From Natronospira bacteriovora (GTDB lineage Bacteria > Pseudomonadota > Gammaproteobacteria > Natronospirales > Natronospiraceae), in assembly GCF_030848495.1 (NCBI RefSeq), contig NZ_JAVDDT010000003.1, forward strand, positions 1 to 64,000: a stretch of DNA of 64,000 bases, given 5' to 3'. Both the position numbers and the translations under genes were made by a program. Position 1 is the first letter of the stretch, and each line of letters opens with the position of its first letter. A model generated the notes under the pieces. That model searched no databases. It was not told where the DNA came from and was given only the letters and a program-made list of their open reading frames with translations. Shown here piece after piece: positions 1-64,000 of the stretch.

Positions 1-29
1 CCACCAAGACCCTTTCCAGAGCGGTGATT

Positions 30-138
30 CGTCGGGTTGGTGGGGGCGTGCCCGGAAGCGTAATCAACAGGACGTTGATTTCGCAGCCTACAGGGACGTA
101 CTTGCGGCGGTTCCGGGCACGCCCCCACCAACCCGACG
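30..138. repeat. Perfect 28-bp inverted repeat with structured loop
   Basis: Positions 30-57 and 111-138 are perfect reverse complements over 28 bp and are separated by 53 nt. The loop contains a second, smaller hairpin (AATCAAC at 62-68 pairs with GTTGATT at 74-80). There is no open reading frame of note and no U-tract directly after the stem, so it is not a simple terminator; the secF terminator is separate at 181-214. It looks like a dispersed palindromic element (REP or BIME-like), but only one copy is in this window, so that class is inference. Confidence 0.75.
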
Positions 139-180
139 CCCCTAACCGCTCGGCCCTCCCCGCTTTTCCGCGAAGAACCT

Positions 181-214
181 AAAAAAAGCCCCCGCCTAGG
201 CGGGGGCTTTTTTG
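181..214 (-). terminator. Rho-independent terminator of the sec operon (bidirectional)
   Basis: The stem AAGCCCCCGCC/GGCGGGGGCTT has a minimal TA centre. It is flanked by an A-run on the left and a T-run on the right, so it can work on either strand. It lies just after the secF stop and closes the queA-tgt-yajC-secD-secF operon. Confidence 0.9.
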
Positions 215-234
215 TTGCCTGCAGCAGCCAGGAA

Positions 235-1218
235 TCAGGGCTGCGAGTACGGCGCGGCCTCGCCGTCTTCTTCCTTCTTCGGCGGCAGAAGATCCTCACG
301 ATTGAGATTCATGAGGATCAATGTGGTGCCCGCCACGTAGATGGACGAGTAGGTACCCACGACCACACCCACCGTCAGGGCCAGGGCGAAACCGAAGATC
401 ACCTCACCCCCGAAATTGAGCAGTGACAGCAACACCAGCAGGGTGGTACCACTGGTAACCACTGTTCGCGACAGCATCTGGTTGACGGAACGGTTGGTGA
501 CGTCGATGGCATCGGCCTTGCGCATCTTGGGGAAGTTCTCCCGCACCCGGTCGAACAACACGATGGTGTCATTGAGTGAGTAACCGATCACCGCCAGGAT
601 GGCCGCCAGCACACTCAGGTCGAACTGGATCTGGGTAATGGCAAACACCCCCAGCACGATGACCACATCGTGAACCAGACAGGCAATGGCACCGGGCGCC
701 ATCTTGTACTGGAAGCGAAAAGCCACGTAAATGAGGATGCCAATCAGGGCGAACAGCACCGCCAGGGCACCCTGTTCCACCAGCTCGGCACCCACCTGAG
801 GGCCGACAAACTCCACCCGGCGCATTTCCACCTCCGGGTTCTGGTCACGCAGGGCTGCCAGCACCCGGTCGCTGACCATGGCCTGGGCCGCCATGGCGTC
901 TTCGCCTTCACCGGCCTCAACCCCGCCGGTTTCCGGCCCGAGGCGAATCAGGATTTCCCGATCGGTGCCGAAGGTGGTCACCACCGCTTCCTCGAAGCCG
1001 GCTTCCACCAGGGTGGTGCGGACGGTGGCCACTTCCTTGGCTTCGGGATAACCCACCTCCACCACGAAACCACCGGTGAAATCGATCCCGAAGTTCAGCC
1101 CCTTCACGCCAAGGGCGGCGATGGCAACGACCATCAGTACCACGGACAGGACCATGGCGGGGATGCGCTTGCGCCGGCCGACAAAGTCGATGTGCGTCTC
1201 TTTCTTGAAGAAATCCAT
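235..1218 (-). CDS. secF: Protein translocase subunit SecF
   Basis: Inner-membrane subunit of the SecDF-YajC complex, which uses the proton motive force to help pull preproteins through SecYEG. The 327-aa product begins MDFFKKETHIDF. It has a first transmembrane segment around residues 20-45, the GIDFTGG motif typical of SecF just after it, a periplasmic domain to about residue 145, and then a block of five membrane helices with GYSLNDTIVLFDRVREN (usual D/N signature). Length matches the family. GGAG stands upstream of the ATG. It is the last gene of the operon, 16 bp after secD. Confidence 0.97.
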   Translation of the reverse strand: MDFFKKETHIDFVGRRKRIPAMVLSVVLMVVAIAALGVKGLNFGIDFTGGFVVEVGYPEAKEVATVRTTLVEAGFEEAVVTTFGTDREILIRLGPETGGVEAGEGEDAMAAQAMVSDRVLAALRDQNPEVEMRRVEFVGPQVGAELVEQGALAVLFALIGILIYVAFRFQYKMAPGAIACLVHDVVIVLGVFAITQIQFDLSVLAAILAVIGYSLNDTIVLFDRVRENFPKMRKADAIDVTNRSVNQMLSRTVVTSGTTLLVLLSLLNFGGEVIFGFALALTVGVVVGTYSSIYVAGTTLILMNLNREDLLPPKKEEDGEAAPYSQP

Positions 1219-1234
1219 CAGTTCTTTCTCCGCA

Positions 1235-3088
1235 TCAGATGGCCAGGGCCTTCACCGGACGACCACCGTAGATCAGGTTGATCACGGCCCGGGTGCCGAG
1301 GATGGCGGTAAACATGGAACAGATGATGCCCAGCGACAGGGTAATGGCAAAGCCCTGAATGGGCCCGGTTCCAAAGCTGAACAGCACGATGGCGGCAATC
1401 AGCGTGGTCACGTTGGCATCGGCGATGGTGGAGAAGGCCTTCTCGTAGCCGGCATGAATGGCCGCCTGTGGCGTATTGCCGGCCTTCAGTTCCTCGCGTA
1501 TTCGCTCGAAGATCAGCACGTTGGCGTCCACGGCCATGCCCACCGTGAGCACGATGCCGGCGATGCCCGGCAGGGTCAGGGTGGCCTGCAGGGCGGACAG
1601 GAGGCCGACCACCATCACCAGGTTGAAGAACAGGGCGAAATTGGCCACCAGGCCGAAGACCTTGTAGTAGACCAGCATGAACAGCACCACCAGCAGGAAA
1701 CCGAAGCTGATGGCCATGATGCCGGCCTGGATGTTGTCGGCACCCAGGCTGGCACCCACGGTGCGCTCCTCGATGATATCCACCGGGGCCGCCAGAGCGC
1801 CGGCACGCAGCAGCAGTGCCAGGTTGCGGGCCTGTTCGCTTTCCAGCCCCGTGATCCGGAAACGGTTACTGAAGATGCCCTGGATGGTGGCCACGCTGAT
1901 GACCTCTTCCACCTCGCGGGACTCCCGGACCTCCTCGCCGTTCTCAATGCGGGTCTCGGTGATTCGCTCGCGATAGACCACGGCCATGCCCCGGCCCAGG
2001 TTCTCGCGGGTGGTTTCACCCATGCGGCGGCCACCCTGGGAATCCAGGTTCACCGTTACCATGGGCCGCCCGGTTTCCTGGTCAAAGCCGGTGCCCGCAC
2101 CGGTCAGCTGGTCACCCGTGGCAATCACATCCCGTCGCAGCAGAACGGGGTATCCGTCCCGATGCTGGTAGAGACGGGAACCCACCGGTACCCGGCCCGT
2201 TTCCTGGGCCCGGTAGGGATCGTTGTCCTCGTCCACCAGGCGGAACTCGAGCTGTGCGGTGGCGCCGAGAATGTCCTTGGCTCGGGTGGTGTCCTGCACG
2301 CCGGGCAACTGAACCACGATGCGGTCCGGATTCTGGCGCTGCACCAGCGGTTCAGCCACGCCCAGTTCATCCACGCGATTGCGCAGGGTGGTGCGGTTCT
2401 GCTCCAGGGCATTTCGCTTGGCGTCCTCGATTTCTTCATCGCTGATGCGCACCACGATCACTTCGGGGCGTTCGCCGGCACTGAGGTTCAGCTCGGGAAA
2501 CTCGCGGCTGATGCGGCGAATGGTGGCCTCGCGCTGATCCGCATCACGCAGGCTGATGGTGAGCCCGCGCTCTTCCCGCTCAATGCCGGTGTAGCGGATC
2601 CGGTCATCACGCAGGAGTGTGCGGATGTTGCCGTCGAAGCGCTCGACGGCCTGCTCCACCACGGCATCCATGTCCACCTGCAGCAGGAAATGCACCCCGC
2701 CACGCAGATCCAGGCCGAGATTCATGGTCTGGAAACCCAGGTTGCGCATCCAGTCCGGCATGGCCGGCGCCTGATAGACCGCCACCTGAAAGTCACGGCC
2801 CAGTTCGGCCCGCAGACGGAGCTGAGCGCGATCCTGCTCCTCCCCGCTGGCGAAGCGAACCACGAACTGGCCCTCTTCCATCCCATGGCGGTGAGGGCTC
2901 AGCCCTTCTTCTTCCTCAAGGATTCTCAGGATGCGGTCTCTGGCGTCCTGATTGAGCTCGGCGCGCTCGGTACCACTGATCTGGACGGCCGGATCCTCGC
3001 CAAAGATATTGGGCAGGGCGAGTGCCGTGCCCACGGCAAGAACCGCCACCACCAGCAGGTTTTTCCAGGCCGGAAACTTGTTGATCAT
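1235..3088 (-). CDS. secD: Protein translocase subunit SecD
   Basis: Large subunit of the SecDF accessory complex of the Sec translocon, located in the inner membrane with a big periplasmic region. The 617-aa product has an N-terminal membrane anchor (residues about 9-28), the GLDLRGGVHFLL motif, periplasmic P1/P2 domains, and a C-terminal bundle of membrane helices with GMAVDANVLIFERIREEL. Length and motif order match E. coli-type SecD. It lies between yajC and secF in the same direction, and co-transcription is inferred from the short gaps (46 and 16 bp). Confidence 0.97.
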   Translation of the reverse strand: MINKFPAWKNLLVVAVLAVGTALALPNIFGEDPAVQISGTERAELNQDARDRILRILEEEEGLSPHRHGMEEGQFVVRFASGEEQDRAQLRLRAELGRDFQVAVYQAPAMPDWMRNLGFQTMNLGLDLRGGVHFLLQVDMDAVVEQAVERFDGNIRTLLRDDRIRYTGIEREERGLTISLRDADQREATIRRISREFPELNLSAGERPEVIVVRISDEEIEDAKRNALEQNRTTLRNRVDELGVAEPLVQRQNPDRIVVQLPGVQDTTRAKDILGATAQLEFRLVDEDNDPYRAQETGRVPVGSRLYQHRDGYPVLLRRDVIATGDQLTGAGTGFDQETGRPMVTVNLDSQGGRRMGETTRENLGRGMAVVYRERITETRIENGEEVRESREVEEVISVATIQGIFSNRFRITGLESEQARNLALLLRAGALAAPVDIIEERTVGASLGADNIQAGIMAISFGFLLVVLFMLVYYKVFGLVANFALFFNLVMVVGLLSALQATLTLPGIAGIVLTVGMAVDANVLIFERIREELKAGNTPQAAIHAGYEKAFSTIADANVTTLIAAIVLFSFGTGPIQGFAITLSLGIICSMFTAILGTRAVINLIYGGRPVKALAI

Positions 3089-3134
3089 GATGTGCTACCC
3101 GGATTTCGACTGGGCGCAGCCTCAGGCTGCGGGA

Positions 3135-3461
3135 TTACTTGTCCTCGAAGGTGCCCTTCGGCACCAGCGAGCCAACGGCGTGACGCTGGATCTGCAGCTT
3201 CTGGCCGCCACCAACGTTCAGGGTCACGAATTGCTCGTCCACCTTGTCAATGCGACCGAGAATGCCGCCCTGGGTCACCACCTCATCACCTTCCTTGAGC
3301 GCATCCACCATCTGGCGGTGTTCCTTTTGGCGCTTGGTCTGGGGCCGAATGAGAAGGAAGTAGAACAGGACGATGATCAGGCCCATGAAGACGAGGCTGA
3401 ACCAGGGGTTGCCTTCCGCAGCGGCATCCTGGGCATAGGCACTGGCAATGAAGAAATCCAT
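3135..3461 (-). CDS. yajC: Preprotein translocase subunit YajC
   Basis: Small single-pass inner-membrane partner of SecDF. The 108-aa product has one hydrophobic helix (residues about 20-40, LVFMGLIIVLFYFLLIRPQ) followed by the conserved RPQxKRxKEH stretch. A basic-acidic domain then carries GDEVVTQGGILGRI, the family hallmark. AGGATAACTGTT precedes the ATG. It sits in the standard position between tgt and secD. Confidence 0.96.
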   Translation of the reverse strand: MDFFIASAYAQDAAAEGNPWFSLVFMGLIIVLFYFLLIRPQTKRQKEHRQMVDALKEGDEVVTQGGILGRIDKVDEQFVTLNVGGGQKLQIQRHAVGSLVPKGTFEDK

Positions 3462-3524
3462 AACAGTTATCCTCGATTTAACTAACTGATTTAAAAGACA
3501 ATAAAACCAGGCCCCTCGGGCGAT

Positions 3525-4712
<1,188 letters not shown>

Positions 4713-4725
4713 TCAGGCGGCGATA

Positions 4726-5751
4726 TCAAGCCGGATCCAGCAACATGGCGTCGCCATAGCTGAAAAAACGGTAGGCGGAATCCACTGCATGGCGATAGGC
4801 CGCCATGGTCTGCGGATAGCCGGAAAAGGCGCAGACCAGCATGAGCAGCGTGGATTCCGGCAAATGAAAATTCGTGATCAGGCGATCCACCACCCGGAAG
4901 CGATAGCCCGGCCGAATGAACAGCCGCGTTTCCCCCTCGTAGGGCCTGATCTCACCCCCGGCGGCGGCGGTTTCCAGGGAACGAACCGCCGTGGTGCCCA
5001 CCGCGACCACCCGGCCGCCGCGAGCGCGGGTGGCTCGAATGGCCTTACAGGTGGCCTCACTGACGGACAGCCACTCGCTGTGCATCTGGTGATCGTCCAG
5101 ATCGTCCACCCGCACTGGCTGAAAGGTGCCAGCCCCCACATGCAGGGTCACCCGAGCCTCTTCCACCCCCCGCGCCCGAAGCCTGGCCAGCAGGGGCTGG
5201 TCAAAGTGCAGTCCCGCCGTGGGGGCTGCCACGGCGCCGGGTGCCGCCGCATACACCGTCTGGTAGCGCTCCTGATCCTCGCTGCAATCCTCGCGCTGGA
5301 TATAGGGCGGCAGCGGCATGTGGCCTTCCCGTTCCAGCAGTGCCGAGAGGCTGCCTTCCAGAAGACGGAGCTCGAACAGGGCGTCCTGCCGCCCTGTCAC
5401 TTCAATGCGGGCATCGTCACCAACCCGAATCTCACTGCCCGGGCGCGGCGACTTGCTGGCGCGCACATGGGCAAGACAGCGATCGGCGGCAATGACCCGT
5501 TCCACCAGGATCTCAACCCGGCCACCACTGGCCTTGCGGCCGTACAGGCGGGCCGGAATGACCCGGGTGTCATTGAAGACCAGAAGATCACCGGGGGCGA
5601 GCAGTTCGGGCAGTTCCCGGAAGTGGCGGTCATGAATCTCGCCGCTGGCCCCGTCCAGACACAGCAGACGGCTGGCCGAACGCTCCGGCAGAGGCTGCTG
5701 GGCGATGAGCGCTTCGGGAAGATGGAAATGATAGTCGCTGCGACGTTTCAT
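4726..5751 (-). CDS. queA: S-adenosylmethionine:tRNA ribosyltransferase-isomerase QueA
   Basis: Transfers and isomerises the ribosyl group of S-adenosylmethionine onto preQ1-modified tRNA to make epoxyqueuosine. The 341-aa product begins with the family signature ([18 protein letters not shown], then SRLL). It contains [11 protein letters not shown], the [13 protein letters not shown] block and [16 protein letters not shown] at the C terminus. It is the first gene of the queA-tgt-yajC-secDF operon and diverges from tRNA-Leu. Confidence 0.97.
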
Positions 5752-5812
5752 GGCGGGCGGATTCTACCACTCCCCGACCACGATCGCTGAGCGGGGAAGA
5801 ACCGCTGACATC

Positions 5813-5840
5813 GAGACATCGACGGCCAAGACATGATAAT
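5813..5840 (+). promoter_or_regulatory. Candidate promoter of tRNA-Leu
   Basis: GAGACA (5813-5818), a 16-nt spacer and GATAAT (5835-5840) end 13 nt before the tRNA 5' end. The -10 is good and the -35 is only 4/6 to consensus, so this is a reading of the sequence rather than a firm call. Confidence 0.4.
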
Positions 5841-5853
5841 CTGCCCGCCGCCT

Positions 5854-5940
5854 GCCCGGGTGGCGAAATTGGTAGACGCAGGGGATTCAAAATCCCCCGG
5901 CCGCGAGGCCGTGTCGGTTCGAGTCCGACCCCGGGCACCA
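5854..5940 (+). tRNA. tRNA-Leu(CAA)
   Basis: An 87-nt class II tRNA with the acceptor stem GCCCGGG/CCCGGGC and an encoded CCA end. The D-arm carries GGTAGACGC, and the anticodon stem GGGGA/TCCCC holds the loop TTCAAAA (anticodon CAA). It has a long variable arm and the T-arm GGTTCGAGTCC. The long variable arm is expected for leucine tRNA. Confidence 0.96.
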
Positions 5941-5966
5941 TTCTTCCCAGTGTTCACCGGATTCCG

Positions 5967-6509
5967 ATGAAATTCTGCTCCGAATGCGCCCATCCCGTCA
6001 GTGTCCTGATCCCCGAGGGCGATGATCTGCCCCGCTTCGTCTGCGAGCAATGCGGCACCATTCATTACCGCAACCCTCTGCTGGTGGTTGGCTGCGTACC
6101 CGTCTGGGAAGATCGCATCCTGCTCTGCCGGCGGGCCATCGAGCCCCGGCACGGTTACTGGACGGTTCCGGCGGGCTTTCTCGAAAACGATGAGACCACC
6201 CGGGAAGGGGCGGCGCGGGAAACCCGCGAAGAGGCCTGCGCCGAGGTTCGCGTTGGCAGCGCCCTGTCCATGAGCCATGTGGTGCACGTCAACCAGGTGC
6301 ACCTGATGTATCGTGGTGAACTGGTGGATGGACGCTTCGCTCCGGGCCGGGAGAGCCTGGAAACCGGGCTGTTCACGCGTCAGGAGATCCCCTGGGATTC
6401 ACTGGCATTTCCCAGCGTGCGCTTCTGCCTTGAGCAATACTTCGATGACCTGGATCGTGGTCTGGACGGGTTTCACATTCAGGACGTGCGCAAGCCGGTC
6501 GGACGATAG
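5967..6509 (+). CDS. Nudix hydrolase with N-terminal zinc ribbon
   Basis: Predicted pyrophosphohydrolase of nucleoside diphosphate-X compounds. The 180-aa product starts with a zinc ribbon (C4xxC7 and C29xxC32) and then has a Nudix box: GFLENDE followed by REETREEAC-like residues (G-x5-E-x7-RE-xx-EE). This layout resembles NADH pyrophosphatase-type and ADP-ribose-type Nudix proteins, but the short length and lack of the SQPWPFPxS NudC signature argue against true NudC. The exact substrate cannot be read from the sequence. It lies between tRNA-Leu and fdxA. Confidence 0.85.
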   Translation: MKFCSECAHPVSVLIPEGDDLPRFVCEQCGTIHYRNPLLVVGCVPVWEDRILLCRRAIEPRHGYWTVPAGFLENDETTREGAARETREEACAEVRVGSALSMSHVVHVNQVHLMYRGELVDGRFAPGRESLETGLFTRQEIPWDSLAFPSVRFCLEQYFDDLDRGLDGFHIQDVRKPVGR

Positions 6510-6593
6510 CCCCCTGCCCCCGCCCGCCACTTGTGGCACAATACGCGTCTTCCGATTGAACACGTTTCACCCTCGTCAGGGGAGCCAGACCTC

Positions 6594-6917
6594 ATGACCT
6601 ACGTCGTCACTGAAAACTGCATCAAGTGCAAATACACCGACTGCGTGGAGGTGTGCCCGGTGGACTGTTTCCATGAGGGCCCCAATATGCTGGTGATCGA
6701 CCCCGAGGAGTGCATCGACTGCACCCTGTGCGAGCCGGAATGCCCGGCCGAGGCGATTTTCTCGGAAGACGATCTGCCGGACGGTCAGGAGCATTTCCTG
6801 GAACTCAATGAAGAGCTTTCCCGGGACTGGCCGGTGCTGACCGAAAAGAAGGAGCCGCCGGAGGATGCCGACGACTGGGACGGCAAACCCGGAAAGCTGG
6901 ATATGCTGGAGCGCTGA
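6594..6917 (+). CDS. fdxA: Seven-iron ferredoxin FdxA
   Basis: Small soluble electron carrier binding one [3Fe-4S] and one [4Fe-4S] cluster. The 107-aa product begins [17 protein letters not shown]. It has the cysteine pattern CIKC, C(x4)VCPVDCF, then [12 protein letters not shown], as in Azotobacter FdI-type ferredoxins. The family's acidic C-terminal tail is present and very acidic here ([12 protein letters not shown]-like). The ATG at 6594 follows AGGGGAG. A strong terminator follows the stop. Confidence 0.95.
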
Positions 6918-6942
6918 TCGTCCCGGCATTGCAAGGATTATC

Positions 6943-6979
6943 AAAACCGCCGCAAATTCATTTGCGGCGGTTTTTTTTT
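6943..6979. terminator. Bidirectional terminator between fdxA and the PfpI gene
   Basis: The stem AAACCGCCGCAAA/TTTGCGGCGGTTT (6944-6973) has a TTCA loop followed by a run of T. It stands between two converging genes. The T-run serves fdxA on the + strand, and the AAAA before the stem gives a weaker tract for the - strand. Confidence 0.9.
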
Positions 6980-7006
6980 GCGTCACGGAAAAACGGGAAG
7001 CGGTAA

Positions 7007-7621
7007 TCAGACGGGCTGGCGCCGGTACTCCATATAACGCGCCGTTTCCTCGGCAACAGCTGTTCCCTCCCAACGCTCAAGCAGGTGCAGGGCCGCGTCG
7101 ATTCCGGCCGAAATCCCGCCGGCGGTAATCAGATCCCCTGCGTCCACGAAGCGCTGATCTGCCACCACTTCACAATCCGGCTCAAGCTCGGACAGCCAGT
7201 CCAGATAACGGTGATGGGTGGTCACCCGCCGGCCACGAAGCAGGCCGGCGCGTGCCAGAACCCCCGCACCGGTACACACCGACATCATCAACAGGCTCTC
7301 GACCGCGCTGGCACGCAGCCAATCGAGCAGACGGGGGTTTCCCATCAGGGCGCGCACACCATACCCCCCGGGAATCACCAGGGCATGGAGGCCGCACACC
7401 GAATCGATGGAATGATCCACCCTGATGTTCATGCCACCGGTGGTACACACATTCCCGGCCTGCGGCGCCATCAGAACCGGAGGGCAGGGAGAAACGGTAT
7501 CCGGTGAATGATCCGAGCCGCGACGGGCAACGGAGAAGACCTCGAAGGGGCCGGCGAAATCCAGCACCTCGACGCCATCGAAAACAAGAATGCCGACGCG
7601 TCGTTCCGATTCCCGCACCAC
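7007..7621 (-). CDS. DJ-1/PfpI family protein (isonitrile-hydratase-like)
   Basis: Class I glutamine-amidotransferase-like fold. The product, 204 aa from the GTG at 7621, has the nucleophile elbow SVCTGAGVLARAGLL, the next motif RRVTTHHRYLDWL, and DLITAGGISAGIDAALHLL. This set is typical of the ThiJ/PfpI subgroup that includes isocyanide hydratases and the N-terminal part of some AraC-type regulators; no HTH domain is present here. The frame is open farther upstream, but that stretch overlaps the preceding gene. GTG codons at 7621 and 7618 sit directly after the upstream stop codon, suggesting translational coupling. Substrate unknown. Confidence 0.85.
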   Translation of the reverse strand: MVRESERRVGILVFDGVEVLDFAGPFEVFSVARRGSDHSPDTVSPCPPVLMAPQAGNVCTTGGMNIRVDHSIDSVCGLHALVIPGGYGVRALMGNPRLLDWLRASAVESLLMMSVCTGAGVLARAGLLRGRRVTTHHRYLDWLSELEPDCEVVADQRFVDAGDLITAGGISAGIDAALHLLERWEGTAVAEETARYMEYRRQPV

Positions 7622-7622
7622 C

Positions 7623-9023
7623 TCAGTAATGCCGGGCTCCGAAGACAAAGCCAAACTGCAGATAGCCGGCGACCTCGTTGTCATTGCCGGCCACGCCCAC
7701 GTCGAACTGCAAGGGCCCGGGCGAGAGTCCGAAACCGACTGAGGCCACATCATCGATCAGGTCCGAGGAAGCCAGATTGAAGCGGTAACCGGCCCGGAGG
7801 TGAAGCCAGGAAAGGGGGTGAAGTTCACCGCCGAGCGCCAGAAAGCGGGTCTCGGGACCAAAGCCCATGGGTCTGTTCTCGGTCAGATCCAGATCCGCCG
7901 CCAGGGTGTAGAAACGCCGGTCGTAGCTCACCCCCACCCGAACCTGCGGCTCCAGACGAATCTCATTGCCCTCCACGGTGCCATAGCTTTGCGACAGAAG
8001 GTTGCGGATACTGGCCCCGATCCGCAGCTGCTCGGTGATGGGCATGGCGAAGCCGAGATCCAGGTTCACATTGCTGTGGGTCTGCTCCCGATCTTCAATA
8101 TCCACATCGTCCTCGTCCTGCACCCGGACGATGTAATCATAGGTACTGACTTCCACCTGCTTGGGCGTGAAGCCGACGGCCAGGGTGCGCCCGCCGACAT
8201 TGAAATCCCTGGCCAGCGTCAGACCGAACTCACTCAGCACCGCGCCCTGAAACTGGAACTCCGAGAGGAAGTTGTCAGCCGTCTGTTCATCCGGCAAATC
8301 GAGATCACGACATTCCTGCAGGCGCTGATCGTCCACACCATTGCCATCGGCCGCATCTTCAAGGCAGCCAACAATCCCGGCCGCTTCACCAAAAACCGAG
8401 TCCACGAGATCAAAATCCGCGTCATCCAGCAGGAAAGCCCCGCCCCCGTAGGCGCGGGACTGATAATGCAGGCCGGTACCCCAGCTGCCGATCCGGGTCC
8501 CGAACGCACCGGAGCCGCGCAATTCAAAGGTGACCGGTTTATCGGACATGTTACCCACCAGCTCCTTGAGCTCCTCACGGGTCATGTCCACCACGTTCAA
8601 ATCCTGTGAGAGAAGGTCAATATCAGCCTGAAGTTCATCACTGGTGTTGTACTCGTCATTGTCGATCCGGGTTCGGATCATGCCGAAAGTATCGTTGAAG
8701 GCGCGCAGATCCACCTCGATGCGATCGACGATGTTGGAGTCATCGAACTCATCGAATGCATCAATGAACTCCTCGCGATCCGCGACAGAGCCCCCGACGG
8801 TGGCGAGAGTGATGCCCGTGCTGTAACGACGAAGCCTGGGTGAAGCAAGAGCCGGATTGTAAAGTACCGAATTGGGTCCATGTGCCGTCGCCGTGGAGGC
8901 TCCACCCATGGAAAGCGCCCTGGGATCCGAAGGAAGGTAGGGTTCAGCCAGGGAAACGGCCGGAATTGCCAAGCATGTGGCTGTGGCGAGCAAGACAGCG
9001 GAACGGGCTTTCATGGCACACAT
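7623..9023 (-). CDS. TraF-type outer-membrane beta-barrel protein
   Basis: The 466-aa exported protein has a signal peptide (residues about 4-26, ending VSLAEP). It then has the block DPRALSMGGASTATAHGPNSVLYNPA, seen in TraF_2/PorV-like outer-membrane proteins often annotated as conjugal transfer TraF. The C-terminal half alternates short beta strands (GVSYDRRFYTLAADLDL, HLRAGYRFNL) and ends in a beta-signal-like FGFVFGARHY. GGAG at 7 nt supports the ATG at 9023. No other conjugation genes are nearby, so a role in DNA transfer is not implied. Function unknown. Confidence 0.7.
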   Translation of the reverse strand: MCAMKARSAVLLATATCLAIPAVSLAEPYLPSDPRALSMGGASTATAHGPNSVLYNPALASPRLRRYSTGITLATVGGSVADREEFIDAFDEFDDSNIVDRIEVDLRAFNDTFGMIRTRIDNDEYNTSDELQADIDLLSQDLNVVDMTREELKELVGNMSDKPVTFELRGSGAFGTRIGSWGTGLHYQSRAYGGGAFLLDDADFDLVDSVFGEAAGIVGCLEDAADGNGVDDQRLQECRDLDLPDEQTADNFLSEFQFQGAVLSEFGLTLARDFNVGGRTLAVGFTPKQVEVSTYDYIVRVQDEDDVDIEDREQTHSNVNLDLGFAMPITEQLRIGASIRNLLSQSYGTVEGNEIRLEPQVRVGVSYDRRFYTLAADLDLTENRPMGFGPETRFLALGGELHPLSWLHLRAGYRFNLASSDLIDDVASVGFGLSPGPLQFDVGVAGNDNEVAGYLQFGFVFGARHY

Positions 9024-9142
9024 ATCCGGGCTCCATTGATGCTACATAAGGTGAATCGTATCTCAATTATGGCAACTCTTGCGCAGAAAGGAATGGGCAG
9101 GTGATGGGCGGCGTCGACGCATCGACCGCCGGGAGGGAATGC

Positions 9143-9173
9143 AGAAAGGCCGGCACCCCGAAAGGCGCCGGCC
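9143..9173 (-). terminator. Probable terminator after the DUF4397 lipoprotein
   Basis: On the - strand a 10-bp GGCCGGCGCC/GGTGCCGGCC stem with one G-U pair is followed by TTTCTGC. The U-tract is short, so the call is moderate. Confidence 0.5.
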
Positions 9174-9199
9174 CTGACACTCGTTACTGACTCAAGCGC

Positions 9200-10603
9200 T
9201 CAGTCGTCCGCGGAAATCCGGTCCTCGATCAGCCAAAGCGTGTTGCCGGCGTTGCCTTCCGCGTCTTCCGGAAGGGCGACGGCGGTGTACACGGCCGTGG
9301 ACGCAAACTCGACGGTCAGTGGACCGATCACGTTGTCACCGCCACTGGCGGTAACCACCTCCACTTCATAACTGGCTGCGGGGAATTCCCCGAAACCACT
9401 GGCGGTCCGTTCTTCCAGATCCTCAATGACGGCCGCGCCATCGGCTTCCACGTTGACCGTGGGGCCGGTGGCGATGCCATGCACGGCGCGCAGGGCGAAC
9501 TGCCCCTCTTCCACCGGCGCCGTCAGATCACCTTCCGCCAGGAAGGTAATGTTGCCGGCACCGACACTGCCCAGCGCAAACACGGAGTAGGCATTGCCGG
9601 CTCCCGGTGAGAGCTCCAGTTCGGCCGCGATATTGCCATCGGCATCCAGCACGCGGACATCGTAGTCCAGCTCACCCAGAACACGGACATACCCGGTCTG
9701 CGTGAAGTACTCGAGGCCTTCCACAAGAGTTACCCAGGTATCGCCCCCGTCAATGCTCGCTTCCACATCCACCGGACCGGCATCGGGGCTGCCATGCACC
9801 ACTCGCAGTTCGGCCTGTTGGTCAATCAGCGGAATGAAGGGCAGACTGTCGGACCCCGTGGCAGCACCGATCAGAATGGGCGAAAAGCCCTGATCGGTGT
9901 TGAGGGCGGCCGCCAGCAGGGAAGCGCCCGCGAACTGGGGAAAGTCGGCCACATAGTCATACACCACATCCGTGGTACCTGCGACGGTGACACGCAGGCG
10001 ACTGACCTCGGCCGGCGCCTCGATATAGGCGTCGGCAATATCGCCGAATTCGAGACCGGCCGCCACCGGCTGCGCCTCGGACAGATCCGCATCAATCGCG
10101 GTCACATAGAGATCCACTTCCGGTGCCCCCACGGCAAGGTGTGCGGGCCGGATCTTCACGAAACCGTCGGCGACACCGTCGTTACCGTCGTCCAGCACCG
10201 CTGTGGCCAGATTCCCGGCCTCCACCGAGCCCCAGACAATGAAGCTGAACTGCCCTCCTTCGCTCGGGGTGACGGTTTCCTCGATCACGGCATCAGCCAG
10301 GTCGCCACCGGCCGGGACAATCTGCACGGTCAGTTCGGCTGCTGGCACTTCCAGATAGGGACTGGCCGCCGGGAAGGACACATCTTCCAGCACCCGATCC
10401 CCATTCACGTAGACATCCACATTGCCGGCGTCCGGCGATGCATGGAACGCCCGGACTTCGGCCGTTGCCTCACCGTTGCCATTGTCATCACCGCCGCCCG
10501 GGCGATCGGGATCACTGCTGCTGGAGCTGCTGAAACAGCCAGTGGCTGCCATTGCAAAAAGCCCCAGGATCAGCAAGGAAAGAACCTTTCTGCTCAAGCC
10601 CAT
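9200..10603 (-). CDS. DUF4397 repeat lipoprotein
   Basis: Secreted lipoprotein of 467 aa. The start at 10603 (MGLSRKV) is chosen because GGAGGTGTGAG precedes it, although the frame is open nine codons farther. A lipoprotein signal ends in the lipobox MAATGC, followed by a Ser-run and a Gly/Asp-rich tether. The rest is four degenerate copies of one beta domain, recognisable by RAFHASPDAGNVDVYVNG, RPAHLAVGAPEVDLYV, RVVHGSPDAGPVDVEAS and RAVHGIATGPTVNVEAD (DUF4397). The protein is strongly acidic and has no cysteine besides the lipobox. A structural or adhesive surface role is inference. Confidence 0.85.
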   Translation of the reverse strand: MGLSRKVLSLLILGLFAMAATGCFSSSSSSDPDRPGGGDDNGNGEATAEVRAFHASPDAGNVDVYVNGDRVLEDVSFPAASPYLEVPAAELTVQIVPAGGDLADAVIEETVTPSEGGQFSFIVWGSVEAGNLATAVLDDGNDGVADGFVKIRPAHLAVGAPEVDLYVTAIDADLSEAQPVAAGLEFGDIADAYIEAPAEVSRLRVTVAGTTDVVYDYVADFPQFAGASLLAAALNTDQGFSPILIGAATGSDSLPFIPLIDQQAELRVVHGSPDAGPVDVEASIDGGDTWVTLVEGLEYFTQTGYVRVLGELDYDVRVLDADGNIAAELELSPGAGNAYSVFALGSVGAGNITFLAEGDLTAPVEEGQFALRAVHGIATGPTVNVEADGAAVIEDLEERTASGFGEFPAASYEVEVVTASGGDNVIGPLTVEFASTAVYTAVALPEDAEGNAGNTLWLIEDRISADD

Positions 10604-10926
10604 CTCACACCTCCACCCATTACGGGTCACTGGTCACGAACCTGCGCAAGGCGATTGCCTTGCCAGCAGAATCAAAACTAGCCCATGAACAAGAAATATA
10701 CAAGACTGATACGTAACTATTTCATTCTGACCTACCAACCGGAATAATAAGCATTTATTTTTTATACGATATTTATACAACCTATCGCGGCGATGGTTTC
10801 ACATAAGGCGGAAAACCGCCCTCCCGGCGGTCTCAGCCGCGAGCGCGTACAGGAACAATCCGACAGGCACAGGCAGACATCCCGGCAGGGGAATACCCTG
10901 CCGGGGCAAGCAGATGGAGGCGGAAG
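10604..10926. other. 323-bp intergenic region with two hairpins and an AT-rich promoter zone
   Basis: No gene seen. Bases about 10676-10790 are much more AT-rich than the surroundings and probably carry the promoter of the DUF4397 lipoprotein, though I cannot fix boxes. Two hairpins stand behind the DUF3185 gene. A perfect 10-bp stem CCCGGCAGGG/CCCTGCCGGG at 10881-10905 has no U-tract. The stem ACCGCC/GGCGGT at 10815-10831 is followed on the - strand by TTTT and is the likelier terminator. Confidence 0.6.
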
Positions 10927-11136
10927 TCAGCGTCGAACGCCGAAGATGGCCAGCAAGAGTCCCCCAATGACGGCCGCGCCGCCACCGATGAGGTACCACA
11001 TGGTCTGGTCACTGTAACGGCCAGTGAGTTCTTCCCGCAATTGCTCTCCGACTGACTCGCTGGCCTGCCAGCCGAAGAACAACAGGGCGATACCCACGGC
11101 GATCAGAATGATTCCGATGATTCTGGGAAGTGGCAT
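10927..11136 (-). CDS. DUF3185 small membrane protein
   Basis: The 69-aa protein starts MPLPRIIGIILIAVG. Two predicted transmembrane helices (residues about 5-22 and 48-66) flank a short polar segment containing FFGWQASESVGEQLREEL and the DQTMWYLIGGG block, which is the DUF3185 signature. The start at 11136 is preferred over a longer frame because AGGAG lies 8 nt upstream and the family begins here. Function unknown; these proteins are commonly small stress-related inner-membrane proteins, which is inference. Confidence 0.85.
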   Translation of the reverse strand: MPLPRIIGIILIAVGIALLFFGWQASESVGEQLREELTGRYSDQTMWYLIGGGAAVIGGLLLAIFGVRR

Positions 11137-11196
11137 GGAAGGTCTCCTTGGGTGGTTAAACCTCCCCGGAAACATAGCAGGTCTGTCCAGATCCGT

Positions 11197-11838
11197 TCAG
11201 GAGAGCGGATTGCCCACCCACACCACCTTGCCGAATACGGCCAGGTCTCCGGCTCGTTCCCTTTGCAGGTATTGCTCGCGATAGGCCGGATTGTCGCTGG
11301 TTGCGATCACGCCACCCTCCAGATCGAACTGGATGCGGCGCACCATCAAGGCATCCTGCCCTTCCAGCACATAGACACCCTCTTCACGGATGTCATCCAG
11401 GGACGTATCCACCAGCAGCAGGGATCCATCGTGTACGGTGGGCGCCATCCCGTCGCCCCGGGTTTCCACCAGGCGCAGCGCGTCTTCCGTCCAGCCATTG
11501 CGTCGCAGCCAGTCACGCTGAAATGCGATGCGACTGTAACCCGCTTCATCCCCGCCACTGGTCACCACGTCGCCGACCTGGCCCACCGCAGGGCGTTCGA
11601 TGGCGACGAATTCCGCCACGGCGGTCTCATCATCCGGCCGCTCCGGCCCTACACCGGTCAGCAACCAATGTCCAGAGACACCCGCCGCTCTGGCAATCCG
11701 ATTCAGGCGGGATGCCTTGGGTTCGGCAATGCCCGACAGATAGGTCTCCAGCGTCCGGCGAGGAATTCCGGTGGCGCGCGCGAGACTGGCGCCATTACCA
11801 ACAAGTTCTGCACAGCGTCTGAGGCGTGCCTTGAGCAT
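11197..11838 (-). CDS. CI/LexA-like repressor with S24 peptidase domain
   Basis: The 213-aa predicted repressor has an N-terminal helix-turn-helix (GASLARATGIPRRTLETYLSGIAEPKASRL, about residues 16-45). A C-terminal S24 LexA/UmuD-type self-cleavage domain follows, with GDGMAPTVHDGSLLLVD carrying the Ser-region motif (G-D-G-M in place of the usual G-D-S-M) and DALMVRRI carrying the Lys-region motif. AGGAG before the ATG at 11838 fixes the start. The normal nucleophile Ser of the S24 family sits in the residue that here reads G, so self-cleavage may be lost. It reads away from a Ner-like gene, reminiscent of a phage immunity switch. Confidence 0.8.
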   Translation of the reverse strand: MLKARLRRCAELVGNGASLARATGIPRRTLETYLSGIAEPKASRLNRIARAAGVSGHWLLTGVGPERPDDETAVAEFVAIERPAVGQVGDVVTSGGDEAGYSRIAFQRDWLRRNGWTEDALRLVETRGDGMAPTVHDGSLLLVDTSLDDIREEGVYVLEGQDALMVRRIQFDLEGGVIATSDNPAYREQYLQRERAGDLAVFGKVVWVGNPLS

Positions 11839-12002
11839 GCAATACTCCTGTGTCTCCGCTTGAGACTGGCGCGACCGATGTCGCTCTATCCCTGGCGCTT
11901 CCATGATGGCATGGCCTGCCCGGTAGACCGATGCCTTGATTGAAGGCTCCTATCGCCCGTATCAATTCGACCTCTCACGGCCAAATGAGCGCATTGAATC
12001 CA

Positions 12003-12024
12003 ATTACCGGAGCCTACTGGTAAT
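12003..12024. promoter_or_regulatory. Candidate operator between the repressor and Ner-like gene
   Basis: The 6-bp inverted repeat ATTACC/GGTAAT, with a 10-nt centre, lies in the 246-270 bp gap between the S24 repressor and the Ner-like gene. Position suits an operator, but repeat length is short and only one copy is visible. Confidence 0.3.
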
Positions 12025-12084
12025 GTCACGCAAACCTTGGCAAGATACTGCCTCACCTAGCGGCAAGCGGCTGCCAATAACATC

Positions 12085-12375
12085 ATGCTATTCATCGACC
12101 CTTCATCAATGCCCCAAGACAGTCGGCAACGGCGTGAGTGGATCAAGTACCAACTGCGCCTGCGCGGTTCCTCCCTGGCCCAGGTTGCACGGGACCAGGG
12201 TGTGTCACGAGACGCCGCCACTCTGGCACTGCGAAAACCGTACCCGAGAATGGAACGCGCCATTGCCGATGCCCTTGGCCTTCGCCCCGAACAGCTCTGG
12301 CCGGAACGCTACGATGAGGCCGGCCGCCCCAATCGCCCGCTAGGCCGGCCTCGCAAACAGACCGCCACCGACTGA
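12085..12375 (+). CDS. Ner/Nlp-like DNA-binding protein
   Basis: A 96-aa, or 88-aa if it starts at the ATG at 12109, predicted transcription regulator. The sequence REWIKYQLRLRGSSLAQVARDQG, then VSRDAATLALRKPYPRMERAIADALG, then PEQLWPERY matches the Ner (phage Mu) / Nlp (SfsB) winged-helix family: a Ser-Ala-Gln-Val-Ala helix-turn-helix followed by the LW(P)xRY end motif. Neither start has a convincing ribosome site. The family includes phage early repressors and host maltose-gene activators; its target here is unknown. Confidence 0.8.
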   Translation: MLFIDPSSMPQDSRQRREWIKYQLRLRGSSLAQVARDQGVSRDAATLALRKPYPRMERAIADALGLRPEQLWPERYDEAGRPNRPLGRPRKQTATD

Positions 12376-12658
12376 CTCTCACTCCGGCTGAATGCCCGAG
12401 GCCAACCGACCGCCCTGCCGACAAGCGATTACCCGCGATCTAATTCTATCAGCACGCGGATAATAATGCGCAGGTCACAGGGACAAATTCCGTCGCGCCC
12501 GCCAAACCCCAATCATAAAGCCTTTACCACGTCAGGATAGACTTTTTCCGGGAATGGGACACATTGACCTAGGAACTCGCGGAGCCAAGGATGCTGTCTG
12601 GAACGGGTATTGAGAGCGGCTGCTAGAATGACGGTTCATTTTCGCAGGGAAGGATGCA

Positions 12659-13207
12659 GTGGCGAATATCTGTGTATTCTGCGGCTCCCGTACCGGCCGG
12701 GGCAGCGGCTATGGCGCCCTCGCCAGCCGGCTGGGACGCGCGCTCGCTGAATCCGGTCACACGCTGGTCTATGGCGGCGGCCACGTGGGCATGATGGGCC
12801 TGTTGGCCGATGCAGCACTGGAGGCCGGCGGCGAGGTGATTGGTGTCATCCCCGAAAACCTGGTCAATGTCGAAGCCGGACACGGCGGCCTGACCCGGCT
12901 GGAAGTGGTGACCGACATGCTCACCCGCAAGCAGCGGATGATTGATCTTTCAGATGCCTTTCTGACGCTGCCCGGCGGCCTCGGCACGCTGGATGAACTG
13001 TTCGAGGTGCTGACCTGGCGACAGCTGGGCCTGCACTGCAAACCCATGCTGCTGATTGACGAGAATGACTACTATCGCCCCCTTCTGGACTGGATGAAGC
13101 AGGCGGACGGGGAAGGCTTTCTGCGGGGAGGTGACCTGACTGCCCTGATCCTGTGTCGATCCGTCGAGGATGCCCTGTCCGCCCTGAACACCCCGAACCA
13201 AGGGTGA
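12659..13207 (+). CDS. LOG-family (TIGR00730) Rossmann-fold protein
   Basis: Predicted nucleoside 5'-monophosphate phosphoribohydrolase related to plant LOG and PpnN. The 182-aa product opens ICVFCGSRTGRG and carries the signature PGGLGTLDELFEVLTWRQLG. Start is GTG at 12659 with AAGGATGCA just before it. Bacterial members cleave AMP/CMP-type nucleotides to base and ribose phosphate; the true substrate here is not known. The next gene begins 8 bp after its stop. Confidence 0.9.
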   Translation: MANICVFCGSRTGRGSGYGALASRLGRALAESGHTLVYGGGHVGMMGLLADAALEAGGEVIGVIPENLVNVEAGHGGLTRLEVVTDMLTRKQRMIDLSDAFLTLPGGLGTLDELFEVLTWRQLGLHCKPMLLIDENDYYRPLLDWMKQADGEGFLRGGDLTALILCRSVEDALSALNTPNQG

Positions 13208-13215
13208 TTTTCGTC

Positions 13216-13719
13216 ATGAGTCATCCACTGCGAAAGGCACAAGCAGCCGACTGGCCACAGATGCGGGACATTTTCCTGCAGGGCATCGCCACCGGCCAGG
13301 CCAGCTTCGAAACGGATGCCAGTGTACCGCGCGACTGGCCGGACTGGCTGGACGGCAAGCACGCCGATTCCGTTCATGTCATCGAAGCGGACAATGGAGA
13401 CATCCTCGCCTGGGGTGCGCTGGCCCCCACCAGCCGACGAGCCTGCTACCGGGGAGTGGCCGAAGTGCAGCTCTACGTTCGTGACCGGGCGCGCGGTCAC
13501 GGCCTCGGTCATCAGGTGCTCGACCACCTGATTCGCCATGGGGAACACCAGGCAATGTGGACCCTGCAGGCGATCGTGTTTCCCGAGAACCTCGGCAGCC
13601 GGCGGCTGTTCGCCGCCCATGGATTCCGTGAAGTGGGGCTCAGGGAGAAGATCGCAAGAATGAACGGAAGCTGGCGCGATACCCTGCTGCTGGAAAGACG
13701 ATCACCCTCGATTGAGTGA
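13216..13719 (+). CDS. GNAT N-acetyltransferase (phosphinothricin acetyltransferase-like)
   Basis: The 167-aa protein begins HPLRKAQAADWPQMRDIFLQGIATGQASFET, the N-terminal pattern of the PAT/Bar and MddA group. The acetyl-CoA loop is DRARGHGLGHQVLDHLI. The late motif ENLGSRRLFAAHGFREVG is also present. Known members acetylate phosphinothricin, methionine sulfoximine or similar amino acids. The gene follows the LOG gene closely (8-bp gap) and may be co-transcribed. Confidence 0.85.
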   Translation: MSHPLRKAQAADWPQMRDIFLQGIATGQASFETDASVPRDWPDWLDGKHADSVHVIEADNGDILAWGALAPTSRRACYRGVAEVQLYVRDRARGHGLGHQVLDHLIRHGEHQAMWTLQAIVFPENLGSRRLFAAHGFREVGLREKIARMNGSWRDTLLLERRSPSIE

Positions 13720-13758
13720 GCAAAGGCCATATCCGCCTGGCACACCAGTTGTGAATCC

Positions 13759-14412
13759 CTACCCGGTGGCAAAGAACTGCAGGCTGACCGCCGCGAAATG
13801 GCAGACACTGCCGCCCAGCACGAACAGATGCCAGACGGCATGGGCATAGGGAATGCGATGATTGTGGTAGAAAATCGTCCCGGCCGTATAGGTGACACCA
13901 CCGATGATCAGCCAGGTGAGCGCCGCGGGGTGCAGCTGCTGCGTCATGGGCACGAAGGCAATGATCGCCAGCCACCCCATGACCACGTAGGTGGCGGTCG
14001 ACAGCAGCCGGAAGCGGCCGGTGAAAAAGAGTTTCAGGACAATCCCCAGCGCTGCCAGACTCCAGATCACCCCGAACAGGGACCAGCCCCAGGCGCCGCC
14101 CAGACCGACCAGAGTGAAGGGGGTATAGGTTCCCGCGATCAGCAGAAAGATGGCACAGTGATCCAGAATCTTAAGACGATAGCGAACCAGCGGGTGACGC
14201 GCCGAATGGTACAGGGTTGACGCCAGGTACAGCACGACCAGGGAAACCGCGAACACGGCCGCTGTCAGTGCCTCCAGCAGACCTGCATGGATGGCGGCCA
14301 ATACCACGAGCACGACGCCACCGATGGCACTGGCCACGGCCCCGAGACCATGAGTCAGGGCATTGGCCAGCTCCTCCCGCGCATCCAACTCGGGATTGAC
14401 CTTCGAACTCAC
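13759..14412 (-). CDS. Hemolysin III / PAQR-type integral membrane protein
   Basis: The 217-aa protein has seven predicted membrane helices. Family motifs are NALTHGLGA near the N terminus, STLYHS, LDHCAIFLLIAGTYTPF, and HAVWHLFVLGGSVCHF at the C terminus; the His residues are a metal site in PAQR-like proteins. GTG start at 14412. E. coli YqfA (TrhA) and Bacillus YplQ belong here. Despite the name, cell lysis activity is not implied. It converges with the GNAT gene. Confidence 0.9.
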   Translation of the reverse strand: MSSKVNPELDAREELANALTHGLGAVASAIGGVVLVVLAAIHAGLLEALTAAVFAVSLVVLYLASTLYHSARHPLVRYRLKILDHCAIFLLIAGTYTPFTLVGLGGAWGWSLFGVIWSLAALGIVLKLFFTGRFRLLSTATYVVMGWLAIIAFVPMTQQLHPAALTWLIIGGVTYTAGTIFYHNHRIPYAHAVWHLFVLGGSVCHFAAVSLQFFATG

Positions 14413-14515
14413 TGTGGGTACCTCGCGAGGAATGAACGTTCACCGGGCAATTCAAACGGTCGTTTCATGCTGATGCTAGCATGAATTTTCCCCATTGAAA
14501 TACCGCTGAACCGGC

Positions 14516-15151
14516 TCAGGATTGACTGTTGTCCGGCTCGAACAAGTGCCCCATGCGTAGCCGCTTGGTATTCAGGTACCCCTCATTGTGGGCATTCGGA
14601 TCCGCGATAATGGCTTCCCGCCGGGCCACTTCCACCCCTTCCGCCCGCAGGGCCGCCAGCTTGGCCGGATTGTTGGTCATCAAGCGGATTCTGGAAACGC
14701 CCAGCCAGCGCAGAATCTCCGCGGCCGGACCGTACTGGCGCAGATCCGCGTCGAATCCGAGTCTTTCATTGGCTTCAACCGTATCCAGACCCTCATCCTG
14801 CAGGGCATAGGCACGAATCTTTTCGGTCAGTCCGATTCCCCGGCCTTCCTGGCGCAAGTAGACCAGCACGCCGCAACCGGCCTCGGCTATGCGGTGCATG
14901 GCATCATCCAGCTGACTGCCACAATCACAACGCAGGCTGCCCAGCACCTCGCCGGTCAGGCATTCGGAATGAACCCGGCACAGCACGGCGTCGGCACACT
15001 CCGGCTCACCCATGACCAGGGCCACATGCTCGCGACCACTGCCCTGTTCCTCGAATACATGCATTCGAAAACAACCATGCCGCGTCGGCATGCGGCAATG
15101 ACTCTGGTGGCTGACGGAGAGATTCGCTGTGCGATCCGATTCGCTGTTCAT
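14516..15151 (-). CDS. ribA: GTP cyclohydrolase II
   Basis: First enzyme of the GTP branch of riboflavin synthesis (GTP to 2,5-diamino-6-ribosylamino-pyrimidinone phosphate plus formate). The 211-aa product contains the zinc ligands C(x10)CxC in SECLTGEVLGSLRCDCGSQL, the catalytic QEGRGIGL block, and TNNPAKLAAL near the C terminus. It is monofunctional (no RibB domain). It stands alone, divergent from the HD-GYP gene across 296 bp in which I see no gene. Confidence 0.95.
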   Translation of the reverse strand: MNSESDRTANLSVSHQSHCRMPTRHGCFRMHVFEEQGSGREHVALVMGEPECADAVLCRVHSECLTGEVLGSLRCDCGSQLDDAMHRIAEAGCGVLVYLRQEGRGIGLTEKIRAYALQDEGLDTVEANERLGFDADLRQYGPAAEILRWLGVSRIRLMTNNPAKLAALRAEGVEVARREAIIADPNAHNEGYLNTKRLRMGHLFEPDNSQS

Positions 15152-15447
15152 GGTATTGCCAGGGCTGTGGGACGATTGCCCGGCAAAAGCGGGCGCTGAT
15201 CAGGGGCGCCATTCTACCGGAATCCGCCGAACCGGGCCGACGCCGCTCATCGGCAGACCAATGGTTGACACCGTTCCGCCGACAATGAGTGCCGCCTGTC
15301 TGTTGATTCGGAAATATGTTACATAAGCCCCGATACTGGGGGCAGGCATCACAAGGGTGTGCAGACACAAAGGCATGCACGGAAGCCGGGACGCGTTTCC
15401 CGGGGTTGGCCCACCGGCTGACCGAAAGACGCGGGGGGCGGAAGAAA

Positions 15448-16638
15448 ATGACGGATACCAGGCACCTGATGAAAATGCCGGTGGAGGCACTCGTCCGCGG
15501 GCATTATGTCAGCCAGCTGGATCGACCCTGGACGGACACTCCCTTTCCGTTTCAGGGATTCGAAATTCAAAGTGACGATGAAATCGCCACTCTGCGCCAG
15601 TATTGCCGTCATGTCTGGGTGGATCGGCAACGCAGCCAGGTGGCCGTTCCCGCCGGCACACCCCTGCCGAGTGAACGGATACCCTTCCTCGATGACCTCC
15701 GCGTCCGCTTTCGTTCTGCCAGCCAGGCTCGCGATACGGCGCTGGGGATGCTTTCCAGCCTGATGGTGCGGCTTCAGGAACGTCTGCCAGTGGATCTGTC
15801 GGGACTGAGCCCGATCATTGCCCGCCTGGATCGTGAGATGCTGAATCATACCGACGCCATGCTCTGGCTCATGGCCATCCACGACTACGACGACCGCCTG
15901 GTGGAGCACAGCGTGAATTGCTGCTGCCTGTCCCTGCTGCTGGGTCATCAGCTGGGTCTCCCCAACCGAAGCCAGGCTGCCCTGGCCATCGCCGCCCTGT
16001 TGCACGAAGTCGGCAAGCTCAACATGGATGCGTCACTGGTCTTCAGCAAACCGAATCTCAAGATCGATGACTGGGAAAAGATCCGCGCCTATCCCGCGGA
16101 CAGTGCGGCAATGCTGAGAAACAGCGGTCTGGATCCCGAGGTGCTGTCCATTATTCGAAACCATCAGGAGCGGCTGGATGGCGAGGGCTTCCCGGATCGC
16201 TTGAAGGCAGACAACGTTCGCCTGCCCTACCGGATTCTCGGGATCGCCAACGCCTATGACGCAATGACATCCGACTGGCCGAGAACGCCGGCCCTGAATG
16301 GCCATGAGGCATTGATACAGGTCACCCGGATGGCACCGGGACGGTGGGGAAAGGAACTGGCCGATCACCTGACCCGAATTCTGGGCATCTACCCGCCCGG
16401 AACCGATGTCGCCCTGGAGAACGGCGCCTGGGGCATGGTGGTGGGCAGCCGACCGCAAGCGCGTCTGAAGCCCTTTGTCGTGATCTATCGCCAGGCCGAT
16501 GGCTCCAGGCCAGGCCGGCTGGCCTTGATGGATACCAGCCAGGCGGGCCCCGGCCAGCGAATTGCGGGGCCGCTGCCCGCCAACAGGCAGCACGCCCGGA
16601 TCATGCAGGACATTACCGGGCAGCTGCTCGCCAGTTGA
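15448..16638 (+). CDS. Divergent HD-GYP domain protein
   Basis: The 396-aa protein has an N-terminal DUF3391-like domain (KMPVEALVRGHYVSQLD... HVWVD) and a C-terminal HD-GYP phosphodiesterase-type domain. Several key positions are changed: the first helix has HSVNCCCLSLLLG, the HD pair reads LLHEVGKL (HE), and the GYP motif reads NHQERLDGEGFP. True HD-GYP enzymes hydrolyse cyclic-di-GMP; with HE and GFP, activity is doubtful and a sensory role is possible. GGAAG before the ATG at 15448 decides the start, although the frame is open to 15316. Confidence 0.8.
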   Translation: MTDTRHLMKMPVEALVRGHYVSQLDRPWTDTPFPFQGFEIQSDDEIATLRQYCRHVWVDRQRSQVAVPAGTPLPSERIPFLDDLRVRFRSASQARDTALGMLSSLMVRLQERLPVDLSGLSPIIARLDREMLNHTDAMLWLMAIHDYDDRLVEHSVNCCCLSLLLGHQLGLPNRSQAALAIAALLHEVGKLNMDASLVFSKPNLKIDDWEKIRAYPADSAAMLRNSGLDPEVLSIIRNHQERLDGEGFPDRLKADNVRLPYRILGIANAYDAMTSDWPRTPALNGHEALIQVTRMAPGRWGKELADHLTRILGIYPPGTDVALENGAWGMVVGSRPQARLKPFVVIYRQADGSRPGRLALMDTSQAGPGQRIAGPLPANRQHARIMQDITGQLLAS

Positions 16639-16671
16639 CCCTCGCCACCGGAATGAGCCGGCGGCGGAATC

Positions 16672-18450
<1,779 letters not shown>

Positions 18451-18527
18451 GGGAGTGCCTTCTTCCAGTTTGTGTTCAAATTCCGATGAACGGGCTTCGA
18501 GTTGGTCCAGCTTCAAGTGACAAGCTG

Positions 18528-18562
18528 CAAGCTACAAGCTGGCAGTGCCTGCTTGTAGCTTG
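18528..18562. repeat. Short inverted repeat between aceF and lpdA
   Basis: CAAGCTACAAGC (18528-18539) and GCTTGTAGCTTG (18551-18562) form a perfect 12-bp stem with an 11-nt loop. Further partial copies of the CAAGCT/AGCTTG unit lie on both sides (18521-18580). It has no U-tract. It lies inside an operon, so a role in mRNA processing or partial attenuation is possible but not shown. Confidence 0.7.
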
Positions 18563-18589
18563 GGACTTGTAGCTTGAAGCTTTCCTTTC

Positions 18590-20263
18590 TTACATCACCA
18601 GATTCCGGCAATCGGCCAGGACATCCGCCAGGTAACGGGTGAAGCGGGCGGCGGCGGCGCCGTCGATGACCCGATGGTCATAGGACAGGGACAGGGGCAG
18701 CGTCAGGCGTGGCTCGAAGTCCTGGCCGTTCCAGACCGGCTTCATCTCGGCCTTGGAGACACCGAGAATGGCCACCTCCGGTGCATTGACGATCGGCGTG
18801 AAGGCCGTACCTCCGATACCGCCAAGACTGGAGACAGTGAAGCAGGCGCCCTGCATGTGCTTCTGCTGCAGCTTGCCGTTGCGGGCCTTTTCCGCCAGCT
18901 CACCCAGTTCCCGGGCCACATCGAAGACATTCTTCTCGTCCACGTCCCGAATCACGGGCACCACCAGACCATTGGGGGTGTCCGCGGCGAAGCCCAGATG
19001 GAAGTACTTTTTCATGATCAGGTGTTCGCCATCCGGGTCCAGCGAACTGTTGAAATCGGGGAATTCCCTCAGGGCGTGCACACAGGCCTTCATGATGAAG
19101 GCCAGCGGTGTCATCTTGATGCCCATGGATTCGGCGTCGGACTTGAGCGCCTTGCGCACGGCATCCATTTTCGTGATGTCGGCATCGTCGTGCTGGGTGA
19201 CATGAGGCGCATTGACCCAGCTGGCCTGCAGGCGGGGACCGGATATCTTCTTGATGCGGCCCAGCGGCACCCGTTCCACATCACCGAATTTGGAGTGATC
19301 GATCTCCGGCACCTGGGGCAGACCGGCGCCACCGCCGGCACCCCGCAGCTGGGACTTCACCCATTTCTTGACGTCCTCATGGGTGATGCGGCCCTTGTAG
19401 CCGGAACCGTGAATCTTGACCAGATCGGCGCCCAGCTCCCGGGCGAATCGGCGCACCGATGGCGTGGCATGGGCCTTGGCGAAACCGGACTCGTCTATGG
19501 CCTGCAGGGAGCCCCGGTCGGCGCGCTTGTCAGTGCCGGCCGTGTCCCTGGTTTCGGTCGCTACCACCTCACCCTTCCCGGTCGTCGCCGGGGCGACAGA
19601 CTCAGATGACGCGCTATCGGCGGCGGCTTCACTCTCGCCACCGCCCACCAGGGCTTCCATCACCGCAACCACACTGCCTTCGGAAACCTTGTCACCGGCC
19701 TTGACCTTCACGGACTTGATGGTTCCGGCGTGGGGCGCGGGTACATCCATGGCGGCCTTGTCGGTTTCCAGGGTGACGATACCCTGCTCTTCCTCGACCT
19801 CATCACCTTCCGACACCAGCACGTCGATCAGCTCGACCTCGTCGAAGTCACCGATATCGGGAACGGTAATCTCGACTTCCTTTCTTTCACCCGCCGGGGC
19901 GGCCTTTTCCCGGTCGCCGGATGCCTCTTCACTCGGCGCATCCGTCGCGGACGCTTCGCTTTCTCCGGCGTCGCCCGAATCACGATCGTCAGCAGAGGCG
20001 CCTTCATCCGAACCCCCGTCTCCGGCAACCTCCAGTTCAGCAATGACCGTTCCTTCAGCAACCTTGTCGCCGGCGGATACCTTCAGACTGACCACCTTGC
20101 CCGCCTCCGGCGCCGGCACATCCATCGCCGCCTTGTCGGTTTCCAGCGTAATCAGGCCGTCTTCGGCCTCGACACTGTCACCCTCCGACACCAGCACATC
20201 GATGACCTCGACCGCATCGAAATCACCGATGTCCGGGACCTTGACTTGGATCTTGTCCGCCAT
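18590..20263 (-). CDS. aceF: Pyruvate dehydrogenase E2 (dihydrolipoamide acetyltransferase)
   Basis: Core of the pyruvate dehydrogenase complex; transfers the acetyl group from lipoyl to coenzyme A. The 557-aa product has two lipoyl domains (each with [12 protein letters not shown]) joined by acidic Ala/Ser/Asp-rich linkers. Next is the E1/E3-binding domain (HATPSVRRFARELGADL), and then the catalytic domain ending SYDHRVIDGAAAARF with the active-site His and Asp. Start MADKIQ at 20263 is preferred over 20299. Its first about 75 codons and ribosome-site region are near-duplicates of those of lpdA. Confidence 0.96.
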   Translation of the reverse strand: MADKIQVKVPDIGDFDAVEVIDVLVSEGDSVEAEDGLITLETDKAAMDVPAPEAGKVVSLKVSAGDKVAEGTVIAELEVAGDGGSDEGASADDRDSGDAGESEASATDAPSEEASGDREKAAPAGERKEVEITVPDIGDFDEVELIDVLVSEGDEVEEEQGIVTLETDKAAMDVPAPHAGTIKSVKVKAGDKVSEGSVVAVMEALVGGGESEAAADSASSESVAPATTGKGEVVATETRDTAGTDKRADRGSLQAIDESGFAKAHATPSVRRFARELGADLVKIHGSGYKGRITHEDVKKWVKSQLRGAGGGAGLPQVPEIDHSKFGDVERVPLGRIKKISGPRLQASWVNAPHVTQHDDADITKMDAVRKALKSDAESMGIKMTPLAFIMKACVHALREFPDFNSSLDPDGEHLIMKKYFHLGFAADTPNGLVVPVIRDVDEKNVFDVARELGELAEKARNGKLQQKHMQGACFTVSSLGGIGGTAFTPIVNAPEVAILGVSKAEMKPVWNGQDFEPRLTLPLSLSYDHRVIDGAAAARFTRYLADVLADCRNLVM

Positions 20264-20345
20264 GGGGTTGCCTTTTTCCAGGTTGTATCCAAATTTCATT
20301 TATACCGGTTTCGAGCCGGCCCAGCCTGTCCCTTGCAGCCTCCCG

Positions 20346-23012
20346 TCACACCGTGACGGGGTTGGGCGCATCCGGGTCGATGCCATATTTCTTGATCGCC
20401 TCGGCCACTTTCTTGCCATCAAGCTGACCTTCATCGGCCAGGGCCTTCAGGGCCGCGATGGCAACGTGGTAACGGTTGACTTCGAAGAAGCGACGCAGAT
20501 TCTCGCGACTGTCGCTGCGACCATAGCCATCGGTACCCAGAGTCAGGTAACGACGATTCATCCAGGGACGAATCTGGTCCGGGAAGGCGCGGATGTAATC
20601 CGTTGCCGCCACGGCCGGGCCGTCGAAGCCTTCCATCTGCTTTTCCACCCAGGAACGGCGTGGCTTCTTCGCATCCGGGTGCAGACGATTCCAGCGATCC
20701 ACGTCCATGCCGTCACGACGCAATTCGGTAAAGCTGGGGGCGCTCCAGATATCCGCGGCAACACCGAAATCCTCTTCCAGCAATTCGGCGGCAGCAATGA
20801 CTTCCCGGAAGATGGTGCCCGAACCCAGCAACTGAACCCGTTTCTTCTTGCGCTTGTCACCCTGACGGAAAAGGTAGAGGCCCTTGCGGATGCCTTCCTC
20901 CGCTCCCTCCGGCATGGCCGGATGGGCATAGTTCTCGTTCATCATGGTGATGTAGTAGAAGACGTTTTCCTTGTCTTCGTACATGCGCTTGAGGCCGTCA
21001 TGCACCACCACCGCCATTTCATAGGCGAAGGTGGGATCGTAGGACACGCAATTGGGGATGGTCGAACTCAGGATGTGACTGTGACCGTCCTGGTGCTGAA
21101 GGCCCTCCCCATTCAGCGTGGTACGACCGGCGGTTCCCCCCATGAGGAAGCCACGGGCCTGCATGTCCCCGGCCGCCCAGGCAAAGTCGCCAATGCGCTG
21201 GAAACCGAACATGGAGTAGTAGCTGTAGAAGGGAATGGTGGGCACACCCCAGTTGGCTGGTGCAGTGGCTGCGGCCACCCAGGAGGACATGGCACCGGCC
21301 TCGGTAATGCCTTCCTGGAGGATCTGCCCCTTCTTGTCTTCCTTGTAGAACATCAGCTGGTCGGCATCCTGGGGTTCATAAAGCTGCCCCACGGAGCTAT
21401 AGATGCCCAGCTGACGGAACAGGCCGTCCATGCCGAAGGTCCGCGCCTCATCGGGAATGATGGGCACGATGTACTTGCCGATCTTCTTGTCCTTCGTGAG
21501 TGAAGTGAGCATGCGCACGAAGGCCATGGTGGTGGAAATCTCGCGATCCGTGCCATTGAGATACTGCTTGAAGATATCGATGGCCGGGATTTCAAGTTTC
21601 GGCGAGCGATCCTCGCGGGCCGGCAGGTAACCGCCCAGCTTCTTGCGCCGCCCCTTCATGTACTTGATCTCGGGACTGTCTTCCTTGGGCCGATAGATCG
21701 GCACGTCATTGATCTTTTCGTCCGAGATCGGCAGGTTCAGACGGTCACGGTAATACTTGAGGTCTTCTTCACCGAGCTTTTTCTGCTGGTGAGCGATGTT
21801 CTTCGCCTCGGCCGCCTTGCCCATGCCAAAGCCCTTGACCGTCTTGGCCAGAATGACCGTCGGCTGGCCCTTGTGACGGGTGGCGGCGTGATAGGCGGCG
21901 TAGACCTTGCGGGCATCATGCCCCCCTCGATTCAGGCGCCAGATTTCCTCATCGGACATATTGGCGACCATTTCCTTCAGCTCGGGATACTTGCCGAAGA
22001 AATACTCGCGGGTGTAGGCGCCGCCCTTGGCCTTGAAGTTCTGGTATTCGCCGTCCACGGCTTCTTCCATGCGCCGGCGCAGCAGACCCTGGGTGTCCTT
22101 CTCCAGCAGGGGATCCCAGCGATTGCCCCAGATCACCTTGATTACATTCCAGCCGGAGCCGAGGAAGTCGGCCTCCAGCTCCTGGATGATCTTGCCGTTG
22201 CCGCGCACCGGACCATCCAGGCGCTGCAGATTGCAGTTGACCACGAAGATGAGATTGTCCAGGCCCTCGCGGGCGGCCAGGCTGATGGCGCCCAGGGATT
22301 CCGGCTCATCCATTTCCCCGTCACCCAGGAAACACCAGACCTTGGCGTCCTTGGCATCGATCAGGCCACGGTGCTCCAGATAACGCATGTAGCGGGCGTG
22401 ATAGATACCCATGATGGGGCCAAGCCCCATGGATACGGTGGGGAACTGCCAGTAATCGGGCATCAACCAGGGGTGGGGATAGGAAGTGATGCCCTTGCCG
22501 CCCACATCCTCGCGGAAATGCAGCAGCTGCTCCTCGCTGAGGCGGCCTTCCAGGTAGCTGCGGGCATAGATCCCCGGGGAGGAATGGCCCTGGATATAGA
22601 CCTTGTCACCCGGATGATCCTCACTGGGCGCCCGCCAGAAGTGGTTGAAACCCACCTCATAGAGAATGGCCGAAGAAGCATAACTGGCGATATGACCGCC
22701 CAGCTCGGTACCCTTGCGGTTGGCGTGCACCACCATGGCCATGGCATTCCAGCGGATCATGGCCTCGATGCGCTTTTCCATCTCCCGATCGCCGGGGTAG
22801 CCCGGTTCACGCGCGGTGGGAATGGTGTTCAGATAGGCCGTATTGGGCCGGTAGGGCAAATAGGCCCCGGAACGACGGGCATGGTCAATGAGCTGCTCGA
22901 GCAGATAGTGCGCGCGCTCGGGACCATGGATGGCGAGAGCGGATTCCAGTGACTCAATCCACTCCCGGGTCTCTTCCGGGTCCACATCTTTGAATCGTTC
23001 GTTGTCCGCCAT
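20346..23012 (-). CDS. aceE: Pyruvate dehydrogenase E1 component (homodimeric)
   Basis: Thiamine-diphosphate enzyme that decarboxylates pyruvate and acetylates the E2 lipoyl groups. The 888-aa product matches the single-chain gammaproteobacterial type in length. The TPP-binding motif GDGEMDEPES...NCN is at about residues 230-260. Other family stretches are NTIPTAREPGYPGDREMEKRIE, TVKGFGMG and GQPTVILAKT. First gene of the aceE-aceF-lpdA operon; no PdhR-type regulator is next to it, only an oppositely directed peptidase. Confidence 0.97.
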   Translation of the reverse strand: MADNERFKDVDPEETREWIESLESALAIHGPERAHYLLEQLIDHARRSGAYLPYRPNTAYLNTIPTAREPGYPGDREMEKRIEAMIRWNAMAMVVHANRKGTELGGHIASYASSAILYEVGFNHFWRAPSEDHPGDKVYIQGHSSPGIYARSYLEGRLSEEQLLHFREDVGGKGITSYPHPWLMPDYWQFPTVSMGLGPIMGIYHARYMRYLEHRGLIDAKDAKVWCFLGDGEMDEPESLGAISLAAREGLDNLIFVVNCNLQRLDGPVRGNGKIIQELEADFLGSGWNVIKVIWGNRWDPLLEKDTQGLLRRRMEEAVDGEYQNFKAKGGAYTREYFFGKYPELKEMVANMSDEEIWRLNRGGHDARKVYAAYHAATRHKGQPTVILAKTVKGFGMGKAAEAKNIAHQQKKLGEEDLKYYRDRLNLPISDEKINDVPIYRPKEDSPEIKYMKGRRKKLGGYLPAREDRSPKLEIPAIDIFKQYLNGTDREISTTMAFVRMLTSLTKDKKIGKYIVPIIPDEARTFGMDGLFRQLGIYSSVGQLYEPQDADQLMFYKEDKKGQILQEGITEAGAMSSWVAAATAPANWGVPTIPFYSYYSMFGFQRIGDFAWAAGDMQARGFLMGGTAGRTTLNGEGLQHQDGHSHILSSTIPNCVSYDPTFAYEMAVVVHDGLKRMYEDKENVFYYITMMNENYAHPAMPEGAEEGIRKGLYLFRQGDKRKKKRVQLLGSGTIFREVIAAAELLEEDFGVAADIWSAPSFTELRRDGMDVDRWNRLHPDAKKPRRSWVEKQMEGFDGPAVAATDYIRAFPDQIRPWMNRRYLTLGTDGYGRSDSRENLRRFFEVNRYHVAIAALKALADEGQLDGKKVAEAIKKYGIDPDAPNPVTV

Positions 23013-23231
23013 GAAATAGGTCCTTGTACGAAGGAATTTGCTTCAATCTCCGGCGCCCTGGCGTAGGATGCCGGGTGGCAGCATTACCGGGGCCGCGGGG
23101 CCGCGGAATGCGCGGGGAAGGCTGATTCGGGCATGGCAAGACGGCAGGCCCGTCCCGAAGGCCAGCCTCGCCGCCTGCTTCAAACAGGCGCTATGATCGT
23201 TTTTTACCCTCTCAAGGTCAAGGATTCAGCC

Positions 23232-24770
23232 ATGTCGACGGTATTGCCCGAATGTCCGAAAATCCAGATAAAACAGGACACAAGCCTGCCGGATGAGAAC
23301 AGAATCCGGGAATTTGATGCCATGATCCTGATCATGGACGCTGACGGCGAGGCGGGCGGATTTCAAACGGCGAACGGCGCGGGCCACCACCTGCCGACGT
23401 CCATTGCGAAGCGTGCGCAGGCTCGCCTGGCACAATCACCGGAGGGCAGCGGCCCCTTTTTCCTTTCGGCCGGCGAGGCCCGCCTGGCACTGCTTCGGGT
23501 GAGTGACCGGATCGACACCTTCGGGGCGCTCAATCTGATGCGAAAAGCCATGGCCGGCCTGATGGATGATCACCCGCAGGCCATCGCCCTGATCAATTGC
23601 GGCATGCACGCGCGTCCGGCCGAGCGCCTGGCGGAAGCCGCCGTCGCCGCGCTGCTGGCCGCCCGGTTTCCCCTGCCGAAGCTGGGTAAACCACCAAAGG
23701 ACCCAGCCGCCGCGGAAGCGCTGACACTGTTCGGCAACCTGGGTGCCCCCGATATTCATCGGGCCGAAGCCACGGCGGAAGGCAACAATCTGGCCCGCTG
23801 GCTGACCCACCTGCCGCCCAATCACCTGACCCCCGGCCGTTACCGGGAACTGGCCGAGACACTGGCAGAACGGGAAGGCTGGACAAGCCGTTTTCTCGGC
23901 GTGAAGGAACTGCGGCGTCTGGGGGCCGGAGCCTTCCTGTCGGTCGTGGAAGCGAGCCCGACCGAGGATGCGGGCATTCTGCACCTCCAATATCGTCCCA
24001 GCGGGGCGAGCGGCCAACCCTTTACACTGGTGGGCAAGGGCATCTGCTTCGATACCGGCGGCACCAATCTCAAGAGTGCGGACGGCATGTACGGCATGCA
24101 TGGCGACATGCAAGGAAGCGCGGTGGCTCTGGGCAGTCTGCTTGCCCTCAGCCGCCTTGGCTTCACCCAGCCGGTGGACTGCTGGCTGGCCCTGGCGGAG
24201 AATCACATCGGTTCCCGGGCAGCCAAACCCAATGATGTGGTCACGGCCGTGGACGGCACCACCATCGAAATCGTCAATACCGATGCCGAGGGTCGCATGG
24301 TACTGGCCGACACCCTGGCTCTGGCCCGTCGGGAACGGCCACGCGCCATTCTCGATTACGCGACGCTTACCGGCAGTTGCGTGACCGCGCTGGGCCATCG
24401 CATCAGTGGTGCCATCAGCAACCGCCCGGACTGGATTCAGCCCCTGCTTGACTGTGGCCAACGTACGGGCGAGCGTGTCTGGCCCCTGCCCTATGCCGAA
24501 GACTACGACGAGGATCTCGAATCCGGTGTCGCAGATGTTCTCCAGTGCCGCCCCCCCGCAGAAGCGGATCATCTCTATGCCGCCCGCTTTCTCGGCCGCT
24601 TCGTGGGCACGGATATCCCCTGGGTTCATGTGGATCTCTCTGCCGGCCACCGCAAGGGCGGGCTGGGACACATCGGCACGGACATTACCGGCTTCGGAGT
24701 ACGCTTCGGCGTGGAATGGATGCATTTCCTGCAAGACAACCAGGAGCTCTCTGATCAGACGACCGGGTGA
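23232..24770 (+). CDS. M17 leucyl aminopeptidase family protein
   Basis: Cytosolic two-metal aminopeptidase. The product (512 aa) has the metal/catalytic blocks [14 protein letters not shown], NGxxH-like [10 protein letters not shown], and the family signature [14 protein letters not shown], then [15 protein letters not shown]. The usual Lys in VGKGI...SGG is present and the second block reads DTGGTNLK where PepA has DSGGISLK. The N-terminal domain is divergent and short of strong PepA similarity, so I give no symbol. AAGGA before the ATG at 23232 supports the start. Confidence 0.88.
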
Positions 24771-24892
24771 CCGTCCACTTGCGATTGCCACGACAGGACG
24801 ACCGTCAGACGACCGTCAGCGGCGCTTCAGCGATGCATTGGCGCGGCTGTTACAATGGCCGTCCCGATGATCAGCAGGAATCCGTAACGCTC

Positions 24893-25939
24893 ATGGATCA
24901 ACTCGAGATTACCCGGCCGGACGACTGGCATCTGCATGTGCGTGATGGTGAGGCCATGAAGGCCGTGGTACCGGAAACCGCTCGCATCTTTGGCCGTGCC
25001 ATCATCATGCCCAACCTGCAGCCACCCATCACCACGGTGGAACAGGCCGAGGCCTACAGGGACCGCATTCTCGCCGCGACACCGTCAGACAGCGGCTTTC
25101 GCCCGCTGTTGACGCTCTACCTCACGGACAACACCAGCGAGGAAACTGTCAGGGCGGCGGCCGATCATCCCGATATTCATGCCTTCAAGCTGTATCCGGC
25201 CGGTGCCACCACCAATTCGGATTCCGGTGTCACCGATATCCGGCATGTGCGCCCGGCCCTGGATGCCATGGCCGATTACGACATTCCCCTGCTGGTGCAT
25301 GGGGAAGTCACACGACATGAAGTGGATTTTTTTGATCGCGAGAAGCGGTTCATCGATGAAGTGCTCAGCCGGGTGGTGGAAGACTTCGCGCCCCTGAGGG
25401 TGGTCTTCGAGCACATCACCACGCGGGAAGCGGTGGAGTTCGTTGAATCCGCGCCGTTGCGGGTCGGGGCCACCATCACTCCCCAGCATCTCCTGGAAAA
25501 CCGCAACGCACTCTTTCGGGGCGGGCTGCGTCCTCATCATTTCTGCCTGCCGGTACTGAAACGGGAGGAAGACCGTCGCGCCCTGGTCAGTGCCGCCACC
25601 GGTGGCTCTCCCAAATTCTTCCTTGGGACGGACAGTGCGCCACATCCGAAGGGCGCCAAGGAATCAGCCTGTGGCTGCGCCGGCATCTACTCGGCACATA
25701 CCGCCCTGGAACTTTACGCGGAAGTCTTCGACCGGGCCGGGAAACTCGAGAATCTGGAAGCCTTCGCCAGTTTCAACGGCGCGGATTTCTACGGTCTGCC
25801 CCGGAACAAGGGCTCGGTTCGTCTGGAGCGCAAGGACAAGAGTGTTCCGGATCAGCTGCCCATGGGTGGAAAGGAAATCGTCATTCCTTTCCGTGCTGGC
25901 GAAAGTGTGGCCTGGACCTCAAGCCGACTGGAGCCCTGA
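24893..25939 (+). CDS. pyrC: Dihydroorotase (class II)
   Basis: Third step of pyrimidine synthesis: cyclises carbamoyl aspartate to dihydroorotate with a zinc pair. The 348-aa product starts [19 protein letters not shown]. This carries the first metal motif [31 protein letters not shown] (carboxylated Lys), [18 protein letters not shown] and LGTDSAPHP complete the site. The ATG at 24893 is the family start. rnt overlaps its stop by one base. Confidence 0.97.
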
Positions 25940-26586
25940 TGAGCGAGGAACAACGACTGGAAAACAACGGCCCACGCATTGCCGACCGCTTTCGCAGCTT
26001 TCTCCCGGTGGTGGTGGATGTGGAGACCGGCGGCTTCAACCCCGCCACCGATGCCCTGCTGGAAATCGCCGGCGTGCTGCTGCACATGAACGACGAAGGG
26101 GAGCTCTATCGGGGCGAGACCTACCGCTACCACGTGCGGCCGTTTCCAGGCGCGAACATCGAGCCGGCGGCACTGGAAGTCACCGGCATCGACCCGGATC
26201 ATCCCCTTCGCCCGGCCATGGATGAACGGGACGCCCTCGGCCGACTTTTCAAGCAGGTTCGCGGCCAGGTCAAGGAAACCGGCTGCACCCGGGCCATCCT
26301 GGTGGGGCACAACAGCTGGTTCGACCTGCAGTTCATGAATGCCGCCGTGGAACGGGCCGGCATCAAGCGCAACCCTTTCCATCCCTTCTCAAGTTTCGAC
26401 ACCGCCACCCTGGGTGGCGTAGCCTTTGGGCAGACGGTTCTGCGCAGAGCCGCCCATGCCGCCGGTCTGAGCTGGGATGAGAGCGCCGCCCATTCGGCGG
26501 CCTACGATGCCGAACAAACGGCGGAACTGTTCTGCCAAATCGTCAATCGATTTCGCGATCAGTACGAAGAAGCCATTGGCAACTAG
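25939..26586 (+). CDS. rnt: Ribonuclease T
   Basis: DEDD-family 3'-5' exonuclease that trims tRNA and other stable RNA ends. The 215-aa product has the ExoI motif VVVDVETGGFN, ExoII around GHNSWFDLQFMN, and ExoIII HSAAYDAEQTAELF with the catalytic His. The start overlaps the pyrC stop (TGATG), indicating translational coupling. pyrC-rnt pairing is common in Pseudomonas-like genomes. Confidence 0.95.
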   Translation: MSEEQRLENNGPRIADRFRSFLPVVVDVETGGFNPATDALLEIAGVLLHMNDEGELYRGETYRYHVRPFPGANIEPAALEVTGIDPDHPLRPAMDERDALGRLFKQVRGQVKETGCTRAILVGHNSWFDLQFMNAAVERAGIKRNPFHPFSSFDTATLGGVAFGQTVLRRAAHAAGLSWDESAAHSAAYDAEQTAELFCQIVNRFRDQYEEAIGN

Positions 26587-26655
26587 TGCCGTCGAAAGAG
26601 CCCACCCCGGGCGCCCTGCAGCCGGCGCATGACCACTCGGGGTGGGGCAAGGCAA

Positions 26656-26973
26656 TCACCCCTCGCTGGCTGCCTTGAGCTCCTTTTCCAGCTCGCCCGA
26701 CTGGAACATTTCCATGATGATGTCACAGCCACCGATCAGCTCACCCTTCACGTACAGCTGAGGATAGGTGGGCCAGTTGGAATATTCCTTGAGACGCTCA
26801 CGCAGTTCCTGGTCTTCCAGGATGTTGAAATAGGCGAACGGCACGCCGATTTGCTTCATCACCTGGGCGGTCTGCGCCGAAAAGCCACACTGGGGAAAAT
26901 CCGGCGTTCCCTTCATGTAAAGAAGGATCGCGTTATCACCCAACTGCTCTTTGATTTTCTGTTCGATATCCAT
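26656..26973 (-). CDS. grxD: Monothiol glutaredoxin, Grx4 family
   Basis: Iron-sulfur cluster carrier protein. The 105-aa product shows MKGTPDFPQCGFSAQ (the CGFS active site), TYPQLYVKGELIGGCDI and the C-terminal block MFQSGELEKEL. Length matches E. coli GrxD. It converges with rnt; a GC-rich hairpin region (26602-26646) lies between them without a clear U-tract. Confidence 0.96.
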   Translation of the reverse strand: MDIEQKIKEQLGDNAILLYMKGTPDFPQCGFSAQTAQVMKQIGVPFAYFNILEDQELRERLKEYSNWPTYPQLYVKGELIGGCDIIMEMFQSGELEKELKAASEG

Positions 26974-27032
26974 GATTCACACTTCTCGGATTGATTGAGG
27001 AAAAAATGACCCTCCGTCCATTCACGGTCGGG

Positions 27033-27401
27033 CTAGTCGTGATTCTGGCGCTCCATCTCGGGTGGTGGAGCGGCCTGCTCCTCACGATCCCGATCGCGAC
27101 CGTCAAATTCGATGTTCGACACCACGCGGCGAACGCCCGGCAGGCTCTCCACTCGCATGACGATGTCACCAATGCCCGAAGGCTCCTGAACCCCACCAGT
27201 CAGGGTGACCACGCCGTCTTCTACCTCGACATCCAGACCGGACGCACCCCGAACCGGGGCATGCCGAAGTTCTGCATGGACGCCCCGGGCGATGGAGCGG
27301 TCGTCGTCGGGATCAATTTCGCCACCACCAAAGCGGGCGCAGGCCATGGGCAGAAGCAGAACGAGAATAAGCAGGTGCTTGAGGGAAGTCGATCTTGTCA
27401 T
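27033..27401 (-). CDS. BON-domain lipoprotein
   Basis: The 122-aa product has a lipoprotein signal (LLILVLLLPMACARF, lipobox PMAC) and one BON domain (SIARGVHAELRH... GLDVEVEDGVVTLTGGVQEP... VMRVESLPGVRRVVSNIEF). BON domains bind membranes or phospholipid in OsmY/DolP-type envelope proteins. The C terminus is charged. ATG at 27401 is the likely start; a GTG two codons upstream is possible. Confidence 0.8.
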   Translation of the reverse strand: MTRSTSLKHLLILVLLLPMACARFGGGEIDPDDDRSIARGVHAELRHAPVRGASGLDVEVEDGVVTLTGGVQEPSGIGDIVMRVESLPGVRRVVSNIEFDGRDRDREEQAAPPPEMERQNHD

Positions 27402-27452
27402 TGCCACTCACGTTGCGATTCGGAATTTGGCGCGTTGACGGCATTTATTGTA

Positions 27453-28994
27453 TCACGCCCGCCCGGCCCGGCCCCAGGCGCCACCCCCCGGGGTCTCCAC
27501 GGTCAGACAGTCGCCCGCGCGAACCCGGAGATGGCATTTCCCCCCGAGATCCCGCCCGTTGAGGCGATTGCGGCCAGCCATTCCCTCGCCGCCACCGGAT
27601 AATCCCCAGGGCCCGTGACGCCGACGTTCGGTCAACAAGCTGATTTCGGCCGTCTCCAGGAAACGATAACAGCGAACGATACCGTCACCGCCCGGATTCT
27701 GCCCACTGCCGCCGGAAGCGGGCCGAAAACCATAGTGAAGCACCTGGAGCGGCCAGGCCATCTCGATCACCTCGACGGGGGTATTGAGGGTGTTGGTCAT
27801 ATGACTGTGAACACCATCCAGCCCCCTGCCCCGGGCATGGCCACCGGTGCCGCCCCCCAGGGTCTCGTAATAGTCCCAGCCTGCACCATGCCGGGATCCC
27901 ATGGCCAGGTTGTTCATGCTGCCCTGGCTGGCCGCGGGCATGCGATCCGGCATGGCCTCGGCCAGGGCACCGATCACCACATCCACAATGCGCTGACTGG
28001 TCTCGACATTACCGGCGGCAACGGCAGCCGGAGCCCGGGCATTGAGCAGGCTGCCCTCGGGGGCATGGATCACGATACGCCGAAAGGCGCCGGCGGTACC
28101 CGGCGTTTCTTCCGGCATGAGACAGCGGAAGACGTACAATACGGCCGCCGCCGTGACCGAGAGGGGGCAGTTGATGTTGCCGGCCACCTGCTCGCAGCTG
28201 CCGGAAAAATCCAGTGAGACCCCATCCGGCCCCACCACCATCGCCAGCCTGATGGGCAGATCCCAGTGACCAAAACCGTCATCGTCCATGCAGTCCGAAA
28301 AGTGGTAACGGCCATGGGGGATTCGGGCGAGGGCCTGGCCTGCCAGCCGTTCAGCGTAGTCATTGACGGCTTGCAAGTGCTGCTTCCAGGCGGACAGACC
28401 CATGCCTTGCAGGAGTGGAGCCAGTTGATCCCGGCCTGAGCGCGCGGCGGCAACCTGGGCCGAGAAATCAGCGGCCACCTGCTCGGGGCGGTTCATGCGC
28501 CGCGTCAGTCCGGCAAGACAATCGCTGTCAATCTCCCCGCGTTTGCCCAACAGCGTGGGCGGGATGATCACCCCCTCCTCCTCCAGGGTGCGGGACAGGG
28601 GCAGGGACCCCGCCGTGTCGGCGCCGATGTCGGAATGATGGGCACGATTGGCCACGAAGCCGGCCAGGGCCTGACCCAGGAAAACCGGCATGATGACGGT
28701 CACGTCAGGCAGGTGGGTACCGCCCAGGTAGGGGTCATTGAGTACCAGGATGTCACCGTCCTGCCAGTCACGATGGCGAACCACACCCCCCATGGCGAAG
28801 GCCATGCTGCCAAGGTGAACGGGAATGTGGGCGGCCTGTGCGCAGAGGGCCCCATCCGCATCGAACAGAGCGCAGGAGAAATCCAGGCGATCACGAATGT
28901 TCGGCGAGAAGGCAGCCCGCCGCAGAACGGCACCCATCTGTTCGCAGACAGCGTTGATGCGATTGACGAAGATGGAGAGGCTGACCGGATCCAT
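27453..28994 (-). CDS. Hydantoinase B/oxoprolinase family protein
   Basis: The 513-aa protein matches HyuB: MDPVSLSIFVNRINAVCEQMG, SPNIRDRLDFSCALFD, HIPVHLGSM, VLNDPYLGGTHLPDVTVI and the C-terminal GGGGWGxx-like end (VETPGGGAWG). HyuB normally works with the ATP-dependent HyuA subunit on hydantoins or 5-oxoproline. No HyuA is in the window, so the substrate and even the activity are unclear. GGAGG lies 12 nt before the ATG at 28994. It follows the DUF1289 gene in the same direction. Confidence 0.9.
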   Translation of the reverse strand: MDPVSLSIFVNRINAVCEQMGAVLRRAAFSPNIRDRLDFSCALFDADGALCAQAAHIPVHLGSMAFAMGGVVRHRDWQDGDILVLNDPYLGGTHLPDVTVIMPVFLGQALAGFVANRAHHSDIGADTAGSLPLSRTLEEEGVIIPPTLLGKRGEIDSDCLAGLTRRMNRPEQVAADFSAQVAAARSGRDQLAPLLQGMGLSAWKQHLQAVNDYAERLAGQALARIPHGRYHFSDCMDDDGFGHWDLPIRLAMVVGPDGVSLDFSGSCEQVAGNINCPLSVTAAAVLYVFRCLMPEETPGTAGAFRRIVIHAPEGSLLNARAPAAVAAGNVETSQRIVDVVIGALAEAMPDRMPAASQGSMNNLAMGSRHGAGWDYYETLGGGTGGHARGRGLDGVHSHMTNTLNTPVEVIEMAWPLQVLHYGFRPASGGSGQNPGGDGIVRCYRFLETAEISLLTERRRHGPWGLSGGGEGMAGRNRLNGRDLGGKCHLRVRAGDCLTVETPGGGAWGRAGRA

Positions 28995-29019
28995 GCTCTG
29001 GCTGACCTCCCGGCGGGCT

Positions 29020-29301
29020 TCAGGCGCCCATGGCCGGATCACGTTCCGGCAACTGACGGACGATGTCCCATTGTTCTTCCGGGCTCAGCTCCGTCCACTG
29101 GGCGATTTCGGTGAGGCTGCGCAGGCAGCCCATGCAATGGCCATCATCGTCCATGGTGCAGACACCCACACAGGGACTGGGCGGCGGCTCGGGACTGGCC
29201 GGCATGGGGCGCGGCGTGTCGGAAGGATCGTAGCTGACCGGATCCTTGAGATAGCGGCGGGAGCTGGACTGGGACATGGACTCACTTGGGCGCTGTGACA
29301 T
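29020..29301 (-). CDS. DUF1289 small cysteine-rich protein
   Basis: The 93-aa product contains PCVGVCTMDDDGHCMGCLRS followed by LTEIAQWTELSPEEQWDIV, which is the DUF1289 pattern with four conserved cysteines, probably a metal site. The N terminus is disordered, with Ser and Pro. An alternative ATG lies at 29277. No function is established. It lies between hyuB-like and sodB in the same direction. Confidence 0.85.
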   Translation of the reverse strand: MSQRPSESMSQSSSRRYLKDPVSYDPSDTPRPMPASPEPPPSPCVGVCTMDDDGHCMGCLRSLTEIAQWTELSPEEQWDIVRQLPERDPAMGA

Positions 29302-29367
29302 GGATTGGATGATAACCCGCCCCCTGCCGCAATGTCAGGGGGCGGAGCAGACAGATGACGGAAGGTA

Positions 29368-29952
29368 TCAGCCCGCAAAATTCCTGGCTGCAAATTCCCA
29401 ATTGACCAGCTTCCAGAACGCCTCCATGTATTTCGGCCGCGCATTGCGGTAATCGATGTAGTAGGCATGCTCCCAGATATCGCAGGTCAGCAGCGGAGTC
29501 ACACTCGGATCCGTGAGCGGGGTTTCGGCGTCATCGGTCTGCACAATGGCGAGACCACCGTCGGCCTTCTTCACCAGCCAGCCCCAGCCGGAGGCAAAAT
29601 TGGCCACCGTACTGTCGGTGAATGCCTTGCGGAAGGCGTCCACGGAACCCCATTCCCTTTCGATGGCCACCTTGAGCTCACCCTCCGGGTCGCCCCCGCC
29701 ATTGGGGCTCAGCGACTGCCAGTAGAAATTGTGATTCCAGACCTGGGCGGCCTGGTTGAACAGCTTGCCCGAGGCTTTTCGGATCAGGCTCTCCAGATCA
29801 AGATCGGCATCCGGCGTGTCCTTGATCAGGTCGTTGAGCGTATTCACATAGGTCTGGTGATGCTTGCCGTAGTGATATTCCAGCGTCTCCCGTGAAATAT
29901 GCGGTTCCAGGGCGTCCATGGCGTAGGGCAGCTGCATCAACTCGTGGCTCAC
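29368..29952 (-). CDS. sodB: Superoxide dismutase [Fe]
   Basis: Cytosolic enzyme that dismutates superoxide. The 194-aa product shows LEYHYGKHHQTYV, AAQVWNHNFYW (the Fe-type Ala-Ala-Gln context), and DIWEHAYYIDYRNARPKY with the last two metal ligands. GTG start at 29952 with AAGGAG eight nt before it. No iron-box is evident upstream in the 206-bp gap to the divergent PuuD-like gene. Confidence 0.96.
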   Translation of the reverse strand: MSHELMQLPYAMDALEPHISRETLEYHYGKHHQTYVNTLNDLIKDTPDADLDLESLIRKASGKLFNQAAQVWNHNFYWQSLSPNGGGDPEGELKVAIEREWGSVDAFRKAFTDSTVANFASGWGWLVKKADGGLAIVQTDDAETPLTDPSVTPLLTCDIWEHAYYIDYRNARPKYMEAFWKLVNWEFAARNFAG

Positions 29953-30086
29953 TATCAGACTCCTTCAACGTGCGTTGACTGGTTCCCGCCACCGAGTCAC
30001 CTCGGCGCGAAGATAGGATGTTTGCGGATAATTCAGAAGCAACCAGCTTGTAATCTGGCTGATCTGTCCTAGGGTTTTAGGAAACC

Positions 30087-30110
30087 GTCCACTCCGGAGC
30101 CGGAGCGGAC
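30087..30110. repeat. Short inverted repeat upstream of the PuuD-like gene
   Basis: GTCCACTCC and GGAGCGGAC pair with one mismatch around GGAGCC. It lies in the divergent sodB/PuuD gap and could be an operator or a 5'UTR hairpin of the PuuD-like gene. Confidence 0.35.
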
Positions 30111-30158
30111 ACGGATATTATCGCATGCCCTGTCAAGCACTGACCAAGAGGTGAATCA

Positions 30159-30779
30159 ATGAACCCACTCAACTCCATCAAGGGTGTCTGGATCCTCGGC
30201 ATCCTGCTGGCCTTCATACTGGCCGTGGCCGTGAATCTGGCCGCCGGTGCCAGCTGGCTCAACTTCCAGATGCTGGAATTCTGGCGCTGGACTCACATCA
30301 TCGCCGGCATCACCTGGATTGGCCTGCTCTACTACTTCAACTTTGTGCAGATGCCGGCCGTGGCAGCGGCCGGTGCGGACTCGGGAGGGCCCGGCCCGGC
30401 GGCCATCAACCAGTACGTGGCACCCCGCGCCCTGCTCTGGTTCCGCTGGGCGGCCGTGGTGACCTGGGTCTCCGGCGCGATCTATCTGTCCATGATCCAG
30501 CAGTTTGCCAATGCCTTTTCCCTGGGCTTCGCGGGTGGCTTCGATGCCTCCTACGGTCTTCCCATGGGGATCGGCGTGTGGCTCGGTACCATCATGCTGA
30601 TCAATGTCTGGGTGCTGATCTGGCCCAACCAGAAGAAGGTGCTGGGCCTGGTGGAAGCCTCCGATGAGGCCAAGGCCAAAGCGAAGAAGATTGCCACCAT
30701 GGCCTCCCGCACCAATGTGGTGTTGTCCATCCCCATGCTGATGTTCATGGTGGCCGCGCGCCACGGACTCGTGTTCTGA
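30159..30779 (+). CDS. PuuD-type (urate oxidase N-terminal domain) membrane protein
   Basis: The 206-aa inner-membrane protein has four to five helices. The block FWRWTHIIAGITWIGLLYYFNFVQ, then YVAPRALLWFRWAAVVTWVSG, is the N-terminal domain of membrane urate hydroxylase PuuD (urate_ox_N). The C-terminal cytochrome c domain of full PuuD is absent, so urate oxidation is not implied. AAGAGG precedes the ATG. It stands alone, with a strong terminator after it. Confidence 0.8.
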   Translation: MNPLNSIKGVWILGILLAFILAVAVNLAAGASWLNFQMLEFWRWTHIIAGITWIGLLYYFNFVQMPAVAAAGADSGGPGPAAINQYVAPRALLWFRWAAVVTWVSGAIYLSMIQQFANAFSLGFAGGFDASYGLPMGIGVWLGTIMLINVWVLIWPNQKKVLGLVEASDEAKAKAKKIATMASRTNVVLSIPMLMFMVAARHGLVF

Positions 30780-30801
30780 GCCGCACACGAACAATTGACC
30801 C

Positions 30802-30841
30802 AAAAAACCGCGTGGCCGGCCTCGGCCACGCGGTTTTTTTT
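30802..30841 (+). terminator. Rho-independent terminator of the PuuD-like gene
   Basis: A stem of 17 bp (AAAAAACCGCGTGGCCG with its complement), a GCCT loop, then a T-run. A clear strong terminator. Confidence 0.92.
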
Positions 30842-30876
30842 GACGAGCCGGCTCCATTTGGGGCCATAATCCGCCC

Positions 30877-31392
30877 ATGAGTGCCGCCAACGAAAACCGC
30901 ATGGCCATGGTCATGGCCCTGCTCGCCTTTCTCACCCTGCTGGGAGTGCTGACCCTGGCCTTCGAAGGGGTACTCGACGATCGCGAACATCCCAACCGGC
31001 AGGTCGGTGCCACCGCCGTCAACGACCAGCAACTGGAACTCCGTCTGCAACGGAACCGCCAGGGTCACTATCTGGCCGAGGGGGAAATCAACGGGTATCC
31101 GGTCACCTTCCTGCTCGACACGGGAGCAACGACCATATCGGTACCCGGCCATCTGGCCGACCGCATTGGCCTGGAAAGAGGGCATATCATCCCGACCCTG
31201 ACAGCGGGTGGCCGGGTAAACAGTTACGCAACCCGACTGAACGTCAATCTTGGCGGTATCCGGCAGGACGATATCCGCGCCAGCATCAACCCCGCCATGG
31301 ACATGGACAAGGTCCTGCTGGGCATGAACTTTCTCGGCCCCCTGGAGCTGGAACAACGCGACGGCGTACTCGTCCTCCGCACTCCGCAATAG
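30877..31392 (+). CDS. Retropepsin-like aspartic protease, TIGR02281 family
   Basis: The 171-aa protein has one N-terminal membrane anchor (residues about 10-30) and a single retropepsin domain: EGEINGYPVTFLLDTGATTISV with the catalytic DTGAT, then GMNFLGPLEL. Single-domain proteases of this type act as dimers on the periplasmic side. Substrate unknown. It lies upstream of nadC in the same direction, 54 bp apart. Confidence 0.88.
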   Translation: MSAANENRMAMVMALLAFLTLLGVLTLAFEGVLDDREHPNRQVGATAVNDQQLELRLQRNRQGHYLAEGEINGYPVTFLLDTGATTISVPGHLADRIGLERGHIIPTLTAGGRVNSYATRLNVNLGGIRQDDIRASINPAMDMDKVLLGMNFLGPLELEQRDGVLVLRTPQ

Positions 31393-31446
31393 ACGACACA
31401 TCCCCTGTATAATCCGCGCTCCGGCCATTTCGCTCAGGAGCCAATC

Positions 31447-32289
31447 GTGATTCCAGTACCGGACGATCTGCCTCGCCAGGTCAGCGCAGCCATTGAGGAA
31501 GACCTGGGTGAAGGCGATATCACCGCCGCACTCATTCCGGCCAGCGCCACCACGACGGCCCGGATCATCACCCGGGATCAGGCCGTATTCTGCGGAGCCC
31601 CCTGGGCGGAAGCCGTCTTCCTGAGTGTGGATCCTGCCATCCGGATCCACTGGCGGGTACGGGACGGCGATGCGGTGGAGCCAGAGCAGGTGCTGTGCGA
31701 GCTGGAAGGACCGGCCCGTGGCCTGCTTACCGCCGAACGCACGGCACTCAATTTCCTCCAGACCCTATCGGCCACGGCCACGGAAACACGGGCCCATGTG
31801 GCGATCGTCGCCGGAACCCGGGCCACCATTCTCGACACCCGCAAGACCATCCCCGGCCTGCGCACCGCGCAGAAATACGCGGTTCGATGTGGTGGTGGCG
31901 AGAACCACCGCAGCGGTCTGTTCGACGGCATTCTCATCAAGGAGAATCACATCGCGGCCTGCGGTGGCATCAAGGCGGCCGTCAACGCGGCCCGTGGCAG
32001 CCATCCGGGAATTGCGGTGGAAGTGGAAGTGGAAAGCCTGGAGGAACTTCGCGAAGCACTGGCAGCCCAAGCGGATATCGTGATGCTGGACAATTTCGAC
32101 CTGCCCATGCTGCGCCAGGCGGTAGACCTTGCCGCCGGCAATGCCCGTCTTGAAGCCTCCGGTGGCCTGGACCGGGAAGGCCTGCGGGCGGTGGCGGAGA
32201 CGGGCGTGGATTACATCTCCATCGGGGCTCTGACCAAGCACGTTCGGGCGGTGGATCTTTCCATGCGCGTGACCGAACCCTCGACTTGA
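31447..32289 (+). CDS. nadC: Nicotinate-nucleotide pyrophosphorylase (carboxylating)
   Basis: Converts quinolinate and PRPP to nicotinate mononucleotide in de novo NAD synthesis. The 280-aa product has EEDLGEGDITAALIP at the N terminus, ERTALNFLQTLSATAT, TRKTIPGLRTAQKYAVRCGGGENHR (substrate loop) and EVEVESLEEL...VMLDNFDLP. GTG start with AGGAGCC before it. Confidence 0.96.
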   Translation: MIPVPDDLPRQVSAAIEEDLGEGDITAALIPASATTTARIITRDQAVFCGAPWAEAVFLSVDPAIRIHWRVRDGDAVEPEQVLCELEGPARGLLTAERTALNFLQTLSATATETRAHVAIVAGTRATILDTRKTIPGLRTAQKYAVRCGGGENHRSGLFDGILIKENHIAACGGIKAAVNAARGSHPGIAVEVEVESLEELREALAAQADIVMLDNFDLPMLRQAVDLAAGNARLEASGGLDREGLRAVAETGVDYISIGALTKHVRAVDLSMRVTEPST

Positions 32290-32413
32290 CCTGGGTCACG
32301 TGGTCACCGACGCCCGTTATGGTATGCTGAGCGCCCGATAAAACAAGCGTTTGAATTCGCCCTCGCGGGCACAGAAAGCTTTCCTTACGACATCATCGAT
32401 TCAGGAGGACTCC

Positions 32414-34900
32414 ATGTCCGGCCTCGTCTGGTTTCTCGTCACCGTAGCACTGGCTCTGGCCCTGGCCTATTCCCGTTCCAGGCTGACCGTCTGGACTGCC
32501 GCCTTCGCCGCCCTCATTGGCGCCAACTGGTTGATCAGCGGGGCATTCCCCCTGATTGCCGGCATCGTGTTCCTGGCCATTGCCATTCCACTGAACGTAC
32601 TGCCCCTGCGCCGCGCACTGCTCAGTGCGCGCCTGCTGAAGTGGTTCCGCTCCGTGATGCCGCCCATTTCGGAAACCGAACGGGTGGCGCTGGATGCCGG
32701 TAACACCTGGTGGGACGCCGATATTTTCACCGGGCGGCCAGACTGGAACAAGCTCCTGAGCTACCCCTCGCCCCAGCTGACGGACGAGGAGCAGGCCTTC
32801 GTGGACGGCCCCACCGAAGAGCTGTGCAAGATGATCGACGACTGGCAGATCACCCATGAGCTGAATGACCTGCCGGCGCCGGTCTGGAAGTTCATCCGGG
32901 ACAACCGCTTCTTCGGCATGATCATTCCCAAGGAGTACGGTGGCCTGGGCTTCTCGGCACTGGCCCACTCCTCAGTGGTGATGAAAGTGGCCAGCCGCAG
33001 CCCCTCGGTGGGTGTGACGGTCATGGTGCCCAACTCCCTGGGACCCGGTGAGCTGCTGCTGCACTATGGAACGGACAAGCAGAAGGATCATTACCTGCCG
33101 CGCCTGGCCAAGGGCGAAGAAATCCCCTGTTTTGCCCTGACCGGCCCCCATGCCGGCTCCGATGCCGGCGCCATTCCCGATACCGGCATCGTCTGCAAGG
33201 GCGAACACAACGGCAAGGAAGTGCTCGGCTTCCGCATCAGCTGGGACAAGCGCTACATCACGCTGGCACCCGTGGCCACGCTGCTGGGCGTAGCCTTCAA
33301 GGCCTATGACCCGGACGGCCTGCTGGGCGACAGGAAGAGCCTGGGCATCAGCCTGGCCCTGATCCCCACCGACACCCCCGGGGTGGAAATCGGCCAGCGC
33401 CATTTCCCGCTCAATGCCTCTTTCCAGAACGGCCCCACCCGCGGCAAGGACGTATTCATACCGATGGAGTACCTCATCGGCGGCGAGGAGTACATTGGCC
33501 AGGGCTGGCGCATGCTGATGAACTGCCTGTCCGTGGGCCGCGCCATTTCCCTGCCGGCACTCGGCACCGGTGCGGGCAAGATGTCCAGCCGCACCACCGG
33601 GGCCTATGCCCGGGTTCGCAAGCAGTTCCGCACCCCCATCGGCAAGTTCGAAGGGGTGGAAGAAGCCATGACCCGGATTGCCGGTTACACCTACCGCATG
33701 GAAGCCATGCGCCGGATGACCGCCGGCGCCCTGGACCTGGGCGAGAAACCCTCGGTACTGTCGGCCATCCTCAAGTACCACTGCACCGAAGGCATGCGCC
33801 AGGTAGTGGACGACGCCATGGACGTGCATGCCGGCAAGGGCGTGATCATGGGGCCGAGCAACTACCTGGCCCGCACCTATCAGTCCGTGCCCATCAGCAT
33901 CACCGTGGAAGGCGCCAACATTCTGACTCGCAGCCTGATGATCTTCGGTCAGGGCGCCATTCGCTGTCATCCCTACCTGCTCAAGGAAATGGAATGCGTG
34001 GGCATGGAAGATGAAGGCGAGGCCGTGCGCAAGTTCGACCGCGCTCTGTTCGCCCACATCGGTTTCACCATCAGCAATGCGGTGCGGGCCTTCGTTACCG
34101 GGCTCTCTCGCGGCCTGTTCATCCGTAGTCCGGAAGCCGGCGAAGTCAGCCGTTATTACCGCCACTTCTCGCGCATGAGCGCCGCTTTTGCCTTCTCGGC
34201 CGACGTGACCCTGCTTCTGCTGGGGGGTGAACTCAAGCGCAAGGAAAAGCTGTCCGCCCGTTTCGGTGACGTGCTGAGCCACCTGTACATGGGCTCCGCC
34301 ATGCTCAAGCAGTTCGAGGATCAGGGCCGCCCGGCCTCGGATCTGCCACTGGTCCACTGGGCCTGCCAGGACTCCCTCTACACCATCGAGGATCGCCTGG
34401 AAGAGATCTTCCGCAACTTCCCCTCACCGCTCCTGGGTCGCCTGGTGAAGTGGGTGGTGATGCCCATCGGCCGCAGCTATCGCCGGCCCAATGACCGTCT
34501 CGGTCATCAGGTGGCCTCCCTGCTGCTGACCCCCTCGGCGGCTCGTGATCGCCTGACCCGTGGCGTCTGGGCCAGCAACGATCCGAATGATCCGGTGGGC
34601 AAGGTGGAATACGCCATGGAGCGGGTACTGGCCGCCGAACCGCTGGAAGCGCGACTGCAGAAGGAGCTCAAGCTCCGCCTGAACCCGAACAACCTGGAGG
34701 AAGCGCTGGAACGGGGCGTGAAGGAAAACGTCCTCTCCGAGCAGGAGGCTGAACTCGTTCGGGAAGCGGCCAAGGCCACGGCGGCCGCCATTGCGGTGGA
34801 CGAACTGGAACCGGAGCGTCCGCCCGAGGCTCACGCCGGCAAGGCGAAGAAGAAGAAAAAGGTCAGCAAGAAGGCGGCCGGCGCCGAAACGGCCGGTTGA
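32414..34900 (+). CDS. fadE: Acyl-CoA dehydrogenase FadE-type
   Basis: First oxidative step of fatty-acid beta-oxidation, membrane-associated. The product (828 aa) has two N-terminal membrane helices (LVWFLVTVALALALAYSRS and the following one). A long acyl-CoA dehydrogenase core follows (FALTGPHAGSDAGAIPDTG, RAISLPALGTGAG, MDVHAGKGVIMGPSNYLAR). A C-terminal extension of about 250 residues is typical of the FadE class and ends in a Lys-run. AGGAGG fixes the ATG at 32414, although the frame is open from 32351. Confidence 0.93.
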   Translation: MSGLVWFLVTVALALALAYSRSRLTVWTAAFAALIGANWLISGAFPLIAGIVFLAIAIPLNVLPLRRALLSARLLKWFRSVMPPISETERVALDAGNTWWDADIFTGRPDWNKLLSYPSPQLTDEEQAFVDGPTEELCKMIDDWQITHELNDLPAPVWKFIRDNRFFGMIIPKEYGGLGFSALAHSSVVMKVASRSPSVGVTVMVPNSLGPGELLLHYGTDKQKDHYLPRLAKGEEIPCFALTGPHAGSDAGAIPDTGIVCKGEHNGKEVLGFRISWDKRYITLAPVATLLGVAFKAYDPDGLLGDRKSLGISLALIPTDTPGVEIGQRHFPLNASFQNGPTRGKDVFIPMEYLIGGEEYIGQGWRMLMNCLSVGRAISLPALGTGAGKMSSRTTGAYARVRKQFRTPIGKFEGVEEAMTRIAGYTYRMEAMRRMTAGALDLGEKPSVLSAILKYHCTEGMRQVVDDAMDVHAGKGVIMGPSNYLARTYQSVPISITVEGANILTRSLMIFGQGAIRCHPYLLKEMECVGMEDEGEAVRKFDRALFAHIGFTISNAVRAFVTGLSRGLFIRSPEAGEVSRYYRHFSRMSAAFAFSADVTLLLLGGELKRKEKLSARFGDVLSHLYMGSAMLKQFEDQGRPASDLPLVHWACQDSLYTIEDRLEEIFRNFPSPLLGRLVKWVVMPIGRSYRRPNDRLGHQVASLLLTPSAARDRLTRGVWASNDPNDPVGKVEYAMERVLAAEPLEARLQKELKLRLNPNNLEEALERGVKENVLSEQEAELVREAAKATAAAIAVDELEPERPPEAHAGKAKKKKKVSKKAAGAETAG

Positions 34901-34924
34901 TCCGGCCTTGCAAGGCAGCGCAAG

Positions 34925-34954
34925 AAGCCCCGCCAGTGTGCGGGGCTTTTTTTG
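34925..34954 (+). terminator. Terminator of fadE
   Basis: The stem AAGCCCCGC/GCGGGGCTT with a 6-nt loop is followed by TTTTTT. A standard strong terminator. Confidence 0.9.
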
Positions 34955-35015
34955 GTTCTCCGCGGAAAAGCGGGGGTCAGGTTCAGGTTTGAATGGTGGC
35001 AATGACCGGGCTTGC

Positions 35016-37544
35016 CTAGCCGGTCAGGGGCAGGCGCTGATTGCCGGTGAGGATATCGCTGATCTCCGCAGCCGGCAGGGGGCGACTGAAGAAAAAGCCC
35101 TGCATGAAGGGACAGGTGGCATCAATCAGCAGCTGGCGTTGCGCTTCCGTTTCCACCCCTTCCGCAACGACGCTGAGGCCAAGGGCATTGGCCATGGAAA
35201 TGGCGGCGCGGGTAATGGCTTCGTCCTGGCTGGACGTGAGAATGTCACGAACGAAGGAACGATCCAGTTTCAGCACGTCCACCGGCAGACGCTTGAGCTG
35301 CCCCAGTGATGAACTGCCGGTGCCGAAGTCATCCATGGCCACCCGAACACCCTGCTCCCGCAGGCGATCGAATGTGGCCTGATACTGTTGCTGACCGATC
35401 AGCACATCACTTTCCGTCACTTCCGCCACCAGCCGCTGAGGCGACACCTGATGGCGACTCAGGGCACGGCTGACCACTGTCGGCAACCCGCCCTGGCGAC
35501 ACTGCACCATGGAGAAATTGACGCTGACACTGAGCGACTCGCCCACGGTGGTTTCCCATTCATTGACCTGCCGCAGGGCCTCGTTGAGCACCCATTCGCC
35601 CAGGGGAACAATCAGACCGGTCTCCTCGGCCAGGGGAATGAATTCACCGGGAGAAATCATCTCGCCGTCCTCGCGAGGCCAGCGCACCAGGGCCTCCACA
35701 CCAATCATGCCGCCATCATCGGAACGGACGATGGGCTGATAGTGCAGAACGAAAGCACCCTCCTCGACGGCCCGACGCAGTTCGGTGTCCAGATTGAGCC
35801 GGCGAACGGCCCGTTCCCGCAATTCCGGCGTGAAGAAGGCATAGCGATTGCGCCCCTCCTTCTTGGCTTCGTACATGGCGGCATCGGCATTCTGCAGCAG
35901 GCGTTCCGGCTCATCGGCATCATCCGGAAACAGGGAAATGCCGATGCTGCAGGTCAGGGTGATTTCCGTGCCCTCCAGCATCATGGGCCGGATCAGGTTC
36001 TTTCGCATGCGGTTGGCGATACCGCGCAACGTTTCGAGGCTTTCCGGATTGCGGACGATGACGGTGAACTCATCGCCCGCCAGGCGCGCCACCCAATCTC
36101 CCTCGCGGGTGCTGTCGAGAAGACGCTGGGCCATTTCCTGCAGCACCAGATCGCCCGCGTGGTGCCCCATGGAGTCATTGATTGCCTTGAATCGATCCAG
36201 GTCCACGAACAAAAGACCCACACGCGTGCCCTCTTCCCGAGCCCGCTGCAAGGTGTCACGCACGAATTCCTGAAAGGCGTTGCGATTGGGCAGACGGGTC
36301 AGGCTGTCCAGAGTCGCCATTTCCTGCAGACGGTGCTGGGCCTTGTGACGATCGGCCGCCGCCATGGCCAGTGAGATGAAGTCTACGGCGGAACTCATGA
36401 AGTTGTCGTCATCTTCCGTCCAGAAGCGCTGAATACGCGATTCGGCCATGACGAAACCGCGTACCCGCCCCTGACGCCGGAAAGGTGTAACCATGACCGA
36501 GAGGATGCCAAGCGGCTTGAAATAGTCGTCCCAGTAATGCCGGGCATTGACGTCCGAGCGGGTATCCGGAATGACGAGCGTCCTCGAATGCCGGAGTGAG
36601 CGTCGGAGATTACCGTCAAATCGGGGCGTCATGGAGACAGCCGGTTCCATGTCCAGCCGATCGCCGTCCAGTACCACTTCACAGCGCAGCAATCTGGATT
36701 CGCTGCAGATCACCCACACGCTGACCCGCGTCAGGGCAAGACCCCGGGTGAGTTTCCGGGCGACACTGCCGTAGGCTCGCTTGAGATCGCCATCGGCAAT
36801 CACGGGATCCCTGGCCAGATCCATGAGCAAGGCCTTGCGTCGCTGGCTGCTGGTTTCCCGTCGCCGCAACTCGGTTTCGATCTTGCGTCGTTCATCCACC
36901 TCGAGACGCAGGGATTCTGCCGCCGACGCATAGGAGTGGCGTGCGGCCACGGCGTCCACCTGGTCGCGATGAATGCGAATGGCCGCCAGGGCCAAAACCA
37001 GAACCGCCAACAGGATCAATACCGCCGTGACATCGCTGAGCGTCTCCCGGCTGTGAAGCAGCATGACGAACACCGGCCCCAGGGCCACCACCAGGCTGGA
37101 CATGTACAGCCAGAGCACCGGCGCCAGCAAGGGCAGTGCAATCCCCATGATCCCGATCAACATGATGGCCACCAGAACCTGATACACCGGTTGCTCGGGC
37201 TCGAAGAACAGCACGCCGGCAAATCCCCACACGGGCATGGCGGCGGCAAGGCCCAGGGCGAAGAGCGCGAACCAGAGGCGCGGCGCGGTGACATGACCAC
37301 GCAGGTGAAAGAACAGCAGGCAGGCCAGCAAGCGAAGCGCCTCCACGCCCGCGAGGCTGGCTGCCCAGATCCACGGTGTTCGTGGGCTGGCCACCTCCGC
37401 GAACAGGGCAGCAATGAGGAACGCGGCAGGGATGGAGACAATGTGAACGGGAAAGGAATAGGTGTACAGACGCCGGATCATCTCCGAGCGCACCTGGCTA
37501 TCCACATCCCTGTCGGTGACGGCTACCTGCCCTGTGCTATTCAT
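35016..37544 (-). CDS. Membrane GGDEF-EAL cyclic-di-GMP protein with GAF domain
   Basis: The product (842 aa) has about six N-terminal membrane helices, then a GAF-like sensor region (RALALTRVSVWVICSESRLL onwards). A GGDEF domain follows (DSLTRLPNRNAFQEFV, signature RLAGDEFTVIV), then an EAL domain (GVEALVRWP, DDFGTGSSSLGQLKRLPVD). The cyclase motif is AGDEF rather than GGDEF, so synthesis may be weak or lost, while EAL metal residues look intact. A longer TTG frame to 37595 exists. The ATG at 37544 follows AGGAG at 12 nt, so the start is moderate. It converges with fadE. Confidence 0.88.
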   Translation of the reverse strand: MNSTGQVAVTDRDVDSQVRSEMIRRLYTYSFPVHIVSIPAAFLIAALFAEVASPRTPWIWAASLAGVEALRLLACLLFFHLRGHVTAPRLWFALFALGLAAAMPVWGFAGVLFFEPEQPVYQVLVAIMLIGIMGIALPLLAPVLWLYMSSLVVALGPVFVMLLHSRETLSDVTAVLILLAVLVLALAAIRIHRDQVDAVAARHSYASAAESLRLEVDERRKIETELRRRETSSQRRKALLMDLARDPVIADGDLKRAYGSVARKLTRGLALTRVSVWVICSESRLLRCEVVLDGDRLDMEPAVSMTPRFDGNLRRSLRHSRTLVIPDTRSDVNARHYWDDYFKPLGILSVMVTPFRRQGRVRGFVMAESRIQRFWTEDDDNFMSSAVDFISLAMAAADRHKAQHRLQEMATLDSLTRLPNRNAFQEFVRDTLQRAREEGTRVGLLFVDLDRFKAINDSMGHHAGDLVLQEMAQRLLDSTREGDWVARLAGDEFTVIVRNPESLETLRGIANRMRKNLIRPMMLEGTEITLTCSIGISLFPDDADEPERLLQNADAAMYEAKKEGRNRYAFFTPELRERAVRRLNLDTELRRAVEEGAFVLHYQPIVRSDDGGMIGVEALVRWPREDGEMISPGEFIPLAEETGLIVPLGEWVLNEALRQVNEWETTVGESLSVSVNFSMVQCRQGGLPTVVSRALSRHQVSPQRLVAEVTESDVLIGQQQYQATFDRLREQGVRVAMDDFGTGSSSLGQLKRLPVDVLKLDRSFVRDILTSSQDEAITRAAISMANALGLSVVAEGVETEAQRQLLIDATCPFMQGFFFSRPLPAAEISDILTGNQRLPLTG

Positions 37545-37654
37545 GCCGCGCGGTGCTCCTGTCCCGAAAGTGCATGCAGGCCGGTATCGTTGCAATACTG
37601 CGTCAATTCTGCCAGAAAGAACAGGAAACGCACACCGAACCGGGAGAAGGCATC

Positions 37655-38026
37655 ATGCCGGCATCAAATCTCACCAAGCTTTGCCTGACCCTGATCCTGG
37701 TCTCAATGCTGGCCGCATGCGCCAACTTCGTACAGGATCAACGGGCACGTGACCGTCAGGCGGCCATTGATCAGGCCATGAAGGATCATGAGCGCTGTGA
37801 GCAGGAAGGCCACAGCTTTCCGTCCACCGGCTATACCCGATGCAGGCAGTCCCTTCAGGATCAACGGGAAGCACGTCAACTCCATGCCCTGCGGCTTATA
37901 GACCCAGAAGACCCGGCAACCGCACGGGATCCTCATCATCGGCCCACCACGGCCCGGGGCGACTTCCGTTGCGAAGAACGGGAATGGGGGCAGACACGCT
38001 GGATCGACTGCCGAACCTATTACTGA
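37655..38026 (+). CDS. Small lipoprotein, function unknown
   Basis: The 123-aa protein has a clear lipoprotein signal (LCLTLILVSMLAACANF, lipobox LAAC). A polar, Gln/Arg/Asp-rich mature part has four cysteines (ERCEQEGHSF, YTRCRQSL, DFRCEEREW, WIDCRTYY). GGGAGAAGG precedes the ATG at 37655. No family recognised; it diverges from the GGDEF-EAL gene. Confidence 0.75.
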   Translation: MPASNLTKLCLTLILVSMLAACANFVQDQRARDRQAAIDQAMKDHERCEQEGHSFPSTGYTRCRQSLQDQREARQLHALRLIDPEDPATARDPHHRPTTARGDFRCEEREWGQTRWIDCRTYY

Positions 38027-38062
38027 TTACTGAAGCATCCATTCGCGCCCGCCGCCAAGGGC

Positions 38063-38566
38063 CTACTGCGGCGGCCTGCCCCGCGCCGCCTCCCAGGTAT
38101 CCACGGCGGTGGCCAGCTCGCGGGCACAGTGCCGGAGGGCCTCGATACCGGCCTCGTGCTGCCCCCGCTCCAGCGCCTGCCAGGCTTCATCCAGGCTCGC
38201 GCGACCGGCTTCATGAATCCGCTCCGCTTCCAGCATGCGCCCGGCGCTGTGCAATGCCGACAGGCATTCATCAACGGCTGATTCCTCCAGCCCGGATTCC
38301 GTGAACACCAGGGCACAGGCACCCAGTGGCGCCGCCTTCAAGGCTTCCTCGGAAGAGGCGCATTGCTCGGCGGGAACCGCTTCGCGAAAGCGCGAGACCA
38401 GGGCCGAAACCATCCACATCAGGGCCAGCATGGAAGCCATGTCATTGAACAGCTTCGGGTCCCCCCGCTCGGCCGCAGTTTCCGCCGCAGCCGCCAGGGC
38501 CGGCGCCACCACGCGGGCGTACTCGCCGGATTCCAGTCGCAGTTCCGACCGGGCGTCATCACTCAC
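38063..38566 (-). CDS. Hypothetical protein, coupled to the IMPACT gene
   Basis: The 167-aa acidic, alanine-rich and largely helical protein has no signal peptide or recognised domain. Its start ATGA overlaps the stop of the IMPACT gene by 4 bp, so the two are translated together. The N-terminal half has Glu- and Arg-rich helices. It may be a partner or a lineage-specific helical protein. Unknown. Confidence 0.6.
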   Translation of the reverse strand: MSDDARSELRLESGEYARVVAPALAAAAETAAERGDPKLFNDMASMLALMWMVSALVSRFREAVPAEQCASSEEALKAAPLGACALVFTESGLEESAVDECLSALHSAGRMLEAERIHEAGRASLDEAWQALERGQHEAGIEALRHCARELATAVDTWEAARGRPPQ

Positions 38567-39222
38567 AATCCTGTCTCCTCTTGATCAGTCGGCTGACGAT
38601 CATCGTCCTGCCGGATTCGGATCTGGCCACGGCTCTGCTCGGTCAGCTGACGGCTGAATGCCTCCACCCGATCGTCCACCAGCGTGAGCGGCAGGCGAAC
38701 CTGCTGACCGTATACCGGATCACCGAGCTCGGCATTCTCGGCGGCGGCCAGACGCCGGACCAGATCTTCATGCTCGAAACCGAAGATCAGCTCAAGGTTC
38801 GTGGTGGGCCGACGCCAGACCAGCGGAAGACCGTCCAGCGCGGCCTGGACGGCCGCCCCGTAGGCGCGCACCAGACCGCCAGCCCCCAGCTTGATACCGC
38901 CGAAATAGCGAATGACGACGGCGACCACATCTCCGAGATTCTTGTGTTCCAGCACCGACAACATGGGTTTGCCGGCCGTGCCGGCGGGTTCACCGGCATC
39001 GTTGCAGCCCATTTCCGCGCCGCCAGCCGGGTTGCCGGCCACGAATGCCCAGCAGACATGGCGGGCATCCGGATAATCACGCTGGCAATCGGCGATGAAA
39101 TCCATGGCCGCCTGGCGGCTGTCCGCGTGGCCGATCCGGGTAATGAAACGACTACGCTTGACCTCCAGTTCCCGCTCGATGCGGCCGTCGGGATGCTGAT
39201 ACGGCGACTGTACTGCCGGCAC
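38563..39222 (-). CDS. IMPACT/YigZ family protein
   Basis: The 219-aa protein has the IMPACT N-terminal domain (ELEVKRSRFITRIGHA, GCNDAGEPAGTAGKPML, VVAVVIRYFGGIKLGAGGLVRAYG). It ends in a YigZ-type C-terminal region. E. coli YigZ binds RNA or nucleic acid; the cellular role is not settled. GTG start at 39222 with GGAG before it. Divergent from thiI across 108 bp. Confidence 0.9.
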   Translation of the reverse strand: MPAVQSPYQHPDGRIERELEVKRSRFITRIGHADSRQAAMDFIADCQRDYPDARHVCWAFVAGNPAGGAEMGCNDAGEPAGTAGKPMLSVLEHKNLGDVVAVVIRYFGGIKLGAGGLVRAYGAAVQAALDGLPLVWRRPTTNLELIFGFEHEDLVRRLAAAENAELGDPVYGQQVRLPLTLVDDRVEAFSRQLTEQSRGQIRIRQDDDRQPTDQEETGL

Positions 39223-39330
39223 GACACACTCCAGAGCGCAAAATGGCCCGGCGACGGGGCGGGCAATGAGGCGTCAATGTTATCATGGGCGGCTTTTCCG
39301 GCCGCCAACGACAGCCACTGAAGAAGCGAC

Positions 39331-40611
39331 ATGACTCAAGCCGAAGCGCTCATCCAGCACCCGGACCAGGGCATCAACCGCATCCTGCTCACCTACGGGG
39401 AGCTGGCCCTGAAAGGCCGCAACCTGAATGACTTCAAGCAGCGTCTGCGGGAGAACATTCGCCTGCGTCTCAAGGCGGAAGGCCTGCCATGGCCGGTGCG
39501 CTGGCAGCACAAGCGCCTTTACGTGGAAGTGCCGGAAACGGCCGGTGACAGCCTGCACCGGGCCATTCAGGCATTGTCCGAGGCGGCCGGGCTGGTGTGG
39601 ATCTATCCGACCCGCTGGATCCCCGCCGCCCAGCGGCCGGATGAAAGCCACATGGCGGAAGCCGCCGAGCACCTGCTGGAGCTGGCCCGGCAAAGTCATC
39701 GTCGGGGCGAGCGTTTCCGCGTCAGCATCAACCGGGTGGACAAGCGCTTCCCCGGCCGCTCCAGTGAAATGGAGAGGGAGCTGGGCGCCCGAATCGTGCG
39801 CGAAAGCGACTGGGAAGCGGTATCCCTGAATCGTCCCGATCGCAATTTCCAGATCAACATCTATCCGGAAGGCCTGTATGTCTTCTGCCAGCGGCTGCCG
39901 GGCATGGGTGGCCTGCCGGTGGGCAGTGGGGGGCGCCTGATGACCATGCTCTCCGGTGGCATCGATTCCCCGGTGGCGGCGTGGATGATGGCCAAACGCG
40001 GCTGCCCCCAGGATTTCATTCACTTCACGGCCACCCACCAGCAGCAGAACGACCCGGAGAGCAACAAGGTGGTGGCCATGGCCCGTCACCTGAGCCGCTT
40101 TACCATCCATTCCCGTCTCTATCTGGTGCCCTACACCCACTTCGACCTGGCCATGCTGGCGTCACCCAGCGACTATGGCGTGATCATGTTCCGGCGCTTC
40201 ATGGCGCGGGTGGCTGAAAGCCTGTGCGAAGAAACCGGGGCGCTGGCACTGCTGAATGGCGACAGCCTGGGCCAGGTGGCTTCCCAGACCCTGGAGAACA
40301 TGGTGAGCAAATCCCGCGCCGTGACCCTGCCCATCCTGCGCCCCCTGGTGGGGCTGGACAAGCAGGAGATCGTGGACATCGCACGGCGTATTGCCACATA
40401 CGAGAATGCCATCCAGCCCTACAAGGACTGCTGCGCCCTGATCGAACAGTCGCCGCGCACCCGCTCCCGGCACGAGCGCCTGGAAAGCGAGGAATCCCAA
40501 GCCTTTGACGACTACGAGACCCTGATTCAGATCACCCTGTCCGAGGCACGCCGCCTGGATTTTCACTGCGGGCAGGAAGTAGGCGCTGACCACAAGGATC
40601 CCTACCGCTGA
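39331..40611 (+). CDS. thiI: tRNA 4-thiouridine synthase ThiI, without rhodanese domain
   Basis: The 426-aa product has a ThiI N-terminal and THUMP domain (ILLTYGELALKGRNL, RFRVSINRVDKRF), the PP-loop LSGGIDSPVAAWMM near residue 208, and the downstream Cys pair in YKDCCAL. E. coli ThiI carries a C-terminal rhodanese domain (about 480 aa); here the protein ends soon after the PP-loop domain with HCGQEVGADHKDPYR. Sulfur transfer would need another carrier. Confidence 0.92.
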   Translation: MTQAEALIQHPDQGINRILLTYGELALKGRNLNDFKQRLRENIRLRLKAEGLPWPVRWQHKRLYVEVPETAGDSLHRAIQALSEAAGLVWIYPTRWIPAAQRPDESHMAEAAEHLLELARQSHRRGERFRVSINRVDKRFPGRSSEMERELGARIVRESDWEAVSLNRPDRNFQINIYPEGLYVFCQRLPGMGGLPVGSGGRLMTMLSGGIDSPVAAWMMAKRGCPQDFIHFTATHQQQNDPESNKVVAMARHLSRFTIHSRLYLVPYTHFDLAMLASPSDYGVIMFRRFMARVAESLCEETGALALLNGDSLGQVASQTLENMVSKSRAVTLPILRPLVGLDKQEIVDIARRIATYENAIQPYKDCCALIEQSPRTRSRHERLESEESQAFDDYETLIQITLSEARRLDFHCGQEVGADHKDPYR

Positions 40612-40646
40612 GGTGACCACCTGAGGAAGCTCTGTACAGACCTTCC

Positions 40647-42197
40647 TCAGTCACCGCCGCCCGGGATGTCGAAGACGCGACGCGGTGCCGGGCAGGCGCC
40701 AGGCAGATCCGAACGTGACGGATCACGCAGGAAATCCATCACCGCCTCACTCACACAGCGGTTGCTGAACACCAGACCGTGGGTTCGGCCACGGGCCAGC
40801 AGGAGATGGGCATCGGGCAGCCGATTGGCCTGATCTACCGCCCAGGCGGCCGGCGTGACCGGGTCCAGCTCCCCCGCCACCAGCAATACCCGGTGATTGA
40901 CACGCACGGGCACCCGGAAGGCGTTCGGCAGACCCTGGCCACCCCAACCGTTGTCGCAGGGATGGTAGTGCCAGAGTGAGGGTGACAATCGGTGCCCGTG
41001 GCTGGCCGATTCGATCTTTCCATCCAGTGCATGGGCATCCACGGCAGGCGCCTCGGCACAAATGGAGGCCCAGTACACCGGGTCATTTCCGTCGGGGCTC
41101 AGGGCTGGCAGAAGCACCTGATCCAGCAGTGACGCCAGGCGGGAAAAATCGCCCCCTTCCGCGGCCACAATGGCCGCCGGCAGGTCGGCGAGGCTTTCCG
41201 GGTAGGCCTGCGCGGCGAAGACAATATCCGAGAAGCGGCGCTCGTCCAGCCAGATAAGCTTCGCCGACCCGCCCGGCCCCAGGAAGCTGACCGGACGCGG
41301 CTGAGCGGCCAGGCGTTCATACAGGGCGTCAAAACGGGACTCCAGTTCCAGCTCACGACAGTCATCCTGCTGCCGGCAATGGCTGAACAGTCGCTCCAGC
41401 GACTGCCCGTAGACCTCGGCGAGGCTGCCCAGCGGATCGATATGGGGCGGAAACACGCCATCCAGTATCGCCGCCGAGAACCGCCGGGGGTGCTCGCGCA
41501 TCAGGGCCAGCGCAAGCCGAGAGCCATGGGACAGTCCCAGCAGCCGGACCCGGTGTTCGCCCATGGCATCGAGGATATCGGGCACATCCACCAGCATGTG
41601 GTGGGCCGCGAACTGCTCCGGCTCGATACCAACATCCAGCAACTGCTGGCGGCAGGCCGCCAGCCGGTCGCGGGAAGCGGCTGCTTCCTCCTGGGGGCTC
41701 ATGGCCTGGGCCAGCATTTGACTCACCTGCTGCTGCCGGCCCGGACAGGCAAGACGCGGCTCCGCCTCGCCCGTGCCGCGCGGATCAAAGACCAGCAGGC
41801 GCCCGGGAAAACGGTTGGACAGCAGCCACGCGCCCCACATCCAGGCGGAATCACTGTCCGTACCACCGGGGGCCCCCGGCCCGCCGGGCAGGTGGACCGT
41901 GAGCGGCCCGTGAGCCGGCTCCCCGTCACGCCGTATCAGCAGCAATGGCAGACGAACGGCGTTACCCGCGCCGTCACGCACACCGGTGTCAAACCAGGCA
42001 CAGCGGGCCAGGACACCGCCGGGAACGCGGTCATCGCAGTCATGCCAATCAATGGCCGATCCGCTGGCCAGTGACGGCAGTCCCACCGGCTCGGCCGGAT
42101 CCCGCTCACTGCCCACCCTTTGCAGCAGCAGGAAGGCCACGCCCAGCAGGCACAGCAGGGTGGCAGCGACCAGCCCGAGGCGCAGCGAATGGATCAT
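40647..42197 (-). CDS. Secreted alpha/beta hydrolase (TAP/prolyl aminopeptidase-like)
   Basis: The product (516 aa, from the ATG at 42197) has an N-terminal membrane/signal helix (LRLGLVAATLLCLLGVAFLLL). It has an alpha/beta-hydrolase core with oxyanion HLPGGPG, the nucleophile GLSHGSRLALAL, and a C-terminal TAP-like domain with LVAGELDPVTPAAWA and the His of RTHGL. This is the architecture of secreted tripeptidyl aminopeptidases and related hydrolases. Substrate unknown. Its ATG overlaps the previous stop (TGATG). Confidence 0.85.
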   Translation of the reverse strand: MIHSLRLGLVAATLLCLLGVAFLLLQRVGSERDPAEPVGLPSLASGSAIDWHDCDDRVPGGVLARCAWFDTGVRDGAGNAVRLPLLLIRRDGEPAHGPLTVHLPGGPGAPGGTDSDSAWMWGAWLLSNRFPGRLLVFDPRGTGEAEPRLACPGRQQQVSQMLAQAMSPQEEAAASRDRLAACRQQLLDVGIEPEQFAAHHMLVDVPDILDAMGEHRVRLLGLSHGSRLALALMREHPRRFSAAILDGVFPPHIDPLGSLAEVYGQSLERLFSHCRQQDDCRELELESRFDALYERLAAQPRPVSFLGPGGSAKLIWLDERRFSDIVFAAQAYPESLADLPAAIVAAEGGDFSRLASLLDQVLLPALSPDGNDPVYWASICAEAPAVDAHALDGKIESASHGHRLSPSLWHYHPCDNGWGGQGLPNAFRVPVRVNHRVLLVAGELDPVTPAAWAVDQANRLPDAHLLLARGRTHGLVFSNRCVSEAVMDFLRDPSRSDLPGACPAPRRVFDIPGGGD

Positions 42198-42733
42198 CAC
42201 AGACAGCGCGCGCCCCGCTCCACACCGCGACGACAATAGTGGCGCGCTTCCACGCGCTCGATGGTCAGACATTCACCGGCACGCCGGAAGCGCACGCGGT
42301 GGTCAATCCCGGCCAGCGAGTCATCCCTGAAACCCCAGCGCTGCAACAGGCCCTCGGCCAGGCCATCGTCCAGCTCACGGCCGCGAAGGGTGATATCCAG
42401 ATGCTCCGCCTGCAATGGTCCAAGCAGATCCCGCGCCCGGGCCCAGGCCTCGGTGGCCTCCTCCACCGTCCCGCAGAGTGCATCCTCGCTCAGGCGTTCA
42501 CTGCTCTCCAGCGCCTCCACCCGCTCCCAGTCACTGCGTGCCGGGGTGAACGGGCTGCCGGCACCGTGGGCAGCAAGGTACGCCGGCCAGGCGGACTGCA
42601 GATAGAAGTCATCGGTTTCCGCCGCCTCCCGACTCCCCTGCCCCGGGCCATGGGAAGGCCCCTCGTCACCGCAGGCGGTGAGCAGTGACAGGAGAAACAG
42701 GCTGGCCAGGAAAGTGAGGGTCAGGCGCATCAT
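42197..42733 (-). CDS. Predicted lipoprotein, coupled to the hydrolase
   Basis: The 178-aa product has a lipobox LLTACGDEG after a 20-residue hydrophobic signal and an acidic mature region with three further cysteines near the C terminus (CLTIERV, HYCRRG, GARCL). No family recognised. The hydrolase start codon overlaps its stop, so both are made together, possibly as an envelope enzyme and its accessory. Confidence 0.7.
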   Translation of the reverse strand: MMRLTLTFLASLFLLSLLTACGDEGPSHGPGQGSREAAETDDFYLQSAWPAYLAAHGAGSPFTPARSDWERVEALESSERLSEDALCGTVEEATEAWARARDLLGPLQAEHLDITLRGRELDDGLAEGLLQRWGFRDDSLAGIDHRVRFRRAGECLTIERVEARHYCRRGVERGARCL

Positions 42734-42807
42734 TCGTGCTCCGGGACGGGGGATTGCTGGGTGCGGGTCATTCTAGCGTAAATGGCCTCCCCTAATCCGC
42801 CGTGTCC

Positions 42808-42991
42808 TCGTAGTCGTAATCGTAGTCGTAATCGGCTTTTTCAAGCGGCGAGCTACGAGCTACGAGCGAAATCCGGAAAACAATACCAGGGCGGAGTTTT
42901 GGTTCTTTTTTGTTCGGGGCTCGGGGCTGCTGTTTAAAGGCCGATTACGATTACGACTACGACTACGAACCGGGGGGTTGCCTTCAGGCAT
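42808..42991. repeat. Hexamer-armed inverted-repeat element, copy A
   Basis: The left arm 42808-42836 and right arm 42940-42968 are near-perfect reverse complements built from CGTAGT/CGTAAT hexamers and ending in CGGC/GCCG. About 100 nt lie between. The element ends with GGTTGCCTTCAGGCAT (42976-42991), repeated in copy B at the same distance from the arm. Reading frames through it give only (DY)n repeats and are not counted as genes. Confidence 0.85.
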
Positions 42992-43016
42992 CCGGGATGA
43001 GGGAAGACGGCGGCAC

Positions 43017-43217
<201 letters not shown>

Positions 43218-43245
43218 AAAAAAGCCACCCAGGGTTGGGTGGCTT
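43218..43245 (-). terminator. Terminator behind the tRNA-Thr 3' fragment
   Basis: The stem AAGCCACCC/GGGTGGCTT with a 6-nt loop is followed on the - strand by TTTTTTA. It is a near-copy of the terminator at 43406-43436. Confidence 0.75.
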
Positions 43246-43256
43246 CGTTGAGACTG

Positions 43257-43280
43257 TGGTGCCGGAGACAGGAGTCGAAC
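43257..43280 (-). other. Duplicated 3' end of tRNA-Thr (att-like or tRNA relic)
   Basis: These 24 bp are identical to 43447-43470 of the intact tRNA-Thr gene: CCA end, acceptor strand and T-loop. After position 43280 the tRNA match stops, and two hairpins follow (CAGATCGC/GCGATCTG and GCGGGGCT/AGCCCCGC). Not a functional tRNA. Confidence 0.8.
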
Positions 43281-43405
43281 AGATCGCCGGGAGCGATCTG
43301 TCGCGAAGCCCGGAGCGCAGCGAAGGGCGGGGCTCAGGGACGAGCCCCGCAACCGGAGACCTTCGCATCAAACAATGGAAGGTCGCGGGTTCCCGCCCCC
43401 ACCGA

Positions 43406-43436
43406 CAAAAAAGGCCACCCAAAACTGGATGGCCTC
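43406..43436 (-). terminator. Terminator of tRNA-Thr
   Basis: On the - strand the stem AGGCCATCC/GGGTGGCCT (one G-U pair) is followed by TTTTTTG. It lies just behind the tRNA 3' end. Confidence 0.8.
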
Positions 43437-43446
43437 GATGATTCAA

Positions 43447-43522
43447 TGGTGCCGGAGACAGGAGTCGAACCTGCGACCTTCGCATTACGAATGCGCTGCT
43501 CTACCGACTGAGCTACTCCGGC
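43447..43522 (-). tRNA. tRNA-Thr(CGT)
   Basis: A 76-nt tRNA with an encoded CCA end, acceptor GCCGGAG/CTCCGGC, D-arm AGCTCAGTCGGTAGAGC, an anticodon loop reading TTCGTAA (anticodon CGT), and T-arm AGGTTCGACTCCT. All stems pair. Confidence 0.96.
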
Positions 43523-43534
43523 AACAGGCGGCGG

Positions 43535-43563
43535 ATTATAGCGATTTGGCCACTCAGCCACAA
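43535..43563 (-). promoter_or_regulatory. Promoter of tRNA-Thr
   Basis: On the - strand TTGTGG (43563-43558), a 17-nt spacer and a perfect TATAAT (43540-43535) lie 12 nt before the tRNA 5' end. Confidence 0.75.
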
Positions 43564-43748
43564 TGGCGCGCCCCGTCCATGAGCGCCAACCTTGCCGGAA
43601 GCTCGTATCGTCGATAATCATTTTCTCCGAATTGGGCCGACGTGGCCATAATGCGCGACAGGCGTGTCTTTCCGGCGATTCACTCCTTCCCTGGCGACTC
43701 CCATTCTTGGGAACAAGAACCCATTTTTCTTGCAAATACCGTAGTCCT

Positions 43749-43890
43749 GGCCTAGGCCTGAAAGTCGATGTCTGCGGACATCACTTTGCGTTTTCGACAC
43801 TCAAGGACAGCGCAGGCAGTGACCCAGGGAAAAGGGGCACATACAGCAGGGGGGGTCTCTGCTTGCATGCGCAAAGGTTTCCACAAACCT
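43749..43890 (+). promoter_or_regulatory. Upstream module of S8 protease 1
   Basis: The palindrome GGCCTAGGCC (43749-43758) within GTCCTGGCCTAGGCCT is followed by CTGCGGA and CACTTTGCGTTT. At the end a hairpin AGGTTT/AAACCT (43875-43890) sits just before the ribosome site. The same order and nearly the same spacing precede protease 2 (45420-45561). Together with the tRNA-Thr promoter it accounts for the 384-bp gap 43523-43906. Confidence 0.55.
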
Positions 43891-43906
43891 GAACTTGGAG
43901 TGTCTT

Positions 43907-45184
<1,278 letters not shown>

Positions 45185-45214
45185 GTCCGAGCGAACGCCA
45201 AATCAGGAAGCAGG

Positions 45215-45246
45215 AAAGGCCGGGCTTGCCCCGGCCTTTCTTTTTT
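45215..45246 (+). terminator. Terminator of S8 protease 1
   Basis: The stem AAAGGCCGGG/CCCGGCCTTT is followed by CTTTTTT. Confidence 0.88.
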
Positions 45247-45419
45247 CATCATAGCCCTAAACAATCCGCGGAATCTGACAGGTCGATAGCAAAAAAAACC
45301 GATTGCCCCAAATATCACCAGATGCCGACAGTGGCGGGCCATCAATCGCATTTCGATCTCAACTGGTCTTCTATTTTTTGGTAACAATTCCCCATTTTCA
45401 TTGCAATGTCAGGTGTCCT

Positions 45420-45561
45420 GGCCTAGGCCTACAAACTGGTATCTGCGGATGCCACTTTGCGTTTCTTCACTCAGGGAACGGCCTGACAGCATCAGACAGA
45501 GGATTCTGTCACAGCGGGGCGGGGGTGCTGTTCATGGTGACGCAAGGTTTATCAAAACCTT
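45420..45561 (+). promoter_or_regulatory. Upstream module of S8 protease 2
   Basis: Copy of the protease 1 module: palindrome GGCCTAGGCC (45420-45429), CTGCGGA, CACTTTGCGTTT, and the hairpin AAGGTTT/AAACCTT (45544-45561) just before GGGAGG. The 394-bp gap 45185-45578 holds the protease 1 terminator and this module; the rest shows no gene. Confidence 0.55.
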
Positions 45562-45578
45562 AATTTTGGGAGGATTAC

Positions 45579-46922
45579 ATGCGTTATACCTCAAGCATTG
45601 CAGCGGCTGCTCTGGCTGTTGCGTCTTTCTCCGCCATGGCGAACAGCGATCGTCATGTGGATGTCATTGTCAGTCTCAATGATGGCGGTCCCGCCAGCGA
45701 AGCGGCGGCCAACCGGGCCGAAGCCAGCAACTTTGCAGCCGGCTTTGGTGTGCAACCTGCCCACGTCTACGGGGCGGCTCTGACCGGCTTTGCCGCCTCA
45801 GTTCCCGAAGCCCGCCTAGAGGCCCTGCGTGATCACCCACGTGTGAACAGCGTCACCATCAACGGTCGAGTCACCACCATGCAGGGCAACTGCCCCCATT
45901 GCGGTGGTAATGGCGGCGACGACGATAACGGTGATGATGGCGAACAGACCACACCGTGGGGCATCGAGCGCGTGGGCGCCGACGGCAATAACAACACGGG
46001 TGACGGCATCAGCGTCTACATCCTGGACACCGGCATTGATGCCAGCCATGACGATCTGGCCGACAACCTGGGCAACGGCTATGCCGTTGAAACCTGTGAA
46101 GAAGGCGGTGGCGGGCCCGGTGGTGGTCCCTTCGCCGGCGGCAGCAACGACGAATGTCTGGCTGACTGGGACGATGACCAGGGCCATGGTACCCATGTGG
46201 CGGGTACTGTCGGTGCCATCGACAACGACATCGATGTGGTCGGTGTCGCCCCGGATGTCACCCTGCACTCGGTCAAGGTGCTCGACAGTGGTGGTGGCGG
46301 TAGCTTCGCCGGCATCATTGATGGCATCGACTGGGTCGCCGAACAGGTTCAGGCCAGTGGTCAACCGGCCATTGCCAACATGAGCCTTGGCGGCGGCGGC
46401 TCCAAGAGCGGCGAGTGCACGGATAGCGGCTTCAGCGGCGACGACGCCATGCATGAAGCCATCTGCAACGCCAAGAACGTGGGCGTGGTCTTCGTGGTGG
46501 CTGCCGGCAATGACGGCGCAGATGCCGCCGGCTCCGTTCCGGCCGCCTATGACGATGCTGTGATCACCGTGAGCGCCACCTCGGAAGGCGACGACTGGAC
46601 CAGCTGGTCGAACTGGGGTGATGACAGCGCGGGCTGGACCAGCAATGTCTCCGCTCCGGTCGCCATTGCAGCCCCCGGCGCCGCAATTGAGTCCACCGCC
46701 CTGGGCGGCGGCACCGAGAGCCTGAGTGGTACGTCCATGGCCGCCCCTCATGTGGCCGGCGGTGCGGCCCTGCTGCTGCGTTCGAACCCGCAGTCGGCGG
46801 ATGCCAGCGCTTTCCACAACATCCGCAGCGGCCTGCTGAACACGGCGGAAGACACTGGCAGCTTCTCCAACACCAGTGGCAATCCGCATGACGAGGACTT
46901 CCTCGATGCCAGCGGTTTGTAA
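45579..46922 (+). CDS. Secreted S8 subtilisin-like serine protease 2
   Basis: The 447-aa paralogue has a signal peptide (1-22, SFSAMANSD), I9-type propeptide, QGNCPHCGG at about 102-110 and then a long Asp/Gly linker. Catalytic Asp is in YILDTGIDASHDD (about 149), His in GHGTHVAGTVGAIDN (about 204) and Ser in SGTSMAAPHVAGG (about 384). It differs from the others by a Gly/Pro-rich insertion between the Asp and His motifs (CEEGGGGPGGGPFAGGSNDE). The C-terminal tail is shared (NTSGNPHDEDFLDASGL). GGGAGG precedes the ATG. Confidence 0.95.
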   Translation: MRYTSSIAAAALAVASFSAMANSDRHVDVIVSLNDGGPASEAAANRAEASNFAAGFGVQPAHVYGAALTGFAASVPEARLEALRDHPRVNSVTINGRVTTMQGNCPHCGGNGGDDDNGDDGEQTTPWGIERVGADGNNNTGDGISVYILDTGIDASHDDLADNLGNGYAVETCEEGGGGPGGGPFAGGSNDECLADWDDDQGHGTHVAGTVGAIDNDIDVVGVAPDVTLHSVKVLDSGGGGSFAGIIDGIDWVAEQVQASGQPAIANMSLGGGGSKSGECTDSGFSGDDAMHEAICNAKNVGVVFVVAAGNDGADAAGSVPAAYDDAVITVSATSEGDDWTSWSNWGDDSAGWTSNVSAPVAIAAPGAAIESTALGGGTESLSGTSMAAPHVAGGAALLLRSNPQSADASAFHNIRSGLLNTAEDTGSFSNTSGNPHDEDFLDASGL

Positions 46923-47321
46923 GGAAGCAACACAATAAAACATCAATAAGGCAAGCGAATTAAAGCCGGGGCACTGCCCCGGCTTTTCTTTTACAAGAAT
47001 GAAATACGCAACTTTCCGTTCTTTTAAAACGCCACAAGCGGCAGAAACACCATATATGTTTTCTATCAATGACTTGCTTTATTTATCAACAGACGCGATC
47101 AGGGTTAGCCACCACCTCTTGTCCCACTTCCCACTGATTCAACTTGCATTTGTCATATCCTCGACTAGCTTATTTCTTCAAGGCGTCATGGTGGCGCCTT
47201 GCTTCATTCGCTCCCATGGATGATGCAAACGGGTTCCAGGACGGTGAAGGATCGGGTGCGCCCGATCCCGGGGGGGACTCGTGAGCTGAGTGTCATTGAC
47301 GGACTTAAATGGGAGTTTGAC
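46923..47321. other. 399-bp gap before S8 protease 3
   Basis: Besides the protease 2 terminator I see an AT-rich stretch (46990-47200), a CAAGGCG/CGCCTTG inverted repeat near 47178-47200, and a GGATCGGG/CCCGATCC hairpin near 47250-47270. No gene. The GGCCTAGGCC module of the other two proteases is absent, so this gene is probably controlled differently. Confidence 0.55.
46963..46993 (+). terminator. Terminator of S8 protease 2
   Basis: The stem AAAGCCGGGGC/GCCCCGGCTTT with an ACT loop is followed by TCTTTT. Confidence 0.9.
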
Positions 47322-48608
47322 ATGAGATTGAAGACCTTACTGATCGCCTGCGCGGCGAGCCTTGTTCTTACCTCCAGCGTAGCGCTGGCCAACAACGACC
47401 GGATGATCGACGTCATTGTCAGCCTGAATGACGGTGGTCCGGCCGCTGAACACGTAAACAATCGTGCCGAGGCGCGAAACTTTGCTCATGGCCTTGGCCT
47501 GCAGCCCCGGCATGTCTATGGCGCTGCCCTGACCGGCTTCTCCGCTTCCGTGCCCGAAGCCCGTCTGGCTTCGCTGCGCAATCACCCCCGAGTTGCCAGT
47601 GTCAACATTGATACCGAAATGAGCATCGCTCAAGGCAACTGCCCCCATTGTGGTGGCGGCGGCGGCGGCGGTGGCGGCGGCCAGACCGTGCCCTGGGGCA
47701 TTGACCGCGTGGGTTCACAGGACAACCCCAACACCGGCGCCGGTATCAACGTCTACATCCTCGACACGGGCATTGACCCCCGCCACGACGACCTGAATGT
47801 GGCCGGTGGTTATGCAATTGAACGTTGCCGCGGTGGTCGCTGCGCCGCCGACTGGGACGACGGCCATGGTCACGGTACTCATGTGGCCGGCACCGTTGCC
47901 GCTCTGGACAATGACATCGACGTGGTCGGCGTTGCCCCGGATGCCATTCTCTGGGCGGTGAAAGTGCTCGGTGACAACGGCTCTGGCAGCCGCTCCGGTG
48001 TAATCGCCGGCGTGGACTGGGTAACCCAGCAGGCCATCGAACTGGGTGAGCCGGTGGTTGGCAACATGAGCCTGGGCGGTAGCGGCTCCAAGACCGGCGA
48101 ATGCACCAGCAATGGCTTCAGCGGCGATGACAGCTATCATGAGGCGCTTTGCAATGCCAAGCACGCGGGCGTGGTGATGGTTGTGGCCGCCGGTAACTCC
48201 GGTGCCGATGCCGCGGGTGCCGTTCCGGCTGCCTATGACGATGCCGTGATCACGGTCAGCGCCACCAACTCCAACGACGACTGGACGAGCTGGTCGAACT
48301 GGGGCGATCGCAGCGCCAGCTGGACGAGCAACAACTCCGCTCCGGTCGCCATTGCCGCGCCGGGCGCCAGCATCCTCTCCACCTCGGCCGGTGGGGGTAC
48401 GGAAACCATGAGTGGTACCTCCATGGCCGCACCCCATGTGGCCGGCGGTGCTGCCCTTTTCCTGAGCTCCAGCAATCAGTCCGCCAGTTCGAGTGCCTTC
48501 TACAACACTCGCAGTGCACTGCTGAACCAGGCCGAGGACACTGGCAGCTTCTCCAACACCAGCGGCAACCCGCACGACGAGGACTTCCTCGACGCCAGCG
48601 GTCTTTGA
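47322..48608 (+). CDS. Secreted S8 subtilisin-like serine protease 3
   Basis: The 428-aa paralogue, closest to protease 1, starts MRLKTLLIACAASLVLTSSV (signal peptide, ending LANND). It has an I9-type propeptide, QGNCPHCGG and an eight-Gly linker. Catalytic Asp is in YILDTGIDPRHDD (about 147), His in GHGTHVAGTVAALDN (about 185) and Ser in SGTSMAAPHVAGG (about 365), with the shared tail GNPHDEDFLDASGL. The frame is open to 47199, but GGGAG before the ATG at 47322 and the signal peptide decide the start. Confidence 0.95.
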   Translation: MRLKTLLIACAASLVLTSSVALANNDRMIDVIVSLNDGGPAAEHVNNRAEARNFAHGLGLQPRHVYGAALTGFSASVPEARLASLRNHPRVASVNIDTEMSIAQGNCPHCGGGGGGGGGGQTVPWGIDRVGSQDNPNTGAGINVYILDTGIDPRHDDLNVAGGYAIERCRGGRCAADWDDGHGHGTHVAGTVAALDNDIDVVGVAPDAILWAVKVLGDNGSGSRSGVIAGVDWVTQQAIELGEPVVGNMSLGGSGSKTGECTSNGFSGDDSYHEALCNAKHAGVVMVVAAGNSGADAAGAVPAAYDDAVITVSATNSNDDWTSWSNWGDRSASWTSNNSAPVAIAAPGASILSTSAGGGTETMSGTSMAAPHVAGGAALFLSSSNQSASSSAFYNTRSALLNQAEDTGSFSNTSGNPHDEDFLDASGL

Positions 48609-48633
48609 AGCCGAATACGATGTGCATGAAACG

Positions 48634-48667
48634 ACCGGGGTGCACCTCGCACCCCGGTCTTTCTTCT
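48634..48667 (+). terminator. Terminator of S8 protease 3
   Basis: The stem ACCGGGGTGC/GCACCCCGGT with a 5-nt loop is followed by CTTTCTTCTT. Confidence 0.85.
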
Positions 48668-48797
48668 TGCCCCGCCCCTGCCGTTTTTTCTGCAAGTCCT
48701 GTCAGATATTTCAGACATCGTCTGTCCCGCTATTGCGAGCCGCTATCTCCCGTCATTAACGTGCTCCTGAACAAGCCGTCAGTCTGGAGGGGGAGAC

Positions 48798-49328
48798 GTG
48801 GGGAGTATCCGTGTAAGGGGAATGACACTTCTGGAGCTGTTGATCGTGCTGGTCATCGCCGGTCTGCTACTGGGCCTGGGGCTGCCAAGCCTGGATCGCA
48901 CGATACAGGAAGCCCGCATGACGGCGGCCACCAATCGGCTGGTCAGCAGTCTGCACTTTGCACGTGACGCATCCATTCGACTCGGGGTGCCGGTCACGCT
49001 GTGCCCCACCATTGATGGCTTGAGTTGCGAACGGAATACACAGGCATGGTCCGAGGGGTGGCTCATATACCGACACCAGCATGGGGGCAGTGGCAACCGC
49101 CTGCGGGATCCCGATCAGATACTGCGCGTCATCCCGGGTTCGGCACCTGGCCTTCAGGCCAACCGCCAGGCATTCACACTGAGGACGGATGGCCGAAGGA
49201 GCACGAATGGCACCCTGTTGATGTGCCGACGGGGTGAGACCACGGCGGATCGGGCCGTGATCATCAATGTGATGGGGCGCGTGCGCAGCACCCGGGATCC
49301 CGACAGAATGCCCTCCCCCGAATGCTGA
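48798..49328 (+). CDS. GspH/FimT-type pseudopilin
   Basis: Minor pilin of a type IV pilus or type II secretion machine. The 176-aa product has the prepilin peptidase site RGMTLLELLIVLVIAGLLLG (cleavage after Gly, +5 Glu) and the GspH domain with a C-terminal Cys. GTG start at 48798 with GGAGGGGGAGAC before it. Pilin assembly genes are not in the window; fimT-type genes near ispH are common in gammaproteobacteria. It converges with ispH. Confidence 0.88.
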   Translation: MGSIRVRGMTLLELLIVLVIAGLLLGLGLPSLDRTIQEARMTAATNRLVSSLHFARDASIRLGVPVTLCPTIDGLSCERNTQAWSEGWLIYRHQHGGSGNRLRDPDQILRVIPGSAPGLQANRQAFTLRTDGRRSTNGTLLMCRRGETTADRAVIINVMGRVRSTRDPDRMPSPEC

Positions 49329-49342
49329 TCATGCGGCACCGA

Positions 49343-50308
49343 TCAGGAAGCAGATTTCGCCTTGTCCGAGGGCCGGGTCCTCAGCAATCGCGGAAGGGAG
49401 AAGGTGACCGTCTCGGCGCGACCACTGGTTTCCTCCGCACCCTGGCCACCCCATTCCCGAAGGCGTTCCACCACCCGCTGGACCAGCACTTCCGGAGCCG
49501 AGGCACCGGCGGTCACCGCTACCTTGCCCACACCCTCGAACCATTCACGCTTGAGATCCTCGGGGCCATCCACCAGCCAGGCGCGGGCGCCCTCACGTTC
49601 GGCCATCTCGCGCAGACGATTGGAGTTGGAGCTGTTGGGCGAACCCACCACCAGCATCACCTCCACCTGGCCGGCAAGGCCGCGGACGGCATCCTGGCGG
49701 TTCTGGGTGGCGTAGCAGATATCTTCCTTGCGGGGGCTGGCGACGGCCGGGAAGCGCTGTCGGACCGCCTCGATGACCTGGGCGGTGTCATCCATGGACA
49801 GGGTGGTCTGGGTCACGAAGGCCACGCTCTCGGGATCGTTGACCTGGAGACCGGCCACGTCCTCGGGCACTTCCACCAGGTGGATCTTCCCGCCCCAGCG
49901 GGTATCGAAGCGCCCCATGGTGCCTTCCACTTCCGGATGCCCGGAGTGCCCGATAAGGATCACGTCACGTCCCTCGCGGGCGTAGCGATGTACTTCCAGG
50001 TGAACCTTGGTCACCAGCGGGCAGGTGGCATCGAAGACCTTCAGGCCACGACGCTCGGCCTCTTCCTCCACGGCCCTGGATACCCCGTGGGCGCTGAAGA
50101 TGACGATGGCGTCATCCGGCACCTCATGCAGTTCTTCCACGAACACGGCACCCTGATCCCGCAGGCGGTTGACCACATAGCGGTTGTGAACCACTTCATG
50201 GCGGACATAGATGGGGGCACCGTAGATCTCGAGCGCCCGCTCGACGATCTCGATGGCGCGGTCGACACCGGCGCAGAATCCGCGGGGATTGGTGAGCAGG
50301 ATTTGCAT
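49343..50308 (-). CDS. ispH: 4-hydroxy-3-methylbut-2-enyl diphosphate reductase
   Basis: Last step of the MEP isoprenoid pathway, a [4Fe-4S] enzyme producing IPP and DMAPP. The 321-aa product begins [20 protein letters not shown]. It shows the three cluster cysteines ([20 protein letters not shown] context with the later AGASAPE), [14 protein letters not shown] and VTQTTLS. Transcription is from the lspA side, with no FkpB gene between as in E. coli. Confidence 0.96.
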
Positions 50309-50402
50309 GGGACCGCCTCAAGGGAGTGGTGGCACTTGCTGGGGCGTATTGTACCGCAGGGCCAGGTGGTGGGAAAAACCCTGCTGTGTCGGGGGGTTAT
50401 GC

Positions 50403-50482
50403 CACCCTCGTGAGCGTAGTCGTGATCGGGGGTTTCTCAATGTTTGGGAATGCCGAATACGATTACGATTACGGTCACGAGG
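50403..50482. repeat. Short hexamer-armed inverted repeat, copy C
   Basis: Left CTCGTGAGCGTAGTCGTGAT (from about 50407) and right ATACGATTACGATTACGGTC then ACGAG (to about 50482) pair imperfectly around a 25-nt loop. The same GATTAC hexamers as copies A and B occur in the right arm. The tail GGTTGCCTTCAGGCAT is absent. It lies between ispH and lspA. Confidence 0.6.
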
Positions 50483-50490
50483 GGGTTGGG

Positions 50491-51000
50491 TCAGACTCCC
50501 TTCCGCTGCGGCCAGAAGCTGTCGATGATGACCAGAATGGCGCCGATGGTGATGGCGGAGTCGGCGATGTTGAAGGCCGGCCAGTGCCAGCTGCCGTAGA
50601 AGACATCGATGAAGTCGATGACATGGCCGTAGGCAATGCGGTCGATGAGATTGCCCACCGCACCACCGAGAATGAAGGCCAGGCCACAGGCCAAACGGCC
50701 TTCACCCCGTCGGGGCAGATAAAGCAGCCAGGCGATGATGCCAATGCTGACGACGGTTGTGAGGGAAATGAAGAACCAGCGCTGCCAGCCGCCGGCATCG
50801 GCCAGAAAGCTGAAGGCCGCCCCTTCGTTGTAAAGCAGCCGCCAGTTGAGAAAGGGCAGCACGTTCACCGGCTGGGCAAAATCCAGCGCTCGTTCGGCCC
50901 ACAGCTTGGTGATCTGGTCCAGCACCACAATGACAGCCGAGGGGATCAGCCAGATCAGCGCACCCGTCCCCTTCGGCTTCTTGATGTCAACACCCAGCAT
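50491..51000 (-). CDS. lspA: Lipoprotein signal peptidase II
   Basis: Inner-membrane aspartic peptidase that removes signal peptides from prolipoproteins. The 169-aa product has four membrane helices, catalytic Asp in GGAVGNLIDRIAYG and in FNIADSAI, and the VVLDQITKLW block at the N terminus. It lies directly after ileS in the standard ileS-lspA order. Confidence 0.96.
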   Translation of the reverse strand: MLGVDIKKPKGTGALIWLIPSAVIVVLDQITKLWAERALDFAQPVNVLPFLNWRLLYNEGAAFSFLADAGGWQRWFFISLTTVVSIGIIAWLLYLPRRGEGRLACGLAFILGGAVGNLIDRIAYGHVIDFIDVFYGSWHWPAFNIADSAITIGAILVIIDSFWPQRKGV

Positions 51001-51162
51001 TGCAGCTCTCCTGGCTGAATGAAAAAAACCTTGAAACCACCGAACACACCGAAAAACACCGAAGCCAGCTGGATGAAGGCAAGAATCGATTCTCTGTGCC
51101 TCTTTGATCGATCTTCCTTTTTTCGGTGTGATCGGCGATTTCGGTGGTTCCTCTGTTCTACC

Positions 51163-53976
51163 TCAGGCGTAACGCCGAACCTCGCCCTCGCCAGCCACGT
51201 TGCTCACGCAACGGCCACAGATCTCGGGGTGTTCGCTGTTCTCGCCCACATCGCTGCGGCGGTGCCAGCAGCGTACGCATTTCTCGTGATCGCAGCGTTC
51301 GGCGAGGATCCACAGACCCTCGACTTCGCTGGCGGCTTCCGCTTCGTCACCCCGCTCGCTGGCCGGCAGTACACGGGCCTCGCTGGTGATCAGGGCGAAA
51401 CGCAGCTCCTCTCCCAGGGCAGCCAGCTGCGACTGCAGCTCGCCGTCACAATACAGGGTGACACGGGCATCCAGGGAAGCCCCGATGCGGTCTTCGTTGC
51501 GCAGGCGCTCGAGGATCGGGGAGATTTCATCGCGCACGGCAATGACGGACTCCCAGTCGACATCCCCGGCGTCCGCGGTCGGCAGTTCGTACCAGGTTTC
51601 CAGGAAGATGCTTTCGCTGCGGTCGCCCGGCAGATGCGACCAGATCTCTTCACTGGTAAAGGAGAGGATGGGGGCCAGCCAGCGCACCATGGCCTCGGCG
51701 ATATGCCACAGAGCCGTCTGGCAGGACCGCCGGGCAATGCTGTCCGCCTGGGTGGTGTACTGGCGATCCTTGATCACATCCAGATAGAAGCCACCCAGGT
51801 CATTCACGCAGAAATTGTGGATGCGCTGGTAGATGGTATGGAACTCGTAGCGATCGTAGGCCCCGCGGATATCCTCCTGCAGACTGGCAGCACGCGCCAC
51901 CACCCAGCGATCCAGTGACAGCATCTCCTCCGGCTTGAGGGCATGCTGTTCCGGCTCGAAGCCGGCCATGTTGGCCAGCAGGAAGCGCAGGGTGTTGCGC
52001 ATGCGGCGATAGCTGTCCGCCACCCGCTTGAGAATCTCGTCGGAGACGGCGATCTCGCCACGATAGTCACTGGCCGCCACCCACAGACGCAGCACATCGG
52101 CGCCCATGGAATTGAAGACCTTCTGCGGGGCCACCACATTGCCCACCGACTTGGACATCTTGCGGCCCTTCTCGTCCACGGTGAAACCGTGGGTGAGCAC
52201 GCCCTTGTAGGGCGCCACATCATTGATGGCCACGGAGGTCAGCAGGGAAGACTGGAACCAGCCACGATGTTGATCCGAGCCTTCCAGGAAGAGATCCGCA
52301 GGGAACTGAAGCTGCTCATGCTGCTCCAGCACACAGAAGTGCACCATGCCCGAGTCGAACCAGACATCCAGGATATCGGTAACCTTGTCGTATTCGGCGG
52401 CTTGCTCGCCCAGCAGCTCGGCCGGGTCCAGTTCGAACCAGGCGTCAATGCTCTCCCGCTCCACCCGCCTGGCGACTTCCTCCAGCAGGCGCGGGGTTTC
52501 CGGATGCAGCTCGCCGCTCTCGCGATGCAGGAAGAGCGCAATGGGCACGCCCCAGCTGCGCTGACGTGAGATACACCAGTCCGGCCGGTTTTCCACCATG
52601 GCCCGAATGCGGTTCTCGCCCCACTCCGGGGTGAACTTCACCTGGCCGATTTCCTTGAGTGCCGCCTCGCGCATGCCACCCCGGTCCATGCTCACGAACC
52701 ACTGGGGCGTACCGCGGAAGATCACCGGGGTCTTGTGCCGCCAGCAATGGGGATAACTGTGCTGGTACTTCTCGTGATGCAGCAGCATGCCCTTCTCTTC
52801 CAGCAGGGCCACCAGGCGGGGATTGGCCTTGAACACATGTTCACCGGCCACATGCTCGGCATCGGCGGTGAATACGCCCCGCTCGTCCACCTGATGATCC
52901 ATGGGCAGGCCGTACTGCAGGCCCATGAGGTAGTCTTCCTGACCATGGCCCGGGGCAGTGTGCACGGCACCGGTACCGGATTCGGTGGTCACATGCTCGC
53001 CCAGCACCACCGGGGATTCCCGATCCAGGAAGGGGTGCTGCAGGCGCAGCTTGAGCAGCTCACGACCCGCCACGACAGCCAGCTGACGGGGGTCCGACCA
53101 GCCCCAGCGCTGGATCACCTCGTCCATCATGACCACCGGCAGCACGGTGAAGGCCTGCCCCTCCGGCCCCTTGACGGCATACAGGCCGTATTCCAGATCC
53201 GCGTTCAGGGCCACCGCCCGGTTGGCGGGCAGGGTCCAGGGCGTGGTGGTCCAGATGGGCAGGAAGGCCGGGCCATCGATCTGCCCGGCATCAATCCCGA
53301 AGTGCGCGGCCAGGTCGGCCACTTCCACCACCGGGAAACGCACGTCCACCGACGGCGAGGTGTGATCCTGATACTCCACTTCCGCCTCGGCCATGGCCGA
53401 ACGGCAGTCCATGCACCAGTGCACCGGCTTGTAGCCCTTGTAGAGATGACCACGCTCGATCATCTTGCCGAAGGCACGCAGCTGATTCGCCTCGTATTGG
53501 GGATCCATGGTCAGGTAGGGGCGATCCCAGTCCCCCAGCACCCCCAGGCGCTTGAAATCCCTGCGCTGGCGATCCACCTGTTCATGGGCATAGTCGCGGC
53601 AGGCCTGGCGGAAGGCACGGGCATCCACCTTGTCGCCCACCTTGCCGACCTTGGCCTCCACCTTCAGCTCGATGGGCAGGCCATGACAATCCCAGCCGGG
53701 CACATAGGGCGCGTCGAAGCCTTCCAGGGTGCGTGACTTGATCACCATGTCCTTGAGGATCTTGTTCACCGCGTGGCCGATGTGAATATCGCCATTGGCG
53801 TAGGGCGGGCCATCGGGCAGGATGAACTTCGGTCGCCCCTGGAAGCGCTCACGGATCTTCTGATACAGACCGCTGTCTTCCCATGCCTTGAGCCGGTCCG
53901 GCTCGCGCTTGGCCAGATTCCCGCGCATGGGGAAATCGGTCTGCGGAAGATTGAGCGTGGCTTTGTAATCGGTCAC
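51163..53976 (-). CDS. ileS: Isoleucyl-tRNA synthetase
   Basis: Class I synthetase of 937 aa, bacterial type 1 with a C-terminal zinc ribbon. The HIGH motif is in [15 protein letters not shown] and KMSKS in [10 protein letters not shown]. The editing domain includes [13 protein letters not shown], and the C-terminal zinc ligands are in [12 protein letters not shown] and [11 protein letters not shown]. The gene is between ribF and lspA, 4 bp after ribF. Confidence 0.97.
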
Positions 53977-53980
53977 CGTC

Positions 53981-54931
53981 TCACCCTGCCCTGTCGTCTG
54001 TGTGTGTCTGTTCAGCCAGCCAGGCCCGGGCCTGGCGGCTGTCTCTGTCCATCTGGGCCCTCAGGGCCTCCAGATGCTCGAAACGTTCTTCATCCCGCAG
54101 ATGATGCAGCAGGTCCACGCAGACATGCTGCCCATACAATTCACCCTGCCAGTCGAATACATGCACTTCCAGCAGGCGACGGCGCCCATCCACGGTGGGA
54201 CGCCGGCCGAGACTGGCAATGGCCGGGCGAACACCGTGCCCATCCGGCAAGGTCACTCGGGCCACATGGACCCCGTCGCGAATCGCCAGGCGTTCATGCA
54301 CGGCCAGATTGAGCGTGGGATAGGCCAGTTCCCGTCCCAGACGGCGCCCGTGACGAACCCGGCCACTGACCTGCACCGGGCGCCCCAACAGTCGCGCCGC
54401 TCCTTCCAGGTCGCCGCCCTCCAGGCGCTCGCGGATCCGGGTGCTGGACACGCGAGTGCCCTCACCCTCGACCGTGGGCATCACATCCAGGCGAAACCCA
54501 TGCCGCCGACCGGCCACCCGCAAACTATCCGCGCTCCCTGCACGAGCCTTTCCATAGCGGAAATCATCACCGATCAGAACATAGTCCGGCGCCAGTCCCC
54601 CGACGAGAATCTCCTCCTCGAAGCGCTGGGGTGACAGGCCGGCCAGTGCGGCGTCGAAACGCAGCAGGAGAAACTGATCCACACCGGCCGCGGCCAACAG
54701 GCGGCAACGATCTCGCAGACCGGTCACCCGGCTCGGTGCCCGCTCGCCCAGAAAGTAATCCAGAGGCCGGGGTTCAAAGCTGATCACTGTCAGTGGCCCG
54801 TCCGCAACCGCCTGCCGGGCCCGGTTCAGCATGGCCTGGTGGCCGAGATGCACACCATCGAAATTACCAACGGTCACGGCCCCGCCCCGGCGGGCCCGGT
54901 GCAGGTTGTGACGGCCACGAATCAGGCGCAA
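53981..54931 (-). CDS. ribF: Bifunctional riboflavin kinase/FAD synthetase, TTG start
   Basis: Makes FMN and FAD from riboflavin. The 316-aa product shows [17 protein letters not shown] (the FAD synthetase nucleotidyl loop), then [13 protein letters not shown], and a C-terminal flavokinase domain with [15 protein letters not shown]. An ATG lies 51 nt farther upstream. I prefer TTG at 54931 (reading [10 protein letters not shown], like MKLIRG in E. coli RibF) with GGGAG upstream. Followed by ileS after 4 bp. Confidence 0.93.
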
Positions 54932-54997
54932 AGCGGCAGGCTCCCGGATGATGGGGCCCGGGCAATCGACCGGCCCCCGCAAAAACGCCGCATTATA

Positions 54998-56563
54998 TCA
55001 GCCGCCCGGCGTGCTTGCGCCGTCCAGATGCCGCCGTCGCAGGCCCAGAAGCAGGAGAATGAGGCCATAGACCACCATGCCGGCCCCAATGCAGATGGCC
55101 AGCTGCCCGACCCGTTCCAGGGCGCCGGCCGTCACCCAGCCCTCGAGAGGCCCGGCCAGCCAGAGAACCACCACCGCCATCAAGGCATTGGCGGCGAGCC
55201 CCTGCAGGAACAGCCGTCGCCAGCCAGACCGGGGACGATAAATGCCCCGGCGCCAGAGGCCCGCAAACAGCAGGCCGGCATTGATGAAGGCCGCCAGCGA
55301 CGTGGCCAGCGCCAGCCCCATGTGAGGCGCCGCGAAGCCCAGGAGCACCATGGGCAGGACGATGGCCAGATTGAGCAACATGTTCGAGCCCATGGCCACC
55401 ACACCGGCCTTGACCGGTGTCTTTGTATCCTGGCGCGCGAAATAGCCCGGCGCCAGCACCTTGACCAGGGTGAAACCCACCAGGCCCATGGCATAGGCCA
55501 TGAGGCTGTAGCTGGCCATCAGGGTATCGTGCTCGCTGAATTCGCCGTACTGAAACAGGGTGGCCAGCATGGGCCCGGCCAGGCACAGCAATCCCACCGC
55601 CGCCGGCACCGCCACCAGCCAGACCAGACGCAGTGCCCAGTCCAGGGTATCGGAAAAGGCCACCGGATCCTTTTCGGCATGGCGGGCACTGAGACCGGGC
55701 AGGATGACCGTGGCCAGGGCAATGCCGAAGACACCGAGGGGGAATTCCATCAATCGATCCGAGTAGTACAGCCAGCTGACACTGCCGGCCACCAGAAAGG
55801 AAGCGATGATGGTATCGATCAGGAGGTTGATCTGGGCCACCGAGGATCCAAAGACCGCCGGCGCCATCAGGCGCATGATGCGGCGCACGCCCTCGTGCCG
55901 CCGGTCCCAGCGCGGACGGGGCAGAAGACGCAGGCGGCGGAGAAAGGGGATCTGGAAGAGCAGCTGCACCACCCCGGCCACGAACACACCCACGGCCAGG
56001 GCCATGCTCGGCTCTTCGAACAGTGGCGCCCCCCAGATGGCGGCAGCGATGAGTACAATATTGAGCAGCACCGGCGTGAAGGCCGGCACCCCGAAGCGCC
56101 CGTAGGTGTTGAGAATGCCGGCCGCCAGCGAAACCAGGGAGATGAACAGCAGATAGGGGAAGGTCCAGCGCAGCATGGCCGTGGCCAGCTCGCGGCGCCC
56201 GTCTTCGCCATCAAAACCCGGCGCAAACATCAGGATCAGCAAGGGCGCGGCAATCACTCCGATCAGGGTGATCAGAACCAGAAAGCCCCCCAGCACCCCG
56301 GCCACGCGATCCACCAGGGCCTGCACCTCGGCATGCTCGCGTTGACTGCGATACTCCCCCACGACCGGCACGAAGGCCTGGGAGAAACCACCTTCGGCAA
56401 ACAGGCGGCGCATGAAATTGGGAATCTTGAAGGCGACGAAGAAGGCATCCATGACCGGCCCGGCGCCGAAGAAACGGGCAAACACCACGTCGCGCACGAA
56501 GCCGAGAATGCGCGACAGCAGGGTCATGCCACCCACCAGCCCCGTCGAACGCAACAGACTCAT
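54998..56563 (-). CDS. murJ: Lipid II flippase MurJ
   Basis: Moves lipid II across the inner membrane for peptidoglycan synthesis (MOP/MVF family). The 521-aa product has 14 membrane helices and begins MSLLRSTGLVGGMTLLSRIL, with GFVRDVVFARFFGAG, MDAFFVAFKIPNFMRRLFAEGGFSQAF and FQYGEFSEHDT. The start at 56563 is preferred over the longer frame to 56629. It diverges from rpsT across 352 bp. Confidence 0.95.
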   Translation of the reverse strand: MSLLRSTGLVGGMTLLSRILGFVRDVVFARFFGAGPVMDAFFVAFKIPNFMRRLFAEGGFSQAFVPVVGEYRSQREHAEVQALVDRVAGVLGGFLVLITLIGVIAAPLLILMFAPGFDGEDGRRELATAMLRWTFPYLLFISLVSLAAGILNTYGRFGVPAFTPVLLNIVLIAAAIWGAPLFEEPSMALAVGVFVAGVVQLLFQIPFLRRLRLLPRPRWDRRHEGVRRIMRLMAPAVFGSSVAQINLLIDTIIASFLVAGSVSWLYYSDRLMEFPLGVFGIALATVILPGLSARHAEKDPVAFSDTLDWALRLVWLVAVPAAVGLLCLAGPMLATLFQYGEFSEHDTLMASYSLMAYAMGLVGFTLVKVLAPGYFARQDTKTPVKAGVVAMGSNMLLNLAIVLPMVLLGFAAPHMGLALATSLAAFINAGLLFAGLWRRGIYRPRSGWRRLFLQGLAANALMAVVVLWLAGPLEGWVTAGALERVGQLAICIGAGMVVYGLILLLLGLRRRHLDGASTPGG

Positions 56564-56785
56564 GCCCGACCCTCGGCCGGCCAGAAAGGAACAGCGGCGA
56601 CCATGCCGGCCCTTGGGCACAGCGGCCAATCCGAAGCGCGACGGGCTGACGGGAGACTGGCCAAGTTATTGTTTTTTCTGCTTAAGCGCTGCAACTTCGC
56701 CCCTTCGTTCAGGCATTGGCACCCGGCCCCGGCCGGCACCCTCTGTTCACTGGGAACTGGGAACTGCGTACTCCACCTGCCACCC

Positions 56786-56814
56786 TTGACAGGAAGCCGG
56801 TTTTTCCGCATGAT
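56786..56814 (+). promoter_or_regulatory. Promoter of rpsT
   Basis: TTGACA (56786-56791), a 17-nt spacer and CATGAT (56809-56814) match sigma-70. The rest of the 352-bp gap to murJ shows a CTGGGAACTGGGAACT short repeat near 56750 and no gene. Confidence 0.7.
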
Positions 56815-56819
56815 ACGCG

Positions 56820-56895
56820 GCTTTCGGTGCCACTGTCACCGGAGGTTGCCGCGCCCAGGGCCAAATCGCCAGGGGCGGTACCTGAACCCGAAAGC
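56820..56895 (+). promoter_or_regulatory. Possible structured 5'UTR of rpsT
   Basis: GCTTTCGG (56820-56827) and CCGAAAGC (56888-56895) enclose the leader just before the ribosome site AGGAG. S20 regulates its own synthesis in E. coli through its mRNA leader; a similar role for this stem is inference. Confidence 0.35.
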
Positions 56896-56915
56896 AGATT
56901 CATCAGGAGCTAGTC

Positions 56916-57182
56916 TTGGCTAACATCAAGTCCGCAAAGAAGCGCGCCCGCCAGTCGGAAGAGCGTCGCAAGCACAACGCCAGCATGCGCTCTGCCATGC
57001 GCACCGGTCTCAAGAAGGTCCTCAAGGCCATCGACGCCGGCGACAAGGCCAAGGCCGAAGAAGCCTACAAGGCAGCCATCCCCTATCTGGATCGCATGGC
57101 TACCCGGGGCATCATCAAGAAGAACAAGGCTGCTCGCCACAAGAGCCGCCTGAATGCCCGCATCAAGGAAATGGCTTCCTGA
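56916..57182 (+). CDS. rpsT: 30S ribosomal protein S20, TTG start
   Basis: The 88-aa product reads [20 protein letters not shown] onward with the family's Lys-rich helices. The initiator is TTG with AGGAGC before it; E. coli rpsT also uses a UUG start tied to autoregulation. It is monocistronic with a clear promoter and terminator. Confidence 0.97.
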
Positions 57183-57199
57183 GCCAGTTCTGATCCGAG

Positions 57200-57219
57200 C
57201 GAACGAAAAAGGCCGGTCA
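57200..57219 (+). repeat. Left 20-bp direct repeat of the island
   Basis: This 20-bp sequence, in the rpsT terminator, is identical in the same orientation to 61066-61085 in the purA terminator. The two bracket the nucleotidyltransferase-WYL-cas3-CRISPR segment. Confidence 0.7.
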
Positions 57220-57236
57220 TCTGACCGGCCTTTTTT
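57206..57236 (+). terminator. Terminator of rpsT
   Basis: The stem AAAGGCCGGTC/GACCGGCCTTT with a short ATCT loop is followed by a T-run. Confidence 0.92.
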
Positions 57237-57253
57237 GTTGTATTCTGAATGCC

Positions 57254-57766
57254 ATGCGCCTGCACAGCTTCGAAGCCATCATCACCGCCCTGAACAGGGC
57301 GAATGTCCGCTACCTGGTGGCGGGAGGTCTGGCCGTGAATGCTCATGGCTACCTGCGTTACACCAAAGACGCGGATCTGGTTATCGAATTGGTGCCTGAA
57401 AACATTCTCGCCGCTTTGCAGGCGTTAAAAGACCTCGACTATCGCCCCACCATACCGGTTCGAGCTGAAGATTTCGCAGACCGCAAAACCCGTGAAAGGT
57501 GGGCACGGGACAAGGGAATGAAGGTATTTCAGCTATTCAGCGATACCCATCCGGAAACCCCCATCGATATTTTTGTCGAACACCCCTTCGATTTTCCGCA
57601 AGAATACGACCGAGCCCTGACAGAAACCCTGATTCCCGGGGTCAAAGCCCCCTTCACCGCTCTGGACACATTGATCACCATGAAGGAGGCAGTTGGTCGA
57701 CCCCGCGACCTAGATGATGTGGAGCACCTGCGCATTCTTCGCGACCAGAGTGCAGAAGAGGAGTAG
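57254..57766 (+). CDS. Nucleotidyltransferase-fold protein
   Basis: The 170-aa product has the pattern RANVRYLVAGGLAVNAHGYLRYTKDADLVIEL, with a GG(x9-10)DxD-like catalytic site as in AbiEii/MNT-type nucleotidyltransferases, then FVEHPFDF and LITMKEAVGRPRDLDDVEHLR. Such proteins are often toxins or toxin modifiers paired with a small partner gene. The 63-aa gene begins 6 bp after its stop. No ribosome site is seen before the ATG, and the rpsT terminator is just upstream. Confidence 0.78.
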   Translation: MRLHSFEAIITALNRANVRYLVAGGLAVNAHGYLRYTKDADLVIELVPENILAALQALKDLDYRPTIPVRAEDFADRKTRERWARDKGMKVFQLFSDTHPETPIDIFVEHPFDFPQEYDRALTETLIPGVKAPFTALDTLITMKEAVGRPRDLDDVEHLRILRDQSAEEE

Positions 57767-57771
57767 TAATC

Positions 57772-57963
57772 ATGTCACCGCCCGAAGATGAAATCGATTG
57801 GAGCAAGACCACTTGGGACGGTGCGCGCCGAGAGCAATTGTATCGCTGGCGCAAACTGAGCCTGTACGAAAAGATGCGTGCTGTCGAGGAAATGGGTGTT
57901 TTGGCCGAACGATTTGCCCAGAATCGAGAACGGCGTGGCCAGCGCACCATTAAGCCGGAGTAA
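57772..57963 (+). CDS. Small partner of the nucleotidyltransferase, unknown function
   Basis: The 63-aa charged, helical protein begins MSPPEDEIDWSKTTWDG and continues LYRWRKLSLYEKMRAVEEMG. GGAG precedes the ATG by 8 nt. Its length, charge and 6-bp spacing suggest a functional pair with the gene before it (antitoxin or accessory), but no known antitoxin motif is recognised. Confidence 0.65.
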   Translation: MSPPEDEIDWSKTTWDGARREQLYRWRKLSLYEKMRAVEEMGVLAERFAQNRERRGQRTIKPE

Positions 57964-58072
57964 CTCCAGCTTCAGCCAGAATCACCCGCGCCACCCTCCT
58001 GTCTCACCCACCTTGAAACACCACCCCCATCGTCTATGCTGAACAGGGCAGACCGCCAAAGCATGGACGCTG

Positions 58073-59080
58073 ATGAATCGTTTTGAACGCCTGATCAAGA
58101 TCCACCGCCTCCTCGACAGCCCCCGGCCCGTGCCTGTCGAGCGCTTTCGCACGGAACTGGAATGCTCCCGGGCCACCCTCTTCCGGGATTTCGAATACCT
58201 CAGGGATTTCCTCGGCGCCCCCATCATCTGCACCCGGCACGAGGACGGCCACTACGGCCACCATTACGACCCCTACGAACCCCGTTTCGAACTACCCGGT
58301 CTCTGGCTCAACGCCTCCGAACTCCACGGCCTGCTTGCCACCGAGCAGCTCCTGGAGGCCATCCAGCCTGGCCTGCTCAAACCCTATATCGGGCCCCTGA
58401 AAACACGCATCCGCCAACTCCTCGGCCAGAGCGGCATCGACGCCGAAGCGCTTGGGCAACGCATCCAGATCCGCCAGATCGCCCACCGCAACACCGAATC
58501 GGACGCCTTCGGCCGGATCGCCGAAGCCGTCCTCCGCCGCCGACAGCTACGCTTTGAATACCGCTCCCGCAGCCAGGACGAAAACCGCCCGCGCCACACC
58601 GACCCCCAGCGCCTCATCCACTACCGAAACAACTGGTACCTGGCAGCAAACTGCCACCAGGCTGGCGGCCTCCGCCTGTTCTCCCTGGACCGCATCCGCA
58701 ACCCGGAAATCCAGACCCAAACCGCCCGAGACCTACCCGAAAAACAACTCGACCGGCAACTGGAAGGCAATTTCGGCATCTTCACCGGCCCCGCCGAACA
58801 CTGGGCCGTGCTCCGCTTCACCTCCGAAGCCGCCCGCTGGGCCGCCGAACAAACCTGGCATCCCGACCAGATCGGGCAGTGGAAGGATGGGGAATACGAA
58901 CTTCAAGTGCCCTACGGCGAACCGACGGAGTTGACCCGGGAGATCCTCGCCTGGGGACCGGACGTATGGGTCGTGGCACCCAGTCGTCTGCGAAACGCAA
59001 TCAAGAGACAGCACGAATTGGCGGCAGCCCAATACCGTAAGAATCCAGATGACTTGCAAGATTGCAGTTGCAATCAGTGA
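58073..59080 (+). CDS. WYL-domain transcription regulator
   Basis: The 335-aa product has an N-terminal helix-turn-helix (RLIKIHRLLDSPRPVPVERF then ECSRATLFRDFEYLRDFLG). A WYL domain follows (PQRLIHYRNNWYLAANCHQ) with a C-terminal WCX extension ending WVVAPSRLRNAIKRQHELAAAQY. WYL proteins often regulate CRISPR and other defence loci. The next gene, 47 bp away, is a cas3 remnant, so a link is likely. The C terminus carries two extra cysteines. Confidence 0.88.
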   Translation: MNRFERLIKIHRLLDSPRPVPVERFRTELECSRATLFRDFEYLRDFLGAPIICTRHEDGHYGHHYDPYEPRFELPGLWLNASELHGLLATEQLLEAIQPGLLKPYIGPLKTRIRQLLGQSGIDAEALGQRIQIRQIAHRNTESDAFGRIAEAVLRRRQLRFEYRSRSQDENRPRHTDPQRLIHYRNNWYLAANCHQAGGLRLFSLDRIRNPEIQTQTARDLPEKQLDRQLEGNFGIFTGPAEHWAVLRFTSEAARWAAEQTWHPDQIGQWKDGEYELQVPYGEPTELTREILAWGPDVWVVAPSRLRNAIKRQHELAAAQYRKNPDDLQDCSCNQ

Positions 59081-59127
59081 GACACCAACAGGACTAGCCT
59101 TGACCCAAACGAGCTAGGGAGAAAACT

Positions 59128-60684
59128 GTGAAAGACTTCGAAACCTTCTTCCGCCAGGCCACGGGGCTCCCGGCGCCCTACCCTTACCAAAAACGCCTGG
59201 CAGAAAATGAATGGCCCGAAGTGCTGGATATTCCAACCGGCCTTGGCAAGACTGCAGCGGTAACACTGGCCTGGGCCTGGCGACGTCGGGAAAAGGGCGC
59301 CACGGACATGCCCCGGCGGCTCGTCTGGTGTCTGCCCATGCGTGTACTGGTGGAACAGACCCATCGGAATATTCGTGAATGGCTGGCTGCACTTGACCTG
59401 CTGGGTGAGCCGGGTGAAGGCAAGATCTCCACGCACCTTTTGATGGGCGGTGAACCATCCCTTCGCAGTGCGTCGTGGGCCTCTTTCCCCGAGGAAGAAG
59501 CCATCCTGATCGGCACACAGGACATGCTCCTGTCCCGAGCACTGATGCGCGGTTATGGCATGAGCCGCTACCAGTGGCCCGTGCATTTCGGCCTGCTCCA
59601 CAACGACGCCCTATGGGTGTATGACGAAATCCAGCTCATGGGTGCCGCCCTGCCCACCTCCACCCAACTGGAGGGCTTTCGCCGCACGCTGCGAACCCAA
59701 CGCCCCACCCGCAGCCTGTGGGCCTCTGCCACCCTGCATCGGGATTGGCTGGATACCGTGGACTTTCGGTCGCATCTGGAAACGCTGGACTGGCTATCAC
59801 TCAACGACGATGACCGCCGGCATGCTCAGGTCACCCGGCGTCTTGCGGCGAAAAAGAAACTTCAGCCCGCCCAGACGCGGCTAACGGCAGACAACCGCAA
59901 ATCGAAAGCGGCCGCCTATATCAAGGGGCTGGCACAGGAAATCCTGGAAGCGCATCAGCCGGGCTCCCAGACACTGGTCATCCTGAACCGGGTCGAGCGT
60001 GCCCAGGCACTCCACGCCGCCCTGGCCAAGCAAATGGAGACGGCACCGCTGCTCCTGCACGCTCGCTTCAGACGCCCGGAGAGGGACGAGATCGAGGCGG
60101 CCATTCGCGCCGATACGCCCGCCGAGGGGCGCATCATCGTAGCCACCCAGGCAGTGGAGGCCGGCGTGGATATTTCCAGCCGGGTCATGTTCACCGAACT
60201 CGCACCCTGGTCATCCCTGGTTCAGCGCTTTGGCCGCTGCAATCGCAGCGGAGAACATCCGGAGGCGGCAATTTACTGGATCGACATCGAAGAAGAGAGC
60301 AAGGAGGCCCTGCCCTACGAGATGGAGGATCTACTGGCCGCTCGAGAGCAGTTGTCCACCATCGAATCCGCCAGCCCCGGCGACCTGCCAGCGGTGGATG
60401 CCGCCACCGGCCTTCGCCGCGTCATCCGCCGCCGGGATCTGATCGACCTGTTCAACACGGACCCGGACCTCAGCGGCTTTGACGTGGACATATCGGCCTA
60501 TATCCGTGACCCGGGCCAGGCCCAGTCCCAGGTCTTCTGGCGAGACTTCGAGGACGATCCCGGTGAGCAGGCAGCCCGTTATCCGAGGCATCCTGCCTCG
60601 GCCTCATTGAAGCGCGCGGGGTGGTGGACTTTGCCGACATGCTCGACGAGGGTTATCCGAGGCATCCTGCCTCGGCCTCATTGA
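59128..60684 (+). CDS. cas3: Truncated Cas3-type helicase running into a CRISPR array
   Basis: Superfamily 2 helicase of a type I CRISPR system. The order helicase-first resembles type I-G (formerly I-U), in which the HD nuclease is C-terminal. Walker A is in DIPTGLGKTAAV (about 34-45), the DEAH-type box reads YDEIQLMG (about 164), and motif VI is QRFGRCNRSGE (about 365-375). After FWRDFEDDPGEQAAR (to about residue 484) the frame enters CRISPR repeat 1 and continues through spacer 1. It stops at a TGA inside repeat 2, so the last 34 residues are CRISPR-encoded. The HD domain is missing and the product is probably inactive. GTG start with AGGGAG. Confidence 0.85.
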   Translation: MKDFETFFRQATGLPAPYPYQKRLAENEWPEVLDIPTGLGKTAAVTLAWAWRRREKGATDMPRRLVWCLPMRVLVEQTHRNIREWLAALDLLGEPGEGKISTHLLMGGEPSLRSASWASFPEEEAILIGTQDMLLSRALMRGYGMSRYQWPVHFGLLHNDALWVYDEIQLMGAALPTSTQLEGFRRTLRTQRPTRSLWASATLHRDWLDTVDFRSHLETLDWLSLNDDDRRHAQVTRRLAAKKKLQPAQTRLTADNRKSKAAAYIKGLAQEILEAHQPGSQTLVILNRVERAQALHAALAKQMETAPLLLHARFRRPERDEIEAAIRADTPAEGRIIVATQAVEAGVDISSRVMFTELAPWSSLVQRFGRCNRSGEHPEAAIYWIDIEEESKEALPYEMEDLLAAREQLSTIESASPGDLPAVDAATGLRRVIRRRDLIDLFNTDPDLSGFDVDISAYIRDPGQAQSQVFWRDFEDDPGEQAARYPRHPASASLKRAGWWTLPTCSTRVIRGILPRPH

Positions 60685-60981
60685 AGCTCAGTCATTGATG
60701 CCGCAGAGGCCGCGGATCACGGCCTCGTTATCCGAGGCATCCTGCCTCGGCCTCATTGAAGCGCGCTGGCGGGCGGCACGGCCCTCGCCGGCATCACGGG
60801 TTATCCGAGGCATCCTACCTCGGCCTCATTGAAGCGCGGTCAGCAGGAATCGGTCGTTATCGTCTCTGCCAAGTTATCCGAGGCATCCTGCCTCGGCCTC
60901 ATTGAAGCGAGAACGTACCCCGGATCGCCCACCGTGGCCGCCAGCGTTATCCGAGGCATCCTGCCTCGGCCTCATTGAAGC
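60578..60981 (+). CRISPR. CRISPR array, six repeats and five spacers
   Basis: A 36-nt repeat beginning GTTATCCGAGG and ending CCTCATTGAAGC, with an internal palindrome CCGAGGCA/TGCCTCGG. Copies are at 60578, 60652, 60727, 60800, 60873 and 60946. Spacers are 38, 39, 37, 37 and 37 nt. Repeat 4 has one change (G to A in the right half of the palindrome). The ATTGAAGC end places the repeat 3' end on the right, in the cas3 direction. No leader stands before repeat 1 because the cas3 coding sequence abuts it. No degenerate trailer repeat is seen. Confidence 0.97.
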
Positions 60982-61065
60982 ATTTCAAATCTGGTGTGAC
61001 TTTTGAGATGTTCACGGCGATCTACCTGAATTGAAGGCATATGGTTTGGGCTTGTCTCAAGCCAA

Positions 61066-61085
61066 CGAACGAAAAAGGCCGGTCA
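61066..61085 (+). repeat. Right 20-bp direct repeat of the island
   Basis: Identical to 57200-57219; it forms the left part of the purA terminator stem. Confidence 0.7.
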
Positions 61086-61105
61086 ACCGACCGGCCTTTT
61101 TCGTT
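61068..61105 (-). terminator. Terminator of purA (bidirectional)
   Basis: A 17-bp perfect stem AACGAAAAAGGCCGGTC with its complement around an AACC loop. The - strand reads a T-run through it. Between the CRISPR end (60982) and this site no gene or cas remnant is seen. Confidence 0.88.
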
Positions 61106-61146
61106 ATCTCACGGCAAACCACCCTGTTGCCACTGCCGACTCGCCT

Positions 61147-62487
<1,341 letters not shown>

Positions 62488-63675
62488 CTAAATGGATTGA
62501 ACCGACCAATCGTCGCCCGTGCGCTTCAGCTGACGATCGCAGCCATGGTGATCGTCGGCCCCGGGTGTATCCGGCAGCTGGCGCACCACCCGTTCGCCCT
62601 GCTCCCGCAGCCTGGCCACGGCGGCTTCAAGCGCCGGATCGGGGTCGGCCGGCGCCAGAATGCCACCACTGCGTCCCTCGGCAGGACCCTCGGCCGCAAA
62701 GCTCAACAATGGCTTGAGATCGGCACTGAAGCCGGTGGCGGGCCGGGCGCGACCGAAGACCTCACCGATGCCATCGTAGCGACCACCGCGAGCCAGGGCC
62801 TGACCGTGGTCCGGGTGAAAGGCGCCGAAAACCAGGCCGTTCTCATAGTGGTAACTGTGCAGCTCGGCCAGATCGAAATGCAGGGCCAGATCCGGGTAGC
62901 GCTGCCGGATGCGTGCGGAAACGGCCTCGAGGCGATCCAGACCATCCACGACCGCCTGGCCACTACCGGCCAGTCGGTCGCGTGCCTGTTCGAGCACCTC
63001 GGCACCCCCGTGCAGCTCCACCAGCGCGGCCAGGCGACGACGATGCGCTTCACTGAGATCGAGTTCCGCCAGATAACGCCGGTATTCGCTCACGGCCTTG
63101 CGACGCAGAATCTCGAACAGCTCCTGCCGGGCGTCCTCGTCCAGCCCGGCCTGACGCGCCAGACTGCGATAGATGGCCACATGCCCCAGATCCAGGGTGA
63201 GCCCCTCGGCCCCGGCCACCTTGAGGGTCTCCAGCATCAGGGACACCACCTCCACATCACTGGCTTCCCCCTCGTGTCCGAACAGCTCGGCCCCCACCTG
63301 CAGGGGGCTGCGGGCACCGGATACCCCTTCGGGGCGGGTGCGCAGCACGGTGCCGATATAGCACAGGCGGGTGGGTGTATCGGCATTGATGACGTGGGCA
63401 TCGATGCGTGCCGCCTGCGGGGTCATGTCGGCGCGAATACCCATGACCCGCCCGCTGAGCTGATCCATGACCTTGAAGGTCTGCAGGTCGAGATCATGGG
63501 CCACACCGGTAAGCAGGGACTCCAGATACTCGATGAACGGCGGGAACATGAGGTCATAACCCCAGGACCAGTACAGATCCAGCAGGCTTCGCCGCAGGGC
63601 ATCCAGGCGCCAGGCCCGGGGCGGGAGGATCTCCTCCACCCCGGCCGGCAGCAACCAGCGTTCAGTGGCAGTCAT
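62488..63675 (-). CDS. hisZ: ATP phosphoribosyltransferase regulatory subunit HisZ
   Basis: A histidyl-tRNA-synthetase paralogue that makes the short HisG active and feedback-inhibited. The 395-aa product has WLLPAGVEEILPPRAWRLDALRR, the motif-2-like RADMTPQAARIDAH, and GGRYDGIGEVFGRARPATGFS near the C terminus. It lacks the anticodon-binding domain. It stands between hflC and purA. Confidence 0.96.
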   Translation of the reverse strand: MTATERWLLPAGVEEILPPRAWRLDALRRSLLDLYWSWGYDLMFPPFIEYLESLLTGVAHDLDLQTFKVMDQLSGRVMGIRADMTPQAARIDAHVINADTPTRLCYIGTVLRTRPEGVSGARSPLQVGAELFGHEGEASDVEVVSLMLETLKVAGAEGLTLDLGHVAIYRSLARQAGLDEDARQELFEILRRKAVSEYRRYLAELDLSEAHRRRLAALVELHGGAEVLEQARDRLAGSGQAVVDGLDRLEAVSARIRQRYPDLALHFDLAELHSYHYENGLVFGAFHPDHGQALARGGRYDGIGEVFGRARPATGFSADLKPLLSFAAEGPAEGRSGGILAPADPDPALEAAVARLREQGERVVRQLPDTPGADDHHGCDRQLKRTGDDWSVQSI

Positions 63676-63760
63676 GCGTTGTACCCGGAAGTGTTTGCAC
63701 TAACACACCGCCGGCCGCACAAGGCGGCCGGCGGCAGCAGAGAGGGCTGAGACCCGAGCC

Positions 63761-64000
63761 TCAGTCCTCCTGGATCATGTGCTTGAAGTAGCGGAAGAAC
63801 TCGCCATCCGGCTCCAGCACCATGATGTCCCGGTCCTCGCGGCCGATGGCTCGCTCGTAGGCCACCAGACTCCGGTAGAAGGAGAAGAACTCGCGGTCCA
63901 GTTCATAGGCAGCGGCATAGATCTCGGCCGCCCGGGCATCACCCTCACCACGCAGTTCCTCGGCCCGACGATAGGCCCGCGCCAGGATCTCTTCCCGCTG
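63761..64000 (-). CDS. hflC: HflC protease modulator, 3' end only
   Basis: The last 79 codons are in the window; the 5' part lies beyond the right edge. They read ILARAYRRAEELRGEGDARA then YELDREFFSFYRSLVAYERA and end FFRYFKHMIQED. This is the C-terminal SPFH-domain helix of HflC, the membrane partner of HflK that modulates FtsH. Position before hisZ-purA agrees. Confidence 0.93.
   Translation of the reverse strand, partial: QREEILARAYRRAEELRGEGDARAAEIYAAAYELDREFFSFYRSLVAYERAIGREDRDIMVLEPDGEFFRYFKHMIQED

Follow-up and report, generated by a model that had tools for sequence, protein, structure and literature searches.

The window, a 64,000-nt stretch of the Natronospira bacteriovora genome (contig NZ_JAVDDT010000003.1, positions 1 to 64,000), contains a type I-G cas3 gene (cas3g) whose coding sequence runs directly into a CRISPR array. 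The explanation that best accounts for the whole, to which we assign a probability of about 0.7, is that an ancestral type I-G locus underwent one deletion, that the remnant is inert, and that the joint is tied to spacer insertion. What is new is the presence of two more joints between a cas gene and a repeat edge among about 40 I-G carriers, one in cas3g (genome G005) and one in cas7 (genome G506). The interest lies in this recurrence, which yields a testable statement on CRISPR loss. The features of the window locus are as follows.

56916..57182, plus strand: rpsT (ribosomal protein S20), left flank; open reading frame, named from its sequence
57254..57766, plus strand: DUF6036 nucleotidyltransferase-like gene (PF19502, E 4e-6), within an insert common to the sister genome G001
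58073..59080, plus strand: WYL-domain regulator of the CRISPR locus (PF13280, PF25583 and PDLC01457, CRISPR-associated WYL)
59128..60577, plus strand: cas3g codons 1-483 and base 1 of codon 484 (TIGR02621, PDLC01770)
60577..60578, no strand: deletion joint between cas3g and CRISPR repeat base 1, placed by sequence, repeats and the intact sister, which continues ...EQPAPTREELCPVG
60578..60684, plus strand: cas3 frame continuing across repeat 1 and spacer 1 into repeat 2, where it stops, with the tail RYPRHPASASLKR...
60578..60981, plus strand: leaderless CRISPR array of six 36-nt repeats GTTATCCGAGGCATCCTGCCTCGGCCTCATTGAAGC, by repeat comparison
61064..61105, no strand: terminator-like inverted repeat at the right edge of the insert, from sequence
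61147..62439, minus strand: purA, right flank; open reading frame with an orthologue in G001 and in the second congener G002

The gene order on the plus strand of the window includes a small ORF between the DUF6036 gene and the WYL regulator. The inverted repeat at 61064-61105 is a near-copy of the rpsT terminator at 57200-57240, and a minus-strand terminator is called at 61092-61077. The entire insert is bracketed by these near-identical terminator-like elements (57200-57240 and 61064-61105), and G002 has a single such element; the CRISPR locus may have entered, or have undergone duplication, around a terminator.

Truncated cas3g and the joint

The open reading frame at 59128-60684 has a GTG start and encodes 518 aa. 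It remains open across the joint and stops within repeat 2. It matches profile TIGR02621 with an E value of 5e-168 and 561 bits (cut-off 400) over profile positions 1-495 of 854, and a second profile, PDLC01770, is also matched. Judged by these matches, positions 59128-60577 encode the N-terminal part of a type I-G Cas3, 483 codons in length. The first ~60% of the gene is kept at the joint and both RecA-like domains are intact (DEAD at residues 33-206, Helicase_C at 270-375), with the helicase motifs GLGKT at 38, YDEIQ at 165, SAT at 200 and QRFGRCNR at 366. The C-terminal part with the HD domain is missing, and the profile match stops at 495/854. Full-length Cas3g relatives have 797-836 aa, and Cas3_HD lies at residues 608-827 in an Ectothiorhodospira homologue. 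The family alignment also rules out a natural end of Cas3g at the joint position, as intact relatives run to 797-836 aa. The last 35 residues of the 518-aa “Cas3” are spelled by CRISPR DNA and are not to be annotated as a domain.

The original prediction had placed the end of the intact helicase frame at 60577, with the next base being base 1 of a repeat, and had the frame pass through repeat 1 and spacer 1 and stop inside repeat 2; every coordinate checked agrees. Position 60578, directly after the last cas3g base, opens a perfect 36-nt repeat. At this point the Cas3g family alignment reads EQ-x-x-P-(S/T)-R-x-E-L-C, and the window reads EQ-A-A, then C, then the repeat. A proline codon is expected here, and this C matches its first position. 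Plausibly, then, native cas3 sequence reaches right to the repeat, and the joint is likely to be sharp to the base, as far as can be read from the alignment. Known I-G leaders mostly end G-rich, e.g., in GGGGCT, and the bases that precede the repeat in the window differ from these. A comparison of the bases left of the joint with known leader and spacer ends showed microhomology of at most 2 nt. All three joints discussed here have the motif CAGC a short way upstream of the repeat, but it was set aside as a post hoc observation that is not typical of I-G leader ends.

Comparison of cas3g in the window with that of the sister genome gives a dN of 0.037, a dS of 0.53 and a dN/dS of about 0.07, and polarised replacements number seven on the window lineage and seven on the sister lineage. 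The gene has been under normal, strong constraint for nearly all its history, and the deletion is consequently recent. Recency is also marked by the intact cas3g frame and by the five of six repeats that are perfect. These constraint figures speak of past selection, and present selection does not follow from them. In a small Cas3g tree, built from the smaller set of sequences after a larger one with wrongly oriented rows was left out, the window and the sister are paired (100/100), and G005 and G506 are not joined to the window.

Divergence from the sister is uneven. The dS of cas3g (0.53, window 59128-60576 vs L037) is lower than that of purA (0.83) and of hisZ (1.16), and within cas3g it is 0.98 in the first third and 0.30-0.47 in the remainder. 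The unevenness suggests mosaic exchange at the locus after the species split.

The CRISPR array

Repeats start at 60578, 60652, 60727, 60800, 60873 and 60946. The prediction of five perfect repeats out of six was correct, the fourth having one mismatch. The five spacers are of 38, 39, 37, 37 and 37 nt. The repeat folds into a hairpin and has the ATTGAAGC 3′ end of other I-G repeats; a 36-nt repeat, a 7-8 bp hairpin, a ...GGCCTCATTGAAGC end and spacers within 34-42 nt are the characters of a type I-G array, and the window array shows each of them. The leader is absent, with 0 nt between cas3g and the repeat vs about 220 nt from cas2 to the repeat in the sister genome.

No further copy of the window repeat is present elsewhere in the genome assembly, and none was found in viral contigs. 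A comparison of the five window spacers and ten sister spacers with 50,697 phage records gave no match, and viral contigs contained none of the core patterns of three spacers. Spacer 3 matches part of G001 contig C18 at 91%, but this was rejected as its source, as it has seven mismatches and lies inside a chromosomal oxygenase-like gene. A search for Cas3g on plasmids returned one distant match only.

What was lost

The sister genome, a Natronospira MAG, has an orthologous cas3g that is intact beyond the joint point. Its Cas3g reads ...WRDFEDDPGEQPAPTREELCPVG..., and the window reads ...WRDFEDDPGEQAA, then the repeat. The sister contig stops about 85 codons past the joint point. Two other sister contigs (C73 and C45) carry cas7 (PF09617), Csb2 (TIGR02165), a MazF-like gene, a Cas4g/Cas1g fusion (NF049935) and cas2, and in addition an array preceded by a leader of about 220 nt, and an array end followed by purA. 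The sister repeat equals that of the window except for base 1. The left flank from rpsT to the WYL gene corresponds between the two genomes, with an 81% match over window 56916-58088. In G002, rpsT is directly beside purA, i.e., the site is empty. Because the sister keeps the locus at the same site and the second congener has an empty one, the comparison indicates that a full I-G locus once stood between rpsT and purA and that a single deletion took its middle. Two intact I-G loci have 8,757 and 9,615 bases between the equivalent point and their first repeat, so the deletion would have been of roughly 9-10 kb if little of the array was lost.

Sequences homologous to the lost genes were sought in the organism's own genome (2.998 Mb in 15 contigs, 97% complete). 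There was no match to Cas1 (PF01867), for which control genomes matched, and none to Cas7 and Csb2, both of which matched in the sister. The original prediction, that the C-terminal HD domain, the effector and adaptation genes and the leader are gone through one deletion with an endpoint at the array edge, is borne out by the intact sister locus and the empty site. Two of its proposed checks gave results: the locus in a relative shows what was deleted, and the search for a second array or cas genes in the same genome found no repeat copy, Cas1, Cas7 or Csb2.

The sister has peculiarities of its own. Its WYL gene seems to be without about 190 bp at the 5′ end (L037, about 8300-9117); matches to window 58088 and 58282 meet at that point. 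On C73, its first array passes into unrelated sequence resembling an inserted element, and contig C22 (L073) carries another I-G-like locus, whose 35 repeats are of a different sequence, GTATCCGCGTTCTCACGAACGCGGCCCCATTGAAGC.

State of the remnant

The type I-G system (formerly I-U) of Thioalkalivibrio sulfidiphilus HL-EbGr7 (PMC9638904) is a close known likeness. It is alike in the Cas3g helicase, in the 36-nt hairpin repeat and in the 8-nt handle-type 3′ end ATTGAAGC, and the toxin-antitoxin genes that it has between csb2 and cas4-1 are also found in the sister locus. In contrast, the window Cas3g is cut before the HD domain, and cas7, csb2, cas4-1, cas2 and the leader are gone. In I-G systems Cas3 joins the effector only with Cas8g, and Csb2 processes crRNA (PMC9638904); neither the helicase nor the array is thus expected to work. 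With the HD domain, the effector and adaptation partners, the leader and the processing enzyme gone, the helicase remnant and the array are most likely both inert. The best reading is of a dead remnant rather than a working helicase-array fusion; taken as a fusion protein, it is a product of ordinary decay. A function for the remnant, be it as the nuclease-less helicase of the earlier suggestion, finds no support, as there is no Cascade or HD partner and the array is without Csb2. Of the proposed RNA run-on from cas3 into the array, the sense orientation stands, and transcription itself can only be presumed.

An orphan array with a lost cas operon is known from Lactobacillus acidophilus NCFM (cited in PMC6990116). 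The window locus is alike in the kept array and the lost operon, but differs in having a cas reading frame joined straight to the edge of a repeat without a leader, as do two other I-G loci.

Other broken type I-G loci

Cas3g was searched in three samples, consisting of 369 genomes of the class, 398 of the phylum and 385 of a second class. About 40 genomes are I-G carriers; most have a full-length Cas3g, and some are contig-cut or frameshifted. Besides the window, two deletion-broken loci still adjoin an array, G005 and G506. Both were chosen for a short Cas3g, irrespective of the repeat.

In G005 (same order, other family) cas3g is cut at about its own codon 311, which corresponds to about residue 293 of the window protein. 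The joint (G005:C2, about 34999) reads ...VERAQQ+C, GAGCGCGCACAGCAAC then ATTTCCGGAGCAAATTTGCTCCGGCCTCATTGAAGC, at 0-1 nt from the repeat, and, as in the window, the base adjoining the repeat is the one with which the next native codon would be expected to begin. G506 (other class, complete one-contig genome) has cas7 ending ...RDEY + AGCCTTT, then GCATCCGAGG... (G506:C1, about 1418173). Its array has 32 repeats and the joint is within 7 nt of a repeat start; the AGCCTTT between the cas7 homology and the repeat does not look like native cas7. Since the sister of the window is intact and the breakpoints differ, the sequences indicate that the window event is independent of G005 and G506. If endpoints are uniform over a 73-nt unit, the chance of both edge joints is about 0.003, with tolerances that are post hoc; the recurrence argues mildly against chance.

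A fourth remnant, in G557, has a broken cas3g without an array. It is a cas3g 5′ remnant at C52, about 25748-25996 (L143; profile 2-89), close to a tRNA-like sequence. The cas3g frame of G506, 709 aa (L144), is seemingly fused within the HD region to a possible Cas8g C-terminus, which may represent a second internal deletion of that locus. In G191, a short cas7 5′ fragment (profile 4-36; G191:C297:19948-20037) lies just upstream of cas3g, and a full cas7 is present separately.

As a control, 5,395 E. coli genomes match the I-E region; the few losses that were opened were IS-linked or had lost the array as well. In the E. coli B strain C3029, IS421 is in place of the cas genes, close to the first remaining repeat (L212, about 2200-2330). 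In the literature, of which coverage was partial, no published reports of such deletions at a cas/repeat edge were found.

Possible origins of the joint

As the comparison shows, the ancestor had, between rpsT and purA, the order WYL, cas3g, (cas8g), cas7, csb2, cas4-1, cas2, leader and array, and one deletion of roughly 9-10 kb joined cas3g codon 483/484 to a repeat 5′ edge. Cas1-Cas2 cuts and joins strands precisely where leader and repeat meet, attaching a 3′ end to the 5′ end of the repeat. If that 3′ end lay in cis, in the nearby cas3g, resolution would delete the DNA between. Joining in cis can be likened to adjacent deletion by a transposase, and the strand polarity of the observed joint fits. 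In vitro, Cas1-Cas2 mainly yields one-ended insertions at the leader-repeat junction (PMC8390005); a replicative route with flanking DNA still attached has been proposed (PMC8390005). The same phosphodiester border serves for strand joining in that integration, but it was observed in vitro with short protospacers, and no chromosomal adjacent deletion is reported in the literature searched. That the window joint was made by Cas1-Cas2 strand transfer is quite possible, at somewhat below even chances; the joint sits at a repeat 5′ edge, and that repeat may have been the leader-proximal one. There are three events only, G506 has seven nucleotides of unexplained origin, and other routes can end near a repeat, as in the IS-linked loss of E. 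coli B. The broader proposal is that Cas1-Cas2 can attach a cas gene with a break or nick, in cis, to the leader-repeat border, so that the locus deletes itself: operon and leader would go at once, a cas frame would be left at the first repeat, and such joints would arise repeatedly and independently, as in the window, G005 and G506. We regard this as rather unlikely. Repeat or adaptation activity, the cause suggested in the prediction, is plausible, and the joints in G005 and G506 lend it some added weight.

An ordinary illegitimate deletion in a decaying locus that ended at a repeat edge by chance is a doubtful but reasonable alternative. CRISPR loci are often lost, the I-G remnant without an array in G557 being a case, and for one event to fall at a repeat start the probability is ~2/73, in a case that drew attention by being striking. 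However, G005 and G506, picked regardless of the repeat, also end 0-7 nt from a repeat start. Recombination with a self-derived spacer of ~37 nt from cas3g, deleting everything between, would have produced a leaderless cas/repeat border as in the three loci, and would also cure lethal self-targeting; self-targeting and cas operon loss are documented (PMC6990116). The I-G PAM is TTN (PMC9638904), and in G506 a TTC stands directly upstream of the 37 nt that abut the repeat, with 36-37 nt being the commonest spacer length there. In the window, however, TTN is found only at 40 nt, and spacers of at least 40 nt make up 2.5% of 323 I-G spacers. G005 has no TTN at 33-43 nt, the last bases before the G506 repeat are unlike native cas7, and among the I-G arrays compared with the locus they belong to, none had a cas-matching spacer. 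We judge this route rather improbable. Cas1-Cas2 strand transfer and recombination with a cas-derived spacer would both suit joints at a repeat edge, and the evidence does not separate these two routes and chance.

CRISPR repeats are known to cause misjoins, and two distant loci might have been joined artificially at the repeat. Yet the assembly has no copy of the repeat outside this array and none of the missing genes, the rpsT and purA flanks are in ancestral order on a 372-kb contig, and a similar joint is present in the one-contig G506, so that an assembly artefact is very improbable. An equally slight chance is given to a selected new function, in which a nuclease-less Cas3 helicase with the array on its mRNA would act as a regulator or an RNA-making unit. 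Both RecA-like domains and the helicase motifs are intact, the array is sense-oriented, and there is one promoter-like site upstream of the WYL gene, where 0.7 are expected by chance; against this, Csb2 and Cas7 are absent and the intact frame is explained by recency.

Implications

The loss of CRISPR-Cas systems is common and is usually put down to selection and random deletion. Having both an intact sister and a congener with the empty site makes the window locus a clean example. Clustering of endpoints at repeat edges can be tested by endpoint counts in public genomes and by an adaptation assay. If array endpoints do cluster there, the adaptation machinery would be a source of its own loss.
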